Origin: Clostridia bacterium
Lineage (GTDB): Bacteria; Bacillota; Clostridia; Christensenellales; Aristaeellaceae
Direction: 5' to 3'
Assembly: GCA_017527065.1 (NCBI GenBank)
Contig: JAFXQO010000003.1
Coordinates: 1-64,000 of the forward strand
Length of the DNA: 64,000 bases
Part shown: positions 1 through 64,000 of the stretch, piece after piece
Layout of the letters: each line of letters starts with the position of its first letter
Numbering within the stretch: position 1 is the stretch's first letter
The notes under the pieces: model-generated
Told to the model about the DNA's origin: nothing
The model's database searches: none
Seen by the model: the letters and a program-made list of their open reading frames with translations, nothing else
Made by a program: the position numbers and the translations under genes

Positions 1-433
1 GCCCGCCGGAGAGCTGCGAGGGATAGGCGGAGGCCTTTTCGGGGAGCCCCACGCGCTTCAAAAGCTCCATGGCGCGCGCTTCCGCCTGCTGGCGGGTCAT
101 CAGCTTGTGCTGGATGGGCGCGAGGGTGATGTTCTGCAGCACCGTCTTGTGGGGGAAGAGGTTAAACTGCTGAAACACCATGCCCATGCGCCGGCGCACC
201 TGGTTGATGTCGCAGGAACGGGAGGTGATGTCCACGCCGTCGAAGATGATCTGCCCGCCGGTGGGCTCCTCCAGGCGGTTCAGGCAGCGCAGGAAGGTGG
301 ACTTGCCGCTGCCGGAGGGGCCGATCACCACCAGCTTTTCGCCGCGGGTGATCTCGGCGTCGACGCCCTGCAGCGCGCGCACCAGCTTGTCGCCCTTGCC
401 GAAGTGTTTTTCGAGGCCCTTGACCTTTATCAT
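1..433 (-). CDS. Polar amino-acid ABC transporter ATP-binding protein, C-terminal part missing
   Basis: ATPase that would energise the permease encoded just upstream (start of this gene lies 4 bases after the permease stop). The 144 visible codons begin MIKVKGLEKHFGKG and contain Walker A GPSGSGKST and the Q-loop region GMVFQQFNLFPHKT; the window edge cuts the protein inside the ABC signature (SQLSGG). This matches GlnQ/HisP-type ATPases of about 240 residues. The order binding protein, permease, ATPase on one strand supports an amino-acid importer. The exact substrate cannot be read from the ATPase. Walker B and the H-loop lie outside the window. Confidence 0.93.
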   Translation of the reverse strand, partial: MIKVKGLEKHFGKGDKLVRALQGVDAEITRGEKLVVIGPSGSGKSTFLRCLNRLEEPTGGQIIFDGVDITSRSCDINQVRRRMGMVFQQFNLFPHKTVLQNITLAPIQHKLMTRQQAEARAMELLKRVGLPEKASAYPSQLSGG

Positions 434-437
434 TGTG

Positions 438-1166
438 TCAGTGGTCACTGTTGCGCAGCCTCCTTTCGAGCTTGCCGACCAGCCAGCTGAAGAAGATGAC
501 CAGCGTCAGGTAGATCAGCGCCACGGCGATCAGCGGCATGAAGGGGGAATAGGTCGCTCCGCGGATGATGTCGCCGCCCTTGGTGAGGTCCTTGATGGCC
601 ACGTAACCGGCCACGGAGGTTTCCTTCAGCAGCACGATGAACTCGTTCGCCAGGGCGGACAGCACGTTTTTCAGCGCCTGGGGCACCACGATCAGCCACA
701 TGGTCTGCACGTAGTTGAAGCCCAGGCTGCGGCCCGCCTCGGTCTGTCCGATGTCCACCGACATGATGCCGCCCCGGACCACCTCGGCCACATACGCCGC
801 GGAGTTCAGGCCGAAGGAGATGATAGCGATGAGCTCGCTGTTGCGGGAGGAGGCGAAGATGACGTAGTAAAAGATCATCAGCTGGATGACCACGGGGGTG
901 CCGCGCACGACGGTGAGATACAGGCGGCAGAAGCCGTCCACGAATTTGAGAAGGCTTTTTCCGGGTCCGGGATGCATGTCGGAGAGATTCCTGTCCGCCG
1001 TGGAGCGAATGATGGCGATGACCGTGCCCAGCGCGATGCCGATGATGACGGCGAAGAAGGTGATGTAGAGCGTGTTGCCAAGGCCCGTCCAGAGATACCG
1101 CCAGCGGTTCTTCTCGATGAAGTTCAGTATGAACTGGGACCTGATGCTGTCAAACCATTCGGCCAA
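438..1166 (-). CDS. Polar amino-acid ABC transporter permease (HisM/GlnP type)
   Basis: Membrane subunit of an amino-acid importer, about 242 residues with several hydrophobic segments. The cytoplasmic coupling loop EAGRSLGFNYVQTMWLIVVP is the EAA-type motif that docks on the ATPase. The frame is open to a TTG at 1181, but GGAGG (complement of 1174-1178) lies inside that extension and is placed 7-8 bases before an in-frame TTG at 1166, so MAEWFDSIRSQF is the better start. It lies between the binding protein upstream and the ATPase downstream. There is a periplasmic-facing insertion around SDMHPGPGKSLL, also seen in some Clostridia homologues. Confidence 0.92.
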   Translation of the reverse strand: MAEWFDSIRSQFILNFIEKNRWRYLWTGLGNTLYITFFAVIIGIALGTVIAIIRSTADRNLSDMHPGPGKSLLKFVDGFCRLYLTVVRGTPVVIQLMIFYYVIFASSRNSELIAIISFGLNSAAYVAEVVRGGIMSVDIGQTEAGRSLGFNYVQTMWLIVVPQALKNVLSALANEFIVLLKETSVAGYVAIKDLTKGGDIIRGATYSPFMPLIAVALIYLTLVIFFSWLVGKLERRLRNSDH

Positions 1167-1258
1167 TGCTGCTTCCTCCAAACGAAGGAACAGGGAACGA
1201 ACGCGTCGCTCCCTGATCCGTTATACTGTGAGCGTCTGTCCGGCGCAAAGCGGCTGGA

Positions 1259-2035
1259 TTATTCCGCGGCCTCTTCGGCGGGGATGTACTTCGCGATGAT
1301 GGCGGGAATGGTGCCGTCCTCGGTCAGGGCGGCCAGCGCCCCGTTGATCTTGTCGAGCAGCTCGGTGTTCTCCTTCGCGATGGCGATGGCGTAGTCCTCA
1401 ACGGCGTAGGCGGTCTCCAGGATGGTCAGGCCCTCGTTCACGGCGATGAAAGCCTTGGCGGGCTCGTTGTCGATGACCACGCAGTCGACCTTGCCGGTCA
1501 CCAGCGCCTGCACGGCGTCCGCGCCGTTCTTAAAGCGCTCCACGGTGCCGAGGCCCTCATCCTCGATGTCCCAGGTGCAGTACAGGTCGCCGGTGGTGGA
1601 TTCCTGCACGCCGATGATGTAGTTCTTGCCCTCGACGAACAGGTCGTCGGCGGAGGCGATTTCAGAGCCCTCGGGCACGATGATCGCCTGGATGCCGGTG
1701 GCGTAGGTGCTGGAGAAGTTGACCGATTCGAGGCGCTCCTCGGTGACGGTCATGCCGGCCATGCCGAAGTCGATCTTGCCGGTCTGAACGGCGGTGATGA
1801 TGGCGCCGAAATCCATGTCGTCGATGACCAGCGTATAGCCCAGGTACTCCGCCACGGCGTCGGCGATCTCGGCGTCGATGCCCACGATTTTGTCCACGTC
1901 GTCGATGTACTCGTGATACTCATAGGGCGGGAAGTTGGCGTTGGTGCCCATGCGAATCTCGGGCTTGGCGTCGGCCAGAGCCAGGCCGGAAACGCAGAAC
2001 ATCATGACCAGAACGAGCGCGATAACCTTTTTCAT
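1259..2035 (-). CDS. Amino-acid ABC transporter substrate-binding protein (SBP family 3)
   Basis: Secreted or membrane-tethered receptor of the importer, 258 residues. The N-terminus MKKVIALVLVMMFCVSGLALA is a signal peptide; there is no clean lipobox. The mature part starts DAKPEIRMGTNANFPPYE, the family 3 pattern, and continues with VGIDAEIADAVAEYLG and MAGMTVTEER, typical of polar amino-acid binding proteins. GGAGG lies 8 bases before the ATG. It is the first gene of the operon, with its own promoter at 2077-2105. A 92-base gap separates it from the permease start. Confidence 0.94.
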   Translation of the reverse strand: MKKVIALVLVMMFCVSGLALADAKPEIRMGTNANFPPYEYHEYIDDVDKIVGIDAEIADAVAEYLGYTLVIDDMDFGAIITAVQTGKIDFGMAGMTVTEERLESVNFSSTYATGIQAIIVPEGSEIASADDLFVEGKNYIIGVQESTTGDLYCTWDIEDEGLGTVERFKNGADAVQALVTGKVDCVVIDNEPAKAFIAVNEGLTILETAYAVEDYAIAIAKENTELLDKINGALAALTEDGTIPAIIAKYIPAEEAAE

Positions 2036-2076
2036 TGTGTTGTCCTCCTCAATATGTATGCAATGGATATGCCGGA

Positions 2077-2105
2077 ATTATACAATAACCCGCCGATAAA
2101 AGCAA
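2077..2105 (-). promoter_or_regulatory. SigA-type promoter of the amino-acid ABC operon
   Basis: On the minus strand TTGCTT (2105-2100), a 17-base spacer and TATAAT (2082-2077) lie about 45 bases before the binding-protein start. This is a near-consensus vegetative promoter. Confidence 0.7.
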
Positions 2106-2201
2106 GGGCCATTGCGATTTTTTAACATGAAAATGTGTAAATATACAAAATTGAAGTCGGGCGATGAATATTCATACTTTGGCGAAAGGCGCGCCGCGCG
2201 C

Positions 2202-2230
2202 TTGCGAAATGGGAAAAAGGACAGTATAAT
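2202..2230 (+). promoter_or_regulatory. SigA-type promoter of the membrane-protein gene
   Basis: TTGCGA (2202-2207), 17-base spacer, TATAAT (2225-2230), about 45 bases before the ATG at 2276. It diverges from the amino-acid ABC promoter; the 240-base gap holds nothing else that I can recognise. Confidence 0.65.
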
Positions 2231-2275
2231 GGTAGAGGACGGAAACGACTGCGATTTTTCACGGAGGTTTATTGA

Positions 2276-4207
2276 ATGCTCGGCGTATTGTATCTGGCGG
2301 TCTATGAGCTGGCCGGCTGTCTGGTGGCGGAGAGGCTGTTCCGCAGGCGGGGGCTTCAAATACGGCTGTGGCTGGGGCTGACCCTCGGCTGCGGCATGCT
2401 GATGTGGTTTCCCTCGCTGTTCGCCTTTTTCATGAGATTCACGCTGGCCGCGCAGCTGCTGGGGGCGGGCCTCGCCGTGGGACTGGCCGTCTGGGCGAAA
2501 TGCGGTCCGCGGCCTTCGCCGGAAGCGGCCCCGGCGGCGGATAAAAAGGAGCCGCCCCTGTGGCTCACGCTGGCGTGCGTGCTGCCGCTGACCGCCGTGA
2601 TGGCCTATATGCAGTATACGCACACGCTGCTGCCGCTGGACGGCGCGCTGCACACCGGCCAGTCCACCTACGGCGACCTCAACCTGCACCTGGGCATTGC
2701 CACGGGCCTTGTGAACCAGGCGTACCCGCCGGACTACACCATACTGCCCGGGACGATGCTGGGCTATCCCTTCCTGGTGGACGCGGCCTCCGCCTCGCTG
2801 TACATGACGGGCATGGGCCTGCGGTGGGCGTTCATCGTGCCGGGCGCGCTGATGTGCGGGCTGATCTTCTGGGGCTTCCTCATGCTGGCCTGGGAGATGA
2901 CCGCTTCCAGGCGCGCCGTGATCCTCTCCTATGCGCTCATGTTTCTGAACGGCGGGCTGGGGTTCGCGTATCTCTTCGACCTGGCCGGCAAGGACCCCTC
3001 CCGGCTGGCCGCGGCTTTTTCCGACTTTTACAAGGCCCCCGCGAACCTGATCGACTACAACGTCCGCTGGGTGAACGTGCTGGTGGATATGATGCTGCCC
3101 CAGCGCACGCTGATGGCCGGCTGGCTGGTTGTGCTGCCGGCGCTGTGGCTGCTGATGCGCTGCGTAAAGGAGCGGGACCTGCGCCTGTTCGCGGCGCTGG
3201 GCGTGTGGGCGGGGTTCATGCCGATGATCCACACCCATTCCTTCCTGGCGCTGGGCCTCATCAGCGCCGGCGTCATGATCACGTCGCTCATATGGGCGAA
3301 GAGGGAACAGCGCGGCGCGCTGCTTCGGGGCTTCCTCCTCTACGGCGGCATTGCCGTGGCGCTGGCGCTGCCGCAGCTGTTCGTGTGGACGTTCCCCCAG
3401 ACCTTCGCGGGCAAGGCGGGCGGTTCGCTGCGCTTCCGCTTCAACTGGGCCAACTGGCAGAACGGCGGCCTTGTGGACGAGTACTTCTGGTTCTGGATCA
3501 AGAACGTAGGCCTGGTGTATATCGTCATGGTCCCCGCGGCGCTCATGGGAACGAAACGGCAGAAGATGATGGCCGCGGGCGCGCTGCTGGTGTATGTGGC
3601 GGCGGAGCTCGTCCAGTTCCAGACCAACGAGTACGACAACAACAAGCTGTTCTACGTGGCGTTCATGGTCATGCTGCCCATCGCCGCCCAGTATCTCTGC
3701 GCGCTGTTCGACCGGCTGAAGGGCCTGCGCGGGCGGTATCTTTTCGCGGCGCTTTTCGTGGCGGCCTCCACGTGCTCGGGAGTCCTGTCGGTCGCGCGGG
3801 AGTGCGTGTCGGACTACTGGCTCTACGGCCCGGGCGAGGTCGCGGCGGCCTACTGGGTGAATGAAAACGCGCCGGAGCACGCGGTGTTTCTGACCGGCAC
3901 CCAGCACAACAACGCCGTGGCCTGCCTGGCGGGCGGGCGGCTGGTGTGCGGCACGCCGACGTTCCTCTACTTCCACGGGGTGGACTACGCGCAGCGCATG
4001 GAGGACGCGCGGCGGATGTTCGAGCAGCCCGCCCAGAGCCTCGACCTGTACGAAGCCTACGGGGTGGACTACGTGATGATCGGCAGCAATGAGCGGGCGA
4101 ATTACGCGCTGGACGAGGACGGCATCGCGGCGCTGTGGCCCCTCGTGTGGGAACAAGGCGGCGTGCGGCTCTACGCGGTGTCGGACAGGGCGCGGCCGGC
4201 CGGTTAA
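2276..4207 (+). CDS. Large multi-pass membrane protein, possible GT-C glycosyltransferase-like
   Basis: 643 residues with roughly a dozen hydrophobic segments spread over the first 520 residues, then a soluble C-terminal part of about 120 residues (from VNENAPEHAVFLTG to the end). An extended loop after the second or third helix contains TYGDLNLHLG with acidic and histidine residues, and the C-terminal part includes YGVDYVMIGSNER; both are reminiscent of GT-C lipid-linked-sugar glycosyltransferases. GGAGG is 8 bases before the ATG. I do not recognise a specific family, so the enzymatic role is an inference from topology. It may be co-transcribed with the NUDIX gene 83 bases downstream. Confidence 0.75.
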   Translation: MLGVLYLAVYELAGCLVAERLFRRRGLQIRLWLGLTLGCGMLMWFPSLFAFFMRFTLAAQLLGAGLAVGLAVWAKCGPRPSPEAAPAADKKEPPLWLTLACVLPLTAVMAYMQYTHTLLPLDGALHTGQSTYGDLNLHLGIATGLVNQAYPPDYTILPGTMLGYPFLVDAASASLYMTGMGLRWAFIVPGALMCGLIFWGFLMLAWEMTASRRAVILSYALMFLNGGLGFAYLFDLAGKDPSRLAAAFSDFYKAPANLIDYNVRWVNVLVDMMLPQRTLMAGWLVVLPALWLLMRCVKERDLRLFAALGVWAGFMPMIHTHSFLALGLISAGVMITSLIWAKREQRGALLRGFLLYGGIAVALALPQLFVWTFPQTFAGKAGGSLRFRFNWANWQNGGLVDEYFWFWIKNVGLVYIVMVPAALMGTKRQKMMAAGALLVYVAAELVQFQTNEYDNNKLFYVAFMVMLPIAAQYLCALFDRLKGLRGRYLFAALFVAASTCSGVLSVARECVSDYWLYGPGEVAAAYWVNENAPEHAVFLTGTQHNNAVACLAGGRLVCGTPTFLYFHGVDYAQRMEDARRMFEQPAQSLDLYEAYGVDYVMIGSNERANYALDEDGIAALWPLVWEQGGVRLYAVSDRARPAG

Positions 4208-4290
4208 TTTCGCCCGTCCGGCAGGAGTTGAGCCTGTGCGCGAAGAATAATCAACGCAGAAAAAACGATCTGTATGAAAGAGGAAACAAT

Positions 4291-4860
4291 ATGATGAACG
4301 ACGAAGCCATCAGGGAGACGATCCTCGGCGAGGAAAGCCTGTTCGAGGGCAGGCTGGTCAAGCTGCACCGGCTGGACGTGACTCTGCCGGACGGCAAGCC
4401 GGCGATGCGCGAAGTGGTGCGCCATCCCGGCGCGTCCGCCGTCGTGCCCGTCGATGAAAACGGCATGGTCACGATGGTAAAGCAGTTCCGCGCGGCGGTA
4501 GGCCGCGTGATGCTGGAGATCCCCGCGGGCAAGCTGGACGCGCCGGGGGAGGACAGGCTGGAGGCCGCGAAGCGCGAGCTGCGGGAGGAAACCGGCCTCA
4601 CGGCGGAAAACTGGGTCCACCTGGCCGACCTGAGCACGACGCCCGGCTTCTGCGACGAGCTGATCTCCATCTACCTGGCCACCGGCCTCACGGCCGGCGA
4701 GACCGAGCCGGACGAAGGCGAGTTCCTGAATATCGAAAAGAAGCCGCTCAGGGAGCTCGTGGACATGGTCGCGCGCGGCGAAATCAGCGACAGCAAGACG
4801 CTGGCCGGCCTCCTGTTGGCCGAAAAGCGCATGAATGGGGAGGATGGGCATGGCGCTTAA
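4291..4860 (+). CDS. NUDIX hydrolase, ADP-ribose pyrophosphatase type
   Basis: Probably splits ADP-ribose or related nucleoside diphosphate sugars into AMP and a sugar phosphate. 189 residues from the ATG preceded by AGAGGAAAC; the reading frame is open further upstream but has no ribosome site there. The catalytic box reads GKLDAPGEDRL...RELREETGL; compared with the canonical Gx5Ex7REUxEExGU there is one extra residue between the first Gly and the first Glu. The segment MVKQFRAAVGRVMLEIPAGKLD is characteristic of the NudF-like group. The 3' end overlaps the next gene by 11 bases, so the two are translationally coupled. Confidence 0.9.
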   Translation: MMNDEAIRETILGEESLFEGRLVKLHRLDVTLPDGKPAMREVVRHPGASAVVPVDENGMVTMVKQFRAAVGRVMLEIPAGKLDAPGEDRLEAAKRELREETGLTAENWVHLADLSTTPGFCDELISIYLATGLTAGETEPDEGEFLNIEKKPLRELVDMVARGEISDSKTLAGLLLAEKRMNGEDGHGA

Positions 4861-6754
4861 ACGTGCACTGACGGCCGGATGGCTTCTGAGCGACGGCATA
4901 CTGAATACTTTTCCCATCGGCGACCCGTGCGACGCGCTGACCGCCGTGACGGAGGCCCATTTCGCGCCGGACCCGTTTGAGGGCATGAACCTCATGGGGG
5001 CGGAGTGGGTCTACAACCGGCGCTGGCGCTATGAGTCGCATTTCGACGCGCCCAAGGAGGACGACGAGCGCGTATGGCTGCTGTTCGAGCGGCTGAGCGG
5101 CGCGGGCAAGGTGCTGGTGAACGGGCGGCCGGCCGGCCGCTTTACCGGCGGCGAGGCGCTCATTGAGGTCACGGAGCAGCTCGTGCCCGGCGAAAACGAG
5201 CTGTCGGTGTGCTTCGAGGCGCCGGGCCTGCGCCTTCCGGCGGAGAATCCCATGCCCCTGCTGGGCCTTACCGGTCCCGTCTCCCTGCTGACGGGCAACG
5301 GCCTGTCGCTGGAGAGCCTGACCAGCCGCCCGGGCGACGGCAAGCTGGCGATCGACCTGGCGCTCAACGTGTTCGCGGCGGGCCGGTATACGTTTGCCTA
5401 CGTCGCCTCCCAGGACGGCGCGCTCAGGCGGCGCTGGCGCTTCGAGGAGGATCTGGCGGACGGACATGTGGAACTGACGCACACGCTGAGCGGGCTGGAC
5501 GAACCCGATTCCCCCCAAGCCGACCGGCATACGTTTGCCTACGCCGCGTCCCAGGACAGCGCGCTGTGGCAGCGCTGGCAGCTCGAGGCGAACCAGAAGG
5601 GCGGACGCAAGGAACTGACGCACACGCTGAACAGGCTGGAAAAAAGCGAAAACGAAGTCGCGGTGGCGCCGAATGCGCCGCTGGACGTCTGCCTGGACAT
5701 CACGCGCAGCGGCGTCGGCTGCGCTCAGGCGCGCTTCGAGAGCCGCCGGCCCGGCTCGGACGAACCGCGGCGCACGCTGTTGGTGCGCGGCGGGCTGACG
5801 GAGGACCTGGCGGAGGCGCTGCGCGCCGTGGGCGCGGACAGCGTGTGGCCTGAAGACGATCCCGCCGTCCGCGTGAAGGCCGACAGCCTGTTCGGTCTGG
5901 CCAGGGTCAGCGAAGGCGAGCCCTTTTCCTGCCCGGCCTGCGTGCGGGACCTGCGGGCCGAGGCGGGGGACGAGGCGTTCTGGCCCCCGCGGTCGCCCAT
6001 CTGGCGGCTGCGAGGCGGACAGGCCCCGGACATCGCCGCCCTGAGCGCGCTGTACGGCAAGGAGGCGCAGACGGACGGCGCGTTGGCCGCGCGGCTGTCG
6101 CGCTACGAGCAGGCCGAAGCGGTGCTGCGCTACGCGCTGGACTGCCGCGCGCGCGGCGAGCGGGCGATTGTGCCCTGGAACGCCGCCTGGGAGAGCCTCT
6201 CCTCGGACGCCGTCACCGAGCGGGGCGGCAGACGCCGCATGGCCTGCGACGCGCTGAGGCGGGCCTGGTCGCAGGACGCGGTCTGGGCGGACTGGCCGGC
6301 CCATGAGACGGTGGAGCCCGGGGCGGCGCTGGAGATCGCGCTCTGGGCCGCGACGGACAAGAAGGACGGGCTGACGGTGAGGCTGGAGGCCTCCGCGTGG
6401 TCCATGGACGGGCGCTGTCTGGCGCGCAAGGAAGAGACTGTGAACGTCCGCCAGGCCCGCCGCGTGGGTGCGCTGAGCCTGACCGCGCCGGAGGACGGCG
6501 TGGTGATCGTGCGCTGCGCGCTGCGGGGCGGCGTGGGCCGGATCCTCTGCCGCCTGGACAGGGTCCTGCCCGTGAAGGGCGAAGGCGCGCCGCTGAAGGC
6601 GCTCATCGCCTCTCCCGCCGCGCTTACACTCCGCGGGAAGGCGGTCGTGAACGCCGGCCAGGTCGCGGCGCTGGCCGTGGGCGAGTGCCTGCTGCCCGGC
6701 GAGCAGACGGATACGGCCGAGGAATGGGTGAACGGGGAGACGGCGGCGGAATAA
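4850..6754 (+). CDS. GH2 beta-mannosidase-like protein without a catalytic core
   Basis: 634 residues. The N-terminus (DPFEGMNLMGAEWVYNRRW, then KVLVNGRPAGRFTGG and PGENELSVCFEAP) is the sugar-binding jelly-roll domain of GH2 beta-mannosidases. The region around residues 415-475 (YEQAEAVLRYAL...PWNAAWESL...ACDALRRAW) resembles the last strands of the GH2 TIM barrel. The acid/base GNNE motif of active enzymes is absent and the protein is about 200 residues shorter than usual. It therefore looks like a pseudoenzyme or carbohydrate-binding protein. No signal peptide is seen. GGGGAGG precedes the ATG inside the NUDIX gene. A 47-codon internal duplication lies near residues 179-265. Confidence 0.7.
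   Translation: MALKRALTAGWLLSDGILNTFPIGDPCDALTAVTEAHFAPDPFEGMNLMGAEWVYNRRWRYESHFDAPKEDDERVWLLFERLSGAGKVLVNGRPAGRFTGGEALIEVTEQLVPGENELSVCFEAPGLRLPAENPMPLLGLTGPVSLLTGNGLSLESLTSRPGDGKLAIDLALNVFAAGRYTFAYVASQDGALRRRWRFEEDLADGHVELTHTLSGLDEPDSPQADRHTFAYAASQDSALWQRWQLEANQKGGRKELTHTLNRLEKSENEVAVAPNAPLDVCLDITRSGVGCAQARFESRRPGSDEPRRTLLVRGGLTEDLAEALRAVGADSVWPEDDPAVRVKADSLFGLARVSEGEPFSCPACVRDLRAEAGDEAFWPPRSPIWRLRGGQAPDIAALSALYGKEAQTDGALAARLSRYEQAEAVLRYALDCRARGERAIVPWNAAWESLSSDAVTERGGRRRMACDALRRAWSQDAVWADWPAHETVEPGAALEIALWAATDKKDGLTVRLEASAWSMDGRCLARKEETVNVRQARRVGALSLTAPEDGVVIVRCALRGGVGRILCRLDRVLPVKGEGAPLKALIASPAALTLRGKAVVNAGQVAALAVGECLLPGEQTDTAEEWVNGETAAE
5384..5643 (+). repeat. In-frame tandem duplication, 141-base period
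   Basis: Copy 1 begins at 5384 and copy 2 at 5525, an offset of exactly 47 codons. Both encode RYTFAY/RHTFAY, then ASQDGAL/ASQDSAL, and end ELTHTLSGLD/ELTHTLNRLE. The DNA is still clearly similar, with divergence concentrated in the middle. Confidence 0.9.
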
Positions 6755-7386
6755 TGACGAAACTGAAGCTGAACGGAAGGATTTGGGAAGGCATGTTTTC
6801 CGGCGAGATGTTCTTCACGATGCCGCCGATCGAGACGGAAAGGCTGCTCCTTCGCCGGCTCGAAATGGGCGACGCCCAGGACATATTCGATTACGGCCGC
6901 GATCCCGAGGTGGCGCGCCACGTGCTGTGGGAGGCGTATGAGTCGGTGAGCGAGTGCAAGAGCTACATCCGCTCCATGCAGCGCCGCTACCGGGCGGGCG
7001 ACGCGGCCAGCTGGGGCATCGTGCTGAAGGCCACGGGCCGCGTGGTGGGCACGATCGGCTACATGTGGCACCAGGAGGAGCACGGGTCGGCGGAGGTGGG
7101 CTATTCTCTCGCGCGGGATCTGTGGAACCGGGGCTACATGACCGAGGCGCTCACGGCGGTGATCGCCTATTCCTTCGACACCCTTCACCTCAACCGGCTG
7201 GAGGCCCAGCACGAACTGACCAACCCGGCTTCCGGCGCGGTGATGAAAAAATGCGGCATGCTGCCGGAGGGCACGCTCAGGCAGCGCCTGCGCAACAAGG
7301 GCCGTTACGTGGACGTGGCCCTGTACGCCATACTGCGGGACGACTACCTGGCCTCCACCCGGCGGCGCGGCGCGTTAAATCTGTGA
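6754..7386 (+). CDS. GNAT N-acetyltransferase, RimJ/RimL type
   Basis: Probably transfers an acetyl group from acetyl-CoA to an amino group of a protein or small molecule; the acceptor is unknown. 210 residues, starting at an ATG that overlaps the previous stop by one base (TAATG). After a 25-residue leader, IETERLLLRRLEMGDAQDIFDY opens the domain, and EVGYSLARDLWNRGYMTEAL with MKKCGMLPEGTLR are the acetyl-CoA-binding and C-terminal strands of the RimJ/RimL group. A new promoter begins directly after its stop, so it ends the 2276-7386 transcription unit. Confidence 0.9.
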   Translation: MTKLKLNGRIWEGMFSGEMFFTMPPIETERLLLRRLEMGDAQDIFDYGRDPEVARHVLWEAYESVSECKSYIRSMQRRYRAGDAASWGIVLKATGRVVGTIGYMWHQEEHGSAEVGYSLARDLWNRGYMTEALTAVIAYSFDTLHLNRLEAQHELTNPASGAVMKKCGMLPEGTLRQRLRNKGRYVDVALYAILRDDYLASTRRRGALNL

Positions 7387-7415
7387 TTGACAGAACGGGC
7401 AAAAACCGATAAAAT
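7387..7415 (+). promoter_or_regulatory. Consensus SigA promoter of the frr-polC operon
   Basis: TTGACA (7387-7392), 17-base spacer, TAAAAT (7410-7415), immediately after the stop of the preceding GNAT gene and about 30 bases before the frr ATG. No other clear promoter was seen between here and polC. Confidence 0.75.
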
Positions 7416-7446
7416 GATAAAAAGCGATTGCAAAGGGGGATTCAGT

Positions 7447-8004
7447 ATGTATAAGGCTGTTATTGATACCGCGAAGCAAAAGATGCAAAAGACCCTGGAT
7501 GTGACTAAAAAAGAACTGGCCACGCTGCGCGCCGGCCGGGCCAATCCCCGCGTGCTGGACAAGATCCAGGTGGACTATTACGGCACCATGTCCGGCCTGG
7601 ACGCGGTGGCGAACATCTCCGTGCCCGAGCCGCGCATGCTGGTCATCGCGCCCTGGGAGCCCAAGATGGTGGGCGTCATCGAAAAGGCGATCCTGAAGAG
7701 CGACCTGGGCATCACCCCCTCCAACGACGGCAAGGTCATCCGCCTGGTCTTCCCCGAGCTGACGGAGGAGCGCCGCAAGGATCTGTGCAAGCAGGTGCGC
7801 AAGCAGGTGGAGGAGGGCAAGGTGGCCATCCGCTCCATCCGCCGCGACGCCAACGACCAGATCAAGAAGCTGAAGAAGGACTCCGCCATCACGGAGGACG
7901 ACGCCAAGGACGCCGAGAACGAGCTCCAAAAAGCGACGGACAACGCCGTGAAGGAAGCCGACCGCATCTCGGCCGAAAAAGAAAAAGAGATCATGAGCGT
8001 ATGA
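7447..8004 (+). CDS. frr: Ribosome recycling factor
   Basis: Releases ribosomes from mRNA after termination together with EF-G. 185 residues, the standard length. Diagnostic segments are LRAGRANPRVLDKIQVDYYG, ISVPEPRMLVIAPWEP and the C-terminal three-helix bundle ITEDDAKDAENELQK. The ATG at 7447 follows AAAGGGGGA. It is the first gene of the classical Bacillota cluster frr-uppS-cdsA-dxr-rseP-ispG-polC and ends overlapping a 70-codon small gene. Confidence 0.98.
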   Translation: MYKAVIDTAKQKMQKTLDVTKKELATLRAGRANPRVLDKIQVDYYGTMSGLDAVANISVPEPRMLVIAPWEPKMVGVIEKAILKSDLGITPSNDGKVIRLVFPELTEERRKDLCKQVRKQVEEGKVAIRSIRRDANDQIKKLKKDSAITEDDAKDAENELQKATDNAVKEADRISAEKEKEIMSV

Positions 8005-8213
8005 CGTCTCTGTTGGGCCTGCCGCTTGACAGGGCCCTCGAACGGCTCCGCGCGCGGAGCGTCGAGCCGGCGATCGAGTGGACCGGGAACCCGCGGCGTC
8101 CGGGCGAAGGCACGCCGCGCGTCGTGCGCGCCTCGGCGGACGGGCGGCGTCTCACCTGCGCCCGCTTTCCGGACAGCGTGCGCTCTGAGGACAGTTTAGC
8201 TGATGAAGAATGA
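8001..8213 (+). CDS. Small conserved-looking protein between frr and uppS, PASTA-like
   Basis: 70 residues. Its ATG overlaps the frr stop (ATGA) and its 3' end overlaps the uppS start by 11 bases, so it is embedded in a chain of coupled genes. The start LLGLPLDRALERLRARSVEPAI has the Leu-Gly-x-x-Leu-x-x-Ala helix pattern of PASTA repeats; the second half, TPRVVRASADGRRLTCARFPD, could form two strands. Small proteins at this position occur in other Clostridia as far as I recall. There is no signal peptide or membrane segment. Function unknown. Confidence 0.7.
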   Translation: MTSLLGLPLDRALERLRARSVEPAIEWTGNPRRPGEGTPRVVRASADGRRLTCARFPDSVRSEDSLADEE

Positions 8214-9030
8214 TTTGACGGAAAATCAGGGGGCGTGGGCGGCGGCCCGCACACGCCTCTTTGGCGCGCGCAAAGGCGAAGCGCCCAAGCCGCCCGAACT
8301 TGACATGAACCGCCTGCCGCGGCATATCGCCATCATCATGGACGGCAACGGCCGCTGGGCGACGCGGCGCGGCCTGCCCCGCACGGCGGGCCACAGGGCG
8401 GGCGTCGAGGCGCTGCGCGCCATCATTCGCGCCTGCGACGGGCTCAAAATCGAGGCGCTGAGCATCTACGCCTTCTCGACGGAGAACTGGAGCCGCTCGA
8501 AGGAAGAGGTCGGGGCGCTGATGGGCCTGCTGCTGGCCTATTTCCGCTCGGAAATCGACGAGCTGGACGAAAAGAACGTGTGCATCCGCATACTGGGCGA
8601 CGTGGACGGCATGCCCGGCCCGCAGCGCCAGGCGCTTTACGACGCCATGGCCCGCACGGGGAAGAACACCGGCCTCAAGCTGAACATCGCCCTCAATTAC
8701 GGCGGGCGCGACGAGCTGCTGCGGGCGGCGAAGATTCTGGCCGCGCGGGCGGTGCGGGAGGGCGTCGACCCGGACAGCTTCACCCGCGCCGACTTTGAGG
8801 ACGCGCTGTACACCCGCGGCCTGCCGGACGTGGATCTTCTGATCCGCACCAGCGGCGAAATGCGCATATCGAATTTCCTCCCTTACCAGATCGCCTACGC
8901 GGAGTTCGTGGTGGTCGACACGCTTTGGCCGGATTTCGACGTGGCGGCGCTGAGGAGCGCCATCGCGGCGTATCAGGGCCGCGACCGGCGCTTCGGCGGC
9001 GTGAAGGAGAGTAAGGAGAATCAGGCATGA
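8203..9030 (+). CDS. uppS: Isoprenyl transferase (undecaprenyl diphosphate synthase)
   Basis: Condenses isopentenyl-PP with farnesyl-PP to the C55 lipid carrier used for peptidoglycan and other envelope polymers. 275 residues. The signature HIAIIMDGNGRWA carries the catalytic Asp (D47); YAFSTENWSR and the C-terminal PDVDLLIRTSGEMRISNFLPYQ complete the cis-prenyltransferase fold. The N-terminus is about 25 residues longer than the minimal enzyme. It overlaps its neighbours on both sides. Confidence 0.97.
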   Translation: MKNDLTENQGAWAAARTRLFGARKGEAPKPPELDMNRLPRHIAIIMDGNGRWATRRGLPRTAGHRAGVEALRAIIRACDGLKIEALSIYAFSTENWSRSKEEVGALMGLLLAYFRSEIDELDEKNVCIRILGDVDGMPGPQRQALYDAMARTGKNTGLKLNIALNYGGRDELLRAAKILAARAVREGVDPDSFTRADFEDALYTRGLPDVDLLIRTSGEMRISNFLPYQIAYAEFVVVDTLWPDFDVAALRSAIAAYQGRDRRFGGVKESKENQA

Positions 9031-9872
9031 AAAGGATCACCACGGGACTGGTTCTGGCCGTCGTGCTGGTGGCGCTCTGGTTCCTCAAGGGGCCGGTGCT
9101 GCGCGTCGCGCTGAGCCTGATCGCCTTCGCGGCGGTGGGCGAGATGGTCAGGACGCTGGACGCGGCGGGCATGCGGCCCGTCAGGTGGGCGCCGATGCTG
9201 TTCGCGGCGCTTGCCATGCCGGTCTACCTCCTTTTTGGCAGGGAGGCCGTCGGCCCGCTGTTCGCGCTGTTCTCCGTCGCGGGATTTGCGGCGGTGGTGC
9301 TGCGCGGGCGCGTGGATTTCGACGCCATGGCCGCTACCGTCTTCCCCATGGTGTATCCCGGTTTCATGCTGACCTTCTTCTTTCCGCTTCAGGATATCGG
9401 CGCGCCCCTGCTCGCGACATTGGCGGTGGGCCTCGCCTTCTTGAACGCGCTGATCACGGATGTGTTCGCCTGGGGCGTGGGACGCCTGCTGGGCCGGCAC
9501 CCGCTCACGCCCGAAATCAGCCCGAAAAAGACGGTCGAGGGCGCGCTGGGCGGGCTTGTGGGCGCGGCCGCTTCCGCCCCGATATGCGCCGGCCTGAGCT
9601 GGGTGATCGTGCGGTTTACGGTGTCGGCCGAGGCGGCGGCTTATCCCATGCCCTCGCTGCTGGTTCTGACGCTGGTGGCGGTCTTCGCGGGCGCGGCCTC
9701 CCAGTTCGGCGACCTGACGGCTTCCCTGGTCAAGCGCCGCTGCGGCATCAAGGACTACGGCAGCTTCCTGCCCGGCCACGGCGGCATGATGGACCGCATC
9801 GACAGCGTGCTGTTCGCCCTCGTGATCTGGCATATCTACTTCCTATATTGCTTGAAGGCGGTGGTTTTATGA
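9027..9872 (+). CDS. cdsA: Phosphatidate cytidylyltransferase
   Basis: Makes CDP-diacylglycerol from phosphatidic acid and CTP, the branch point of phospholipid synthesis. 281 residues, strongly hydrophobic with about eight membrane helices. The CdsA signature is complete: SLVKRRCGIKDYGSFLPGHG followed by GMMDRIDS, including the two metal-binding Asp residues. Start and stop both overlap neighbours through ATGA. Confidence 0.97.
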   Translation: MKRITTGLVLAVVLVALWFLKGPVLRVALSLIAFAAVGEMVRTLDAAGMRPVRWAPMLFAALAMPVYLLFGREAVGPLFALFSVAGFAAVVLRGRVDFDAMAATVFPMVYPGFMLTFFFPLQDIGAPLLATLAVGLAFLNALITDVFAWGVGRLLGRHPLTPEISPKKTVEGALGGLVGAAASAPICAGLSWVIVRFTVSAEAAAYPMPSLLVLTLVAVFAGAASQFGDLTASLVKRRCGIKDYGSFLPGHGGMMDRIDSVLFALVIWHIYFLYCLKAVVL

Positions 9873-11017
9873 GGACACTGGCCCTTCTGGGCGCGACCGG
9901 CTCAATCGGACGGCAGACGCTGGACGTCGTGCGCAGCGCGCCGGACAAATTCACAGTGGCGGCTCTGACAGCGCGTTCAAATGCGGATGCGCTGTTTGAT
10001 TTGATTCGGGAATTCAGGCCATCCGTGGCAGCGCTGGTGGAGGAGCCGGCGGAGATTCCCGCCGACGTGCGCTTCTGCGAATGGTTCTTCGGCGAGGACG
10101 CGGCGGTTCAGGCCGTGCGCGCCGCGAAGGCGGACGACGTGCTCTCCGCCGTGGTGGGGATCGCTGGACTGCCGGCGGCGCTGGCCGCGCTGGAGTCCAG
10201 CGGGCGGCTGCTGCTGGCGAACAAGGAATCGCTGGTCACGGGCGGCGAGCTGGTGACGGCGCGGGCGGCGGCGCTGAACAAGCCGGTGCTGCCGGTGGAC
10301 AGCGAGCACTCGGCCATCTTCCAGTGCCTGCAGGCGCGGCTCGGCAACCGGGTTTCCCGGCTGATCCTGACCGCCTCGGGCGGGCCCTTCCGCCGCTGGG
10401 CGAAGGAGGACATAGACCGCGCCACGCCGGCCCAGGCGCTGGGCCATCCCACCTGGAAAATGGGCCCGAAGATCACCGTGGACTGCGCCACGATGATGAA
10501 CAAGGGCCTTGAGGTGATCGAGGCGCACCACCTGTTCGGCATGCCGCTGGAAAGGATCGACGTGGTCGTGCATCCGCAGAGCGTCATTCATTCCATGGTG
10601 GAGTTCGGGGACGGGGCGGTGCTGGCCCAGCTGGGCCTGCCGGACATGCGCGTGCCCATCGCCTACGCCATGGGCTATCCGGAGCGCATCCCCTTCGGCG
10701 GGGAGCGGCTGGATCTCGTGAAGCTCGGCCAGATGACCTTTGAAGCGCCGGACATGGCGCGCTTTCCCTGCCTCAAAATGGCGATCGAGGCGCAGAAGGC
10801 GGGCGGCGTAATGCCCGTGGCGCTCAACGGCGCGAACGAGACGGCCGTGGCGGCGTTCCTGCGGGGCGTCATCCCCTTCGGCGGCATCGCCCGCGCGGTC
10901 GCCGCCGTGCTCGACGGAACGGAAAACAATGCCGTGACCTGTGTCGGGGACGTCTACGAGGCGGACCGCGCCGCCCGCCGCGCCGCGCAGGCGCTGATAG
11001 ACCAAAACAAAATTTAA
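9869..11017 (+). CDS. dxr: 1-deoxy-D-xylulose-5-phosphate reductoisomerase
   Basis: Second step of the MEP isoprenoid pathway: converts DXP to MEP using NADPH. 382 residues. The dinucleotide-binding loop is GATGSIGRQTLDV; LLANKESLV, VDSEHSAIFQCL, ASGGPFRRW and HPTWKMGPKITVDCATMMNK are the conserved substrate and metal-binding segments. It lies in the same operon as ispG, which works later in the same pathway, and as uppS, which consumes the product. Confidence 0.98.
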   Translation: MRTLALLGATGSIGRQTLDVVRSAPDKFTVAALTARSNADALFDLIREFRPSVAALVEEPAEIPADVRFCEWFFGEDAAVQAVRAAKADDVLSAVVGIAGLPAALAALESSGRLLLANKESLVTGGELVTARAAALNKPVLPVDSEHSAIFQCLQARLGNRVSRLILTASGGPFRRWAKEDIDRATPAQALGHPTWKMGPKITVDCATMMNKGLEVIEAHHLFGMPLERIDVVVHPQSVIHSMVEFGDGAVLAQLGLPDMRVPIAYAMGYPERIPFGGERLDLVKLGQMTFEAPDMARFPCLKMAIEAQKAGGVMPVALNGANETAVAAFLRGVIPFGGIARAVAAVLDGTENNAVTCVGDVYEADRAARRAAQALIDQNKI

Positions 11018-11049
11018 GATTTCTGATTTCAATCGGGGTGTTTCTTTCT

Positions 11050-12087
11050 ATGACAATCATCTACGCCATACTCCTCTTGGCCTTCATCATCATCATACAC
11101 GAGCTGGGCCATTACACGATGGGCCGGCTTTGCGGCATCGGCATCGAGGAGTTCTCCCTGGGCTTCGGCAAGAAGCTGATTCAGTGGAAGAAAAGCGGCA
11201 TCCTCTACTCGGTGCGCCTCGTCCTGCTGGGCGGCTATGTGCGCTTCACCGGCGAGGACGCGGACAGCGACGACCCGCGCGCCTTCAACAACCAGGCGGT
11301 GTGGAAGCGCTTCCTGACGGTGCTGGCCGGGCCCGCGATGAATTTCGTGCTGGGCTACCTGGCGGCGGTGATCTTCCTGGCGGGCTTCGGCATGTATACC
11401 GACGAGGTGCTGCCGCGCGTCGACGACCTGGTGGCCGCCACGCCGGCGGTGGAGGCGGGCCTGATGCCCGGCGATGTGATCGTATCGGTCGACGGCGAGG
11501 CCATCAGCTACGACCAGGCCGGTTACGACCGCATGAAGGCCCTCATGGCGCTGCATACCCAGGGCGAGCCGCTGGAGCTGGTCGTGCGGCGAGGCCGGCA
11601 GGAGATAGCCGTCGAGACGGGGCTCTATCTGGACGAGGACGGCCAGTGGAAGATGGGCGTCTTCATGACGCAGGGCCGGGAGCGGATGGGCTTTTTCAGC
11701 GCCCTGCGCTATGGCGGCGTTCTGATGGTGACGCTCACCCGCGAGATGCTCGTGTCGCTCAAAAACCTGGTGTTTCGCGGGGAGGGCCTGAACGAGGTGA
11801 GCGGCACGGTGGGCATCGTGCGGGAGGTCAGCCGCACGGTGAGCCAGGGCTTCGACATGGCGCTGTACTGGCTCCTGATCATCTCCACCAATCTGGGCAT
11901 CGTGAACCTGCTGCCCCTGCCCGCGCTGGACGGCGGGCGGCTGGTGTTCCTCATCGTGGAGGGCATCCGCCGCAAGCCCGTGCCCCGCGACAAGGAGGGC
12001 CTGGTGCACCTGGCGGGCCTGGCGATGTTCTTCGTGCTCTTCATCGTGCTCACCTGGCACGACATCGCCCGAATCATAGCGGGATAA
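11050..12087 (+). CDS. rseP: Site-2 intramembrane metalloprotease
   Basis: Cuts membrane-bound regulators inside the bilayer. 345 residues. The first helix carries the zinc motif HELGH, a PDZ domain follows (near residues 125-205), and the third core helix carries NLLPLPALDGGRLVF, the conserved Asn-Pro-Asp motif. The frame is open to a GTG at 11038, but CGGGGTG lies about 9 bases before the ATG at 11050. In Clostridia its partner proteins are usually anti-sigma factors; none is encoded here. Confidence 0.95.
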   Translation: MTIIYAILLLAFIIIIHELGHYTMGRLCGIGIEEFSLGFGKKLIQWKKSGILYSVRLVLLGGYVRFTGEDADSDDPRAFNNQAVWKRFLTVLAGPAMNFVLGYLAAVIFLAGFGMYTDEVLPRVDDLVAATPAVEAGLMPGDVIVSVDGEAISYDQAGYDRMKALMALHTQGEPLELVVRRGRQEIAVETGLYLDEDGQWKMGVFMTQGRERMGFFSALRYGGVLMVTLTREMLVSLKNLVFRGEGLNEVSGTVGIVREVSRTVSQGFDMALYWLLIISTNLGIVNLLPLPALDGGRLVFLIVEGIRRKPVPRDKEGLVHLAGLAMFFVLFIVLTWHDIARIIAG

Positions 12088-12091
12088 AACG

Positions 12092-12163
12092 CGCGGGGGA
12101 ACCCTTCCCCCGCGCCGGCAAAGCCGGCGCCGTGGATTGAAAGTCAGGGGCTGCGACCCCTGA
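12092..12163 (+). repeat. Cluster of three GC-rich palindromes at the rseP-ispG junction
   Basis: Three dyads in 72 bases: CGCGGGGG/CCCCCGCG (12092-12099 with 12107-12114), GCGCCGGC-aaa-GCCGGCGC (12112-12130, overlapping the first) and TCAGGGG/CCCCTGA (12144-12150 with 12157-12163). The first two are mutually exclusive in RNA because they share bases. No U-run follows, so this is not a standard terminator, and the operon continues. Confidence 0.8.
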
Positions 12164-12197
12164 TAACCCCAAAAGCAGAGAATAACGGAGGGTATTT

Positions 12198-13262
12198 TTG
12201 ATTATGACGAGACAGGTTATCGCGGGCGGCGTGGCCATCGGCGGCGGCGCGCCGGTGACGGTTCAGACCATGACCAACACGGATACGCGCGATTTGCAGG
12301 CCACCTCCGCGCAGATCGCGCGGCTGGCCGCGGCGGGCGCGGACATCGTGCGCGTGTCGGTGTTCGACGAGGCCTGCGCGGACAACGTGCGCCCGCTGGT
12401 CGATTCAAGCCCTGTGCCGCTGGTGGCGGACATCCACTTCGACTACCGGCTGGCCATACGCTCGATTGAGAACGGCATCTCCAAGCTGCGCATCAACCCC
12501 GGCAACATCGGCGGGGAGGCGAAGGTGAGGATCCTGGCCGACTGCCTCAAGGCGCACCATATTCCCGTGCGCGTGGGCGTGAACGCCGGTTCGCTGGAAA
12601 AGGACATTCTGGCCAAATACGGCGGCGTGACCCCAGAGGGCATGGTGGAGAGCGCGCTGGGCCACGTGCGGATGCTGGAAAGGTGCGGCTTCTACGACGT
12701 GGTGATCTCCATGAAGGCCCCGGACGTAAAGCGCACCATCGAGAGCTACCGCCTCGCGGCCAAAACCTGCGATTACCCGCTGCACGTGGGCGTGACCCAC
12801 GCGGGCTCCGAGGGCATGGGCCGCGTCAAGAGCGCCATCGGCATCGGGGCGCTGCTGGCCGACGGCATCGGCGACACCATCCGCGTGTCCCTCACGGGCG
12901 ATCCGCAGCCCGAGGTGGCCGCGGGCATCGACATACTGCGCGCGGTGGGCCTGCGGGGCGGCGTGGACGTGATCGCCTGCCCGACCTGCGGGCGCACCTG
13001 CATCGACGTGGAGGCCATCGCCCGCCGGGTGGAGGAGGCGACGCGCGCCATGAAGGCCGATCTCAAGGTGGCCGTGATGGGCTGCGTGGTCAACGGGCCG
13101 GGGGAGGCCAGGGAGGCGGACATCGGCATCGCCGGCGGCCAGAACGGCGGCGCGCTGTTCGTCAAAGGCGAAGCGCCCCGTCCCGTGCGCGGCGACCTCT
13201 TCGAGGCGCTGATGGAAGAAATCAGGAAGAAAATGGGGAACGGGGAATTAGGGCGCGGCTGA
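12198..13262 (+). CDS. ispG: 4-hydroxy-3-methylbut-2-enyl diphosphate synthase
   Basis: Iron-sulfur enzyme of the MEP pathway that converts MEcPP to HMBPP. 354 residues. VTVQTMTNTDTRD opens the TIM barrel; ISKLRINPGNIG and CPTCGRTCID with GCVVNGPGEAREADIGIAGG supply the cluster ligands. GGAGGG is 6 bases before a TTG at 12198 and 12 before an ATG at 12204, so either could be used. The last codons (NGELGRG and stop) are encoded inside a dispersed repeat at 13232-13349, so the C-terminus is not native to the family. Confidence 0.96.
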   Translation: MIMTRQVIAGGVAIGGGAPVTVQTMTNTDTRDLQATSAQIARLAAAGADIVRVSVFDEACADNVRPLVDSSPVPLVADIHFDYRLAIRSIENGISKLRINPGNIGGEAKVRILADCLKAHHIPVRVGVNAGSLEKDILAKYGGVTPEGMVESALGHVRMLERCGFYDVVISMKAPDVKRTIESYRLAAKTCDYPLHVGVTHAGSEGMGRVKSAIGIGALLADGIGDTIRVSLTGDPQPEVAAGIDILRAVGLRGGVDVIACPTCGRTCIDVEAIARRVEEATRAMKADLKVAVMGCVVNGPGEAREADIGIAGGQNGGALFVKGEAPRPVRGDLFEALMEEIRKKMGNGELGRG

Positions 13263-13349
13263 GGCCGCGCGGGGGAATGAGGCCGCGGCGGCTTCGGCGC
13301 GTTCCTTTCGGGCAAACTTCACCCCATTTCCAATTTTCCATTCCCCATT
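13232..13349 (+). repeat. Dispersed operon-junction repeat, copy A (118 bases)
   Basis: Bounded by AATGGGGAA (13232-13240) and its inverted copy TTCCCCATT (13341-13349). Inside is the hairpin GCGCGGC-TGAG-GCCGCGC (13253-13270). The ispG stop (13260-13262) is part of the hairpin loop, and the right end stops just before the polC ribosome site. Copy B at 28306-28405 has the same ends and the same hairpin in the same relation to its flanking genes; copy C starts at 63902. Confidence 0.85.
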
Positions 13350-13368
13350 AAGAAAAGAGGCGATAGCG

Positions 13369-16300
13369 ATGGAAGAAGCGTGGAGGGCGGCGCTGGCGGA
13401 CAAGCTGGGCGCGCTGCTGGAGTCCCTGTCCTTCGACAAGGCGCAGGTGAGCCGCGCGGGCGACAGGATGAACCTGTTCCTGAGCGCGGACAGGCTGCTC
13501 ACGGATCAGGAATGCGAAAAAGTGCGCGGCGCGTTCCGGGGCTTCTTCCAGGGCGTGAGCCTGAACGTGCGCCTCAGCTATCCCGCGCTGGGGCCACGGC
13601 TGTGCGGGGACATCGAGACCTACAGGGCGTATCTCACGCGGCGCGTGGGCCGGGAGTCGCCGGGGTCTCTGCCGGCGTTGGAGCACGCGCTCTGGCGCTT
13701 TGAAGAAGGCGCGCTGGTGCTGGGCTTTCAGGACGAGGTGAACGCTTCCTTCGCCCGTCGCAGGGGCGTCGAACAGATGCTGATGAACGTTCTGAAGGAC
13801 GAGTTCGCCGTGACCTGCCCGGTGCGCGTGGCGGTGAGCGGCGACGAGAAGGAGCGGCTCAGGGAGATCGCCGAGCGCCAGGCCGAGTCCGACAGGCGGC
13901 TGAGCGAGATGGTGGCCAAGGCCAGCCAGCCCGCGAAGGACGCGAAGAAGGCCCCGCCCAAGGCGCTCTACGGCCGCACCATCGCGGACAGGGAGATTGA
14001 GATCAGGGAGCTCACCGAGGACGCGGGCCGCGTCGTCGTCAAGGGCGAAGTGCTCAAGCTGGAGACCCGCCCGATGAAGAACGATTCCGGCTTCATCCTC
14101 AGTTTTACGCTGACCGACCACACCGGCACGGTCTACTGCAAGACCTTCGCCCGCGCCAAGGGCGACGAGGAGCGCGGCGCGCAGCAGCTGGAGGCCCTCA
14201 AGGGGGCGCTGGTTCCCGGCGCGTGGGTCAAGGTGCGCGGAAAATACCAGATGGACACCTACCTGCGGGAGATGGCCGTCATAGCGGACGACATCAACCG
14301 CGAGGACGCGCCCAGGCGGGTGGATACGGCGGCCCGCAAGCGCGTGGAGCTGCACATGCACACCCAGATGAGCGCCATGGACGGCCTGTCCTCCGCCAGC
14401 GACCTCATCAGGCAGGCGGCCAAGTGGGGCCATCCGGCCGTGGCCGTGACCGATCACGGCGTGCTGCAGGCGTTTCCCGAGGCCTTCGGCGCGGCGAAGA
14501 AAAACGGCATCAAGCTCATTCCCGGCTGCGAGGGCTACCTGATCGACGACGCCGCCCAGATCGTGGACATGCCGGACAGCCGGCCGGTGGACGGCGGGAC
14601 CTATGTGGTGCTGGACGTGGAGACCACCGGCCTCAACATCGCCGCGGACATGATCATCGAGATCGGCGCGGTGCGCATCGAGGACGGGCGGGAGGTGGCC
14701 GAGTTCTCACAGCTCATCAACCCGGAGCGGCCCATTCCGGAGAAAGTGGTCGAGCTGACCGGCATTACGGACGGCATGGTGCAGGACATGCCGGTCATCG
14801 GCGAGGTGATCGGCGATTTCGCGCGCTTCTGCGAGGGCGCGGCGCTGGTGGCCCACAACGCTTCTTTTGACATGGCGTTTTTCGAGCGCGCCTTCCGCGC
14901 CGCCGGCCTGCCCTTTGACCATCCCAAGCTGGACACGCTCACGCTCGTGCGCAATCTCTATCCCGAGCAAAAGTCCCACAAGCTGGGCGCGATGTGCAAA
15001 TACCTGGGCGTGCCGCTGGCGCGGGCGCACCGGGCCGTGCACGACGCCCGCGCGACCGGCCAGATGATGCTCATCGCGCTGGAAAAGCTGCAAACGGAGT
15101 ACGGCCGCAAGACCCTCGCCCAGCTGAACGGCGTGTTTGCCGGCGACGCGGGCGGCGCGGCGTATCACATCATCCTGCTGGTAAAGAACCAGCAGGGCCT
15201 TTTCAACCTGAACCGCCTGGTGAGCGAATCGCATCTCAACTACTTCCACCGCACGCCGCGCATGCCCCGGGGGCTGATACAGCGCTACCGCGAGGGGCTC
15301 ATACTGGGCAGCGCCTGCGAGGCGGGCGAGCTGTTCCGCGCCGTGGCCGCGGGCAAGGACGAAAAGACGCTGGAGCGCATCGCCTCGTTTTACGATTACC
15401 TGGAGATACAGCCCATCGGCAACAACGCCTTCATGATCCGCGACGGCGCGGCGAAGGATGAGGAGGCGCTCAGGGACTACAACCGCCGCATCGTGGCGCT
15501 GGGCGAAAAGCTGAACAAGCCCGTCTGCGCCACCGGCGACGTGCATTTCAAAGAGCCCACCGACGCCATCTTCCGCGCCATCATCATGAACGCCAAGGGC
15601 TTCGAGGACGCTGACAACCAGGCGCCCCTCTATTTCCGCACCACCGACGACATGCTGGCCGAGTTCGGCTACCTCGGCCCTCAGAAGGCCATGGAGGTGG
15701 TGGTGGACAACCCCAACGCCATCGCGGACATGGTGGAGAAGGTGACCATCTTCCCCAAGCACCCGGAGGGCAAGGAGACCTTCCAGCCCTTCTGGCCGGA
15801 CGCGGAAAACTTCATACGCACCGAATCCATCCGCCGGGCGCACGAGATCTACGGCGACCCGCTGCCGGAGATCGTCCAGGCGCGGCTGGACAAGGAGCTT
15901 GGCTCCATCTGCGGCTACGGCTTCTCGACGCTTTACAACATCGCCGTGATGCTGGTCAAGAAGTCCATGTCGGACGGCTACATCGTCGGGTCCCGGGGTT
16001 CGGTCGGCTCGTCCCTGGTGGCCTACCTGACCGGCATCACCGAGGTCAACGCGCTGCCGCCCCACTACGTCTGCCCCAGCTGCCGCCACGTGGAGTTCGA
16101 CGTGCCGGCCCAGTACACCTGCGGCCTGGACCTGCCGCCGAAGGCCTGCCCCGACTGCGGCGCGACCATGATGAAGGACGGCTTCAACATTCCCTTCGAG
16201 GTGTTTTTGGGCTTCAAGGGCGACAAGGTGCCCGACATCGACCTGAACTTCTCCGGCGTTTACCAGCCGATCGCCCACAGCTACGTGAAGGAGCTCTTCG

Positions 16301-17694
16301 GCGCGAAGCAGGTTTACCGGGCCGGCACCATCGGCACCGTGGCGGAGAAGACCGCCTACGGCTATGTGCTCAAATACCTGGAGGAGAAGGGCCTTACCGC
16401 CTCCAACGCGGAGAAGGAGCGCCTGGCGGCGGGCTGCACCGGCGTGAAGCGCACCAGCGGCCAGCATCCGGCGGGCATGGTGGTCGTGCCGGAAGAATAC
16501 GAGATCTACCAGTTCACGGCCATCCAGCATCCGGCCGACGACCAGACCAGCGAGACCATCACCACCCACTACGACTTCAACTCCATGCACGACGTGCTGG
16601 TCAAGCTGGACATCCTCGGCCACGATGACCCGACCATGCTGCGCGCCCTTCAGGACCTGACCGGCATCGCGCCGCAGGCCGTGCCGCTGGACGATCCGGA
16701 GGTGTTCAGGAGCATCATCTCGCTCTTCTCAAGTCCCGAGGCGCTGGGCGTCACGCCGGAGGCGATCGGCTGCCCCACCGGCACCCTTGGCGTGCCGGAG
16801 TTCGGCACCACCTTCGTGCGCGGCATGCTGACGGATACCAGGCCCTCCTCCATGGAGGAGCTGATCCGCATTTCCGGCCTGTCCCACGGCACGGACGTGT
16901 GGCTGGGCAACATACAGGACATCGTCAAGGGCGGCATCGCCACCCTGAAGAGCGCCCCCTGCACCCGCGACGACATCATGAACCAGCTCATCGCCTGGGG
17001 CGTACCCAACAAGATGGCCTTCGACATCATGGAGTACACCCGCAAGGGCAAGGCGGCCAAGGCGGGCGGCGTGTTCCAGAGCGGCATGGAGGAGTCCATG
17101 CGCGAGCACGGCGTGCCGGACTGGTTTATCGACGCCTGCCGAAAGATCGGCTACATGTTCCCCAAGGCCCACGCCGTGGCCTACGTCACGATGGCCCTGC
17201 GCATCGCCTATTTCAAGGTGTATCATCCCACCGAGTACTACGCCTGCTACCTGAAGCGCAACATCGAGAAGTTCGACGGCTCGAAGATGGTCTGCTCTCT
17301 GGCCCACGCCAAAAGCTGGATGGAGGACATCCAGAACCTGCCCAAGGAGGCGCGGGACAAGGAAGACGACACCGTGACCATGTTGGAAATACTCATCGAG
17401 ATGCTCACGCGCGGCATCCGGCTGCTGCCTGTGGACCTGTACAAATCGCACCCGGAGGATTTCGTCATCGAGGGCGACAAGGCCATCCGCGTGCCCTTCA
17501 GCTCGCTGCCCGGCCTGGGCCTGAGCGCGGCCCAGAACCTGGCCGCCATCCGCGACCAGGGGCCGTTCATCTCCCGGGAGGACATGGTGCGCCGCAAAGT
17601 GGGCAAGTCGGTGGTGGAAATGCTGAAAAACTGCGGCGCGCTGGGAGATCTGCCGGAGAGCAGTCAAATGAGCTTGTTCGACTTTGGCTTATAA
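13369..17694 (+). CDS. polC: DNA polymerase III alpha subunit, Gram-positive PolC type
   Basis: Main replicative polymerase with its own 3'-5' proofreading. 1441 residues, the usual PolC length. Order: N-terminal domain; OB fold (about 205-315); PHP domain starting VELHMHTQMSAMDG; an inserted DEDDh exonuclease with VLDVETTGLN (D416, E418), AHNASFDMAF and HRAVHDARATG; then the palm with PDIDLNFSG (D956, D958). A cysteine zinc site (CPSCRH, CGLDLPPKACPDCG) and GSRGSVGSSLVAYLTG are typical. The extreme C-terminus QMSLFDFGL is a sliding-clamp-binding motif. AAAGAGG precedes the ATG. Confidence 0.98.
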   Translation: MEEAWRAALADKLGALLESLSFDKAQVSRAGDRMNLFLSADRLLTDQECEKVRGAFRGFFQGVSLNVRLSYPALGPRLCGDIETYRAYLTRRVGRESPGSLPALEHALWRFEEGALVLGFQDEVNASFARRRGVEQMLMNVLKDEFAVTCPVRVAVSGDEKERLREIAERQAESDRRLSEMVAKASQPAKDAKKAPPKALYGRTIADREIEIRELTEDAGRVVVKGEVLKLETRPMKNDSGFILSFTLTDHTGTVYCKTFARAKGDEERGAQQLEALKGALVPGAWVKVRGKYQMDTYLREMAVIADDINREDAPRRVDTAARKRVELHMHTQMSAMDGLSSASDLIRQAAKWGHPAVAVTDHGVLQAFPEAFGAAKKNGIKLIPGCEGYLIDDAAQIVDMPDSRPVDGGTYVVLDVETTGLNIAADMIIEIGAVRIEDGREVAEFSQLINPERPIPEKVVELTGITDGMVQDMPVIGEVIGDFARFCEGAALVAHNASFDMAFFERAFRAAGLPFDHPKLDTLTLVRNLYPEQKSHKLGAMCKYLGVPLARAHRAVHDARATGQMMLIALEKLQTEYGRKTLAQLNGVFAGDAGGAAYHIILLVKNQQGLFNLNRLVSESHLNYFHRTPRMPRGLIQRYREGLILGSACEAGELFRAVAAGKDEKTLERIASFYDYLEIQPIGNNAFMIRDGAAKDEEALRDYNRRIVALGEKLNKPVCATGDVHFKEPTDAIFRAIIMNAKGFEDADNQAPLYFRTTDDMLAEFGYLGPQKAMEVVVDNPNAIADMVEKVTIFPKHPEGKETFQPFWPDAENFIRTESIRRAHEIYGDPLPEIVQARLDKELGSICGYGFSTLYNIAVMLVKKSMSDGYIVGSRGSVGSSLVAYLTGITEVNALPPHYVCPSCRHVEFDVPAQYTCGLDLPPKACPDCGATMMKDGFNIPFEVFLGFKGDKVPDIDLNFSGVYQPIAHSYVKELFGAKQVYRAGTIGTVAEKTAYGYVLKYLEEKGLTASNAEKERLAAGCTGVKRTSGQHPAGMVVVPEEYEIYQFTAIQHPADDQTSETITTHYDFNSMHDVLVKLDILGHDDPTMLRALQDLTGIAPQAVPLDDPEVFRSIISLFSSPEALGVTPEAIGCPTGTLGVPEFGTTFVRGMLTDTRPSSMEELIRISGLSHGTDVWLGNIQDIVKGGIATLKSAPCTRDDIMNQLIAWGVPNKMAFDIMEYTRKGKAAKAGGVFQSGMEESMREHGVPDWFIDACRKIGYMFPKAHAVAYVTMALRIAYFKVYHPTEYYACYLKRNIEKFDGSKMVCSLAHAKSWMEDIQNLPKEARDKEDDTVTMLEILIEMLTRGIRLLPVDLYKSHPEDFVIEGDKAIRVPFSSLPGLGLSAAQNLAAIRDQGPFISREDMVRRKVGKSVVEMLKNCGALGDLPESSQMSLFDFGL

Positions 17695-17724
17695 AGAAGG
17701 ACGATAAGGAAAGGGGCCGATCTC

Positions 17725-19218
17725 ATGAACACCGTCACCGTTCTGTTTGACCAATCGAAGGGCACGATCAACCGCAATATCTACGGCCATTTCTCCGAGC
17801 ACATCGGCGGCGTGTTCTACGACGGGCTGTGGGTGGGCGAGGACTCGACAGTGCCAAACATCCGCGGCTTCCGCAAGGCGCTGGTCGAGAGCTTCGCGCG
17901 GATCAACCCGCCCGTGCTGCGCTGGCCCGGCGGGTGCTTCGCCGAGACCTACGACTGGCGGGACGGCATCGGGCCCCGGGAAAAGCGGCCGCGGCGCGTC
18001 AACTGGTGGTACAAATACGACCGCCGCGTGGAGACGAATCAGGTCGGCACCCACGAGTTCATGGACTTCTGCCGCATGACCGGCGCAAGGCCCTACGTGG
18101 CGGCGAACATGACCGGCGTGACGCCGCTGCACATCCGCAACTGGATCGAATACTGCAACATGCCCGCCGGACTGACCACCCTGGCCGACGAGCGCGCGGC
18201 CAACGGGAGCCCGGAGCCTTTCAACGTGGCGTACTGGGGCATCGGCAACGAAAACTGGGGCGGGGGCGGCCGCATGACCGCGGAGATGTGCGCGCGCGAG
18301 TACCTGCGGTTCATGACCGTGTGCGAGAGCCTGCCGGGCGACATGACCTTCGTCGCCTGCGGCCCGAGCGGGCACGACGTCAACTGGACGCGCGAGCTGA
18401 TGAGGACGCTCGCCGCGAAGAACCACATCCCCGCGGCGCTCTCCGTGCACTACTACTGCGGCACGGCCGGCGCGCCCCAGGACTTCACGGAGGACGAGTG
18501 GTATCAGCTGCTGCGCCAGGCCAACCGCATGCAGAACATCGTGGACGACCACCGCGCCGTCATGGACGAGTTCGACCCGGACCGCAGGACGGCCATGTTC
18601 GTGGACGAGTGGGGCTGCTGGCACAGGGACGGCACCGGCCCGAGCAAGGGCTATAACCTGTTCGAGCAGCAGAGCAGCATGCGCGACGCCGTGGTGGCGG
18701 CGCTCACGCTGAACATCTTCAACAACCGCTGCGACGTGGTGGCCATGGCGAACGTGGCGCAGCTTTGCAACAACCTGCATTCGCTGTATCTGGCCGGCGG
18801 CGACCATTTTGTGGAGACGCCGAACTACTTTGTATACGATCTGTACAAGACGCACCAGGGCGCGAAGCAGCTTGAGACGGTCTGCGACTGCGGCGCGTGG
18901 CCCGGCGACGGCAGCCCGGCGGCCCGGCCGCTGGAGCGCGTGTCCGTGTCCGCTTCCCAGGCGGCGGACGGTTCGCTCACCGTCACCCTGGCGAACACCT
19001 CCATGACCGAGCCCGTCGAGGTCGCCCTCGCGGGACACGGCGGCGCGGTGGCGGGCCGCGCGACAATCTCCACCCTCGCGGCGGATGACCCGCATGCGTG
19101 CAATACCTTTGAGAATCCCGCGGCGGTGCGGCCCGCGTCCGTCGAGCGGGATTTCGCCGACGGCGACGTCGTGCTCCTGCCCCCGGCGAGCGTCACGGCC
19201 GTGCGGGTCGCGGGATAA
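17725..19218 (+). CDS. abfA: Alpha-L-arabinofuranosidase, GH51
   Basis: Releases terminal arabinofuranose from arabinan or arabinoxylan fragments. 497 residues, no signal peptide, so it acts on imported oligosaccharides. The start INRNIYGHFSEHIGG and LRWPGGCFAETYDWRDG are GH51 hallmarks; the acid/base is E176 in GNENWGGGG and the nucleophile E295 in VDEWGCWH. A C-terminal beta-domain follows from about residue 390. It starts 30 bases after polC with AAGGAAAGGGG upstream and may be read through from the housekeeping operon; no separate promoter was seen. A second arabinofuranosidase (GH127) lies at 32432. Confidence 0.96.
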   Translation: MNTVTVLFDQSKGTINRNIYGHFSEHIGGVFYDGLWVGEDSTVPNIRGFRKALVESFARINPPVLRWPGGCFAETYDWRDGIGPREKRPRRVNWWYKYDRRVETNQVGTHEFMDFCRMTGARPYVAANMTGVTPLHIRNWIEYCNMPAGLTTLADERAANGSPEPFNVAYWGIGNENWGGGGRMTAEMCAREYLRFMTVCESLPGDMTFVACGPSGHDVNWTRELMRTLAAKNHIPAALSVHYYCGTAGAPQDFTEDEWYQLLRQANRMQNIVDDHRAVMDEFDPDRRTAMFVDEWGCWHRDGTGPSKGYNLFEQQSSMRDAVVAALTLNIFNNRCDVVAMANVAQLCNNLHSLYLAGGDHFVETPNYFVYDLYKTHQGAKQLETVCDCGAWPGDGSPAARPLERVSVSASQAADGSLTVTLANTSMTEPVEVALAGHGGAVAGRATISTLAADDPHACNTFENPAAVRPASVERDFADGDVVLLPPASVTAVRVAG

Positions 19219-19232
19219 AACGAAGGATGGAA

Positions 19233-19259
19233 AAGCCCGGCTGCGCGGCGGCCGGGCTT
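19233..19259. terminator. Bidirectional terminator between abfA and the fibre-like gene
   Basis: AAGCCCGGC (19233-19241), 9-base loop, GCCGGGCTT (19251-19259), between converging genes. Confidence 0.8.
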
Positions 19260-19272
19260 CGCTTATGTTCCG

Positions 19273-19788
19273 TCAGTCCAGCCGGCGCACAGCCAGGCTC
19301 GCCAGCGTGGTCTGGCAGGCGGCGATGTTCAGCGCGTCCGAGGTGACCAGGCTCAGCCTGGCGCCGGCGGGCGCGCGCACAATGGCCTGCCCGCCGGACG
19401 CCATGGTGCTGTTCGTGCCGTTTTTGTCCACGTGCAGGAGGGACCCCAGCACCGCCGCGCCGTTCAGCGTCAGGTACAGGTCGGTTTCCAGCGCGCAGTT
19501 CTCCGGCACGGCCATGTTGTAGGAAACCATATAGCTTCCCGCGCAGGGCAGCGTGATCTCGCCCGCCTCGAGGGACAGGTTGCGCGTGGCCGTCGGCCGG
19601 CCGCTGAAGGGAATCGCTCCGCCCGCGGTCAGCCGCAGCTCGCCGGGCTGGTAGAAAAAGCCGTAGACCGGCTCGTCGTAGCGCTGCGCCGGGACGGGCG
19701 GGGGCGGCGCGGGCGGGAACGGGCCGTCGTAAAAGGGGAAGTTCGGGCCGATTCCGTCGTTGTTGCCATTCTGACAGTTATAGGGCAT
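19273..19788 (-). CDS. Putative surface protein with C-terminal BclA/TNF-like jelly roll
   Basis: 171 residues. A short N-terminal tail rich in Asn, Gly and Pro (PFPPAPPPPVPAQ) leads into an all-beta domain: SLEAGEITLPCAGSYMVSYN, LYLTLNGAAVLGS, IVRAPAGARLSLVTSDALN. This pattern matches the C-terminal trimerising domain of exosporium protein BclA and similar phage-fibre heads. No signal peptide. The frame opens at 19818, but AAAGGAG sits 9 bases before the ATG at 19788, giving MPYNCQNGNN. A spore-surface or fibre role is an inference; no neighbour confirms it. Confidence 0.75.
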   Translation of the reverse strand: MPYNCQNGNNDGIGPNFPFYDGPFPPAPPPPVPAQRYDEPVYGFFYQPGELRLTAGGAIPFSGRPTATRNLSLEAGEITLPCAGSYMVSYNMAVPENCALETDLYLTLNGAAVLGSLLHVDKNGTNSTMASGGQAIVRAPAGARLSLVTSDALNIAACQTTLASLAVRRLD

Positions 19789-19860
19789 GGTTGGCATCTC
19801 CTTTCTCAGGGAATCCAAGCCATACTATGCGCACGCCACAGGGCCGGTGAGGCCGCAAAA

Positions 19861-19883
19861 AAGAGCCGCGCAAGGCGGCTCTT
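19861..19883 (-). promoter_or_regulatory. Leader terminator (possible attenuator) before the fibre-like gene
   Basis: On the minus strand the perfect hairpin AAGAGCCGC-cttgc-GCGGCTCTT is followed by a T-run (TTTT into TTGCGG). It lies between a TATAAT with extended TG (19964-19959) and the ATG at 19788, so most transcripts would stop before the gene unless antitermination occurs. It could alternatively stop antisense read-through from the flavodoxin-like gene. Apart from this and the two -10 elements, the gap 19789-20141 holds nothing recognisable. Confidence 0.6.
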
Positions 19884-20091
19884 CGGGCGGACAGACGGAC
19901 GCAAATGAAAGACGGAATGGGGAAGAGGGGAGAACATCTGCACCCGCCTGTAATTCACATTATAACATATGTCCGGTCAAAAGGCATGGGGAAAGTGTGT
20001 CGGCAGGAACATTTTTATGTAAACTATTCATGCTTTATGCGCCTGCGCTGCATGGATAAACAGGCGGCGCCCTGATTGCCCTGGTCTGCGG

Positions 20092-20120
20092 TTGCGCGCC
20101 GCCGCGGCGTGTGATAAAAT
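20092..20120 (+). promoter_or_regulatory. Promoter of the GNAT gene at 20142
   Basis: TTGCGC (20092-20097), 17-base spacer, TAAAAT (20115-20120), 22 bases before the ATG. Confidence 0.5.
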
Positions 20121-20141
20121 AAGCAAAAAGGGGGATTGTCC

Positions 20142-20678
20142 ATGAACAGCCTGATGGGCGAGCGCGTCGTGCTGCGCGAATTTCGCCAGGAGGACATTTC
20201 CGGCATCCGGAGCTGGGTCAACGACGCGGACACCGTCCGCCACATGGGCGGCACGTTCATGCGCCCGCAGACCTGGGAGGAGAGCGAGAGCTACCTTTCA
20301 AACATTCTGAACGGCGGCGCCGGCGGGGTGAACCTGGTGGTGGCGGACAGGGAGACAAAGCGCTATCTGGGCCAATGCGCCCTCACGAAGATCGACCAGA
20401 CGGCGCGCCACGCCGAGCTGGCCATCGTCCTGGCGCCGGACAGCGCGCGGCGCGGCTATGGGCGCGAGGCCGTGCGGCTGCTGCTGGGCTTCGCCTTCCG
20501 CCAGATGAACCTGAACCGCGTGTACCTGCGCGTGTACGCCGAAAACGAACGCGCCGTGCGCTGTTACGAAGCCTGCGGCTTCCGCGTTGAGGGCCGCCAG
20601 CGCGAGCAGGTCTATTTCGACGGGCATTACGGCGACGTATTGGAGATGGGCGTCCTGCGCCGGGAATTTGAGGCGTGA
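20142..20678 (+). CDS. GNAT N-acetyltransferase, RimJ/RimL or spermidine-acetyltransferase type
   Basis: 178 residues. MNSLMGERVVLREFRQEDI opens the domain; NLVVADRETKRYLGQCAL is the central strand, SARRGYGREAVRLLLGFAF the acetyl-CoA loop (RxxGxG/A), and LNRVYLRVYAENERAVRCYE with ACGFRVEGRQREQVY the C-terminal part. A TTG at 20136 is in frame, but AAAGGGGGA fits the ATG at 20142 better. A single-gene unit with its own promoter and a hairpin terminator 5 bases after the stop. Substrate unknown. Confidence 0.9.
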   Translation: MNSLMGERVVLREFRQEDISGIRSWVNDADTVRHMGGTFMRPQTWEESESYLSNILNGGAGGVNLVVADRETKRYLGQCALTKIDQTARHAELAIVLAPDSARRGYGREAVRLLLGFAFRQMNLNRVYLRVYAENERAVRCYEACGFRVEGRQREQVYFDGHYGDVLEMGVLRREFEA

Positions 20679-20683
20679 GAAAA

Positions 20684-20708
20684 CGCCCGCGAAATCCATC
20701 GCGGGCGC
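20684..20708. terminator. Bidirectional terminator after the GNAT gene
   Basis: CGCCCGCGA (20684-20692), loop, TCGCGGGCG (20700-20708 within one base), between converging genes. Confidence 0.75.
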
Positions 20709-20732
20709 TGTAAAGGCGTAAGGAAGGGGAGG

Positions 20733-21167
20733 TTATTCGCCCAGGACCAGCTTCTCGCACTCGTTGGCGAACTTGCGGGCCGCTTCGAGCTCCTGATCGG
20801 AGGGATGCTTGCCGCCGGCGAACAGGCCGCCCTTGCCGTTGCACACGAAGGTCTTGGGCAGCACGTTGACGCCCTGGGCCTTCAGCGCGGCGGCCATCTG
20901 CTGGATGGCGGCGTCGCTGTTCTTGCCGTTGCAGGCGAACAGGGCGGCGTTGGCCACGCGGCTCTTGTTCAGCGACTTGATGAACTCCATGGTGGTCTTG
21001 TCGGCCTTGGTGCCCTCGCAGCCGAGGAACATCAGCACGACGCCTTCGGGCATGTAAGCGGGGAGCAGAGGCTCCTTGACGACCTTCATCTCCCGGGCGA
21101 TCGCCTCGGCGACCATCTCGGCGGAACCCTTGGCGCTGACATAGTGAACACGGCCTTTAACTTTCAT
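20733..21167 (-). CDS. Flavodoxin-like family protein
   Basis: 144 residues with the alternating beta-alpha pattern of a flavodoxin fold. VHYVSAKGSAEMVAEAIA corresponds to the first strand and phosphate loop, although the usual T/S-x-T-G-x-T is replaced by SAKGSA; GVVLMFLGCEGTKADKTT and VANAALFACNGK are the next strands. The frame starts at 21188, but AAGGAAGG precedes the ATG at 21167 and overlaps that extension. FMN binding is plausible but not assured. Stands alone with its own promoter. Confidence 0.75.
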   Translation of the reverse strand: MKVKGRVHYVSAKGSAEMVAEAIAREMKVVKEPLLPAYMPEGVVLMFLGCEGTKADKTTMEFIKSLNKSRVANAALFACNGKNSDAAIQQMAAALKAQGVNVLPKTFVCNGKGGLFAGGKHPSDQELEAARKFANECEKLVLGE

Positions 21168-21206
21168 GGGAAAAACGCCTTCCTTCATATATATTCAGTG
21201 ATTCTT

Positions 21207-21234
21207 ATCATAGCACAGGCCTGTTAAGAAACAA
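21207..21234 (-). promoter_or_regulatory. Promoter of the flavodoxin-like gene
   Basis: Minus strand TTGTTT (21234-21229), 16-base spacer, TATGAT (21212-21207), 40 bases before the start. Confidence 0.55.
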
Positions 21235-21380
21235 GCATGTTTCTTTCAAATATCCCGTCTGTTACAAAGATGTCACATTTATCCGGCCATCTCCGATTGG
21301 AGATAGGCGCGGCCGCCTGAAATAACCCGCGCTTAACGAAACGGGGCTGCAAATATGATATGCTGTGTGCGAGGTGTTCG

Positions 21381-22112
21381 ATGATGAACGATATGTCGGG
21401 CCGCGACGGCGTGCGGCTGAATAAATGGATCGCCGAGAGCGGATTCTGCTCCCGCCGGGAGGCGGACCGGCTCATCGCCGAGGGCAAGGTGACGCTGGAC
21501 GGGCGGATCGGCGCGCTGGGCGACAGGGTGCTGCCCGGCATGACGGTGCGCGTGGCGGGACGCGAGGTGCGCGTGAAGACGCGGCGCCAGCAGGTTTACA
21601 TCGCGCTGAACAAGCCGGTGGGCGTGGTTTGCACGGCGGATCCCCGCGAGCCGATGAACGTGGTGGACTACGTGGGCCATCCGGAGCGCATCTTTCCCAT
21701 TGGCCGCCTGGACAAGGACTCCGAGGGTCTGCTGCTCATGACCAGCGACGGCGAAATCGTGAATCGCATCCTGCGCGCCGCGGGCCGGCACGAAAAGGAA
21801 TACGCGGTCACGGTGGACAAGCCCATCACCCCGGATTTCCTGAACCGCATGGCCGCCGGCGTGCCCATACTGGATACGGTGACGCTGCCCTGCCGCGTGA
21901 CGAAGGAGGACAAGACGCGCTTCCGCATCGTGCTGGTGCAGGGGCTGAACCGCCAGATCCGGCGCATGTGCGAGGCGCTGGGCTACAAGGTCGTCAGCCT
22001 GCGCCGGGAGCGGGTGATGAACATCCGGCTGGGCCGCCTGAAGAGCGGACACTGGCGCAACCTCACGGCGGCGGAGCTCGGGGAACTGATGCGCCAGCTG
22101 GAGGAAGAATAA
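21381..22112 (+). CDS. rluF: 23S rRNA pseudouridine synthase, RluF type
   Basis: Isomerises a uridine in 23S rRNA. 243 residues: an S4 RNA-binding domain (RLNKWIAESGFCSRREADRL) followed by the RsuA/RluB/RluF catalytic domain with GRLDKDSEGLLLMTSDG, where the Asp is catalytic. VYIALNKPVGVVCT, HEKEYAVTVDKPIT and GLNRQIRRMCEALGYKV follow RluF more closely than RluB. GAGGTG lies 4-5 bases before the first of two adjacent ATGs. The assignment to U2604 is by homology memory only. Confidence 0.9.
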   Translation: MMNDMSGRDGVRLNKWIAESGFCSRREADRLIAEGKVTLDGRIGALGDRVLPGMTVRVAGREVRVKTRRQQVYIALNKPVGVVCTADPREPMNVVDYVGHPERIFPIGRLDKDSEGLLLMTSDGEIVNRILRAAGRHEKEYAVTVDKPITPDFLNRMAAGVPILDTVTLPCRVTKEDKTRFRIVLVQGLNRQIRRMCEALGYKVVSLRRERVMNIRLGRLKSGHWRNLTAAELGELMRQLEEE

Positions 22113-22142
22113 CGATTCGATTTGACTGAGGAGGTCTTGACG

Positions 22143-23084
22143 ATGGAATGGCCGAAGCTGTCTTTTGAGGCGCAGATCGCGCGCCTGAACCCGCCCGCGG
22201 GCCGGCCCGTGGACATGGTGCTCGATACCGATACCTACAACGAGGTGGACGACCAGTTCGCCCTGTGCCTGAGCCTGCTCTCACCCGACCGGGTGACGCT
22301 TCGGGCGGTGTACGCCGCGCCCTTTCACAACGAGCGCTCCACCGGCCCGGAGGACGGCATGGTCAAGAGCTACGGCGAGATATTGCGGCTGCTGGGCAAG
22401 GTGAACGTGAAGGCGGAGGGCTTCGTGTTCGAGGGCTCGCGAAGCTACCTGCCGGACGGAAAGACGCCCGTTGACAGCCCCGCCGCCCGCGACCTCGTCG
22501 CCCGCGCCATGGCCCGGCCGGAGGGCGACCCGCTCTACGTCGTGGCCATCGGCTGCATCACGAACGTGGCCTCAGCGCTGCTCATGGAGCCGCGGCTGGC
22601 GGAAAAGATCGTCGTCGTGTGGCTGGCGGGGCACGAGCTGGCCTGGCCGAACACGCGGGAATTCAACATGATGCAGGACAAGCCCGCCTCGCAGGTCGTT
22701 TTGGATTGCGGCGTGCCGCTGGTGCTGGTGCCCTGCATGGGCGTCGCTTCCCACATGACGGCGTCCACCTACGAGCTGGAGGCATGCATCGGCGGCAAAA
22801 ACGCGCTGTGCGACGCGCTCTGCGCGCTGTTCGCCGCGTTTACGGACAATCACTACGGCTGGGCCAAGGAAATTTGGGACGTGGCGGCCGTGGCGGCGCT
22901 GGCGCATCCCGAGTGGGCCCCGACCGAGCTGGTGCACAGCCCGATCCTCTCCTCCGACGACCGCTACAGCTTCGACAACCGCCGCCACTTCATCCGCGTG
23001 GTGCGCAGCCTCAACCGCACCGCGATCTTCCGCGACATGTTCACCAGGCTCTCGAAGGCGGAGGAGATACTGAAGAAACAATAA
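22143..23084 (+). CDS. Nucleoside hydrolase
   Basis: Hydrolyses the N-glycosidic bond of ribonucleosides for salvage. 313 residues. The calcium-binding start DTDTYNEVDDQFAL carries D28, D30, D36 and D37; VVAIGCITNVASAL and EFNMMQDKPASQVVLDCGVP are family segments. GAGGAGG is 9 bases before the ATG at 22143; an upstream in-frame TTG is not supported. Starts 30 bases after rluF and may share its transcript. Base specificity cannot be told. Confidence 0.9.
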   Translation: MEWPKLSFEAQIARLNPPAGRPVDMVLDTDTYNEVDDQFALCLSLLSPDRVTLRAVYAAPFHNERSTGPEDGMVKSYGEILRLLGKVNVKAEGFVFEGSRSYLPDGKTPVDSPAARDLVARAMARPEGDPLYVVAIGCITNVASALLMEPRLAEKIVVVWLAGHELAWPNTREFNMMQDKPASQVVLDCGVPLVLVPCMGVASHMTASTYELEACIGGKNALCDALCALFAAFTDNHYGWAKEIWDVAAVAALAHPEWAPTELVHSPILSSDDRYSFDNRRHFIRVVRSLNRTAIFRDMFTRLSKAEEILKKQ

Positions 23085-23093
23085 TGGGCAAAC

Positions 23094-23131
23094 AAAAGAC
23101 AGGGGCGGCCCCTTCGCCGCTCCTGTCTTTT
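23094..23131. terminator. Bidirectional terminator between the nucleoside hydrolase and glpK
   Basis: AAAAGACAGGGGCGGC (23094-23109) pairs with GCCGCTCCTGTCTTTT (23116-23131), one G-T pair, A-run and T-run on either side. Confidence 0.85.
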
Positions 23132-23140
23132 CCTGCGCCG

Positions 23141-24640
<1,500 letters not shown>

Positions 24641-24652
24641 GACGGTGCTCCT

Positions 24653-25447
24653 TTATGCCAGAATGAATTTGTCGTCTGCCGTGAGGCCCAGCGCCTCAAC
24701 CACCACCGGCGCGAGGCCGGGCACGAGGTCGAGCTCCCGGGGATGGTGGGCGTCGCTGGCGAGGTAGAATTTGCAGCCCTCTTCCTTCGCCAGGCGGTAG
24801 AGGCGCAGCATGGCGCGCGCGTTCGGGCGCCAGTCCGGCCAGAAGGAGGAGAGGTTGATCTCGATGCCCGCGCCGAGCGCGGCGAAGCGGCTCATGACCG
24901 CGCGGAACCGCGCCTCGTCCACCAGCTCGTACACGCGGTTCGGGTCGCCCTCTTTGAAGATTAGGCCGCACACCATGTGGGCGATGCCCACCTTGTGCCA
25001 GGGCAGGTCGAGCTTCGAGATGTCCTCCAGCCGCTCCACGAACAGGCCGGCGATCTTTTCCTCGGTGTCGTATGATTCGGGCCGCACGAAGTTCTTCATG
25101 TGGAAGTGGTTCGGCGGGATGACGATGAAGTCGAAGTCGTCGTAGTGGCTTGCGTCGAGGCCCAGATGCGCGCCTCCCAGGAATTCCGTCTCGCAGCCGA
25201 ACACCAGCCGCACCTGGCCGTCCTCCGGAAGCGGCAGGTTCTGGGACACGTGCGCCACGTCCTGGGGCGCGTACCAGGCGCTCGCGCCGGGCACGGCGCT
25301 GTCCCACAGATGGTCGGTGACGCACTGCATCGTGTAGCCGTATTTCTTCGCGTGGGCGAGTATGGCCTCCACGGACTGCGCCGGGTCGCCCGAGCAGGAA
25401 GACAGATACGTGTGGCAATGCAGGTCGTGGTCAATGGGGAAGGTCAT
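24653..25447 (-). CDS. PHP-domain phosphatase (histidinol-phosphatase-like)
   Basis: Metal-dependent phosphoesterase of 264 residues. Motifs: HDLHCHTYLSSCSGD (motif I), CVTDHLWDS (motif II), a central FGCETEFLGG, IVIPPNHFHMKN, and ASDAHHPRELDL (motif IV). AGGAGGTG sits 7 bases before the ATG at 25447; the longer frame to 25498 lacks a site. It precedes glpK in the same transcript, so the substrate may be a small sugar or polyol phosphate rather than histidinol phosphate; no other his genes are in the window. Confidence 0.85.
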   Translation of the reverse strand: MTFPIDHDLHCHTYLSSCSGDPAQSVEAILAHAKKYGYTMQCVTDHLWDSAVPGASAWYAPQDVAHVSQNLPLPEDGQVRLVFGCETEFLGGAHLGLDASHYDDFDFIVIPPNHFHMKNFVRPESYDTEEKIAGLFVERLEDISKLDLPWHKVGIAHMVCGLIFKEGDPNRVYELVDEARFRAVMSRFAALGAGIEINLSSFWPDWRPNARAMLRLYRLAKEEGCKFYLASDAHHPRELDLVPGLAPVVVEALGLTADDKFILA

Positions 25448-25469
25448 GAAAACACCTCCTATCGCCTCT

Positions 25470-25498
25470 ATCATACTTCTTTTCACCGTATATTTCAA
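25470..25498 (-). promoter_or_regulatory. Promoter of the PHP-glpK operon
   Basis: Minus strand TTGAAA (25498-25493), 17-base spacer, TATGAT (25475-25470), 22 bases before the start. Confidence 0.6.
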
Positions 25499-25582
25499 TC
25501 TGTTTCAGCGGGAAAATGCGCGAAATGAGCGTTGTTTTTTACAAAAAGCGCGTATACTGGGCGCAAAGGGAGGCGCTGAAAG

Positions 25583-26626
25583 ATGAATGAGACGAGACAA
25601 ACGCTGTTCCGGCAGGGCGAGGGCGCGTTCGCCTATCGGATCCCCACGATCATCGCGCTGAAATCGGGGCGCGTGTTGGCGTTCTGCGAGGCGAGGCGCG
25701 ATTCGCTGGGGGATTCGGGCCGCATCGACATCGTCATGCGCGCGGGCGACGGCCTGCGCTTCGGGCCGGCGCGCACGGTCGCCAGCGGCGGCGGGAACAC
25801 CGTGGGCAATCCCTGCCCGCTCCAGGACCCGGCGACGGGCCGGCTGTTCCTGATGTTCAACGCCAACGACGCCGACAGGCCGGAGCCCATGATCCTGCGG
25901 GGCGAGGGCCCCCGCACGGTACACGTTATGTATTCCGACGACGAGGGCGAGACCTGGTCGGCCCCGCGCGACATCACGCGGGACGTGAAGAAACCGGACT
26001 GGACCTGGTACGCCGTCGGCCCGTGCCATGGCGCGGCGCTGCCGGGCGGGCGGCTGGCCTTCGGCTGTAACCACGCCGTGCTGGACCCCGCGGCCGGGCG
26101 TTCGGGGCCGTATACCTCGCACATCGTCTTTTCGGACGACCACGGCGCGAGCTGGCGTCTGGGTCCCACCCTCGCCCCCGGCACCAACGAATGCGCGCTC
26201 GCGCCGTTCGACGACGGCGGCCTGCTGGTCAACATGCGGTATATCCCCTTCGGCGAAGGCGAGGAAAACCCGCGTTGCCGCGCGCAGGCGTACTCGCCGG
26301 ACGGCGGCGCGGCATTCTCCCCGGCTGCGCTGCGCCGCGACCTGACCGATCCCTGCTGCCAGGGGAGCCTGCTGGCCGTGCGCACGGCCCGGGGCGAGGA
26401 AGTCCTCCTGAGCAACGCCGCCTCCGCGCGCCGCGAGAGGCTGACCGTTCGCCGCTCCGCCGACCGCGGCGAAACCTGGGCCATCGAGCGCGTCGTGGAG
26501 CCGGGTCCGTCGGCCTACAGCGACATGGCGCGGCTGCCGGACGGCCGCGTGGCATTGCTCTTCGAGACGGGTGAAAAGAGCCCGTATGAGCGCGTCGACC
26601 TGGCGGTGTTCAGCCTGAGCGAATGA
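25583..26626 (+). CDS. Exo-alpha-sialidase, BNR/Asp-box type (GH33)
   Basis: 347 residues predicted to form a six-bladed propeller. The N-terminal YRIPTIIALKSGRVLAFCEAR holds the RIP motif whose Arg binds the sialate carboxylate, and the catalytic Asp lies in the LGDSGRIDIVMR region. Asp boxes are visible at YSDDEGETWS, FSDDHGASWR, YSPDGGAAFS and RSADRGETWA. There is no signal peptide, so it acts inside the cell or leaves by another route. GGGAGG is 9 bases before the ATG. No sialate-catabolism genes are adjacent. Confidence 0.9.
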   Translation: MNETRQTLFRQGEGAFAYRIPTIIALKSGRVLAFCEARRDSLGDSGRIDIVMRAGDGLRFGPARTVASGGGNTVGNPCPLQDPATGRLFLMFNANDADRPEPMILRGEGPRTVHVMYSDDEGETWSAPRDITRDVKKPDWTWYAVGPCHGAALPGGRLAFGCNHAVLDPAAGRSGPYTSHIVFSDDHGASWRLGPTLAPGTNECALAPFDDGGLLVNMRYIPFGEGEENPRCRAQAYSPDGGAAFSPAALRRDLTDPCCQGSLLAVRTARGEEVLLSNAASARRERLTVRRSADRGETWAIERVVEPGPSAYSDMARLPDGRVALLFETGEKSPYERVDLAVFSLSE

Positions 26627-26631
26627 AAAAA

Positions 26632-26661
26632 GCGTCTCCCATCGCCTGGCGCGGGAGACGC
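26632..26661. terminator. Bidirectional terminator between the sialidase and flavoprotein genes
   Basis: GCGTCTCCC (26632-26640) and GGGAGACGC (26653-26661), A-run before and T-run (26664-26668) after; genes converge here. Confidence 0.85.
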
Positions 26662-26666
26662 CCTTT

Positions 26667-28283
26667 TTATTCGCTTATCGCGCCGCCGTGGGCGCCGAGC
26701 AGCGCCTCGGCCACGCGCATGCCGTCCACCGCGGCGGAGAGGATGCCGCCGGCGTAGCCCGCGCCTTCGCCGCAGGGAAAGAGGCCGCGCAGGCTCACGC
26801 TCTGGCAGTCGTCGCCCCGCAGGATGCGCACCGGGGAGGAGGAGCGCGTCTCCACGCCCGTGAGCAGCGCGCCGGGCGAGGCGAAGCCGGCCAGCTGCCG
26901 GTCCATTTTTTGAAGCGCCAGCCGCATGGTCTCCGTCACGAAGCCGGGCAGGCACTCGGACAGGTCTGCGTAGGTCACGCCGGGGCGGTAGGTGGGCTCC
27001 ACGTCGCCGCAGCCGGTCGACCTGACGCCCCGCAAGAAGTCGCCCGCGCGCTGGGCCGGGGCGCGGTAATCGCCGCCGCCCAGCTCGAACGCGGCCTTTT
27101 CCCACAGCCGCTGGAACCGCACGCCGGCCAGCGGATCGTCGCCGCCGAAATCCTCCGGCTCGACGCCCACCAGCAGCGCGCTGTTGGCGTTTTGCCCGTC
27201 CCGCGCGAAGGCGGACATGCCGTTGGTCACCACGCCGCCCGCCTCGCTGGCCGCGGCCACCACTTGGCCGCCGGGGCACATGCAGAAGGTGTAGGCCGAG
27301 CGGCCGTTTGGCAGGCGGACGCTCAGCTTGTAGTCCGCCGCGCCGAGCGCCGGATGGGACGCCGCCGCGCCGTACTGGCTGCGGTCGATCATCTTCTGGC
27401 TGTGTTCGATGCGCGCGCCGATGGAGAAGGGCTTGCGCGCCATGCGCACGCCGAGGGCGTTCAGCGCCTCGAAAGTGTCCCGCGCGCTGTGGCCGATGGC
27501 CAGCACGACGCCGTCTGCGGGCAGGGTTTCCCGCGCGCCGTCCGCCGTCTCAAGGATCGCCGCGGCTATGCGCCCACCCTCAACTTCCAGCCCCACGAGC
27601 CGCGTCTCGAAGCGAACCTCGCCGCCGAGGGAAACGATCTTTTCCCGCAGCGCCTTCACCACGCCGGGCAGCCGGTCGGTGCCGATGTGGGGCTTGGCGA
27701 GGTACAGGATCTCCTCCGGCGCGCCGCACTCGCAGAGGATCCTCAGCGCCATGGCGCAGCGGGGATCGCTGATGCCGGTGGTGAGCTTGCCGTCGGAGAA
27801 CGCGCCAGCGCCGCCCTCGCCGAACTGCACGTTCGAGCGCGGGTTGAACGCGCCGCCCGACCAGAAGGACGCCACCGCCGCCGCGCGCCGCGCCACGTCC
27901 TGCCCGCGCTCGACGACGATGGGCCGCGCGCCGCTCAGCGCCAGCGTGTACGCCGCGAACAGCCCCGCCGGGCCGAGACCCACCACGACCGGCCGGTTTT
28001 CAAACCGCGCCCCGGAAATCGGGCGCAGGACCGGCTCGGGCCTGGCCGGCGCGGCCTGCACGCCGCGGGGCAGCCGGGCGAGGACCTTCTTTTCGTCGCC
28101 GCGAAGCGCCACGTCCAGCGCCATGACAAAGTGGACGTCGCCCTTGTCCCGCGCGTCGACCGACTTCTTCGCGACGCGCGCGCTTTCAACCAGCCCCCGC
28201 GCGTTCAGCTTCGCCTCCGCCGCCTTCAGGAGCGACGAAGGGGTGTAATCGAGCGGAACCTTCAGATTGCTCAAACGGATCAT
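26667..28283 (-). CDS. FAD-dependent dehydrogenase-like protein (COG2509 family)
   Basis: 538 residues. After an N-terminal alpha/beta domain of about 95 residues (IRLSNLKVPLDYTPSSLLKA), VVVGLGPAGLFAAYTLALSG is the FAD dinucleotide loop, followed by VERGQDVARRA, FGEGGAGAFSDGKL and the C-terminal CGEGAGYAGGILSAAVDG that closes on the flavin. This is a widespread uncharacterised oxidoreductase family. GGAGG is 4 bases before the ATG; a longer frame upstream only translates repeat copy B. It is downstream of a BaiN-type flavoprotein in the same operon. Confidence 0.88.
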   Translation of the reverse strand: MIRLSNLKVPLDYTPSSLLKAAEAKLNARGLVESARVAKKSVDARDKGDVHFVMALDVALRGDEKKVLARLPRGVQAAPARPEPVLRPISGARFENRPVVVGLGPAGLFAAYTLALSGARPIVVERGQDVARRAAAVASFWSGGAFNPRSNVQFGEGGAGAFSDGKLTTGISDPRCAMALRILCECGAPEEILYLAKPHIGTDRLPGVVKALREKIVSLGGEVRFETRLVGLEVEGGRIAAAILETADGARETLPADGVVLAIGHSARDTFEALNALGVRMARKPFSIGARIEHSQKMIDRSQYGAAASHPALGAADYKLSVRLPNGRSAYTFCMCPGGQVVAAASEAGGVVTNGMSAFARDGQNANSALLVGVEPEDFGGDDPLAGVRFQRLWEKAAFELGGGDYRAPAQRAGDFLRGVRSTGCGDVEPTYRPGVTYADLSECLPGFVTETMRLALQKMDRQLAGFASPGALLTGVETRSSSPVRILRGDDCQSVSLRGLFPCGEGAGYAGGILSAAVDGMRVAEALLGAHGGAISE

Positions 28284-28305
28284 ACAGCCTCCGGAAGATG
28301 AGAAT

Positions 28306-28405
28306 AATGGGGAATTGGAAAGGGGGAAATTATAATTTGCTCTCAGGGAACTGGCGGGGGTCGCCTTCGTCCCGCGCGGCCTCAGCCGCGCCTCAATTCC
28401 CCATT
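28306..28405 (-). repeat. Dispersed operon-junction repeat, copy B (100 bases)
   Basis: Ends are AATGGGGAATTG (28306-28317) and its perfect inverse CAATTCCCCATT (28394-28405). The hairpin GCGCGGC-CTCA-GCCGCGC is at 28374-28391. Read on the minus strand it begins in the last codons of the BaiN-type gene, gives that gene its stop, and ends just before the ribosome site of the next gene, exactly as copy A does between ispG and polC. Confidence 0.85.
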
Positions 28406-29650
28406 CGCGATGGCCGCGGCTTCGCCCGCGGCCATCGCGCTCGCCCACGCCCATTGCAGGTTGAAGCCGCCGCAGTCGCCGTCGATGTCGTAGAGCTCGC
28501 CGGTGACGTAGAGGCCGGGGACGAGGCGGGATTCCATGGTGTCGGGGTCGAAGTCGGCGGTGCGGACGCCGCCGGCGGTCACCTGCGCCTGCTCGAAGCC
28601 CTGGGTGCCGGTGACGGGCAGCGTCCAGCCGGTCAGGAGCGCGGCGAGGGATGAGAGCTGGCCGTCGGTCATTTCGGCGACGGGTGTCGCCAGGGGCAGG
28701 GGGCAGGCGCGCTTGACGAGGGTCTGGCCCAGGCGCTTGTTCACGAGGCCGGTGAGGAAGTTTTCCAGCGGCCGCGCGGCCAGCGTGGCCCGGCGGGACA
28801 GGAGCAGCGCCCGCGCTTCTTCCTCCGGCAGGGGCAGTATGTGCAGCCGCGCCGAAACGGGCGGGGGATTCCGCCGGGCCAGCGCCGTGCTGGCGACGCG
28901 GGAAAGCTGCATGACGGCGATGCCGCTGAGGCCGTATTCGGTGAAGAGGACCTCGCCGGTCTCGCCGCGCACGGGGCGGCCGTCCACGAGGATGTCGATC
29001 CGGCCGTCGTATCTGACGCCCTTGAGGGCCCGCACGGCGGCGGGGTCGGTCTTTAACTGCACCAGCGCGGGCAGGCGGGGCGTCGCGCGGTGGCCCAGCG
29101 CCTCGAGCAGCCGGTAGCCGGAGGCGCTGCCGCCCAGACTTGGCACGGTCAGCCCGCCGGTCGCCACGATCACGCGGCCGGCGCGGGCCTCCCGGCCGTC
29201 CTTCGCGCGGACGCGCCAGGTTTTGCCGGCCCGTTCCAGCGCCGCCGCCTCAAATTCGCAGATTTCCGGTATGCCGCGTTCGGCGAGGGAGAGGCGCAGC
29301 GCGTCCACCACGGAGGAGGCCTGCCCGCTCATGGGGTAGACCCGGCCGCCGTCTTCCACGACGGGATAAACGCCGTATTCCTCGAAGCGCGCCATGACGG
29401 CCCTCGGCGGGAAGCGGCGCATGGCGCTCTCCATGAAGGCCACGTCGCCGTGGTAGTCGGCGGGGGATGCGTTTATGTTTGTGAGGTTGCAGCGGCCGTT
29501 GCCGGTGGCCATGAGCTTCTTGCCCACGCGGGGCAGCCGCTCCAGCACGCCGATTTTCAGCGCGGGGCTTTTTCGGTGCGCCGCCAGCGCGGCCATCAGC
29601 CCGGAGGCCCCGCCGCCGATCACGGCGATGTCGAAGGACAAATCGTTCAT
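28382..29650 (-). CDS. BaiN/HI0933-type FAD flavoprotein
   Basis: 422 residues, NAD(P)/FAD oxidoreductase of the HI0933 family, which includes the bile-acid reductase BaiN. IAVIGGGASGLMAALAAH is the FAD loop, VGKKLMATGNGRCNLTN is the family signature, and GLYVTGELYDIDGDCGGFNL, ahead of the final tail, the C-terminal flavin site. GGAG is 7 bases before the ATG at 29650. The last residues ANGELRRG and the stop are encoded by repeat copy B. Substrate unknown. Confidence 0.9.
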   Translation of the reverse strand: MNDLSFDIAVIGGGASGLMAALAAHRKSPALKIGVLERLPRVGKKLMATGNGRCNLTNINASPADYHGDVAFMESAMRRFPPRAVMARFEEYGVYPVVEDGGRVYPMSGQASSVVDALRLSLAERGIPEICEFEAAALERAGKTWRVRAKDGREARAGRVIVATGGLTVPSLGGSASGYRLLEALGHRATPRLPALVQLKTDPAAVRALKGVRYDGRIDILVDGRPVRGETGEVLFTEYGLSGIAVMQLSRVASTALARRNPPPVSARLHILPLPEEEARALLLSRRATLAARPLENFLTGLVNKRLGQTLVKRACPLPLATPVAEMTDGQLSSLAALLTGWTLPVTGTQGFEQAQVTAGGVRTADFDPDTMESRLVPGLYVTGELYDIDGDCGGFNLQWAWASAMAAGEAAAIANGELRRG

Positions 29651-29662
29651 GGGGGACTCCAA

Positions 29663-30118
29663 TCAGTCAATCGCGAATCGGAAAACGCACTTGCGGGTCT
29701 CGCCGGATTGCACGCGCATGTCGCTGTCTTCCGGCAGTTCGGCGATTTCGAGAAGTTCCCCGCCCAGCCGCTCGCAGGTGCGGCGGGAGGCGGCGTTCTC
29801 CGGGTTGCATGTGACGATGAGGTAGGGCATATCGTGCTTCTTCGCCAGCTGAAACAGCAGGCGGCAGGCCTTTTCCGCGTAGTGATGGCCGCGGTAGGGT
29901 TCCTCCACGCGGTAGCCGATGTGTCCGCCGTAGTAAAGCCTGTCGTTGTAGCCCAGCCGCAGGTCGCACGCGCCCATTTTCTCTCCCGCCGGATCGCAGA
30001 TGTCGAAGTGATACGCGGGCACCCAGCCCCTTTCGGGATTCGCTGGGGCGGCGTGGTTCAGGGAGAGGGTGATCTCATCGGTTTTCAGGAAAGACGTGTC
30101 GAGAAAATCCGTCGTCAT
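29663..30118 (-). CDS. GNAT-like acetyltransferase
   Basis: 151 residues. GGHIGYRVEEPYRGHHYAEK carries the acetyl-CoA loop (Arg-Gly-His-His-Tyr-Ala, a variant of RGxGxA), and LIVTCNPENAASRRTCERLG is the conserved C-terminal half. The N-terminus LSLNHAAPANPERGWVPAYH suggests the group in which a small metabolite is the acceptor. The ATG overlaps the stop of helD (ATGA), and the gene ends 12 bases before the BaiN-type start, so helD, this gene and the two flavoproteins appear to form one unit. Confidence 0.8.
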   Translation of the reverse strand: MTTDFLDTSFLKTDEITLSLNHAAPANPERGWVPAYHFDICDPAGEKMGACDLRLGYNDRLYYGGHIGYRVEEPYRGHHYAEKACRLLFQLAKKHDMPYLIVTCNPENAASRRTCERLGGELLEIAELPEDSDMRVQSGETRKCVFRFAID

Positions 30119-32244
30119 ACGCCGCCCTCCTCCGTACAGTCATAGACCGCCAGCTTATGCAGCGCGCGCGTGCAGGCGGTGTAGAGCCTGCGGCCCTCGT
30201 CCGGCGTGCGCTCGAGGTTCATCGGCCACACCACGGCCACCGCGTCGAACTCCAGACCCTTGACCAGGTTCAGGCAGCCGACCGTGACGCCCGCGTCCTC
30301 CAGCTCGTTTTCGTCGCCGGTGAGCAGGAACGAACCCTTGATTTCACCCGCCAGCGCCTCGGCCTCCTTCTGCGTGCGGCAGACGACCGCCGCGCGCTTC
30401 ACGCCGCCGGAGAGCCACGCGGCGAGCCGCTGGCGCAGTCGTTCGATGTCGAAGCGCTCCTCCGTGGGCGCTTCGCCGCTGCGGCCCACGCTCTGGGGCA
30501 CGGCGGCGTCCTCGGGCAGGAAGGCGGCGCAGTAGGCGGCGATCTCCTGGGTGGAGCGGTATCCGCGGGTGAGGGTGAGGTGCGGCGCGTCGGGCTGGCC
30601 CAGCAGCGCGCCCCAGGTCTCGGGGCGGCAGTCCGGCAGGCCGGGCAGCGTGCGCTGGTTCGGGTCGCCCAGGAGGGTCATGCTGGCCTTGGGGAAGTAC
30701 AGCGCCAGCAGCCGCAGCGCGATGTCCGGGTAGTCCTGCGCCTCGTCCACCAGCAGGGTGAGGATGTCGGTGTCGGCCCTGGCGCAGCCCAGCCGCAGGG
30801 CCAGGTAGGCGATGCCCGGCGCGTCCTCGTGCCAGACGAGGCCGGCCTCGGCGTTTTCGCGTGCGGCGTCGCGCAGGGGCTTGGGCGCGGTCCTGAGGGC
30901 GTCGGCGTACAGCGCGGCGGGATTGATGGTGAGCATCTTCTTCAGCTGCGCGCGCACCGGGTGCAGCCTCTGGGCCACGGCCATGCGCGTGGCAAATTCC
31001 AGGTCCCTGTTCTTGTAGGAATCGACGAGCTGTTTTTCGTAGACGGAGTAGAGGGACTTTTCCAGGTCCTCCAGTTCCGAATCAAGCCGCACGCGGATGC
31101 GGTTCACCCGCTGCGCGGGGGTGAGGATCGACAGCTCGGTCTGATACATGCGCGTCAGCTCCGTGCGGGAGAACAGCAGGCGCTTGCCGAGGTACACGTC
31201 CGAAAAGGCGGGGCCGCGCTCGCGGAAGCGGTCCGCCGCGGCGTCGAGCAGGCGGATGATCCGCCCGTCCGCCTTCCAGGCCACGCTCTGCCGCCGCAGG
31301 TCGCCCAGCGGGTCGAGCAGCGCCTCATATTGCCTGAGCGGCGGTTCCACCTTGCGGCCCAGTATGCCCGAGACGACCTTGCTGAGGGTCATGGCACGGG
31401 TGTTTTCCTCGCCCAGATCGGGCAGCACGGTGGATATGTACTCGATGAAGGCGTTGGTGGGGGAGAGTACGCAGATGTGCTTGGCGTCCAGACTGTCGCG
31501 GTGCCGGTAGAGCAGGTAGGCCGCGCGGTGCATGGCCACGCTGGTCTTGCCCGAGCCCGCGCCGCCGGTCACGGAGAGCACCTTGGACTGCTCATAGCGG
31601 ATGGCCTGATTCTGCTCGGACTGGATGGTGGACACGATCTGGCGCATGTGCGCGCTGGTCGCGCCGGAGAGGATGTCCAGCAGCATGCTGTCGTCGATGC
31701 TGTAGTCGGTGTTGACGAAGTATTTGAGGTGGCCCTTCTCCATGGCGTACTGGCGCTTCAGGGTGAGCTCGCCCTCGATGAGGCCGGACGGGCTCTCGAA
31801 CGAAGCCCTGCCGGGCATGGCGTCATAGTACAGCGCGCAGATGGGGGCGCGCCAGTCGTGCACGAGCAGGCCGTTGTTCGCGGGATCGCGCAGGCTGTAC
31901 AGCCCGATGACGATCTTCTCCGGCCCCGCCTCGCCCTTCTCGAAGAAGTCTATGCGGGCGAAGAAGGGGCTCGACACCATCTTCTCATACTGCGCCATGC
32001 GCCGCTCGAGGAATTCGCGCTGGGCGGCGAAGCGGCTCACCTCGATGTCCAGCTGCTCCAGCTCCCGCGGCGAGAGCGCGGTGGGCTTCATGCGCAGTTC
32101 GTCCCAGGCGTCCGCGAGGATCATATGGATCGTTTCGTTCTTGAAATCCGCGTGGCTGCGCGCGCTCTCGATCACGGCGCACAGAACCTGCTGCACGCGG
32201 GCGGTGTATTCCTTTTCCCGCATGAGTTCGGTTTCATAATCCAT
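30115..32244 (-). CDS. helD: HelD-type superfamily 1 helicase, RNA polymerase recycling factor
   Basis: Removes stalled RNA polymerase from DNA in Gram-positive bacteria. 709 residues. A charged coiled-coil N-terminus (to about residue 90) corresponds to the arm that enters the secondary channel; VLSVTGGAGSGKTSVAMHRA is Walker A, LLVDEAQDYPDIALRLL the DEAQ helicase motif II, and GDPNQRTLPG and LTRGYRSTQEIA motifs III and IV. VKGLEFDAVAVVWP and YTACTRALHKL are motifs V and VI. GGGAGGGA precedes the ATG. Confidence 0.93.
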   Translation of the reverse strand: MDYETELMREKEYTARVQQVLCAVIESARSHADFKNETIHMILADAWDELRMKPTALSPRELEQLDIEVSRFAAQREFLERRMAQYEKMVSSPFFARIDFFEKGEAGPEKIVIGLYSLRDPANNGLLVHDWRAPICALYYDAMPGRASFESPSGLIEGELTLKRQYAMEKGHLKYFVNTDYSIDDSMLLDILSGATSAHMRQIVSTIQSEQNQAIRYEQSKVLSVTGGAGSGKTSVAMHRAAYLLYRHRDSLDAKHICVLSPTNAFIEYISTVLPDLGEENTRAMTLSKVVSGILGRKVEPPLRQYEALLDPLGDLRRQSVAWKADGRIIRLLDAAADRFRERGPAFSDVYLGKRLLFSRTELTRMYQTELSILTPAQRVNRIRVRLDSELEDLEKSLYSVYEKQLVDSYKNRDLEFATRMAVAQRLHPVRAQLKKMLTINPAALYADALRTAPKPLRDAARENAEAGLVWHEDAPGIAYLALRLGCARADTDILTLLVDEAQDYPDIALRLLALYFPKASMTLLGDPNQRTLPGLPDCRPETWGALLGQPDAPHLTLTRGYRSTQEIAAYCAAFLPEDAAVPQSVGRSGEAPTEERFDIERLRQRLAAWLSGGVKRAAVVCRTQKEAEALAGEIKGSFLLTGDENELEDAGVTVGCLNLVKGLEFDAVAVVWPMNLERTPDEGRRLYTACTRALHKLAVYDCTEEGGV

Positions 32245-32287
32245 ACCCTATCCCTCCCTGCCGCCAGGCCGGTATAATTAAATCATA

Positions 32288-32338
32288 TTATACACCAATT
32301 TGCCGCGCTTGACAATTCACGCGACGGAAAAAATACTT
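32288..32338. promoter_or_regulatory. Divergent promoters of helD and the GH127 gene sharing one -35 site
   Basis: Plus strand: TTGACA (32310-32315), 17-base spacer, AATACT (32333-32338). Minus strand: TTGTCA (32316-32311), 17-base spacer, TATAAT (32293-32288). The two -35 hexamers overlap by five bases, so polymerase could bind only one way at a time. Confidence 0.65.
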
Positions 32339-32431
32339 GCCTGAAAGTCCACCTTTTTAGCAGGATTTGAACCGGGCGCGTCGTATTATCTCAAGAAAGG
32401 ATCACATCGACGCGGCGGGAGGGGAAGGATC

Positions 32432-34225
32432 ATGAGCAGGCTGCCCATGCAGTGGATCGACAACAACGAAAAGAACAGGATTCCGGACAGGCTGTTTACG
32501 CCGCTCTACGGCGTCAACCTCACGGGGGGCCTGTTTGAGCGGGTGTTCCGCCGCAACGCCGAGTTCCTGAAGAAGATCAGCGTGGACGCCGCGCTGTACT
32601 GGTTCCGCCGCCGCGCCGGCAAGGCCGCCCCCGGCCAGCCCTACCGCGGCCATTTCGAGGACAACATCAAGGGCCAGACGGCGGGGCTCCTGCTGATGGG
32701 CGCGGGCAACATCCTCCGCTGGGAGGAGAACGCCGCCATGCGGAAGCTGGTCGATACGCTGGTGTCGGAGATCAAAGCGTGCAGCCTGCCGGACGGCTAC
32801 CTCATGGCCGTGCCCGAAGAGCAGTTCGGCACGCTGGAATACCCGCACTACGTGCGCATCTGGCTGACCTACGGCCTGTGGGCCGCGGCCCTGGGCGGCA
32901 ACGAAGAGGCCGCCGGCATGCTGCGCCGCTGGCAGGACTGGTTCAACACCTGCGACGACCTGCCCATCATCCGCTACCTCACGCTGGCGTTCCAGGGCGT
33001 GGTGTGCAGCCCCTTTGTGTTCAACACGCCCCTGGGCAAATGGGAGGACATCGACACCACCGTCCGGTACTATGAGGAGGACTGGCGGCTGGGCCAGTTC
33101 ATCATGCGCGAGAAGGACGCCGTGGGCACGCGCCGGCAGCCGGGCGTCGAGCCGCACCCCCACGGCACGGAGCTGGAGGCGCTGGAAGGCTACCTCGACC
33201 TGTATCGCGCCACCGGCAAGCACTACTACCTGCGGGCCGTCATGGAGGCCTATGAGATGTACCGCCGGGACTGGCAGCACGTGGGCGGCGGCATCGTGCT
33301 GTGCGAATATCAGGATTCCTATCCTGGCTGCAACTGGCTGGCGCCGAACCGCGCCTACAACGAGCTGTGCTGCTCCTCGTTCTGGATCTTCCTCAACCAG
33401 CGGCTGCACCGGCTGTATCCCGACGAGGAGAGATATGTCGCGGAGATGGAGAAATCTATCTACAACGTGGCCATCGCCAACCAGCAGGGCGAGGCGGGCA
33501 TCCGCTATCACGCCTGGATCGACGGCCACAAGCAGCAGGGCGGGCTGGTCCACTGCTGCTGCGGCGTGGGAACGCGCCTGTTCGCCATGCTGCCGGAGTT
33601 CCTCTACAGCGTCGCGCCGGACGCCCTCTCCGTGGACATGTACGCCGCGTCCCGCTTCGTCTGGCGGCGCGGCGCGGGCGAGGTCCGGGTGCGCATGGAA
33701 ACCGATATGCCCTATGACTGCGCCGTGACGCTGGCCGTCGAGACCGGCGCGCCGCAGCGCTTCGCCCTCAGGCTGCGCATCCCCGGCTGGACGGACGGCG
33801 ACGTGGCTGTGTCCGTGGGCGGCGAGACGTATATCGGCGCGCCGAGAAGTTATCTCGTGATCGAGCGGGAATGGGCGGGGGAAACGGTTCTCTCCTTCCG
33901 CCTGCCCTTCGCCTGGCGGCAGACGTGCTACACCGGCGCGGAGGAAAGGCGCGACCTGCGCGCCGAACCGCCCGTCGAATACAGCCGCTGGGCCCTGGAA
34001 TACGGCCCGCTGCTCATGGCCGTGACCGGCGGCGAGGCGAACCCCTTCGAGCGGGAGGGCGTGATACTGCCCATCGACCCGGCGCGTTACGTCGAGGCGC
34101 TGCGCCCGGCCGGCGCGCCGCTGCATTTCGAAATCGAGGGCTGCGCGCCGCATACGCTGATGCCGTATTTTGAAATCGACGGCGAGCGCTTCAGCTGTTA
34201 TCCGCTGTTTCCGGCCGCGCAGTGA
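32432..34225 (+). CDS. Beta-L-arabinofuranosidase, GH127 family (DUF1680)
   Basis: Cleaves beta-linked arabinofuranose, such as that on plant extensins. 597 residues, no signal peptide. The N-terminal (alpha/alpha)6 barrel includes GHFEDNIKGQTAGLLLMGAG; the zinc-thiolate catalytic site of GH127 is recognisable in AYNELCCSSFW and VHCCCGVGTRL, where a Glu and Cys residues bind the metal and one Cys is the nucleophile. Beta-sandwich domains fill the last 200 residues (LRLRIPGWTDGDVAVSVGG). GGGAGGGGAAGG precedes the ATG. An Rrf2 regulator follows 21 bases later. Confidence 0.9.
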   Translation: MSRLPMQWIDNNEKNRIPDRLFTPLYGVNLTGGLFERVFRRNAEFLKKISVDAALYWFRRRAGKAAPGQPYRGHFEDNIKGQTAGLLLMGAGNILRWEENAAMRKLVDTLVSEIKACSLPDGYLMAVPEEQFGTLEYPHYVRIWLTYGLWAAALGGNEEAAGMLRRWQDWFNTCDDLPIIRYLTLAFQGVVCSPFVFNTPLGKWEDIDTTVRYYEEDWRLGQFIMREKDAVGTRRQPGVEPHPHGTELEALEGYLDLYRATGKHYYLRAVMEAYEMYRRDWQHVGGGIVLCEYQDSYPGCNWLAPNRAYNELCCSSFWIFLNQRLHRLYPDEERYVAEMEKSIYNVAIANQQGEAGIRYHAWIDGHKQQGGLVHCCCGVGTRLFAMLPEFLYSVAPDALSVDMYAASRFVWRRGAGEVRVRMETDMPYDCAVTLAVETGAPQRFALRLRIPGWTDGDVAVSVGGETYIGAPRSYLVIEREWAGETVLSFRLPFAWRQTCYTGAEERRDLRAEPPVEYSRWALEYGPLLMAVTGGEANPFEREGVILPIDPARYVEALRPAGAPLHFEIEGCAPHTLMPYFEIDGERFSCYPLFPAAQ

Positions 34226-34246
34226 CGGCCGCGGGGAGATGATGAG

Positions 34247-34669
34247 ATGAAGATTTCGACAAAGGGCCGCTACGCGCTGCGCATGATGATCGACACCGCT
34301 CAGAACCAGGACAGGGGCTTCGTGGCGCTCAAGGACATCGCCGAACGGCAGGATATTTCCAAAAAATACCTCGAGCAGATCGTGCTCCAGCTGACGCAGG
34401 CCGGCATGCTGCGGGCCAGCCGCGGGCATCAGGGCGGCTACATGCTGACCGAGCCGCCGGAGAAATACACCGTCGGGGCGATCCTGCGGGCGGTGGAGGG
34501 GCCCCTCAGCCCCGTGGCCTGCCTCGACCAGCAGCCGAACCAGTGCGAGCGCTGCGATTTTTGCCTCACGCTGCCGGTGTGGGAGGGGCTGCAGGCGGTC
34601 GTGGAGCGCTATCTCGACGGCATCACATTGAAGGACGTGATCGAGGGGAACGTGCCCCGCGAAGGATAA
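34247..34669 (+). CDS. Rrf2 family transcriptional regulator, IscR-like
   Basis: 140 residues, winged-helix repressor that may sense iron-sulfur status. MKISTKGRYALRMMIDTAQN and ISKKYLEQIVLQLTQAGMLR with SRGHQGGYMLTEPPE are the Rrf2 DNA-binding part. Cysteines C92, C100, C103 and C106 (CLDQQPNQCERCDFC) could bind a cluster as in IscR. In many Clostridia it precedes iscS/iscU; here it follows a GH127 gene and is followed by a terminator, so its targets are not adjacent. Confidence 0.92.
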   Translation: MKISTKGRYALRMMIDTAQNQDRGFVALKDIAERQDISKKYLEQIVLQLTQAGMLRASRGHQGGYMLTEPPEKYTVGAILRAVEGPLSPVACLDQQPNQCERCDFCLTLPVWEGLQAVVERYLDGITLKDVIEGNVPREG

Positions 34670-34685
34670 TGGGACAGGATGATCA

Positions 34686-34718
34686 AACGCCCGCCCGGTT
34701 CATTGCCGGGCGGGCGTT
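34686..34718. terminator. Bidirectional terminator between the Rrf2 gene and the ROK kinase
   Basis: AACGCCCGCCCGG (34686-34698), 7-base loop, CCGGGCGGGCGTT (34706-34718): a perfect 13-base stem. Confidence 0.85.
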
Positions 34719-34737
34719 CGCGGAATTGCTTTGTTTC

Positions 34738-35667
34738 TTACTTTCCTAACATGGCTGCGCCGATGATGCCGGCGTCGTTGCCGAGGGTCGCGAGTTCTAC
34801 GCGGGCGTAGGGCATGGTCTTGTAGAAGACCTTCTTGGCCAGCTTCTCGCGCACGGGCTTCACCAGGAACTCGCCCGCCGCGGACACGCCGCCGCCGATG
34901 GCGATGACCTCCGGGTCGATGAAGTTGATGATGTTCACCAGGCCCACGGCCAGGTGCTCGGTGTACTCGTCGAACACCTCCAGCGCGGCCTTGTCGCCGG
35001 CCTTCGCGGCGTCGATGACCGTCTTGGCGGAAATGCTCTTCGCCTCGTTCAGCACGGATTCGGGGTGCTTCTTCGCCGCCTCGGTGCCCATGCGGATGAG
35101 CGCGGTGGCGCTGGCGTAGCGCTCCCAGCAGCCGCGGTTGCCGCAGGTGCACAGTTCGCCCCCGGCTACGGTGATCATGTGGCCCAGCTCGCTGCCCACG
35201 CCGTGGGCGCCGGAATACACCTTGCCGTCGATGACCACGCCGCCGCCCACGCCGGTGCCCAGGGTGAGGAACACGCTGCTCTTGGCGCCCGCGCTCACGC
35301 CCGCCACATTCTCGGCCAGCGTGGCTACGGTGGCGTCGTTGTCCACGTAGACGGGCTTGTCGATGACCTTCTGCATCAGCTGGATGACCGGCACGTCGTG
35401 CCAGCCGAGGTTGGTGCAGAACGGCACGCGGCCGGTGCGCGGGTCCAGCACGCCGGGAATGCCGATGCCGATGGACTTGACCTCGTCCAGCGACACGCCG
35501 GCCTTTTCGATGGCCTTCAGGGCCAGGTGCGCCATGTTCTCCACAACGGCCTCATGGCCGCGCTCCACCTGGGTGGGGCAGTCCACCTTGCTGATGATCT
35601 TGCCCTGCTCGTCCACCACGCCCGCCTTCAGGTTGGTGCCGCCCACGTCGATGCCCACGTAATACAT
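34738..35667 (-). CDS. ROK family glucokinase
   Basis: Phosphorylates glucose or a related sugar. 309 residues from the ATG at 35667. YYVGIDVGGTNLKAGVVDEQ is the ATP phosphate loop; VDNDATVATLAE and LTLGTGVGGGVVIDGKV are ROK core segments; GSELGHMITV with CTCGNRGCWERYAS holds the zinc site CxCGxxGCxE. AAAGGGAGG lies 8 bases before this ATG, so an independent start is well supported. The same frame continues without a stop into a GNAT domain upstream. It is in the hprK operon, so glucose phosphorylation and carbon-catabolite control are linked. Confidence 0.93.
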   Translation of the reverse strand: MYYVGIDVGGTNLKAGVVDEQGKIISKVDCPTQVERGHEAVVENMAHLALKAIEKAGVSLDEVKSIGIGIPGVLDPRTGRVPFCTNLGWHDVPVIQLMQKVIDKPVYVDNDATVATLAENVAGVSAGAKSSVFLTLGTGVGGGVVIDGKVYSGAHGVGSELGHMITVAGGELCTCGNRGCWERYASATALIRMGTEAAKKHPESVLNEAKSISAKTVIDAAKAGDKAALEVFDEYTEHLAVGLVNIINFIDPEVIAIGGGVSAAGEFLVKPVREKLAKKVFYKTMPYARVELATLGNDAGIIGAAMLGK

Positions 35668-36171
35668 ACTGATAGCCTCCCTTTTATTGTGTGTTGTCAT
35701 GTGAAACAGCGGGTCGCCGTTCTCCTCCGCGCCGTACTGGACCATGCCGCCCTTTTCCATGGCCCGGCGGGAGGCGATGTTGTCTTTGGCGCATCCGCCG
35801 TGAACGCCTTGAAGGGAGAAATCCTCCGCGGCGATTCTCAGCAGCGCCTTCACGCACTGCGTTCCGTAGCCTTTATTCCGATACGCCTCGTCCAGCAGGA
35901 TGAAGATCTCCGGCTCTGTGTGGCTCCGGCGGCCGTCCAGGCCGCACCAGCCCATGAAGGCGCCCGGCTCATCCGCGGCGCAGACCGCGAGGCACAGGTG
36001 ATACACGCAGCCCGCCCTGTTCTTCGCGTAGTGATCGCGCATGCGGGAAATCACGCCGCGGGCCTCCGCTTTGGAGATCGGGCGATGGTCGGAAGGCCAG
36101 GTCCTGACGACCTCGGCCAGATCGTCATCGGTGACAAAATGAAGAATCAGCCGATCCGTCCTGTAATCCAT
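34738..36171 (-). CDS. GNAT domain in one open frame with the ROK kinase (possible fusion)
   Basis: From the ATG at 36171 (GAGGAGG 6 bases upstream) the frame runs 477 codons. Residues 1-168 are a RimJ/RimL-type GNAT: DRLILHFVTDDDLAEVVRTW, EPEIFILLDEAYRNKGYGTQ (acetyl-CoA loop) and KDNIASRRAMEKGGMVQYG. The GNAT-specific part is 35668-36171. Where a stop would be expected (after GDPLFHMTTHNKREAIS) there is none, and residue 169 is the kinase Met. The cell may therefore make both a GNAT-kinase fusion and free kinase. A sequencing error removing a stop or frame shift cannot be excluded. Confidence 0.65.
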   Translation of the reverse strand: MDYRTDRLILHFVTDDDLAEVVRTWPSDHRPISKAEARGVISRMRDHYAKNRAGCVYHLCLAVCAADEPGAFMGWCGLDGRRSHTEPEIFILLDEAYRNKGYGTQCVKALLRIAAEDFSLQGVHGGCAKDNIASRRAMEKGGMVQYGAEENGDPLFHMTTHNKREAISMYYVGIDVGGTNLKAGVVDEQGKIISKVDCPTQVERGHEAVVENMAHLALKAIEKAGVSLDEVKSIGIGIPGVLDPRTGRVPFCTNLGWHDVPVIQLMQKVIDKPVYVDNDATVATLAENVAGVSAGAKSSVFLTLGTGVGGGVVIDGKVYSGAHGVGSELGHMITVAGGELCTCGNRGCWERYASATALIRMGTEAAKKHPESVLNEAKSISAKTVIDAAKAGDKAALEVFDEYTEHLAVGLVNIINFIDPEVIAIGGGVSAAGEFLVKPVREKLAKKVFYKTMPYARVELATLGNDAGIIGAAMLGK

Positions 36172-36194
36172 CGGTATCCTCCTCACCTTTCCGA

Positions 36195-37148
36195 TCATAT
36201 CGGGTTCGGGTCAGCCGCCTGCTCGGCGAGCGCCGCGCTCTTTTCCATGCGGGCCAGCATCCGCTTTTCGAGTTCCTTGACGGCGCTGTAGCCCTGCTGC
36301 TTGAGCATGAGGTTGCGCGCCGCCACCTCCAGCACCACCGCCACGTTGCGGCCGGGCCGGATGGGCAGCAGCAGCCAGGGCACCTGAACGCCGAGGAACT
36401 CGTGGGTCTGGTCGTCCAGCCCCACGCGGTCGTATTCCCGGCCCTCCACCCAGTGCTCCAGGTGAACGATCATGTCGATGGACTTCGAGCGCATGACCGA
36501 GCCGATGCCGAACATGGTGGCGATGTCGATGATGCCGATGCCGCGGATCTCCATGAGGTTTCTGACCATCTCGGGGGCTTCGCCGATGAGCCGGTTGTCG
36601 CTCACGCGCCGCATGTCCACCACGTCGTCGGCCACCAGCCGGTGTCCGCGCTTGACCAGCTCCAGCGCCGCCTCGCTCTTGCCCACGCCGCTTTCGCCGG
36701 TGAGCAGCACGCCCACGCCGTAGACCTCCACCAGCACCCCGTGCACCGTCTGCCGCGGCGCGAGGTGGTTGTTGAGGAAGTAGATCATGTCCGTCACCAG
36801 CTTCGTGGTGTCCACGTCGCTGCGATAGACGGGGATCTTGCGCGCCGCCGCCATCTGGATGAGGTCGTCCATGCCTTCGATCCGGCGGCAGATGATGACG
36901 CAGGGCACGTCGTAGCTCACGAAGCGCTCCAGCCGCTCCCGGCGCGTTTCGGGATCCAGCGAGTTGATGTAGCTGGTCTCCACCAGGCCCAGAATCTGGG
37001 GGCGTTCGCTGGCGAAATGCGCCCAGTACCCGGCGAAGGGCAGGCCGGGGCGGTTCACGTCGCTGGCCTCGATGGGCAGCTGCCCCGTCTCCGAAGGCAC
37101 GAGTTCGGTCAGCTTCAGCGCCCTGACCATCGTGGCCGCGTCTACCAT
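36195..37148 (-). CDS. hprK: HPr kinase/phosphorylase
   Basis: Phosphorylates and dephosphorylates Ser46 of HPr, the master switch of carbon-catabolite control in Bacillota. 317 residues. The C-terminal domain holds the conserved His (H136), Walker A GESGVGKS (151-158), and the HprK signature MEIRGIGIIDIATMFG. LVADDVVDMRR is also diagnostic. Its ATG overlaps the end of the HAD gene by 7 bases, and the GNAT-kinase frame starts 23 bases after its stop. Confidence 0.97.
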   Translation of the reverse strand: MVDAATMVRALKLTELVPSETGQLPIEASDVNRPGLPFAGYWAHFASERPQILGLVETSYINSLDPETRRERLERFVSYDVPCVIICRRIEGMDDLIQMAAARKIPVYRSDVDTTKLVTDMIYFLNNHLAPRQTVHGVLVEVYGVGVLLTGESGVGKSEAALELVKRGHRLVADDVVDMRRVSDNRLIGEAPEMVRNLMEIRGIGIIDIATMFGIGSVMRSKSIDMIVHLEHWVEGREYDRVGLDDQTHEFLGVQVPWLLLPIRPGRNVAVVLEVAARNLMLKQQGYSAVKELEKRMLARMEKSAALAEQAADPNPI

Positions 37149-37975
37149 GCTCCGCCGCCTCCGATCCGGCCCTCTTTGAGCAGCGCCTCGACTTCCTGCG
37201 CCACGCCGTCCTCCGCGTTGGAGGGCACCACGCGGGTCGACCGGGCTTTGACCTCGGGCGCGCCGTTTTCCATGGCGCAGCTGGTGCCGGCCCATTCCAG
37301 CATGTCCAGATCGTTCAGCCCGTCGCCGAAGGCGATGATCTCCTCCCGCGGCACGCCTGTGATCTCGCTCACCCGCGCCAGCGCCGCGGCCTTGCCCGCC
37401 GCCGGGCTCACGAATTCGATGAATTTCGGGTTTGACGTGGCGATTTTGACCCGGCCGGCGAAGCGCTCGCGAAGCACCGGCAGGAACTGCGACACGCGCT
37501 CGGCCGTGTCGATGGCCAGCATCTTCGGCGTGTCGAAGGGCAGCCAGGAAGACAGCTTCTCGCCCACGGCCTCCAGGCGCACCGGGCAGTTGAGGAAGGT
37601 TTGGTAATCCCGCGCGAACTGATTGGCCGTTTCGCACCAGAAGGCGTCGCCCTCGTAGGCCTGGATGTGCAGGCCCAATTCCTCGCACGCCCCGGCGATC
37701 TCGCGGCCGAGGGCGGCGGAGATGGGGAAGCTGGCGAGGGCCTTTTCCGTGCGCGGGTCGGCGATGAGCGCGCCGTTGTAGGCGATGAGGGGGGCGGTGA
37801 TGTTCAGCGTGTTGACGAAATAGCGCAGCGCGCAGGGCATTCGTCCGGAGGCCAGCACGACGCCCGCGCCCGCCTCGCCCGCGGCGCGCAGCGCCCTGAC
37901 GGTGCGCTCGGTGAGGCGGCTGGCGGGATCCAGCAGCGTCCCGTCCATATCAGCGGCGATCAGCCGGTAGGGCAT
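37142..37975 (-). CDS. HAD superfamily phosphatase, Cof type
   Basis: 277 residues. LIAADMDGTLLDPASRLTE (motif I with two Asp), VVLASGRMP (motif II), and IIAFGDGLNDLDMLEWAG (motif IV) define a Cof-type sugar-phosphate or FMN phosphatase with a C2 cap between about residues 85 and 190. AAAAGGAG is 9 bases before the ATG at 37975; the frame extending to 38059 crosses the promoter and is rejected. First gene of the operon HAD-hprK-GNAT-ROK kinase. Confidence 0.92.
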   Translation of the reverse strand: MPYRLIAADMDGTLLDPASRLTERTVRALRAAGEAGAGVVLASGRMPCALRYFVNTLNITAPLIAYNGALIADPRTEKALASFPISAALGREIAGACEELGLHIQAYEGDAFWCETANQFARDYQTFLNCPVRLEAVGEKLSSWLPFDTPKMLAIDTAERVSQFLPVLRERFAGRVKIATSNPKFIEFVSPAAGKAAALARVSEITGVPREEIIAFGDGLNDLDMLEWAGTSCAMENGAPEVKARSTRVVPSNAEDGVAQEVEALLKEGRIGGGGAW

Positions 37976-38003
37976 GGGTATCATCTCCTTTTCATCCATT
38001 TTC

Positions 38004-38032
38004 ATTATAATACAAAACCCGCGCCTCGGCAA
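38004..38032 (-). promoter_or_regulatory. Promoter of the HAD-hprK-kinase operon
   Basis: Minus strand TTGCCG (38032-38027), 17-base spacer, TATAAT (38009-38004), about 30 bases before the HAD start. Confidence 0.65.
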
Positions 38033-38052
38033 GCCGTATTTGCGCGATCGAA

Positions 38053-38081
38053 TTGACAAGCCGCCCGGCCGACGTTATACT
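38053..38081 (+). promoter_or_regulatory. Consensus SigA promoter of the DUF3885-peptidase gene
   Basis: TTGACA (38053-38058), 17-base spacer, TATACT (38076-38081). The start of transcription would be near 38088, which leaves no room for a ribosome site before the ATG at 38095 and argues for the later TTG start. Confidence 0.75.
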
Positions 38082-38115
38082 TGATTCAAACGACATGAGG
38101 AAAAGGGTGACGCGC

Positions 38116-39357
38116 TTGAGCCGGATAGAGAAGCTGATACTGAGCCGGGATTTCGACGACGAATCGCCGCATTTTTACCGCAATCCCTGGGCCCTGCGCT
38201 GCGAGCTCGGGCTTGGCGAGGGCGACGCGTGGACGAAAAGCGCCCGTGCGCGCGCGCGTGAAATCTATCATTTGCTGTTTCCGCGTCCGGCTGACGCGGT
38301 GCTCTTCGACGACGTGATGATCGACTACACCTTTGACAGCGGGGAGGATGTGTGCCTCGGCCCGGTGAGCGATGCGATCCGCGCGGAAAGCGCGCGGCTC
38401 CGCCGCCTGTTCCGCTATTACAGGCGCTGGCGGCACAGCGTGGTGAAAAACCTGCGCCCGCAAACCCCGCAGGACTTCGATGTGCGCAGCCGCGTGATCT
38501 GCTACGCGGACGGCAAACCCTTCGGCGACGAGGCGATCATCGACGATGAGATCGGCGAGCGCGGCTTCGGCGCGGGGCTGGTGTCCTATGAGAGCGAGTG
38601 CGTGCTGTGGGTGTACGACGGGCGCGGCTGCGACGCGGTATTCGCCACGCCCGAGGCCATGCTGGCGTTTTACGACAGGCTGTCGCCGTTTTTCCTTCAG
38701 TACGACGCGGCGGAGATGGCGCGGCGTCGCGAGGCGGCGCTCGACGTCTGCGAAGGGCGGCGCGAAAAGCGGCTGCTCGTCACGGGCTTCGAGCCCTTCG
38801 GCGGGGAGACGGTCAATCCCGCCTGGGAGGCGGTGAGCCGCCTGCCGGACGTCGTCGGCGAATACCGCCTGGAGAAGCTGCGGGTGCCCACGGTGTTCGG
38901 CGCTGCAGGGGAGGCGGCGCTGGATGCGGCGGCGCGGGTGAGGCCCGAGGCCGTGTTGTGCGTGGGGCAGGCGGGCGGCCGCGCCGCCGTCACGCCGGAG
39001 ATGATCGCCATAAACCTGCGCAGCGCGTCCATACCGGACAACGCGGGCAACCGGCCGCAGGACGAGCCAGTGGTTCCGGGCGGGCCGGACGGCCTGTTTT
39101 CCACGCTGCCCGTGCGGGCCATGGCGGCGCGCATCCGGGCGGCGGGACTGCCGGCGTTGGTGTCCTATTCGGCGGGGGCCTTCGTGTGCAACGACCTGAT
39201 GTATGCGACGCTGCATCATTTCCGGAACACAGGCGTGCGCGCGGGCTTCATCCACGTGCCCTACCTGCCCGAGCAGGCGAAGGACGGCGCGCCGTCCATG
39301 GCGCTCGGGGACATCGTGCGCGCGCTGACGGCGGCCATCGAAGCGCTGGATGAATAA
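38116..39357 (+). CDS. DUF3885-like domain fused to pyroglutamyl peptidase I
   Basis: 413 residues from a TTG preceded by AGGAAAAGGG at 8-bases spacing; an ATG at 38095 is in frame but would be almost leaderless. Residues 1-215 resemble DUF3885 (NPWALRCELGLGEG at the start; VLWVYDGRGCDAVFATPE near its end). Residues about 218-413 form a complete pyrrolidone carboxyl peptidase, which removes N-terminal pyroglutamate: VTGFEPFGGETVNPAWEAV, catalytic Glu in VTPEMIAINLR, Cys in SAGAFVCNDLMY and His in GFIHVPYLPEQ. All three catalytic residues are present. Peptidase I is normally a stand-alone protein of about 210 residues. Confidence 0.85.
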   Translation: MSRIEKLILSRDFDDESPHFYRNPWALRCELGLGEGDAWTKSARARAREIYHLLFPRPADAVLFDDVMIDYTFDSGEDVCLGPVSDAIRAESARLRRLFRYYRRWRHSVVKNLRPQTPQDFDVRSRVICYADGKPFGDEAIIDDEIGERGFGAGLVSYESECVLWVYDGRGCDAVFATPEAMLAFYDRLSPFFLQYDAAEMARRREAALDVCEGRREKRLLVTGFEPFGGETVNPAWEAVSRLPDVVGEYRLEKLRVPTVFGAAGEAALDAAARVRPEAVLCVGQAGGRAAVTPEMIAINLRSASIPDNAGNRPQDEPVVPGGPDGLFSTLPVRAMAARIRAAGLPALVSYSAGAFVCNDLMYATLHHFRNTGVRAGFIHVPYLPEQAKDGAPSMALGDIVRALTAAIEALDE

Positions 39358-39390
39358 ACGGCATTTCGGCGGAATTTCACGAATCCTTGA

Positions 39391-39419
39391 TTGCGCCTTC
39401 GGCGCTCTCATGGTATAAT
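39391..39419 (+). promoter_or_regulatory. Extended -10 promoter of the 5'-nucleotidase gene
   Basis: TGGTATAAT (39411-39419) is an extended -10 element; TTGCGC (39391-39396) gives a weak -35 at 17 bases. A dyad in the leader (CACAG...CTGTG near 39430-39445) could be an operator. Confidence 0.6.
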
Positions 39420-39475
39420 ACTCCTGTCACACAGTTGAGGGCTGTGGGTCTGACACAGAAAGGAGCGGAAACATT

Positions 39476-41143
39476 ATGAAGAAGATACTCGCGCTGCTGC
39501 TGGCGGCCATGCTGCTCATCTCCTGCGCCGCGCTGGCGGAGCAGGCGGAGGGCCTGCAGAAGGACGTCCTGGTGCTCTTTACCAGCGACGTGCACTGCGG
39601 CGTCGATCAGGGCTTCGGCTACGTCGGCCTGAAGGCCGTGAAGGACGCGGCCGAGGCGGCGGGCAGCTACGTGCTGCTGGTCGACGACGGCGACTCCATC
39701 CAGGGCGAACCCATCGGCACCATGACCAAGGGCGAGGCGAACATCGACCTGATGAACGCCGTGGGCTACGACATCGCCATCCCCGGCAACCATGAGTTCG
39801 ATTACGGCATGGATCGCTTCCTTGAGCTGACCGAAAAGGCCAATTTCCCCTACATCAGCTGCAACTTTAACAAGGAAGGCGAGCTGGTGTTCGATCCCTA
39901 CGTCATCAAGGAATTCGACGGCGTCAAGATCGCGTTCGTCGGCGTGACCACGCCCAAGACGCTGACCTCCTCCACGCCGCGCTATTTCCAGGATGAAGAG
40001 GGCAACTTCATCTACGGCTTCCTGCAGGACGAAACGGGCGAAGCCCTTTACGGCGCCGTGCAGGCCGCCGCTGACGCCGCCCGCGCCGAGGGCGCTCAGT
40101 ACGTCGTGGTCATGGGCCACATGGGCAACGTGGCCGAGGCCGAGCCCTGGACCTACGCCGACGTCATCTCCAACACCACCGGCATCGACGCCTTCCTGGA
40201 CGGCCACAGCCACGACACCGACCAGGTCGTGATGAAGAACAAGGACGGCGAGGACGTGTACCGCGCCGGATGCGGCACCAAGCTGGAAGGCATCGGCTGG
40301 CTGCGTATCGCCAAGGACGGCAAGCTGAGCACCGGCGTCTACCTGTGGAAGAACAGCGTGTCCGCGCCCGAGCTGCTGGGCCTTGAGAACGACATGACCG
40401 CCGCCATAGCGGCCGCGAAGGGCGAGCTGGACGCGAAGCTCAGCGAAGTGGTCGCCAAGAGCGCTGTTGACCTGGTTATCTACGATCCCGTGGCGGTCGA
40501 CGACAACGGCAAGAAGATCCGCATCGTGCGCCGCGCCGAGACCAACCTGGGCGACCTGTGCGCCGACGCTTACCTCGCCCAGTCCGGCGCGGATATTGCC
40601 TTCGTCAACGGCGGCGGCGTCCGCGTTGACATCCCCGCGGGCGACATCACGCTGAACGACATCCTGAAGGTGCATCCCTTCGGCAACGTCATGTGCGTGA
40701 TCGAAGTGACCGGCCAGCAGATCCTCGACGCGCTGGAGTGGGGCTCCCGCGCCATCCCCGGCGAGAGCGGCGGCTTCCTGCAGGTCGCGGGCCTGACCTA
40801 TGAGATTCACACCTACCTCGAGAGCACCTGCACGCAGGACGACAACGGCATGTTCGCCGGTGTGGCGGGCGAGTACCGCGTGAAGAACGTGATGGTGGGC
40901 GGCGAGCCGCTCGACCTGGAAAAGACTTACACGCTGGCTTCCCACAACTACATGCTCAAGGAACACGGCGACGGCTACACCATGTTCGACGGCGCGGTCA
41001 TCCTCCAGGATGAGGTCAAGCTGGACAACCAGGTGCTGATCGACTACATCACCGAGAACCTGGGCGGCGTCATCGGCGAAGAATACGCCGATCCCTACGG
41101 CCAGGGCCGCATCGTCGCCGTCGAGGCAGCCCCGGCGGAATAA
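39476..41143 (+). CDS. Secreted 5'-nucleotidase / UDP-sugar hydrolase family protein
   Basis: 555 residues. The signal sequence MKKILALLLAAMLLISCAALA contains LISC, a possible lipobox, and also a type I site at ALA, so either a lipoprotein or a released enzyme is possible. The metallophosphatase domain holds DVHCGV, DDGDSIQG, GNHEFDYGMD, MGHMGN and DGHSHDTD. The C-terminal nucleotide-recognition domain includes FVNGGGVRVDIPAGDITLNDI and HPFGNVMCVIEVTGQQILDA. Probably dephosphorylates extracellular nucleotides for uptake. AAAGGAG precedes the ATG. Confidence 0.94.
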   Translation: MKKILALLLAAMLLISCAALAEQAEGLQKDVLVLFTSDVHCGVDQGFGYVGLKAVKDAAEAAGSYVLLVDDGDSIQGEPIGTMTKGEANIDLMNAVGYDIAIPGNHEFDYGMDRFLELTEKANFPYISCNFNKEGELVFDPYVIKEFDGVKIAFVGVTTPKTLTSSTPRYFQDEEGNFIYGFLQDETGEALYGAVQAAADAARAEGAQYVVVMGHMGNVAEAEPWTYADVISNTTGIDAFLDGHSHDTDQVVMKNKDGEDVYRAGCGTKLEGIGWLRIAKDGKLSTGVYLWKNSVSAPELLGLENDMTAAIAAAKGELDAKLSEVVAKSAVDLVIYDPVAVDDNGKKIRIVRRAETNLGDLCADAYLAQSGADIAFVNGGGVRVDIPAGDITLNDILKVHPFGNVMCVIEVTGQQILDALEWGSRAIPGESGGFLQVAGLTYEIHTYLESTCTQDDNGMFAGVAGEYRVKNVMVGGEPLDLEKTYTLASHNYMLKEHGDGYTMFDGAVILQDEVKLDNQVLIDYITENLGGVIGEEYADPYGQGRIVAVEAAPAE

Positions 41144-41181
41144 CCGGACAGGCGGTCAACAAAACAGAGGCCCTCAACGCG

Positions 41182-41219
41182 AAACCGGCCGCGCCGCAGA
41201 AATGCGGCGCGGCCGGTTT
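41182..41219. terminator. Strong bidirectional terminator, 17-base perfect stem
   Basis: AAACCGGCCGCGCCGCA (41182-41198), GAAA tetraloop, TGCGGCGCGGCCGGTTT (41203-41219), T-run after. Lies between converging nucleotidase and MATE genes. Confidence 0.9.
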
Positions 41220-41230
41220 TTGGCCGTTCG

Positions 41231-42592
41231 TCACGCGGCCCCGGCGCTCTCCACTTCGCCCATGGCGCGCCTGTAGGCGCGGGCGAAGTAGATGTTTTCC
41301 GCGGTGGCGGTGAGCGTCCAGGAGAAGATGTAGAGAAGATACAGCGACTGGATGGTGTGGAAATGCGCGAAGATGGTGTAGATCCAGATCACCCGGAACA
41401 CGCACGCGCCGAGGAGCACGAACACCATCGGCACGATGCTCTTGCCCAGCGCGCGGGAGGCCACGATGGCGCAGTCCATGAAGGCGGAGAAGGCGTAGGA
41501 GCAGCCCATGATGCGCAGCCGGTGCAGCCCGGCCTCGATCACGGCCGGCTCCGCGGTGAACAGGGAGAGGAACGGCCGCCCGAACGCGACCAGCAGCCCG
41601 CCGATCAGCGCGCCCACGCCGAAGGCGTACGACACGCTGATGAGATAGCTCCTGATCACGCGCTCGCGCTTGCGCGCGCCGTAGTTCTGGCTCATGAAGC
41701 TGGCGCAGGCGGCGTAGAACGCGGCCATCACGTCGTAGACCAGCCCGTCCGCGTTCAGGGCCGCCGAGTTGCCCTCCACCATCACCGCGTCGAAGCTGTT
41801 CACGCCCGCCTGGATGAACAGATTCGCCAGGGAGAATATGGCGTTCTGGCAGCCGGAGGGCACGCCGATGGCCAGCAGCATGCGGGCCTTGCCGGGATCG
41901 AGCCGCAGCCGCGAAACCTCGAGGCGGATGAAGGACTTCTCGCGCAGCAGCGCGGCGATGATGAGTATGGCGGAGACGTACTGCGATATGACCGTGGCGG
42001 CGGCCACGCCCGCCACGTCCATGCGGCATGCGATCACGAACACCAGGTTCAGCGCCACGTTGAGCGCGCCGGCGATGGAGAGGTACAGAAGCGGCCTTCG
42101 CGTGTCGCCTGCGGCGCTCATGACGGCGTTGCCGAAATTGTAGATCGTCAGCGCCGGCATGCCCAGGAACACGATGCGCAGGTACATGGTCGCGCCGTCG
42201 ATGAGCTCGTCCTTGGTGCCCATGAGCTCCAGCACGCCCCGCGAGAACGCGACGCCCACGGCCAGCAGGATCAGGCCGATGAGCGCGCACAATACCGCCG
42301 CGGTGTGCACCGTCTCCCGCACGTCGCCCTCCGCCTTCGCGCCGAGGTAGCGCGCCGTGATCACGTTCACGCCGCTGCCGATGCCGATCAGAAAACCCAT
42401 GAACAGCCCCACGAGGATGGCCGTCGAGCCCACCGAGCCCAGCGCCTCCGGCCCCGCGAAGCGGCCCACCACGGCGATGTCCGCCATGTTGAACAGCACC
42501 TGCAGGACGTTGGAGAGCATCAGCGGGACGCTGAAGGCGAGGATCTGCCGCCCCAGAGGGCCCTCTGTCATGAACGAGGTGTCTTTTTTCAC
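41231..42592 (-). CDS. MATE family efflux transporter
   Basis: Cation-coupled multidrug exporter of 453 residues and about twelve membrane helices. TEGPLGRQILAFSVPLMLSN and LFNMADIAVVGRFAGPEALG are the MATE start; FLIGIGSGVNVITARYLGAK follows in the third helix. GAGGTG lies 8 bases before the GTG at 42592 and only 2 bases before another GTG at 42598, so the later one is preferred. Last gene of the parvulin-NUDIX-MATE operon, 19 bases after the NUDIX stop. Confidence 0.93.
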   Translation of the reverse strand: MKKDTSFMTEGPLGRQILAFSVPLMLSNVLQVLFNMADIAVVGRFAGPEALGSVGSTAILVGLFMGFLIGIGSGVNVITARYLGAKAEGDVRETVHTAAVLCALIGLILLAVGVAFSRGVLELMGTKDELIDGATMYLRIVFLGMPALTIYNFGNAVMSAAGDTRRPLLYLSIAGALNVALNLVFVIACRMDVAGVAAATVISQYVSAILIIAALLREKSFIRLEVSRLRLDPGKARMLLAIGVPSGCQNAIFSLANLFIQAGVNSFDAVMVEGNSAALNADGLVYDVMAAFYAACASFMSQNYGARKRERVIRSYLISVSYAFGVGALIGGLLVAFGRPFLSLFTAEPAVIEAGLHRLRIMGCSYAFSAFMDCAIVASRALGKSIVPMVFVLLGACVFRVIWIYTIFAHFHTIQSLYLLYIFSWTLTATAENIYFARAYRRAMGEVESAGAA

Positions 42593-42611
42593 AGACACCG
42601 CACCTCTTTCA

Positions 42612-43091
42612 TCATTTATTGCGATGCGTGATCAGCGCGAGGGATTCCGGCAGGCGGTCGATCTCGCGCTTGATGAAATCGGGATAGAGGTATTCCATCC
42701 TGACGCGCTCGAAGGCGAGCCACTCGAATGTGTTCACGCGGCCGTTGGACGCGTCGGCCTGCTGGAATATGTCGCCGCGCGCGCCGAGGTCCGCCGGGTC
42801 GACGAGGTAGTAGAGGCACAGCTCGTGGAAGCACTCGCCGGTCACGTCCTCGGTGAAGAAGCTCTCGTCGAGCCACAGCGGCCGGATGATCCTCGCCTCG
42901 ATGCCCAGTTCCTCCCGCAGCTCCCGCCGCAGGGCGTCGGCCGAGGCCTCGTGGAGCCGCACCCGGCCGCCCGGCAGGTAGAAGTAGGGGGCGCGGCCGT
43001 CGTGCATGGCCAGCAGCCGCCCGTCGTGAATGATGACGGCGCACACGCGGTCATTGAAATTGCCTTCCGGGGTTTTGAAGGTGATGTCCAT
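42612..43091 (-). CDS. NUDIX hydrolase
   Basis: 159 residues. The NUDIX box GGRVRLHEASADALRREL followed by REELGI fits Gx5Ex7REUxEExGU exactly. VCAVIIHDGRLLAMHDGRAPYFYLPG is the entry strand, and the tail (FEWLAFERVRMEYLYPDFIK) resembles enzymes that hydrolyse nucleotides or sanitise oxidised ones. GAAAGGAG precedes the ATG. Substrate not predictable. Confidence 0.9.
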   Translation of the reverse strand: MDITFKTPEGNFNDRVCAVIIHDGRLLAMHDGRAPYFYLPGGRVRLHEASADALRRELREELGIEARIIRPLWLDESFFTEDVTGECFHELCLYYLVDPADLGARGDIFQQADASNGRVNTFEWLAFERVRMEYLYPDFIKREIDRLPESLALITHRNK

Positions 43092-43125
43092 AGAGCGCTC
43101 CTTTCGGCGGCGACGTCCGGCCGCC

Positions 43126-43911
43126 TTACAGCAGCGTGAAGGGGGACTTGGGCTTTCCCTGGCCTGGCCGCTCGACGGGAAAGAGGATCTTCAGCTGCCT
43201 CACGCGGCTCTGATACGCCTGCTGGCGCTTCTCCTCGAGCAGGTGGGCTTTGATCTGATCCCTGGCCTGGTCGAAGGACACGGGCGCGCTGTCCTTTTTG
43301 CCGTCCAGCCGGATGATGTGGTAGCCGAACTGCGTCTTCACGGGGCCGCGCAGCTCGCCGACGTCCATGCTGAACACCGCCTGGTCGAACTCGGGCACCA
43401 TCTGGCCCCGGGTGAATTCGCCCAGCGCGCCGCCCTGCTGGGCGGAAGGGCAGGAGGAATGCAGGCGGGCGGCGTCCTCGAAGGCGAGGGAGCCGTCGTT
43501 CAGCTGCGCGAGGATGGCCTTGGCCTTGTCCTCGGAATCCACCAGGATGTGGCTGGCGCTCACCACCGGCTGCGCGTCGAACTGAGCGCGGTTGTCGTCG
43601 TAGAACTTGCGGGCCTCGATGTCGGTCACGGTGATGTTGTCGACGGCCTTGCTGATGGCGTATTGCGTGAGCAGCTGCTCCTTGATGCGCTGCAGCTCCT
43701 CCTTGAAGGCGGGCTCGCGCTCGTAGAGGTTGCGCATGGCCTCGGCCAGGAACAGGCGCTGGGCGATGAGCTGCTCCAGGATGGCGGCGCGGCCCTGGGC
43801 GTTCTGGTAGGCCTCGCCGCGAGGGCCCATCTGGGCGATCGCTTCGTCGATGTCGGAATCGTAAATGGCCTTGCCGTTCACGATGGCCAGGGGCGTTTGG
43901 GCGGTTTCCAT
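43126..43911 (-). CDS. Cytoplasmic parvulin-type peptidyl-prolyl isomerase
   Basis: 261 residues, SurA/PrsA layout without a signal peptide: an N-terminal helical chaperone part (ILEQLIAQRLFLAEAMRNLY) to about residue 115, then a parvulin domain VSASHILVDSEDKAKAIL, SCPSAQQGGALGEFTRGQM, FQ-type core and TQFGYHIIRLDG. The ATG at 43911 has AAAGGAG 11 bases upstream; an upstream extension has no basis. First gene of the operon with a NUDIX hydrolase and a MATE exporter. Related proteins in Clostridia are cytosolic folding factors. Confidence 0.92.
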   Translation of the reverse strand: METAQTPLAIVNGKAIYDSDIDEAIAQMGPRGEAYQNAQGRAAILEQLIAQRLFLAEAMRNLYEREPAFKEELQRIKEQLLTQYAISKAVDNITVTDIEARKFYDDNRAQFDAQPVVSASHILVDSEDKAKAILAQLNDGSLAFEDAARLHSSCPSAQQGGALGEFTRGQMVPEFDQAVFSMDVGELRGPVKTQFGYHIIRLDGKKDSAPVSFDQARDQIKAHLLEEKRQQAYQSRVRQLKILFPVERPGQGKPKSPFTLL

Positions 43912-43944
43912 AGCGGCATGAACTCCTTTATGATTGATGGATTC

Positions 43945-43974
43945 AGTATAGCACCGCGGGGCGGGCGGGTTCAA
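43945..43974 (-). promoter_or_regulatory. Promoter of the parvulin-NUDIX-MATE operon
   Basis: Minus strand TTGAAC (43974-43969), 18-base spacer, TATACT (43950-43945). Confidence 0.6.
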
Positions 43975-44005
43975 GGCAAATCATGTAATATCAATAAATC
44001 TCCTG

Positions 44006-44034
44006 TTGAGGGCGCGGCGTTTGTGTGGTATAAT
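44006..44034 (+). promoter_or_regulatory. Extended -10 promoter of the gene at 44072
   Basis: TTGAGG (44006-44011), 17-base spacer, TATAAT (44029-44034) with an upstream TG (TGGTATAAT). Confidence 0.7.
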
Positions 44035-44071
44035 GGCCCATGATATGAAGTATCCAAGGAGCGTGATTTCA

Positions 44072-44566
44072 ATGGGTGAACGCACGATTTGGTTTGATCC
44101 GGACGAGTGGCCGGACGCGCTGGGCAGCATGCTGCACGGCGGCAAGGCGAGCCTCGCCGGGGCGGAGCTGTGCCTTTCGCCCGCCCGGGATCGCGACGCG
44201 GCGCTCATGCGCGGCCTGGCGGACAAAGGTTTTTTCTTTCTCTACGACGATGAAAAGGTCGAATTCCCCTGGTACGCGCTGCCCCGCCTCTATGTGTTCG
44301 CGCGGGACGACGCGGGCTTCTACGCGGCGGACGAGCCCGCCTCCATGGACGGCGGCGCGACGGTCTACCACGTGGACCAGGAGGGCCGCGTGACGCGCGC
44401 CGCGGCGAACCTGCGCGCGCTGACGGAAGCGGCGCTATCCGGCGAGGTGCCGCGCTGGGAAACCGACCACACGCACGCGCTGTACCGCTCGCAGGAGGCG
44501 GCGGAAGCGGCGGGCGAGCTGTTCCTGCGCAACCGCACGCCCTGGCGGCGGGCGAAGCGCGGGTGA
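44072..44566 (+). CDS. Uncharacterised soluble protein
   Basis: 164 residues, no signal peptide or membrane helix; AAGGAG is 10 bases before the ATG. The sequence opens MGERTIWFDPDEWPDALGSM and contains FFFLYDDEKVEFPWYALPRLYVFARDD in its middle, an alternating hydrophobic pattern suggesting beta strands; the C-terminus is helical and rich in Ala, Glu and Arg. I do not recognise the family. It has its own strong promoter and a terminator, so it is a real single-gene unit. Confidence 0.75.
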   Translation: MGERTIWFDPDEWPDALGSMLHGGKASLAGAELCLSPARDRDAALMRGLADKGFFFLYDDEKVEFPWYALPRLYVFARDDAGFYAADEPASMDGGATVYHVDQEGRVTRAAANLRALTEAALSGEVPRWETDHTHALYRSQEAAEAAGELFLRNRTPWRRAKRG

Positions 44567-44597
44567 CAGGCCCCGGTCATTGGAAAAAGCAAATGAA

Positions 44598-44644
44598 AAA
44601 GCCCCGCGGGGGCGGATGAGATCATCCGGACCTTGCGGGGCTTT
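44598..44644. terminator. Bidirectional terminator with a nested hairpin
   Basis: Outer stem AAAGCCCCGC (44598-44607) with GCGGGGCTTT (44635-44644); the loop holds a second dyad CGGATG-agat-CATCCG (44613-44628). Converging genes. Confidence 0.85.
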
Positions 44645-44662
44645 GCGTTGGGCCTGTATGGA

Positions 44663-45409
44663 TTATTCGGCGGCTTCGGCGGCGGGCGCCACAGCGGTGA
44701 TGTGCGGGTTCGCGCCGTTGTACCAGTAGAGGAAGCCCTCCAGGTCGATCACGTCGCCGATGTTCAGGGCCTTCACGGCGCTGTAAACCTCGGTGTCGGG
44801 GCCGCACAGGTAGGACTCAACGGTGAAGGTGTAGGTCTCGCCGTTCAGGGACACGTTGAAGTACAGGTCGCTGCCTTCGTCGCCAGAGCCGTCCCAGGCG
44901 TAGGCGAAGGGCGCTTCAACGGTCTTCTCGTCCTTGGTGTAGGTGTAGGGCTCCACGGTCATGCCCTTGAAGGACACGAACTCGTTCTGATGGGCGGCCA
45001 GCTCCTCGGCGCCCAGCAGCTCGGTCACGTCGGCCGCCTCGGCGATCCAGGGCTCGGCGTCTTCGATGATCTCGAAGGTGGCGTCGACGATCTCAACCTC
45101 GCCGGACCACTCGCTCTTGTAGCCGGTCACGCGGATCTTGGTGCCGGGAACCAGCTTTTCGGCGTCTTCCTCGGCGCAGGCCATGTTGTAGATGAAGTAA
45201 GCGCCGTCTTCAGACTGGGCATAGACGGTCAGCTTGTCATCCCACCAGGACTGATGGGCCTGGACATAGGTTTCCACGGTCACTTCGGTTTCCAGCTCGG
45301 CGGCGACGTACTCGTCGTGCGTCATGGGGGCGGTCTCGTCGGCGGCGACGCAGGCGAACAGGGACATGACCATCAGGACAGTCAAAACCAGAGTGATGAT
45401 ACGCTTCAT
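44663..45409 (-). CDS. Secreted protein with probable OB-fold repeats
   Basis: 248 residues. MKRIITLVLTVLMVMSLFACVAADE is a signal peptide; LFAC could be a weak lipobox. The mature protein is very acidic. VTVETYVQAHQSWWDDKLTVY, then KIRVTGYKSEWSGEVEIVDATF, and a later VSFKGMTVEPYTY with IGDVIDLEGFLYWYNGANPHI, look like two OB folds as in extracellular nucleic-acid-binding and nuclease-associated proteins. No catalytic motif is seen. AAGGAGG precedes the ATG; a TATAAT (45448-45443, minus) suggests its own promoter after the sugar ABC operon. Confidence 0.75.
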   Translation of the reverse strand: MKRIITLVLTVLMVMSLFACVAADETAPMTHDEYVAAELETEVTVETYVQAHQSWWDDKLTVYAQSEDGAYFIYNMACAEEDAEKLVPGTKIRVTGYKSEWSGEVEIVDATFEIIEDAEPWIAEAADVTELLGAEELAAHQNEFVSFKGMTVEPYTYTKDEKTVEAPFAYAWDGSGDEGSDLYFNVSLNGETYTFTVESYLCGPDTEVYSAVKALNIGDVIDLEGFLYWYNGANPHITAVAPAAEAAE

Positions 45410-45476
45410 GATGTTGTTCCTCCTTATTTGGGATTCATCCCTATTATACTGGCTCCTGTAAAGTTATTCATGACGC

Positions 45477-47078
45477 TTATGTTATTTTCCGATGCTTTTT
45501 CGCCTTCAGCGCGCCGGAGAGCGCGTACAGCCCGATCAGCAGCCATACCGCGCCCAGCGCCGCCAGCAGCGCCACCGCCGTGCCGGGCAAGGGGCCCAGG
45601 TCGCGCCTGGCCGCGCCCGGCGCGCCGCCGCCGTTCAGGTTCAGCCGGTAAAGGGAGATCATGTCGCCGTACAGCTTGTCGATGGACGCGCTGTCCACGG
45701 TCTGCTTGCGGCGGATGGCCTTGGTCACGTTCTCGATCATCTGGCCCGCGGCGTCGCGCAGGGAGGTGGAGCCGTTGAACACGGGCGTCACGAAGGTGTC
45801 GCCGGTGTGGGCGAGCAGCAGCTGCGAGGCTTTGATCTTGATGTCGTAGTGAGCGGCGTTGTCCTCGCCGGCCCGGGCCAGGTAGTCGATATAGGCGGGA
45901 TCGTTCTGCGCCTTTGTGGTCACGGGCACGTAACCCTCCGTGCCCGCGTAGGCGATCTGCACGTCGTTGGTGAGCAGATACTGCATGAACAGCCACCCGG
46001 CCAGCACCTCCTGGCTGTCCTCCTTGTTGAACAGGCACATGGAGGGGCCCTGGGAGATCATTTGCGGATGCGCCGGGTCATACTGGGGCACGGGGTAGAC
46101 CGCCGTCTCGAATTCCACGAACTGGTCGGCGGGAATGTCGGAGAGGGGCGCGTGGCTGCCCATCCAGGTCGCGCCGGCGGTGGAGTCCACCGCGAACACG
46201 CACTGGCCCGCGTTCAGGAAGTTGGCCGGGTAGCTGGAGATCTTGAAGGTGGAAAACGCGCCCTTTTTCACATGCTCCGCGATGTCCAAGAGGATCTCCT
46301 TGGTCTCGTCGTTGAAGATGAGGATCTCGCCGTTTTCCGTGGAATAGCCCGCGCCCTTCTGCCGGAGCATCTGGATCATCATGTTGTCCGTGGACTTGTA
46401 GATGAACGGGATCATGACCTTCTGCCCGTTGGCGAGGAACACGCCGTTTTCGTCCTTCGCCGCCGCGGCCTCGGAGACCTCCCACACGAAATCCCAGGTG
46501 AGCGTCTCGGGCAGCTCGAAGCCCAACGACTCCACCATGGTCTTGTTCACATAGCAGGCCTCGGTTGAGCGCATGTAGGGCAGGGCGCAGGTGCGGCCGT
46601 TCAGCGCGCATTCGGCCAGGAACTGCGGCACGATTTCGTCCTTCGCCGGCCCGTCGAATTTGAGGAGCGCGCCGCCCAGGCCGTAGTTTTCATCGGCCAT
46701 CAGACCGTCCAGCTCGGCGATCACGTTGCTGCCGGTGAGGTAGGTGGCGATGTGGTCGGGATAGCTGATGCACACGTTGGGGGTGGTGGCGGTGGCGATG
46801 TTGGTGATGACGTCGTTGTAGATGCGGCCGTAGTCGGTGTACAGCCGCATGTTGACCGTCACGTTGGGATACAGCGCCTCGAAATTGGCGATGGCCCTTT
46901 CGTAGATGTCCACCTGCGTCCTGTTGGTGTCGTTCTTGGCCCAGAAGGTGATCTCGACCGGCTTTGCCTCGTCGAACGCGGCGGGAATGCCGGCTTCCTC
47001 GCGCACGGTCGTGCCGTGGCATCCGGCAAGGAGCGCGCAGAGGAGGCCGAGAGCCAGTATGGCAAGCGGCTTTTTCAT
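45477..47078 (-). CDS. Sugar ABC transporter substrate-binding lipoprotein with C-terminal anchor
   Basis: 533 residues. The signal MKKPLAILALGLLCALLAGC ends in a clear lipobox (LAGC). KPVEITFWAKNDTNRTQ, ITNIATATTPNVCISYPDHI, ALPYMRSTEACYVNKTM and QGPSMCLFNKEDSQE are typical of family 1 oligosaccharide-binding proteins. Unusually, the last 35 residues contain a membrane helix (VALLAALGAVWLLIGLYAL) and a basic tail (KAKKHRKIT), so the protein may be tethered at both ends. The ATG overlaps the permease stop (ATGA); it is the last gene of the operon, where such a receptor is normally first. Confidence 0.93.
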   Translation of the reverse strand: MKKPLAILALGLLCALLAGCHGTTVREEAGIPAAFDEAKPVEITFWAKNDTNRTQVDIYERAIANFEALYPNVTVNMRLYTDYGRIYNDVITNIATATTPNVCISYPDHIATYLTGSNVIAELDGLMADENYGLGGALLKFDGPAKDEIVPQFLAECALNGRTCALPYMRSTEACYVNKTMVESLGFELPETLTWDFVWEVSEAAAAKDENGVFLANGQKVMIPFIYKSTDNMMIQMLRQKGAGYSTENGEILIFNDETKEILLDIAEHVKKGAFSTFKISSYPANFLNAGQCVFAVDSTAGATWMGSHAPLSDIPADQFVEFETAVYPVPQYDPAHPQMISQGPSMCLFNKEDSQEVLAGWLFMQYLLTNDVQIAYAGTEGYVPVTTKAQNDPAYIDYLARAGEDNAAHYDIKIKASQLLLAHTGDTFVTPVFNGSTSLRDAAGQMIENVTKAIRRKQTVDSASIDKLYGDMISLYRLNLNGGGAPGAARRDLGPLPGTAVALLAALGAVWLLIGLYALSGALKAKKHRKIT

Positions 47079-47950
47079 CCCTTCGTTCCCCCTCTCGACA
47101 CGCCGGCCATGATCTTCTTGTGGAAGATCAGGAACAGCACGATCAGCGGCACGGAAATGACCACCACCGCCGCCATCATGGCGGGGATGTTCTCGCGGCC
47201 GAAGCCGTTCTCGCGGATCTCCTGGATGCCGTTCGACACCAGGAAATACGCCTCGTTGTCGGTGATCAGCCGCGGCCACACGTAGGCGTTCCAGCACTCG
47301 ATGATCTTCAGTATCGTAATGGTCACGATGGTGGGCTGGCTGATGGGCAGCATCACGCGCAGCAGGTATTTGAAGTCGGAGGTGCCGTCCACCTTGGCGG
47401 CCCGGTAGAGCTCGCCGGGGATCTGCTCGAAGTTCTCCTTGAGGAGGTAAATGTAGAACACGCTCGTGACCGAGGGAAGGATCAGGCCGGTGAAGGTGTT
47501 GCGAAGGCCCAGGTTGGTGATGGTGACGAAATTGGTGATCACCACCAGCTCGTTGGGGATCATCATCAGCGACAGGAACAGCGTGAAGGCGATGTTCTTG
47601 CCCTTGAACTCCAGCCGCGCGAAGGCGAACGCCGCCAGCACCACCACCGCCAGCATGACCGCCGTGGTGACGAGGGTGAAGATGAGTGTGTTCAGGAAAT
47701 ACCGCCCCAGCGACACGGCCGTGAAGGCGTCCGCGTAGTTTTGAAGCGTGGGCGACAGGGTGAAAAACCGCGGCACGTATTCCGAATTGTACGCGCTGTA
47801 GCTCTTCACGGAGCTCAGCACCATCCAGTAAAAGGGAAACAGCACCATGAGCGCCCACAGCGTGAGCAGCGCGTAGATGACCGCCTTGCCGGCCAGGCTC
47901 CGCGCGCGGGCGGCGCGTCCGATGCGCTCGTAATCAACTTGGTTTGCCAT
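47075..47950 (-). CDS. Carbohydrate ABC transporter permease, MalG type
   Basis: 291 residues, six membrane helices. The coupling loop ELYRAAKVDGTSDFKYLLRV followed by LPISQP is the EAA motif; LFPFYWMVLSSVKS opens the first periplasmic region. It pairs with the MalF-type permease 12 bases upstream. Overlaps the binding-protein start by ATGA. Confidence 0.95.
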   Translation of the reverse strand: MANQVDYERIGRAARARSLAGKAVIYALLTLWALMVLFPFYWMVLSSVKSYSAYNSEYVPRFFTLSPTLQNYADAFTAVSLGRYFLNTLIFTLVTTAVMLAVVVLAAFAFARLEFKGKNIAFTLFLSLMMIPNELVVITNFVTITNLGLRNTFTGLILPSVTSVFYIYLLKENFEQIPGELYRAAKVDGTSDFKYLLRVMLPISQPTIVTITILKIIECWNAYVWPRLITDNEAYFLVSNGIQEIRENGFGRENIPAMMAAVVVISVPLIVLFLIFHKKIMAGVSRGGTKG

Positions 47951-47962
47951 GCGCCCGCCTCC

Positions 47963-48853
47963 TCAGTAATGCACGTGCTTCTTGCTCACCAGCAGGTTCA
48001 CGCAGGTGATGGTCAGCACGATGACGAACAGGATCAGCGCGGCCGCCGACGCGTAGGAGGGATAGCCGCCGCTGTCGCCGTAGAGCATGTCGTAGACGTA
48101 GCCCACGATGGTGTTCATGCCGGCGGCGTTCAGGTCGGTGCCGAACAGGGCCACCTCGTCCGAATAGGCCTTGAACGCGCCGATGAAGCCGGTGATGATG
48201 AGGTAGAACACCATGGGGGAGATCATGGGCAGGGTGATCCTGGTGAAGATGCGCCGCTTGGGGGTGGCGTCCACGCGGGCGGCGCGGTAGTAGTCCGGAT
48301 TGACGGAGGCCAGGGCGCTTGTGAGGATGAGCACCTTGAAGGGCATGACCACCCAGACGGTGTAGAAGCACATCACGAACATCTTCGCCCAGTAGGGCCC
48401 GTCGATGAAGTCCACCGACTCGCCGCCGAAGAAGTGGATCAAGAGGTTCACCATGCCGTCGGTGTAGGCCGTCTTCTTGAACAGGATCATGAACACCAGG
48501 CCCACCGCCAGCGTGTTGGTCACGTAGGGCAGGAAGTAAATGGTCTGGTAGAGGTTCCGAAGGGGCTTGATGGCGTTCAGCCCCAGGGATATGAGCAGGG
48601 CGACGCCCGTGGAGAGGGGCACGGTGATGATCACCAGGATGAAGGTGTTCTTGACCGCCTGCAGGAAGTAGCCGTCGTGCAGCACGTAGGCGTAGTTGTA
48701 AAGCCCCAGGCCGAAGGAGGTCTGCGAGGCGAAGTTATAACCTTCCTCGAAGGAATACACGAGCACGTCGATCAGCGGATACACCATGAAGCAGCCCAGG
48801 AACAGGATGGCGGGCAGCAGGTACAGCCAGCCCTTTAAGTTGTTGTTTTTCAT
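47963..48853 (-). CDS. Carbohydrate ABC transporter permease, MalF/UgpA type
   Basis: 296 residues, six membrane helices starting GWLYLLPAILFLGCFMVYP. The EAA loop reads DYYRAARVDATPKRRIFTRI followed by TLPMISP. FLPYVTNTLAVGLVFMILF is the conserved third helix region. It starts 18 bases after the ATPase gene ends. Confidence 0.95.
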   Translation of the reverse strand: MKNNNLKGWLYLLPAILFLGCFMVYPLIDVLVYSFEEGYNFASQTSFGLGLYNYAYVLHDGYFLQAVKNTFILVIITVPLSTGVALLISLGLNAIKPLRNLYQTIYFLPYVTNTLAVGLVFMILFKKTAYTDGMVNLLIHFFGGESVDFIDGPYWAKMFVMCFYTVWVVMPFKVLILTSALASVNPDYYRAARVDATPKRRIFTRITLPMISPMVFYLIITGFIGAFKAYSDEVALFGTDLNAAGMNTIVGYVYDMLYGDSGGYPSYASAAALILFVIVLTITCVNLLVSKKHVHY

Positions 48854-48871
48854 ATGGCGCCTCCCGCCCCG

Positions 48872-49981
48872 TCAGTCCGCGCTGAAGCGGATCCGCTCCT
48901 CCGTCTCCCTGTCGAAGATGAACACCTTCGCGGGCTTGACGGAAAAGCGCACGGTCTTCGAGTCGGTGTCCACGCGGTTCTCCGCGCTGATGATCGAGCG
49001 GATGCTCACGCTCTGCGCGGCGGGGTGGGTCGACACCACGCTGGTATCGCGGCCCATGACCTCCACGCGGGTGAGGCCGCAGGCCAGGGGGCCGTTCTCA
49101 TCCAGTATGAAGCCCTCGGGCCGGATGCCGACGTACACTTCCCGGTCGGACACGCCCTTCGCGGGCAGGATGTCGTTTTCGCCGGCGAAGAGGCGGCCGT
49201 TCTTCACGCGGCCCTCGAACACGTTGATGGGCGGCGTGCCCAGGAATTTCGCCACGAAGAGATTGATGGGGCTGTCGTAGACGTCCTGGGGCCGGCCGAT
49301 CTGCTGCACCACGCCGTCCTTCATGACGACGATCATGTCGGAGATGGACATGGCCTCCTCCTGGTCGTGGGTCACGAAGATGGTGGTGATCTTCGTCTCC
49401 TGCTGGATGCGGCGGATCTCCTCCCGGGTCTGCAGGCGCAGGCGGGCGTCCAGGTTGGAAAGCGGCTCGTCCAGCAGCAGCACCCGCGGCATCTTCACCA
49501 GCGCCCGGGCGATGGCCACGCGCTGCTGCTGCCCGCCGGACATCTCGCTGGGCTTGCGGTCGAGAAGGGTGTCGATCTGCACCAGGCGGGCGGCGTCCCT
49601 GGCGCGGCGCAGCATCTCCTCCTTGGAGAGCTTCGCGCTGCCCTTGAGGTTCTGCAGCGGGAAGAGGATGTTTTCGAGCACCGTCAGGTGCGGATAGAGC
49701 GCGTAGTTCTGAAACACAAAGCCCACGCCGCGGTTTTCGGGCGGCAGCCGGGTCACGTCGTCGTCGCCGAAGATGATCTTGCCGGAGGTGGGGGTTTCCA
49801 GGCCGCAGATCAGGTTCAGCGTGGTGGATTTGCCGCAGCCGGAGGGACCGAGCAGGCCAACCAGCTGGCCGTCCGGGATTTCAAAGGAGAAGTCGTTCAC
49901 GGCGATCACGTCGCTGTGAATCTTCCTGTTTCGGTTCGGAAACACCTTTGTCAGATGCTCAAGTACAACCCTCATGCCCAT
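48872..49981 (-). CDS. Sugar ABC transporter ATP-binding protein, UgpC/MsmX type
   Basis: 369 residues. Walker A GPSGCGKST, signature MSGGQQQRVAIARAL, Walker B VLLLDEPLSNLDA and switch His in IFVTHDQEEAM, then the regulatory OB-fold tail (REVYVGIRPEGFIL) of the MalK/UgpC group. Two ATGs lie 6 bases apart; AGGAAGGG is closer to the first. As it leads an operon with its own permeases and receptor, it probably serves this importer; MsmX-like ATPases can also serve others. Confidence 0.95.
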   Translation of the reverse strand: MGMRVVLEHLTKVFPNRNRKIHSDVIAVNDFSFEIPDGQLVGLLGPSGCGKSTTLNLICGLETPTSGKIIFGDDDVTRLPPENRGVGFVFQNYALYPHLTVLENILFPLQNLKGSAKLSKEEMLRRARDAARLVQIDTLLDRKPSEMSGGQQQRVAIARALVKMPRVLLLDEPLSNLDARLRLQTREEIRRIQQETKITTIFVTHDQEEAMSISDMIVVMKDGVVQQIGRPQDVYDSPINLFVAKFLGTPPINVFEGRVKNGRLFAGENDILPAKGVSDREVYVGIRPEGFILDENGPLACGLTRVEVMGRDTSVVSTHPAAQSVSIRSIISAENRVDTDSKTVRFSVKPAKVFIFDRETEERIRFSAD

Positions 49982-50029
49982 ATCCCTTCCTTTTTTCGGT
50001 TTGACCGGAGCGCGTCTTCTTATACATAT

Positions 50030-50058
50030 AATATATCTGTTCGCATCTCCCTTGTCAA
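50030..50058 (-). promoter_or_regulatory. Promoter of the sugar ABC operon
   Basis: Minus strand TTGACA (50058-50053), 17-base spacer, TATATT (50035-50030), about 50 bases before the ATPase start. No clear CRE or other operator was recognised. Confidence 0.7.
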
Positions 50059-50070
50059 GGAAGAATGGAT

Positions 50071-50106
50071 GAAAAAAGGCCGGACCGGCTCACGCCAGTC
50101 CGGCCT
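50071..50106 (-). terminator. Intrinsic terminator of the phage lysis operon
   Basis: Minus strand AGGCCGGAC (50106-50098), 12-base loop, GTCCGGCCT (50085-50077), then TTTTTT. It lies 18 bases after the holin stop and just before the sugar ABC promoter. Confidence 0.88.
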
Positions 50107-50123
50107 GCGCGCGAAGATTCGCG

Positions 50124-50333
50124 CTATTCGTTTTCTTCCGTCCAACCCGCCGCGTCGGTGATCCCCTCGCCGATGATATACGCCACCACGCCCGCGCCCG
50201 CCATGATCAGCGCCGTCACCTGCGTGGCGCTGCCCTCGTCAACCCGCAGCGCCACCAACATCATGCCGATAAAATCGCACACGCAGGCCCAGAATTTGCG
50301 GCTTGTCAGCTTCCGCTTCCAGTCTATCCTCAT
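50124..50333 (-). CDS. Phage holin-like small membrane protein
   Basis: 69 residues. A positively charged start (MRIDWKRKLTSRKFW) is followed by two hydrophobic segments (ACVCDFIGMMLVAL and VTALIMAGAGVVAYIIGEGI) and an acidic tail, the class II holin layout of Gram-positive phages. The ATG overlaps the stop of the preceding gene (ATGA). Together with the XhlA-like and endolysin genes it forms a lysis cassette. Confidence 0.85.
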   Translation of the reverse strand: MRIDWKRKLTSRKFWACVCDFIGMMLVALRVDEGSATQVTALIMAGAGVVAYIIGEGITDAAGWTEENE

Positions 50334-50641
50334 ATTTTTTCGTTCCTTTCCAGATCGTCGATGCGGCGGTTCGCCGCTTTCGCCTTTTCCTCCAGCACGT
50401 CCGCGCGCCGCTCGAGTTGAAACGTCCGCTCCACGACCCGGTTGTGCGCGTCCACCCGGTTTGAAAGCGTGCGCAGATCGGCCTGCAGCACATCGATGCG
50501 GCCTTTGATCTTTTCATCGGTGACTTCGCTCTGCTTGTCCAGCTTCGCGTATAGTTCCTTTGCCGACGCCCGCGAAATGATGAATTGCGCCGCGATGGCG
50601 CACGCGCCGGTAATCAGCGCGACCAATACCGCCTCGCTCAC
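50330..50641 (-). CDS. XhlA-like phage protein: membrane anchor plus coiled coil
   Basis: 103 residues: one membrane helix (VLVALITGACAIAAQFII) followed by a long charged coiled coil (LDKQSEVTDEKIKGRIDVLQ onwards). Starts at a GTG that overlaps the endolysin stop by GTGA. Such proteins assist the holin in B. subtilis prophage PBSX-type cassettes. Confidence 0.7.
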   Translation of the reverse strand: MSEAVLVALITGACAIAAQFIISRASAKELYAKLDKQSEVTDEKIKGRIDVLQADLRTLSNRVDAHNRVVERTFQLERRADVLEEKAKAANRRIDDLERNEKI

Positions 50642-51588
50642 GCCTCACTCACCTCTGCGTCCGGCCATTTCTCTTGCAGCAGCGCGACGTCTACCGCCGT
50701 AAGCCCGCGCAGCGTTACGGCGTACGTCGGCGGGCGGTTTTCCGCCTCGTCGTCCAGACGGTCAAGCGCCGCCTTCAGCGCGGCCAACGTAGCCGGGCCG
50801 AATTTTCCGTCAGCTTCCAGCCCTGCCGCCGCCTGAAACGCCTTAACCGCCGTCTCCGTGCCCTTGCCGAACTCGCCGTCTTCGCCCGCGCCTCCGCAGG
50901 AAAAGCTCAGCCTGATCAGCGCGCTTTGAAGTTCCCGCACGTCCTCGCCGTCGCATCCGCGTTTCAGCAGCCGCGCGCCGAGGGCGTAGTCAGGAATCTC
51001 AACGTCAACGGCGGGCGCGTCGCCGTAATCCACATGGGGCAGCCTGCCGTGCTTCGTCCATTTGCGCCCGTTCAAACCTGAGATTTTGCCGATGTTGTGT
51101 ACAGCCGTGATCTGCACGCCATCTTTCCATTTCGGCGTGCACTCAACGGCCATGCCGTCGCCGATGTAGACGCCGATATGCCCCTGCATCCAGACGGCTT
51201 CGCCGACCTCGACGCTGGAGAAATCATCCGTCACGCCGGAGCACCGCGCGATCATGCCGTCCGCGTTTGTGTCCGGGATGCCGTTGCTGGCGTAAACCGC
51301 GCCGCCCTTCTCCTTTGCCGGGTCGCCCGTCCAGCCCCATAGGATGCCCTTGATGAGGTTCACGCAGTCGAAGCCCCACACGGGCGGGCGGGCGTTCGCC
51401 ACTTTTTCCAGCTTCGCGACGTTGGCCTTTGTGTACCATCCGTTGAGGTTCTGCCGCGCCTTGCGCCGGATGGTTTCGGTTGTGATCTGGAATCCGTACA
51501 TTGCGTAGCCATAGATCGTTTTTTCGCGCTGCGCGATCTCAACGCATTTCGCCGCCAGCGCGCGGCCCGTCATAATGCTATCCGGCAT
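50638..51588 (-). CDS. Phage endolysin: NlpC/P60-like domain plus peptidoglycan-binding domain
   Basis: 316 residues. The N-terminal domain has the cysteine-peptidase pattern: Cys in GFDCVNLIKGILWGW, His in WMQGHIGVYIGDGMAVEC, and a later polar residue in the TAVHNIGK region. Residues about 210-275 form a PG-binding domain (KRGCDGEDVRELQSALIRL, EDGEFGKGTETAVKAFQ, DGKFGPATLAALKAAL). No signal peptide, so release depends on the holin. GGAG is 8 bases before the ATG. Confidence 0.88.
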   Translation of the reverse strand: MPDSIMTGRALAAKCVEIAQREKTIYGYAMYGFQITTETIRRKARQNLNGWYTKANVAKLEKVANARPPVWGFDCVNLIKGILWGWTGDPAKEKGGAVYASNGIPDTNADGMIARCSGVTDDFSSVEVGEAVWMQGHIGVYIGDGMAVECTPKWKDGVQITAVHNIGKISGLNGRKWTKHGRLPHVDYGDAPAVDVEIPDYALGARLLKRGCDGEDVRELQSALIRLSFSCGGAGEDGEFGKGTETAVKAFQAAAGLEADGKFGPATLAALKAALDRLDDEAENRPPTYAVTLRGLTAVDVALLQEKWPDAEVSEA

Positions 51589-51602
51589 TCAATCATCTCC
51601 TG

Positions 51603-53720
51603 TCACTCATTTGCCACCGGCTCAGAAAACACCCAGTCATACCAGCCACGGACGCAAGTCTGATCTCCGGAATCCATGCTGAGTCCGGAAGTCGTGTAGA
51701 AAAGAATAGAAAAATAGGATTTTTGAGCCGTTGTTGTGAAATATGAATGATCTGTTCCCGGGGCATAGTCGAATGATCCGAGGTCGATATTGTCTATATG
51801 GGTCAGCATAATATCTCCCGCCGGGGTCAAGAAACGTCCGTCGCGACACGTTTTGTTCCCGCAATTATTCGCTGCGTTCGCAGCATATAACCCACGGTTT
51901 GTTCCGCCCAGATACTGCACGCCGGTTGTGTAGCAGTCATTCACCGTCTGCAATCCGTAATACCGGGCGCGTATAATGTCCTCCAGCGCGGTATGGATGA
52001 TCTCGCAGTTCATCCGCGCGCTTTCGCCCATGGTGATTCTGATCTGCTCTTTCAGAATCTTCCGTCCGGTTCCGTCAGACTTCCAGGTGTTGTAGCCGCA
52101 GATTTCATTCGTGATGTTTATTTGTATCGCATCGCCGTATGCCGCGTCTCCGTCCCCGACAAGCGCGCCGTCACAGTAAACATCGAACTGCGTACACTCG
52201 GCAGTCGGAACGCCGCCGGAGGAACTGTTGTTGGATTGATGATTCCCGCCCGTGAAAGTCATCGAACTGGGATTCGACCCGTCAATATTATTCACGGCGG
52301 CGACATAGTGCGGCGAGAACCAATCCGTATAACGGTTCAGAAGGTATCTGCTCACCGCAACGGAATCATCCATGATTTCGGACGATTTGTTGACGGTATA
52401 GATTTTCTGAGGATTCGGCAGATTGTTTCCGCCGGCTTTCGCAATTTCCACCACAATGTCCTCCGTGTCGTTATAGTGCGATTTGATATAGACCACATCG
52501 CCGGCCCGTTTGACAAAATGGTTCTTCTTCGTAATCTGTTGGGATATATCAACCTGTTCTGTCCCGTAAATGGTTGCCGTATGGGTTGTATCCGCACGAT
52601 AACTGATAATCACCGAGCAGTCTTCCACGGCGGTATAGGCATAATCTTCTGCGGTTGTTGTGCCTTCGTTGCTGTTTACGAGCGCCTGATACCCGTTCGG
52701 AACCACTTTTGCAAGCACAGCAAGAATCGTGCCGCTGTTGTTGTATCCACGCACCTTGATGTCGATCCGGTCATCTTTTTTCAATGAAAATGATGCGGAA
52801 TGAATATAAACGGAGGTATCGATAAGGTTCCCGCTTGCGTTGATATACCCGTTGGAAGAACCTGTAAAGTCCAGGCTTTTCTCCGTTTCAACTTCAACCG
52901 TTCCCCCGCTCAGAATCATGTCTTCAACGGCTGATATGGCGTCGTGCGTTTTATCCGCTGACCATACTTTGTCCGTATCTCCTTCTCCGGCAGTATCATC
53001 AATTATCGAGCTGGCCGCGCTGCCAAATTCCCATTCCGTTACCTTACCGCCGGAAACTGTTTTCGCGATTAACGCTTTCCCTTCATCGCTTGCGGTTGCT
53101 TTGATGATGTTGCTGATCTCTGTATTCAATTTTTGATCTTGTCCGACAGCATCGTAATCAATTTTGTCCGCTTTTAAGAAATACCCAAATGGAATATATT
53201 CTGAAGGCCAGGTGAAAGAGCTTTCATCATCTATTTCACAGATCATGAAACTATCGACATAATCCTGGGTAACTCCACCAGCTTGCCATAAACTTACAGC
53301 TATATACGCCACATTATTCCCGGCAGTATACATTAAATAGCTTGTCTTGTCTATCATATTATTGTAAGCTGCAGTGGATTGATAAGTGTAATACTCAACA
53401 TTATTGACTGTTGTAATGGCGTTTGTATAAACTGTTATTCGTCCCAAGAATCCGGCAGGAAAAGCATACTTTTGCCCTGGCTTTACAGGGAATGCCTTAT
53501 TCATTAAGGCTCTATTTGATCCTGCTGAATCAAGCGGCGGAGTCAAAGTGCTGATTGGCAGGTTTCCTGTCGGGGAACTGTATCCCGATGTAAACCCTAC
53601 GTCCTTGTCGAAAATATTGATTGTTTTCTTGATGACGCTGCTAACGTATTCTTTTGTCTCTGAGTCCTGAAGCATGTAATCTATGCCGTCAATGCTTAAA
53701 CGATCTGTTGTATTCGCCAT
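51603..53720 (-). CDS. Phage tail-fibre or receptor-binding protein
   Basis: 705 residues from the ATG at 53720, which has GGAGG about 7 bases upstream; the frame is open to 53765. The N-terminus MANTTDRLSIDGIDYMLQDSE is typical of tail-fibre attachment regions, followed by an all-beta segment rich in Ser, Thr and Asn with SAADKTHDAI-type fibre sequences (VWSADKTHDAISAVEDM), and a C-terminal part with several Cys (ANNCGNKTCRDGRF, GDQTCVRGWYDWVF) that is probably the receptor head. The DNA is visibly poorer in GC than all neighbours, which suggests recent transfer. Directly followed by the endolysin gene. Confidence 0.8.
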   Translation of the reverse strand: MANTTDRLSIDGIDYMLQDSETKEYVSSVIKKTINIFDKDVGFTSGYSSPTGNLPISTLTPPLDSAGSNRALMNKAFPVKPGQKYAFPAGFLGRITVYTNAITTVNNVEYYTYQSTAAYNNMIDKTSYLMYTAGNNVAYIAVSLWQAGGVTQDYVDSFMICEIDDESSFTWPSEYIPFGYFLKADKIDYDAVGQDQKLNTEISNIIKATASDEGKALIAKTVSGGKVTEWEFGSAASSIIDDTAGEGDTDKVWSADKTHDAISAVEDMILSGGTVEVETEKSLDFTGSSNGYINASGNLIDTSVYIHSASFSLKKDDRIDIKVRGYNNSGTILAVLAKVVPNGYQALVNSNEGTTTAEDYAYTAVEDCSVIISYRADTTHTATIYGTEQVDISQQITKKNHFVKRAGDVVYIKSHYNDTEDIVVEIAKAGGNNLPNPQKIYTVNKSSEIMDDSVAVSRYLLNRYTDWFSPHYVAAVNNIDGSNPSSMTFTGGNHQSNNSSSGGVPTAECTQFDVYCDGALVGDGDAAYGDAIQINITNEICGYNTWKSDGTGRKILKEQIRITMGESARMNCEIIHTALEDIIRARYYGLQTVNDCYTTGVQYLGGTNRGLYAANAANNCGNKTCRDGRFLTPAGDIMLTHIDNIDLGSFDYAPGTDHSYFTTTAQKSYFSILFYTTSGLSMDSGDQTCVRGWYDWVFSEPVANE

Positions 53721-53769
53721 TTCAGTTTCCTCCATTCCTTCCGCCTCTGAAACAGCGATAGTCATCAGA

Positions 53770-53868
53770 TCAGTACCCCCCCCCGAGGTAATTAATGAGG
53801 TCGAATGCTGACACCATGACTATCATTGTCACCAGAGTAGCGATCATAAATTTGTACCGAGTCTTCAT
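53770..53868 (-). CDS. 32-residue membrane peptide ending in a nine-G tract
   Basis: ATG at 53868 with AGGAGGG 7 bases upstream and a promoter at 53898-53926. The peptide begins MKTRYKFM and has one membrane segment, IATLVTMIVMVSAF, then DLINYLGGGY and a stop. The three Gly codons are a run of nine G (53776-53784 on the complement). If one G were lost, or two gained, the frame would join the extended tail-fibre frame that opens at 53765. No similar peptide is known to me; the good start signals are the main evidence that it is real. Confidence 0.6.
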   Translation of the reverse strand: MKTRYKFMIATLVTMIVMVSAFDLINYLGGGY

Positions 53869-53897
53869 CTCAAAGCCCTCCTATAATAGTTTTCTCC

Positions 53898-53926
53898 ATT
53901 ATACAGAAAACCGAGGACTTTGTCAC
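53898..53926 (-). promoter_or_regulatory. Internal promoter before the 32-residue gene and tail fibre
   Basis: Minus strand GTGACA (53926-53921), 17-base spacer, TATAAT (53903-53898). It would give the peptide, tail-fibre and lysis genes expression independent of the upstream gene. Confidence 0.6.
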
Positions 53927-53934
53927 CTACATAT

Positions 53935-54660
53935 TTAGGTGTGTTCTCCTTCTGTCGTCCCTTTTAGAACAATCCTGTAATTGTTTCCACTGATCAACTG
54001 AGCTTCAATATTAGTTGCTGTGATGATGCTGCCGATCTCTGTGTCCAACGCGGCGATCTGCGCTTCCGCCGCCGCAACCTGCGTTTGCAGGGTGTTGATG
54101 TTCTGCGCATTGTACACCTCCGCGGCCCCTACGGATGAGATTTCCCTGCGGGCGGTGGTCAGGCGCGCGTTCAGGTCGTTGATGGCCGCGGCGTTTGCCG
54201 ACTCGTGGCTCATGAGCGCCGCCGCGGTCTGCTGCGCCGATCCGGCCGCCGACTCGGCCGCCCTCTGGGCAGCCCGCGCGTCGGCTGCCGCTTCGATTCC
54301 GGTGAGGATGGCCGAAGGATAGAGCCGCAGCACCGTGCCCTCGACGTCCGGCATGTCGTACACCCGCACGCGGAAAGGCTCGCTGTGCCAAAGCAGGTTC
54401 TCGCCGCCCGAAATCGTGATGTAGCAGGTCGCCTCCCCCGGATGCTGCGTCACGGCGTTCGTGATGGTCCATACCCCGTCCTCCAGCAGCACCGCGTCTG
54501 CCGACGCCGCGTCCGACGCCTGCCAGTAAAGCGCTTCCACCTGATCCTCCGCCAGACGCGGCAGGAGGAAGCGCACCTGCTCCACGCCGTTGTCCATCTC
54601 CACGCCCAGGTTCACCGCCCGGGGCAGGGCCCGCCGTCCGTCAAACCACACTGTCTTCAT
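53935..54660 (-). CDS. Phage baseplate upper protein-like (BppU N-terminal type)
   Basis: 241 residues. The first 110 residues (MKTVWFDGRRALPRAVNLGV, VRFLLPRLAEDQVEALYWQA, GENLLWHSEPFRVRVYDMPD) match the structural domain that opens baseplate and fibre proteins of Gram-positive phages. From about residue 125 comes an Ala-rich coiled coil (AAADARAAQRAAESAAGSAQ) and a short beta tail. AGGAGGG is 11 bases before the ATG. First gene of the phage module. Confidence 0.75.
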   Translation of the reverse strand: MKTVWFDGRRALPRAVNLGVEMDNGVEQVRFLLPRLAEDQVEALYWQASDAASADAVLLEDGVWTITNAVTQHPGEATCYITISGGENLLWHSEPFRVRVYDMPDVEGTVLRLYPSAILTGIEAAADARAAQRAAESAAGSAQQTAAALMSHESANAAAINDLNARLTTARREISSVGAAEVYNAQNINTLQTQVAAAEAQIAALDTEIGSIITATNIEAQLISGNNYRIVLKGTTEGEHT

Positions 54661-54694
54661 AGTCAATAGATCCCTCCTTGTTTTTTTGCATGCA

Positions 54695-54724
54695 AAAAAG
54701 CCGCCCCGGCCGGAACGGCTTTTT
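54695..54724 (-). promoter_or_regulatory. Leader terminator (possible antitermination site) of the phage operon
   Basis: Minus strand AAAAAGCCG (54724-54716), loop with a CCGG dyad, CGGCTTTTT (54703-54695), then TTGCATGC. It lies between the promoter at 54750-54778 and the first gene. The A-run is shared with a perfect palindrome TTTTTTGCATGCAAAAAA (54682-54699), so two structures compete. Confidence 0.65.
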
Positions 54725-54749
54725 AGAACATACGTTTGTTTGTGCCATG

Positions 54750-54778
54750 AATTTACCATCACAGGGAGGATATGTCAA
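54750..54778 (-). promoter_or_regulatory. Promoter of the phage tail/lysis operon
   Basis: Minus strand TTGACA (54778-54773), 17-base spacer, TAAATT (54755-54750). Between here and the plus-strand promoter at 54890 I see nothing coding. Confidence 0.65.
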
Positions 54779-54889
54779 TGCAGTCAACACGCTCTTTACT
54801 TTTTGTGGGAAACGAACGACGGGAGAAGCCGGAATGCGGGCGCAATGCCGGGCGGCGGGAAACCGCGGCGCGCGGCGATGAAAAGCCCA

Positions 54890-54919
54890 TTGCAAAACAG
54901 GCGCGGCATGATATATAAT
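54890..54919 (+). promoter_or_regulatory. Promoter of the 2-hydroxyacid dehydrogenase gene
   Basis: TTGCAA (54890-54895), 18-base spacer, TATAAT (54914-54919), 40 bases before the ATG. Confidence 0.6.
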
Positions 54920-54959
54920 CGGGGTAATAAAGGATGAATACGAAAGGAAGAAGCAAACG

Positions 54960-55940
54960 ATGGATCACATCATGTTTCTATGCGGCAATAAACGGGCAAT
55001 CTATAACGCCTACACGGCAGAGCAGATCGGGAACCACCCCGTCCTGGCGACGGACGAGCTGGAGCCGGACCGCGTATACGGCGAGGTCGAGTCGATCTTC
55101 TCCACCTGGGGCATGCCGGCGCTGAGCGAGGAGGACATCGCGCGGCGGTTCCCGAATTTGAAGGAAATCTATTACGCGGCGGGCACCGTGCAGAAATTCG
55201 CGCGGCCGTATATGGCGCGCGGTGTGCGCGTCTTCTCGGCCTGGGCGGCCAACGCCGTGCCCGTGGCGGAGTTCACGCTGGCGCAGATCCTCCTGGCGAA
55301 CAAGGGCTTCTTCCAGCTGGACGCGCGCTACCGCCGGGAGGGCTTCCAGGCCGCGAGGGCGTATGCGGAGCACTTTGACGGCAACTACCATAACCGCGTG
55401 GGCCTGCTCGGCGCGGGCATGGTGGGCAAAAAGGTGATAGAACTTTTGAAGCCCTTCGCGCTGGAGACCCTGGTGTTCGACCCGTTCCTGCCCGACGGGG
55501 CCGCGGAAAAGCTGGGCGTCAAAAAAGCGCCGCTGGAGGCGATATTTGAAACCTGCCCCGTCGTCTCCAACCACCTGGCCAACAACGCCCAGACCGTGGG
55601 CATGCTGGATTACAGGCTGTTCTCAAGAATGTCGCCTTACGCGGTGTTCATCAACACCGGGCGCAGCGCGCAGGTGGTCGTGCCCGACCTCATCCGCGCC
55701 ATGCGGGAGGAGCCGGGCCGCACGGCGCTGTTGGACGTGACCGACCCTGAGGAGCCGCTGCCGGCGGGACACGAGCTGTTCACCGTGCCGAATATTCAAA
55801 TCACGCCCCACCGCGCGGGCAGCTGCGTGGGCGAGGTCTACCGCATGGGCGATTACATGACGGAGGAATACGCGCGCGTCCACGCCGGCCAGCCGCCCCG
55901 CTGGGAAGTGACGCTGGACATGCTCAGGACCATGGCCTGA
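54960..55940 (+). CDS. D-isomer-specific 2-hydroxyacid dehydrogenase
   Basis: 326 residues; NAD(P)-dependent interconversion of a 2-oxoacid and a D-2-hydroxyacid. The Rossmann loop is VGLLGAGMVGKKVIELLKP; catalytic candidates are Arg in NTGRSAQVVV, an acidic residue in LDVTDPEEPLP (where DVFEPEP is usual) and His in ITPHRAGS. AAAGGAAG lies 10 bases before the ATG. Specificity is unknown; the D-lactate/glycolate-type oxidase and Etf genes nearby suggest a shared hydroxyacid metabolism, though they are separate transcripts. Confidence 0.88.
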   Translation: MDHIMFLCGNKRAIYNAYTAEQIGNHPVLATDELEPDRVYGEVESIFSTWGMPALSEEDIARRFPNLKEIYYAAGTVQKFARPYMARGVRVFSAWAANAVPVAEFTLAQILLANKGFFQLDARYRREGFQAARAYAEHFDGNYHNRVGLLGAGMVGKKVIELLKPFALETLVFDPFLPDGAAEKLGVKKAPLEAIFETCPVVSNHLANNAQTVGMLDYRLFSRMSPYAVFINTGRSAQVVVPDLIRAMREEPGRTALLDVTDPEEPLPAGHELFTVPNIQITPHRAGSCVGEVYRMGDYMTEEYARVHAGQPPRWEVTLDMLRTMA

Positions 55941-55954
55941 CGCGAACGCCCCGC

Positions 55955-56482
55955 CTACCGCTGAAGCGGCAGCGAAAACACACCGCCCTCGAACACGATG
56001 TCGTTTCCCTTTTCGTCCTTGTAGAAGGACACCTTTTCCGTTTCGACCAGTTCAAACCCCAGCGACTGCAAGAGCCTCACGGAGGGCGCGTTGCCCAGCG
56101 CCGTGCCCGCCGTGAGGTTTTTTACGCCCCTGTCCCGGAGCAGGCCCGCCACCGCGCGCATCGCCTCGCCGGCGTATCCCCGGCTGTGGAAGGCCGAATG
56201 GAAGCAGTAGCCGCACTCATACGCCCCGCCGCCGCGGTCGTGACAGGCGATGTAGCCGATCATGCGCCCTTCAAGGCACACGGCGAAGAACATGTGCTCA
56301 TCGCTCTGGTTTTCCACCCACCGCGCCGCCCGCGCCCTGACCTCTGCCGGCTCCGTCGGATGCGGCTTGTCGTACTGCGCGTAGGGCGAAACGCGAAAAT
56401 CGTCCCATATCTCCTTTATGGCGCGCCAGTCCTCAATCTCCACCGGCCTAAGAACCAATCGTTCCGTCCTGATACGCTCCAT
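55955..56482 (-). CDS. GNAT N-acetyltransferase
   Basis: 175 residues from the ATG at 56482. RIRTERLVLRPVEIEDWRAI is the first motif, YCFHSAFHSRGYAGEAMRAV the acetyl-CoA loop, and GTALGNAPSVRLLQSLGFEL the C-terminal strand of the RimJ/RimL group. A longer frame exists, but its extra residues (NWELGIWNWELGI) only translate the AATTCCC repeat. GGGGAA is close to the ATG. Downstream of etfA in the same direction and probably co-transcribed. Confidence 0.88.
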   Translation of the reverse strand: MERIRTERLVLRPVEIEDWRAIKEIWDDFRVSPYAQYDKPHPTEPAEVRARAARWVENQSDEHMFFAVCLEGRMIGYIACHDRGGGAYECGYCFHSAFHSRGYAGEAMRAVAGLLRDRGVKNLTAGTALGNAPSVRLLQSLGFELVETEKVSFYKDEKGNDIVFEGGVFSLPLQR

Positions 56483-56513
56483 TTCCCCGCCGTCTCCCTT
56501 CCAGCAAACTAAA

Positions 56514-56551
56514 ATTCCTAATTCCCAATTCCAAATTCCTAATTCCCAATT
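56514..56551 (-). repeat. AATTCCC tract: 17-base direct repeat at the etfA-GNAT junction
   Basis: ATTCCTAATTCCCAATT occurs at 56514-56530 and 56535-56551, a 21-base period. On the minus strand it reads GGAATTGGGAATTAG and supplies the final codons and stop of etfA. It resembles the arms of repeat copies A-C but lacks the GC hairpin. Confidence 0.8.
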
Positions 56552-57516
56552 CTCTCCATCATTTCCCTCAAAAACGCCCCGCAGTCGCACCGCACGGCGT
56601 ACTGCGCGTACCGGAAGATCGGCGCGTCCGGGTCGGTGTTCACGGCCACGATGGTCTGGGCGGCCACCCCGGCCATGTGCTGTATCGCCCCGGAGATGCC
56701 CAGCGCGATGTACAGCCGCGGAGACACCGTCTTGCCCGTCTGGCCCACCTGCCGGGCGTAGGGGAGCGCGCCGGCGTCCACCAGCGGGCGGCTGGCCGAC
56801 AGCGCGCCGCCGAGTTTTTTGGCCAGTTTCTCCGCCAGCGCGATGTTCTCCGCGCCGCCGATGCCCTGGCCCACCGACACCAGCACGTCCGCGTCGCCGA
56901 TGTTCACGCCGCCGCCGGAGGCAATGCGCTCAATGAGCTCCACCGCGCTTTCCGCCGCTGGGCTTTGCTCGACGATCACCGGGCAGGATCTCGTCATGTC
57001 CGGCGCGGGGACCGGGAACACCTTCGGCCGCACCGTCGCCATCTGCGGCCGCCTGTCCGGGCAGACGATGGTCGCCATGAGGTTGCCGCCGAAGGCCGGA
57101 CGCGTCTGCAGGAGCAGCCCGGTCTCGGGGTCGACGTCCAGGCCCGTGCAGTCCGCGGTGAGGCCGGTGTTCAGCCGCGCGGCCAGCCGGGGCGCCAGGG
57201 AACGGCCGAAGGCCGTCGCGCCCAGCAGCAGCGCCGCGGGCCGGTATTTTTCAACGAGCGCCGCCAGCGCGCCGGCCTGAACGAGTTCGTCGGGCTGATC
57301 GGCGTCGCAGGCCGCGCACAGCACGGCGTCCGCGCCGTACCGGGCCAGCGACTCCGCTCCCTCCGGGTTCCCCACGAGCGCCGCCGTGACCGGGCACCCC
57401 ATGGCCTTCGCCAGCCGTGCAGCCTGCCCGAGCAGCTCGAACGCCACCGGCCGGACGCCGCCCCCGCCCCGCTCGCAGTAGACCCACAGCCCGCCGGGCC
57501 TGATCGTATCCGTCAT
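56539..57516 (-). CDS. etfA: Electron transfer flavoprotein alpha subunit
   Basis: 325 residues, standard length, without the N-terminal ferredoxin extension seen in LctC of acetogens. The N-terminal domain (LWVYCERGGGGVRPVAFELL) is followed by RSLAPRLAARLNTGLTADCT, and the C-terminal FAD domain by LVSVGQGIGGAENIALAEKL, GQTGKTVSPRLYIALGISGA and IQHMAGV with VAVNTDPDAPIF. Its ATG overlaps the etfB stop. The protein ends RIGN with the stop inside the AATTCCC repeat. Confidence 0.96.
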   Translation of the reverse strand: MTDTIRPGGLWVYCERGGGGVRPVAFELLGQAARLAKAMGCPVTAALVGNPEGAESLARYGADAVLCAACDADQPDELVQAGALAALVEKYRPAALLLGATAFGRSLAPRLAARLNTGLTADCTGLDVDPETGLLLQTRPAFGGNLMATIVCPDRRPQMATVRPKVFPVPAPDMTRSCPVIVEQSPAAESAVELIERIASGGGVNIGDADVLVSVGQGIGGAENIALAEKLAKKLGGALSASRPLVDAGALPYARQVGQTGKTVSPRLYIALGISGAIQHMAGVAAQTIVAVNTDPDAPIFRYAQYAVRCDCGAFLREMMERIGN

Positions 57517-58316
57517 GCGCGTCCCTCCGTTTCTATGAGCCGCTTCGCTGCCAGGCGTTCGATGAGCGCGGCCGCCTGTTCGCCCGGCGCGCCGGAAATG
57601 ATCTCGGCCTTGACGCTGAGGTCGGGCCGGGCGGTCTTCACCACGCGGGTGGCGGAGCCCTTAAGGCCCGTCTCTTCCGGGTCGAGGCCCAAATCGCCAT
57701 GGTTCCAGACGGTGATTTTCGCCTCTTCGCCCCGCAGTATTCCCGCGATGGAGGGCAGGCGCGGCACGTTGATTTCCTTCAATACCGTTATGAGGGTAGG
57801 CAGCTTCACTCGCACGCGGGCATAGCCGTCGTCGGTCAGCCGCCGCGCGGTGAGCGCGCCGCCTTCGATCGATTCGATTTGCGCCGCGTCGCTCACGTGG
57901 GGCAGGCCCAGATTCTCGGCCAGCATGGGGCCCACCTGCGCCGTGTCTCCGTCAGTGGCCATGCGGCCGCACAGTATGAGGTCGGGAAGCCCCGCCTTTT
58001 TTACGGCGCAGGCCAGCGTGCGCGCGGTGGCGAGGGTGTCCGAGCCGGCGAAGGCGCGGTCGGTGAGCAGTATCGCCTCGTCCGCGCCCACGGCTATCAC
58101 CCGCCGCAGCATGGTGGCCGACGCGGGAATGCCCATGGTGAGCGCCGACACCGAGCCGCCATAGCGCGCCTTCAGCCGCACGGCCTCCTCCACGGCGAAC
58201 GCGTCGAAGGGGTTCAGTATGGCCTCCGCGCCTTCGCGGATGATGGTGTGCGTCACCGGGTCGAGCCGCGTCTCGTTCGACGCGGGCACCTGCTTTACGC
58301 AGACGATAATCTTCAT
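57513..58316 (-). CDS. etfB: Electron transfer flavoprotein beta subunit
   Basis: 267 residues. KIIVCVKQVPASNETRLDP is the EtfB start; NPFDAFAVEEAVRLK, DEAILLTDRAFAGSDTLATA, GRMATDGDTAQVGPMLAENL and VKLPTLITVLKEINVPRLPS are family segments. GSDTLATA and DGDTAQVGP line the second FAD or AMP pocket. Start and stop overlap the neighbouring genes by ATGA, showing tight coupling with the FAD oxidase and EtfA. Confidence 0.96.
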   Translation of the reverse strand: MKIIVCVKQVPASNETRLDPVTHTIIREGAEAILNPFDAFAVEEAVRLKARYGGSVSALTMGIPASATMLRRVIAVGADEAILLTDRAFAGSDTLATARTLACAVKKAGLPDLILCGRMATDGDTAQVGPMLAENLGLPHVSDAAQIESIEGGALTARRLTDDGYARVRVKLPTLITVLKEINVPRLPSIAGILRGEEAKITVWNHGDLGLDPEETGLKGSATRVVKTARPDLSVKAEIISGAPGEQAAALIERLAAKRLIETEGRA

Positions 58317-59911
58317 GCCCCCGCCTCCCCGTCGATGGTCAGTATGTTGCCCGGCCCGAGCAGCAGGTCGGGATCGAAGGCGCGCTTGAGGGCGACCAGC
58401 GCCTTCATCTTCTCCGGGTCGTACATGATGAGCGCCAGCTTTTTCTTGATCTTGCCCGCGCCGTGTTCGGCGGAGATGCTGCCGCCCATGCGGTGCACGT
58501 CCCGCGCCCATTTTTCGAAGATCATGTGGCCCTGCTCGTATTCCTCCCGGGTGCGCGCCAGGATGTTCGGGTGCACGTGGTTCTCGCCGATGTGGCCGAA
58601 TATGATCCAGTGAAGCGACGTGGCGGACAGGTCTTTTCTGTAGATGTGGAAAAGCTCGTCGAAATGCCCGTCGTCCACCGCCATGTCGGTGGACAGGATG
58701 GTGATGCAGGGCTCCTTCTTCTTGTTTTCCTCGATGATCAGGTCGATGGTCTCCGGCACGCTGTGGCGGAAGAACAGCAGCTGCTCCAGCTCCAGACCGT
58801 CCCGCGCCACCCAGGTGCGCGCCGGATCGCCGCCCACGGCCGTGATCACGGCGGCCAGGTCTTTGAGTATGGGCGTCATTTCGGAGGGATCATCGCCGTT
58901 GAACTCCACGTACACGCCGCAGTTGTAGTTCTCCGGCAGGGTTTGAAGCCGGCGGAATACCGGGGTGATTTCCTTCTGCCGCATCACCATGTCCAGCGCG
59001 TTTTTATCAAAGAACTCGATGGAGGCCGCGCGGTGGGGGAAGGGAGGCACGCCCGCGTCGGAACGCCCCTTCACGGCGCGCACATAGGCCAGCGCGTTTT
59101 CGTCGTCCGGGAAGAACGCCGTGAGGCCCCACAGGTGTTTCGGCGCGGGCATGAGCCTGAGCTCCAGCTCGCTGATGATCCCCAGCGTGCCCTGGCTGCC
59201 CATGAACAGGTCCACCAGGTCCATGTTTTCCCGGATGAAGTAGCCCGCGTCCTTGATGGGCGGCGTGTCGAAGGGCGGCAGCTCCGCCTCGAAGACGCCG
59301 CCGTCTTCCAGGGGCAGGGCGATGTGCCGCCCCTGCGCCCTGTCGCGGCCTCGCGCGAGGCTGGCGACGCGGCCGTCCGCGAGCACCACCCGCAGCGCGT
59401 TCACGTGGGCGCGGGTGCAGCCGTAGAGCACGCTGCGCGCGCCGCAGGCGTTGCAGGCCGCCATGCCGCCCAGGCTGGCGGTGGGCTCGGTGGGGTCGGG
59501 CGGGAAGAACAGCTCGCCCGCCTTCACCGGCCGCAGCGCCTCGATGGAGGCCTCGTCCCAGCCGGATATGTCGAAGGCCTTGGCCGCCAGGGCGCGCCGC
59601 AGCTGCGTGAGCCGCAGGCCCGGCTGCACGCGCAGGTAATACGTCCCGCCTTCGTAGCGGCGCAGGCCGAGGATCTTGTCCATGCGGGAGAGGTTCAGCG
59701 CCAGCCCCCGCGCCGGGCTCGCGCCGCCGGCCAGCCCGGTCAGGCCGCCCTGGGCGGTGAGGGGCACGCCCTCCTTCGCGCACCAGATAACGGCCTCCCG
59801 AAGCTCCGCCTCGCCGGTCGGGAAGGCGATGTACTCCGCCTTGCCCATGGTGCGCGACTCGTCGAAAAGGTAATCGGCGTAGTCCTTCGTCATTTGCCGA
59901 ATGAGCTGCAA
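58313..59911 (-). CDS. FAD-binding oxidase, D-lactate/glycolate dehydrogenase type (GlcD/LctD)
   Basis: 532 residues. The PCMH-type FAD domain shows PLTAQGGLTGLAGGASPARG, SLGGMAACNACGARSVLYGC and MGSQGTLGIISELELRLMP; the C-terminal FAD-oxidase domain shows WIIFGHIGENHVHPNI and SISAEHGAGKIKK. No ATG has a ribosome site; AAAGGGGG is 9 bases before a TTG at 59911, which is preferred to the ATG at 59941. With EtfB and EtfA translated from the same mRNA, the enzyme probably passes electrons from a 2-hydroxyacid to the Etf, as in LctBCD of acetogens. Confidence 0.93.
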   Translation of the reverse strand: MQLIRQMTKDYADYLFDESRTMGKAEYIAFPTGEAELREAVIWCAKEGVPLTAQGGLTGLAGGASPARGLALNLSRMDKILGLRRYEGGTYYLRVQPGLRLTQLRRALAAKAFDISGWDEASIEALRPVKAGELFFPPDPTEPTASLGGMAACNACGARSVLYGCTRAHVNALRVVLADGRVASLARGRDRAQGRHIALPLEDGGVFEAELPPFDTPPIKDAGYFIRENMDLVDLFMGSQGTLGIISELELRLMPAPKHLWGLTAFFPDDENALAYVRAVKGRSDAGVPPFPHRAASIEFFDKNALDMVMRQKEITPVFRRLQTLPENYNCGVYVEFNGDDPSEMTPILKDLAAVITAVGGDPARTWVARDGLELEQLLFFRHSVPETIDLIIEENKKKEPCITILSTDMAVDDGHFDELFHIYRKDLSATSLHWIIFGHIGENHVHPNILARTREEYEQGHMIFEKWARDVHRMGGSISAEHGAGKIKKKLALIMYDPEKMKALVALKRAFDPDLLLGPGNILTIDGEAGA

Positions 59912-59945
59912 GATGATTTTCCCCCTTTCCATCCGCCGCATTTCA

Positions 59946-59954
59946 TGGTATAAT
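59946..59954 (+). promoter_or_regulatory. Extended -10 promoter of the aminotransferase gene
   Basis: TGGTATAAT (59946-59954), 33 bases before the ATG; the -35 region is weak. It lies inside the non-coding start of the opposing oxidase gene. Confidence 0.55.
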
Positions 59955-59987
59955 CATACGGTCAATACGCAGGAAGGCGGCTCAAGA

Positions 59988-61238
59988 ATGAATATGATGA
60001 ATAACGAGACCCTCGAGGGGCTCCGCGCCTCCTACGAGGCCTTCAAAGCCCGCGGCCTGAAGCTGGACATGTCCCGGGGAAAGCCCGACGCGGCCCAGCT
60101 GGACCTGTCCAGGCCCATGCTGGACATGCGGGAGGATTTCCTCAGCGAAGACGGCGCCGACACCCGCAACTACGGCGATCCCCTGGGCATCCCGGAGGCC
60201 CGCCGGCTTTTCGGGGCGCTGCTGGGCGTGCCCGCCGGGCAGGTGATCGTGGGCGGCAACGCCAGCCTGAACCTGATCTTCGACGCGCTTTCCCGCGCGG
60301 TGCTGCACGGCCCGCTCCGGGGCGACACCCCCTGGGGCAGGCTGCCTCACGCGAAAATCCTCTGCCCGGTGCCGGGCTATGACTGGCATTTCGGCATGTG
60401 CGACACGCTGGGGCTTGAGACCGTGCCCATCCCGACCCGCGAAGACGGCCCGGATATGGATATGATCGAGTCGATGGCGCGGGACCCCGCCGTGAAGGGC
60501 ATGATCTGCGTGCCGATGTACGGAAATCCCTCCGGCGTGACCTATTCGGACGCGGTGGTCGACCGCTTGGCCGCCATGGAGGCCGCGCCGGATTTCCGCA
60601 TCATCTGGGACAACGCCTACTGTGTCCACCACCTCTACCCGGAGGAGGCGCGCCGCGACCACCTCAAAAACCTTTACGCGGCCTGCGCGGCGGCGGGGCA
60701 TGAGGATCGCGCGCTGATGTTCACCTCCACTTCGAAGATGACCTTCGCGGGCGGCGGCGTGTCGGCCATGGCGGGGAGCCCGAAAAACATCGCCCGGCAG
60801 GCGGAACTGATGACCTACCAGCTGGTGTGCTACGACAAGGTGAACCAGCTCCGCCACGCGCGCTTCCTGCCCGACCTCGAGGCGATCGAGGCGCACATGA
60901 TGAAGCACGCGGCCATCATCCGGCCGAAATTCGAGCTGGTGCTCGGCGTGATGGAAAAGGAGCTCTCCGGCATCGCCCGCTGGAGCCGGCCGCGGGGCGG
61001 CTATTTCATCTGCTTCTTCGCGCCGAAGGGCTGCGCGAAGCGGATCGTCTCGCTTTGCGCGGAAGCGGGCGTCACGCTCACGCCCGCGGGCTCGCCCTTC
61101 CCGCACGGCTTCGACCCGGACGACAGCGTCATCCGCATCGCGCCGACCTATCCGCCGCTGGAGGAACTCCGGCAGGTGATGGAGCTTTTCCCCGTCGCGG
61201 TGAAGCTGGCGGCGGCGGAGAAGGGCGTATTGCGATAA
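59988..61238 (+). CDS. Aspartate aminotransferase, subgroup Ic (PF12897 type)
   Basis: 416 residues, PLP-dependent. LDMSRGKPDAAQLDLSRPML and TRNYGDPLGIPEARRLFGAL are characteristic of the subgroup Ic AspT found in actinobacteria and some Clostridia. VPMYGNPSGVTYSDAVV and RIIWDNAYCVHHLYP are the cofactor pocket, and the Schiff-base Lys is in FTSTSKMTFAGGG. A frame extending to 59901 crosses the promoter; CAGGAAGGCGG supports the ATG at 59988. A single-gene unit. Confidence 0.92.
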   Translation: MNMMNNETLEGLRASYEAFKARGLKLDMSRGKPDAAQLDLSRPMLDMREDFLSEDGADTRNYGDPLGIPEARRLFGALLGVPAGQVIVGGNASLNLIFDALSRAVLHGPLRGDTPWGRLPHAKILCPVPGYDWHFGMCDTLGLETVPIPTREDGPDMDMIESMARDPAVKGMICVPMYGNPSGVTYSDAVVDRLAAMEAAPDFRIIWDNAYCVHHLYPEEARRDHLKNLYAACAAAGHEDRALMFTSTSKMTFAGGGVSAMAGSPKNIARQAELMTYQLVCYDKVNQLRHARFLPDLEAIEAHMMKHAAIIRPKFELVLGVMEKELSGIARWSRPRGGYFICFFAPKGCAKRIVSLCAEAGVTLTPAGSPFPHGFDPDDSVIRIAPTYPPLEELRQVMELFPVAVKLAAAEKGVLR

Positions 61239-61257
61239 AAACCCAACGACAGACTGA

Positions 61258-61281
61258 GGCTCCCCTTTTTTCGGGGGAGCC
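61258..61281. terminator. Bidirectional terminator after the aminotransferase gene
   Basis: GGCTCCCC (61258-61265), loop of seven bases, GGGGAGCC (61274-61281), then CTTTT. Converging genes. Confidence 0.85.
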
Positions 61282-61286
61282 GCTTT

Positions 61287-62162
61287 TCAGTTATTCGTAT
61301 AGTTTTCGAGGAAGCGCTTTGTCCGCTCCTGGCTGGGGTTGTCGATCACGTCGGCGGCCCGGCCGTATTCGATCACCACGCCCGAATCCATGAACATCAC
61401 GTTGTCGGCCACCTGCCGCGCGAACTGCATCTCGTGGGTGACGATGATCATGGTGGTGTTGCGCGCCGCGAGGGAGCGGATGACGTTCAGCACCTCGCCG
61501 GTCAGCTCCGGGTCGAGGGCCGAGGTGGGCTCGTCGAAGCAGAGGATGTCCGGGTTCAGCGCCAGCGCCCGGGCGCTGGCGACGCGCTGCTGCTGGCCGC
61601 CGGAGAGCTGATGCGGGTAGTTGTCCGCCTTGGCGGCCAGGCCCACCGAGGCGAGAAGCGCGCGGCCCTTTTCGTGGATATCGTCCAGGATCGCCTTTTT
61701 GTTTGCCTTGTAATCGGGCCGCTCCTTCGCCAGCAGTTCGCTGGCCAGAACGACGTTCTGGAACGCCGTGTACTGTGGGAACAGGTTGAACGACTGGAAC
61801 ACCAGCCCGAAATGCAGGCGGTTGCGGCGGATCGCCTCGGGCGACATGCCGCCGTTCAAGAGGGCTGCAAAGAATCTATTGAGGTCGAGCACTATTCCAG
61901 GGCCCCAGCTTTTTCGGCGCACCATAGGCGGCAGATTGTCGAAAGCGCGGGCAGAATCGAAAATCACTTCTCCGTTCACGCGGATACTGCCGCAGTTGGG
62001 CGTTTCGAGGAAGTTGAGGCAGCGAAGCAGCGTCGTCTTGCCGCTGCCGGAGGAGCCGATGATGGCCAGCGACTCGCCCTTTTCGAGGGAAAAGCTGATG
62101 TCCTTCAATACCTCGGTCGCGCCGAAGCTCTTGCCCAGGTTGTTCACTTCAAGGATTGCCAT
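61287..62162 (-). CDS. Polar amino-acid ABC transporter ATPase with an insertion
   Basis: 291 residues. Walker A GSSGSGKTT, Q-loop FGLVFQSFNLFPQYTAFQNV, signature LSGGQQQRVASARAL, Walker B ILCFDEPTSALDP and IVTHEMQFARQVA define the GlnQ group. Between RVNGEVIFDSARAFD and the Q-loop there are about 45 extra residues (including SWGPGIVLDLNRFFAALLNG) compared with the usual 240-residue ATPase. GGAGG is 8 bases before the ATG at 62162; the ATG at 62168 is too close to it. Last gene of the transporter operon. Confidence 0.93.
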   Translation of the reverse strand: MAILEVNNLGKSFGATEVLKDISFSLEKGESLAIIGSSGSGKTTLLRCLNFLETPNCGSIRVNGEVIFDSARAFDNLPPMVRRKSWGPGIVLDLNRFFAALLNGGMSPEAIRRNRLHFGLVFQSFNLFPQYTAFQNVVLASELLAKERPDYKANKKAILDDIHEKGRALLASVGLAAKADNYPHQLSGGQQQRVASARALALNPDILCFDEPTSALDPELTGEVLNVIRSLAARNTTMIIVTHEMQFARQVADNVMFMDSGVVIEYGRAADVIDNPSQERTKRFLENYTNN

Positions 62163-62177
62163 GCTCATTTCCTCCCA

Positions 62178-62816
62178 TCAGGCGCGGAAGTAGTCCATGC
62201 GGCGTTCGATCCAGCCGAGCAGCAGCGTCAGAAGGCCGTTGAACAGCAGGAAGTAGAGGCCGGTGGAGAACAGCGGGCCGATGAGGCCCTGCTTGGTGTA
62301 GCGCTCGGCCACCATGATGATCTCAGCCACGCCGATGACGCGGGAGAGCGCCGTGTCCTTCACCAGGGTGATGACCTCGTTGCCCATGGAAGGGGTAATG
62401 CGCTTGATCACCTGCAGCAGCACCACCTTGAAAAAGATCTGCCTTCGCGTCATGCCCAGCACCTGGCCCGCCTCATACTGGCCCTTCGGGATGCTCTCGA
62501 TGCCGCCGCGGTATATCTCGGAGAAATACGCGGCGTAGTTGATGACGAAGGCGACCAGCGTGGCCACAATGCGGTTCCGCATGGGCATGTTAAACAGCAG
62601 GCCGGGCGCGTAGAGCACCACGAACAGCTGCAGCATCAGCGGCGTGCCGCGGATGATCCACACGAACACGCGGGTGAGCCAGCGGATGGGCCTGAATTTC
62701 GTCATGGAGCCGAAGGTGATGATGAGGCCGAGGGGAATCGCCATGAGCAGCGTCAGCACGAAGATGCGCAGGTTCTCGCCGAAACCGTTGATCAGCGTCT
62801 TGATGATTTCGAGCAT
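62178..62816 (-). CDS. Polar amino-acid ABC transporter permease
   Basis: 212 residues, five or so membrane helices. VWIIRGTPLMLQLFVVLYAP and the EAA loop YEAGQVLGMTRRQIFFKVVL followed by LQVIKRITPSMGNE are diagnostic of the HisM/GlnP family. AAAGGAAG lies 9 bases before the ATG at 62816. Starts 38 bases before the perfect inverted repeat that separates it from the binding-protein gene. Confidence 0.93.
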   Translation of the reverse strand: MLEIIKTLINGFGENLRIFVLTLLMAIPLGLIITFGSMTKFRPIRWLTRVFVWIIRGTPLMLQLFVVLYAPGLLFNMPMRNRIVATLVAFVINYAAYFSEIYRGGIESIPKGQYEAGQVLGMTRRQIFFKVVLLQVIKRITPSMGNEVITLVKDTALSRVIGVAEIIMVAERYTKQGLIGPLFSTGLYFLLFNGLLTLLLGWIERRMDYFRA

Positions 62817-62854
62817 GAAGAGCTTCCTTTCGTTCAAATTCGCTTTCGCAAAGA

Positions 62855-62892
62855 CGCAATTCGCAATTGCGAAGCAGCAATTGCGAATTGCG
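62855..62892. repeat. Perfect 16-base inverted repeat between binding-protein and permease genes
   Basis: CGCAATTCGCAATTGC (62855-62870), 6-base spacer, GCAATTGCGAATTGCG (62877-62892). No T-run follows. In RNA it would form a very stable stem directly after the binding-protein gene, consistent with protecting that mRNA section and raising receptor over permease levels. Confidence 0.85.
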
Positions 62893-62930
62893 ATTTATTC
62901 AGTCTGCCGCCGGAGTGGTTTCGCTTCGGC

Positions 62931-63767
62931 TTATTCGGCTTCGACCGGGACCAGCGCGTCGACCAGGCCGTACTTGGCGGCGATCTCAGCCACGGTGCCG
63001 TCCAGCGTGAGCTCCTTGATGGCCTCGTTGACCTTTTCGGTGACGTCGCTGCCCTTGCGGAAGGCGATGCCGTACTCCTGCAGGCCGAAGTTGTTGTCCA
63101 GGTTGACCACCATATCGGCGTAGTCAGTGCCTTCGCCGACCATGGCCAGCGCGCACACGCTGTCGACCAGGGCGATGTCGGCGGTGCCGGCCTTGACTTC
63201 CATCAGCGCCTTGGCCATGGAGTCGACGGCGGTGTAATTCGCCGAGGCGAAGTACTCCTTCGCGGAGACGACCACGGTTTCGTCGTCCTCAATGGAGCCC
63301 AGGAGCTTGCCCTCGCCCGTGGAGCCCTGCTCGGCCACCACGTAGGCCCCGGCGATGTTCGCCAGCAGCGCGTCGATCTTATCGGCCTTGGCGACGATGG
63401 CCTGGGTGTTGTAGAGGTAGGCGTTGGTGATGGACATGTTCTGCTTGCGTTCCTCGGTGATGCACATGCCGTTCCAGATGCAGTCGATGTTCTTGGAGTT
63501 CAGCTCGATCTCCTTGGAATCCCAGTTGATCTCGATGAATTCGATCTCGACGCCCAGCTTCTCGCCCACGGCCTTGGCCAGTTCCGTGTCGAAGCCGACG
63601 AATTCGTCGCCCTCATAGTAGTTCATCGGGGCGAACAGCGTCATGCCGATGACCATCTTGCCCTTGCCCTCGATGTAGGCCCAGTCGGATTCATCCGCCA
63701 TCGCGGCGCCCGCGAAGACGCCCATCATCAGCACAACCGCCAGAACCAGAGAAACGATCTTTTTCAT
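62931..63767 (-). CDS. Amino-acid ABC transporter substrate-binding protein (SBP family 3)
   Basis: 278 residues. Signal peptide MKKIVSLVLAVVLMMGVFAG then AAMADESDW. The mature part, MVIGMTLFAPMNYYEGDEFV with GFDTELAKAVGEKLGVEIEF and IDCIWNGMCITEERKQNMSI, follows the family 3 pattern. The binding pocket segment YVVAEQGSTGEGKLLGS differs from the other receptor at 1259, so the ligands may differ. GGGAGG precedes the ATG. First gene of the operon. Confidence 0.95.
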   Translation of the reverse strand: MKKIVSLVLAVVLMMGVFAGAAMADESDWAYIEGKGKMVIGMTLFAPMNYYEGDEFVGFDTELAKAVGEKLGVEIEFIEINWDSKEIELNSKNIDCIWNGMCITEERKQNMSITNAYLYNTQAIVAKADKIDALLANIAGAYVVAEQGSTGEGKLLGSIEDDETVVVSAKEYFASANYTAVDSMAKALMEVKAGTADIALVDSVCALAMVGEGTDYADMVVNLDNNFGLQEYGIAFRKGSDVTEKVNEAIKELTLDGTVAEIAAKYGLVDALVPVEAE

Positions 63768-63834
63768 TGTGTAATCCTCCCGTCAAACTCTGTTGTATTA
63801 CCGCTTTAGCGCGGTGAATCAAGCAACTGCCCAT

Positions 63835-63863
63835 ACTATAGCACGTCACCATGCTAAAGTCAA
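63835..63863 (-). promoter_or_regulatory. Promoter of the right-hand amino-acid ABC operon
   Basis: Minus strand TTGACT (63863-63858), 17-base spacer, TATAGT (63840-63835), with a small hairpin ACCGC/GCGGT in the leader. Confidence 0.7.
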
Positions 63864-63901
63864 CAGCCTTTTTTCGATTTAACAAAGAGTATACAAGGGG
63901 G

Positions 63902-63947
63902 AATGGGGAATTGGGAATGGAGAATGGAGGCGCGGCTGAGGCCGCGC
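63902..63947 (+). repeat. Dispersed repeat, copy C (left part; right end beyond or near the window edge)
   Basis: AATGGGGAATTG (63902-63913), two further GGGAATGG/AGAATGG steps, then GCGCGGCTGAGGCCGCGC (63930-63947), identical in 18 bases to copies A and B. No inverted right end was found before base 64000. Here it lies upstream of a divergent gene, not at a visible operon junction. Confidence 0.8.
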
Positions 63948-64000
63948 GGGGCGGAGGGAGCGGAATCAAACGCACCTGCGGACCAGTTCTTCATCGTTAA

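Follow-up and report, generated by a model that had tools for sequence, protein, structure and literature searches.

Short elements at gene junctions

The window, the entire 64,000-nt stretch analyzed, contains four short elements, A to D, beside protein-coding genes:

13232..13349, plus strand: element A, with a short left arm AATGGGGAACGGGGAATT, an 18-mer hairpin and a right arm with terminal CCATTCCCCATT, in the gap between ispG and a polC-type gene.
13253..13270, plus strand: 18-mer core of A, containing the ispG stop TGA.
28306..28405, minus strand: element B, with left arm AATGGGGAATTGAG, the 18-mer and a right arm ending ...CCAATTCCCCATT (minus-strand reading), in the gap separating an aminoacetone-oxidase-type gene from the minus-strand gene that comes next.
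28374..28391, minus strand: 18-mer core of B, containing the stop TGA of the upstream gene.
56513..56551, minus strand: element D, one period-7 arm followed inward by TTTTAGTTTGCTGGAAGG, at the junction of an ETF-alpha-type gene and an acetyltransferase-type gene.
63902..63947, plus strand: element C, a left arm (three AAT units) and the 18-mer, antisense to the adjoining minus-strand genes.

The 18-mer GCGCGGCTGAGGCCGCGC occurs three times in the window, at 13253-13270 (+), 28374-28391 (-) and 63930-63947 (+), and nine times in the source genome (G000), confirming the hairpin that a first-pass annotation had described as common to A, B and C. With up to three mismatches allowed, the window gave seven matches (mean 1.4 and maximum 5 in 100 shuffles). 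The inverted ends ascribed to A and B are likewise real: AATGGGGAAT is present four times against 0.13 expected, at 13340-13349 (-), 28306-28315 (+), 28396-28405 (-) and 63902-63911 (+). Together, the inverted ends AATGGGGAA/TTCCCCATT and the three 18-mers exceed chance in the window.

Element A begins in the last codons of ispG and reaches to just 5' of the start of the polC-type gene. The ispG frame terminates in ...KMGNGELGRG*, with its TGA inside the 18-mer, and the gene upstream of B, encoding an aminoacetone-oxidase-type FAD protein, ends in ...ANGELRRG* with its TGA inside the 18-mer of B. Each of these two elements fills the gap between two co-directional genes, and in both cases the upstream gene enters the element and stops at the 18-mer TGA. 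In D, a further member not listed in the first-pass annotation, which carries no 18-mer and for which no second arm was seen, the stop TAG of the ETF-alpha-type gene falls within the array. C lies antisense beside minus-strand genes, at no sense junction, and no right arm was seen for it. The proposed placement "exactly at operon junctions" therefore holds for A, B and D and not for C. A, B and D sit between protein genes, outside the 23S rRNA gene. The window gave no Rfam match, and at gathering score none was obtained in the seven sources searched. A to D contain no S23 ORF; a longer copy elsewhere in the genome has an S23 gene.

Comparison with related genomes

The ispG–polC junction lacks arms in all three same-genus genomes that have it (G001, G002 and G003). 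At site B, the two aligned pieces of G001 lie 41 bases apart and no arms are present; G003 was too diverged there to judge and G002 was represented by pieces only. At the level of sequence comparison, A is an insertion, and B is an insertion relative to G001. G004 carries an element at the same place as B with a different middle, so B either was inserted before the split of G000 and G004 or marks a place hit twice. Identity of the relatives amounts to 75–85% at A and, at B, to 78–83% (G001, G004) or 66% (G003), which is too low for the exact insertion site to be read from them. Target duplication was not significant in 14 strictly paired copies (mean 1.86 versus a null of 1.41, reached by 11.6% of 500 shuffles).

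These comparisons support the earlier proposal of a dispersed family inserted at gene junctions, with many copies and with empty sites in relatives. Two outcomes named beforehand as counting against it, a core confined to three copies and a spacer inherited vertically, both fail, given the nine copies in the genome and the empty ispG–polC junctions.

Inverted heptamer arrays

Besides the nine exact 18-mers of G000, ten were found in the same-genus G004 and one in G002, with none in the same-genus G001 and G003; the other 55 genomes searched yielded one, which has no arms. The 18-mer was rejected as the family hallmark, being one of several middle modules. What is constant around the 18-mers is AAT every seven bases, in arrays facing inward from either end. 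What marks the family is two arrays of 7-nt units (AATNNGG) in inverted orientation, with five AAT motifs in most arms (38 of the 61 counted). The array pattern AATNNGGAATNNGGAAT, which detects AAT-type units only, gave 113 forward and 111 reverse matches in G000 (224 in all), versus 0 + 0 for the reversed-pattern control.

Just inward of the arms, AGTTTG- or AGTTAC-like letters appear in about 31 of 56 listed ends (manual count), often followed by TGAAAGG; in other ends, the 18-mer or a hairpin lies directly inward of the arm. The middles vary and consist of the 18-mer, REP-like hairpins or a gene. REP-like hairpin modules occupy the middles of L017, L018, L019, L103 and L086 (ACCTCATCCGGCGC.., TTCCCC..GGGGAAGG; CCCCTCAGTC..GGGGAGC).

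A four-unit pattern run over 100 genomes of the bacterial family was abundant in some and near zero in many, with genome-specific spelling. G086 was the array-richest genome seen (2,153 pattern matches versus 114 in the control), and array counts in G009 and G119, for example, mean less because their controls are also high. Several G000 contigs (C3, C25, C29, C43 and C51) start or end inside or near arrays, so arrays may be assembly breakpoints.

S23 genes between matched arms

The only PF05635 match in G000 (S23, "four helix bundle protein"; also TIGR02436) lies inside an element, G000:C11:18594-19090, whose ends are similar to those of the family. Just inward of these ends, its letters (CAGTTTGTCTGAAA; ATAGTTACTGGGAAA) are like the ones in the small copies. 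In a late check, G004, which stood outside the 100-genome draw, had a single PF05635 match, with AATTCGC x4 + AATT on one side and a matching array in inverted orientation on the other. In that genome, the arms of two 18-mer copies (L016 and L020; GCGCAAT type) are spelled like the S23 gene arms (L312), AATTCGC / AATTGCG. S23 genes are annotated in many genomes and, to our knowledge, have no known function.

Across the 100 genomes, PF05635 was matched in 26, comprising 9 of 11 array-rich versus 17 of 89 other genomes (p 6e-5), where array-rich denotes a net count of at least 40, a cut-off picked after the counts were seen. G002 and G095 are array-rich yet have no PF05635 match. There were 39 S23 matches in all, and loci were returned for 30. 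Inverted period-7 arms, each with a spelling of its own, flank 16 of these 30; among the 14 that fail, several show repeats of another kind in their flanks (hairpin arrays of TTTCAC type) and some match weakly. An armless S23 subclass (L139, L140, L142, L143, L144, L146) is flanked by TTTCAC/TTTCAT- or ATATCGC-type units forming short hairpins of ~20 nt each.

We then scanned genome contigs for one S23 subtype, using alignment A2 (11 of 26 sequences) because A1 (all 26) was too diverse, and took the best 80 of at least 587 loci. By record title, these 80 belong to Bacteroidales, Clostridia, Ignavibacteria, SAR202, KSB1, Kiritimatiellae, Verrucomicrobia and others. Of the 77 with enough flank, 68 carry inverted period-7 flanking arrays and nine fail, the test being an inverted pair above all 20 shuffles with a best lag of 7. 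Arm spelling is alike within a locus and different between loci. Among 60 full-length loci from the same best 80, a value of at least 35 was reached in 46/60 when a locus was compared with its own arms, in 3/60 when arms were cross-paired and in 0/60 with displaced flanks (~700 bases), indicating that arms match within an element and not between elements. Counted by period-7 run length, five motifs are present in 70 of the 136 arms of the 68 loci, again drawn from the best 80 of at least 587.

Among 17 plasmid or phage S23 loci, assessed with no shuffle control, 13 have period-7 inverted arms. The exceptions are L256 (an inverted repeat lacking period 7), L310 (at cas10-cmr3; a short 8-nt repeat), and L309 and L311 (none). 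Two phage records match S23, and the one inspected gave no arms. Planktothrix strains sharing an S23 locus (L252-L254, 2390-3010) have different numbers of heptamers in its arms, and in a Nostoc plasmid S23 element (L255, 2925-3190) the right array, made of GACTTGC/GACTTAC heptamers, is very long. As candidates for empty sites, an Oscillatoria DISARM operon was dropped because another gene occupies the gap, and a search of Nostoc plasmids contributed none.

Orientation and neighboring genes

Longest-ORF calls were made on 68 S23 loci (from the best 80 of at least 587), with 19 ambiguous and nine lacking an ORF call. In the 40 callable loci, S23 is in sense to both neighbors in 36, mixed in three and antisense to both in one. 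Many gaps between S23 and its neighbors are under 30 bases, and others span several hundred. Sixteen annotated plasmid loci, hand-picked from the matches, place S23 in sense to both neighbors in 11 (of which three come from Planktothrix strains), against the direction of the upstream gene in three and antisense to both in two. Sense arrangements on plasmids include cas6-S23-cas4 (Anabaena sp. 90, Pseudanabaena) and drmD-S23-methyltransferase-type gene (Planktothrix), with further sense cases at hsdS-S23-hsdR (Monoglobus, the S23 frame broken by stops) and cas10-S23-cmr3 (Picosynechococcus). The antisense plasmid cases lie between cas2 and cas1 (Anabaena cylindrica) and in Euhalothece. S23 genes within CRISPR, DISARM and restriction operons of plasmids (L305, L308, L310, L252-L254, L257, L304) may be mistaken for parts of those systems.

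For 20 copies of the 18-mer, automated orientation calls returned 12 "++", four "+-", three "--" and one uncalled. After reassignment of L008 to "--" on reading of its ORFs, 15 of 19 copies are in sense to the upstream gene (one-sided p 0.01).

Origin of the arrays

A to D are likely to belong, as truncated or non-coding members, to a family of heptamer-armed insertions associated with S23. There is good support for the family claim, and the 18-mer finding is the small end of a larger pattern. Several other origins were weighed. The arrays might be simple heptamer repeats that polymerase slippage has expanded in situ within tolerant spacers, with the inverted pairs and nearby S23 as side effects. 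Unit numbers indeed vary among Planktothrix strains with the same S23 locus, and slippage at heptamers is proposed in the available part of PMC4692102. Slippage, however, cannot yield same-spelled arms flanking a gene (own arms 46/60 versus cross-paired 3/60), gives no shared inward letters and sits poorly with the absence of A as a unit in three relatives; we regard it as quite unlikely. MITE-like movement by an unseen DDE transposase, with S23 as a mere passenger, would fit the short non-coding copies with inverted ends and the longer, gene-carrying relative. Yet the arms are variable, locus-specific arrays with no single fixed end sequence, the gene of the longer copies is S23 across phyla and no transposase was seen in the coding relative, the search for transposases having covered the Y1 family. 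Target duplication was also not significant in the 14 paired copies. This origin appears unlikely.

REP/BIME elements, to which the first-pass annotation had likened the repeats, share with the family the occurrence of hairpins in operon spacers. A corresponding mover would be a transposase of the Y1 (RAYT) type, or else a reverse transcriptase helped by S23 in the manner of Avd, a related four-helix-bundle family of the diversity-generating retroelements. Y1_Tnp is indeed found in 7 of 11 array-rich versus 27 of 89 other genomes (p 0.04), G000 has two RVT_1 matches, and one family S23 weakly matches the Avd model (38.9 bits, cut-off 80). Against this, Y1_Tnp has no match in G000 (89% complete) or in G086, and RVT_1, present in 2/11 array-rich versus 25/89 other genomes and absent from G086, does not track arrays; the G000 S23 gives no match to the Avd model at E 0.001, and the S23 match of L145, with an RVT_1 match ~550 bases away, lacks arms. 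Neither Y1_Tnp nor RVT_1 explains the array distribution, and movers of this kind are very unlikely. The REP/BIME likeness itself was abandoned, since G000 has no Y1 match and what defines the family is heptamer arms rather than a REP palindrome. A gene-regulatory role of the arrays based on G-quadruplexes, which have been studied in GGGAATC and GGGGA(C/T)T repeats, could draw on the G tracts in G000 arms and on the in vitro quadruplexes reported for those repeats, which adjoin aligned ORFs (PMC4692102, available part). Yet none of the 68 left arms flanking S23 genes (from the best 80 of at least 587), which share the architecture, has four GGG or CCC tracts, making such a role barely credible. 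Period 7 as an all-frame translation stop was also discarded, as three-frame stops in 43 of 68 left arms show no enrichment over a null mean of 43.7.

Relation to known heptamer repeats

The best reading of the insertion family is that it is akin to the intervening sequences (IVSs) of 23S rRNA and to the heptamer repeats of cyanobacteria and Xanthomonas. In the accessible portion of PMC4990558, the Coxiella 23S rRNA IVS forms a long stem from its inverted ends, which is cut by RNase III in vitro, and bears tandem heptamers (GACAGAT) 5' of the S23 ORF in strain-variable number; its authors doubt S23 production there. S23-type IVSs resemble the family in their S23 ORF, stem-forming inverted ends and tandem heptamers, and their mobility has been suspected by others (PMC4990558, same portion). 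The family differs from them in its location at protein-gene junctions, in its mirrored heptamer-array ends and in the lack of an ORF in A to D.

Heptamer repeats have been known since at least 1999 with no settled role, according to the text of PMC4692102 as far as accessible. That text describes GGGAATC and GGGGA(C/T)T repeats as intergenic, adjoining aligned ORFs and generally not associated with mobile elements, their role being open. Two Xanthomonas genomes contain 70 and 75 close inverted heptamer pairs, 83% of them kept between the genomes, which speaks against frequent movement there. The arrays of our family likewise consist of 7-nt units, lie in spacers between aligned ORFs and frequently form inverted pairs, and both kinds vary in unit number. 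The Xanthomonas and Nostoc repeats differ in spelling and are treated as quadruplex repeats rather than insertion ends; neither "S23" nor "helix bundle" is mentioned in the accessible text of PMC4692102. The TAACTGA heptamers of Beggiatoaceae, Cyanobacteria and Bacteroidetes are also intergenic arrays, with a patchy distribution suggesting transfer and no transfer mechanism evident; unlike the family, they are described as direct repeats, and no S23 or four-helix term occurs in the available part of that paper (PMC4679880). The label "new-looking" given to the repeats thus stands as regards Rfam and gives way as regards similar heptamer repeats already described (PMC4692102 and PMC4990558, in their accessible parts). 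The literature searched, with most subscription journals outside its reach, contained no S23 genes outside rRNA linked to heptamer arms.

Proposed mechanism and implications

The predicted RNA folds of A and B have z scores of -3.86 and -4.08, and long stems are predicted in all five elements folded (A, B, two other small copies and the S23 element; z -3.9 to -7.3), with stem formation predicted for the inverted ends of the family. An mRNA-processing role, raised in the first-pass annotation, would be compatible with these predicted stems. Members of the family end in inverted arrays of 7-nt units, and its gene-bearing form carries one small gene, an S23 four-helix-bundle gene (PF05635/TIGR02436). 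In the mechanism that we propose, the element would be co-transcribed with the host operon and its arms may pair into a long RNA stem; RNase III-type cutting, or a stem left unused, would render the insertion tolerable, by analogy with S23-type IVSs in 23S rRNA. Small elements probably persist because they are located in transcripts where the stem or the cut does no harm.

The S23 relatives 2rld and 2gsc comprise five chains each. The latter is XCC0516, a name that we take to imply Xanthomonas campestris, an organism also treated in PMC4692102. Speculatively, each subunit of an S23 pentamer might bind one of the five motifs in an arm, and S23 might help the element to spread, acting in trans for the small copies; the small copies need not be moved by S23. 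We know of no nuclease domain in S23, and cutting and joining would come from functions other than those found here.

Taken more widely, and as a tentative reading that we hold to be possible rather than probable, S23 elements could form a bacteria-wide mobile class, composed of two heptamer-array arms and one pentameric four-helix-bundle protein with no known nuclease, and entering in sense at co-directional gene junctions. The heptamer repeats of cyanobacteria, Xanthomonas and gut Clostridia would then be non-autonomous copies, 23S rRNA intervening sequences one landing site, S23 genes in CRISPR, DISARM and restriction operons passengers, and the five motifs per arm the counterpart of five S23 subunits.

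Overall, these findings suggest that the seven-letter repeats and the S23 genes are parts of a single type of selfish element. If they are one element, heptamer repeats would be insertion ends and S23 a selfish gene, some extra genes in defence operons would be passengers, and a direct binding test would be available, with five-motif arms against pentameric S23.
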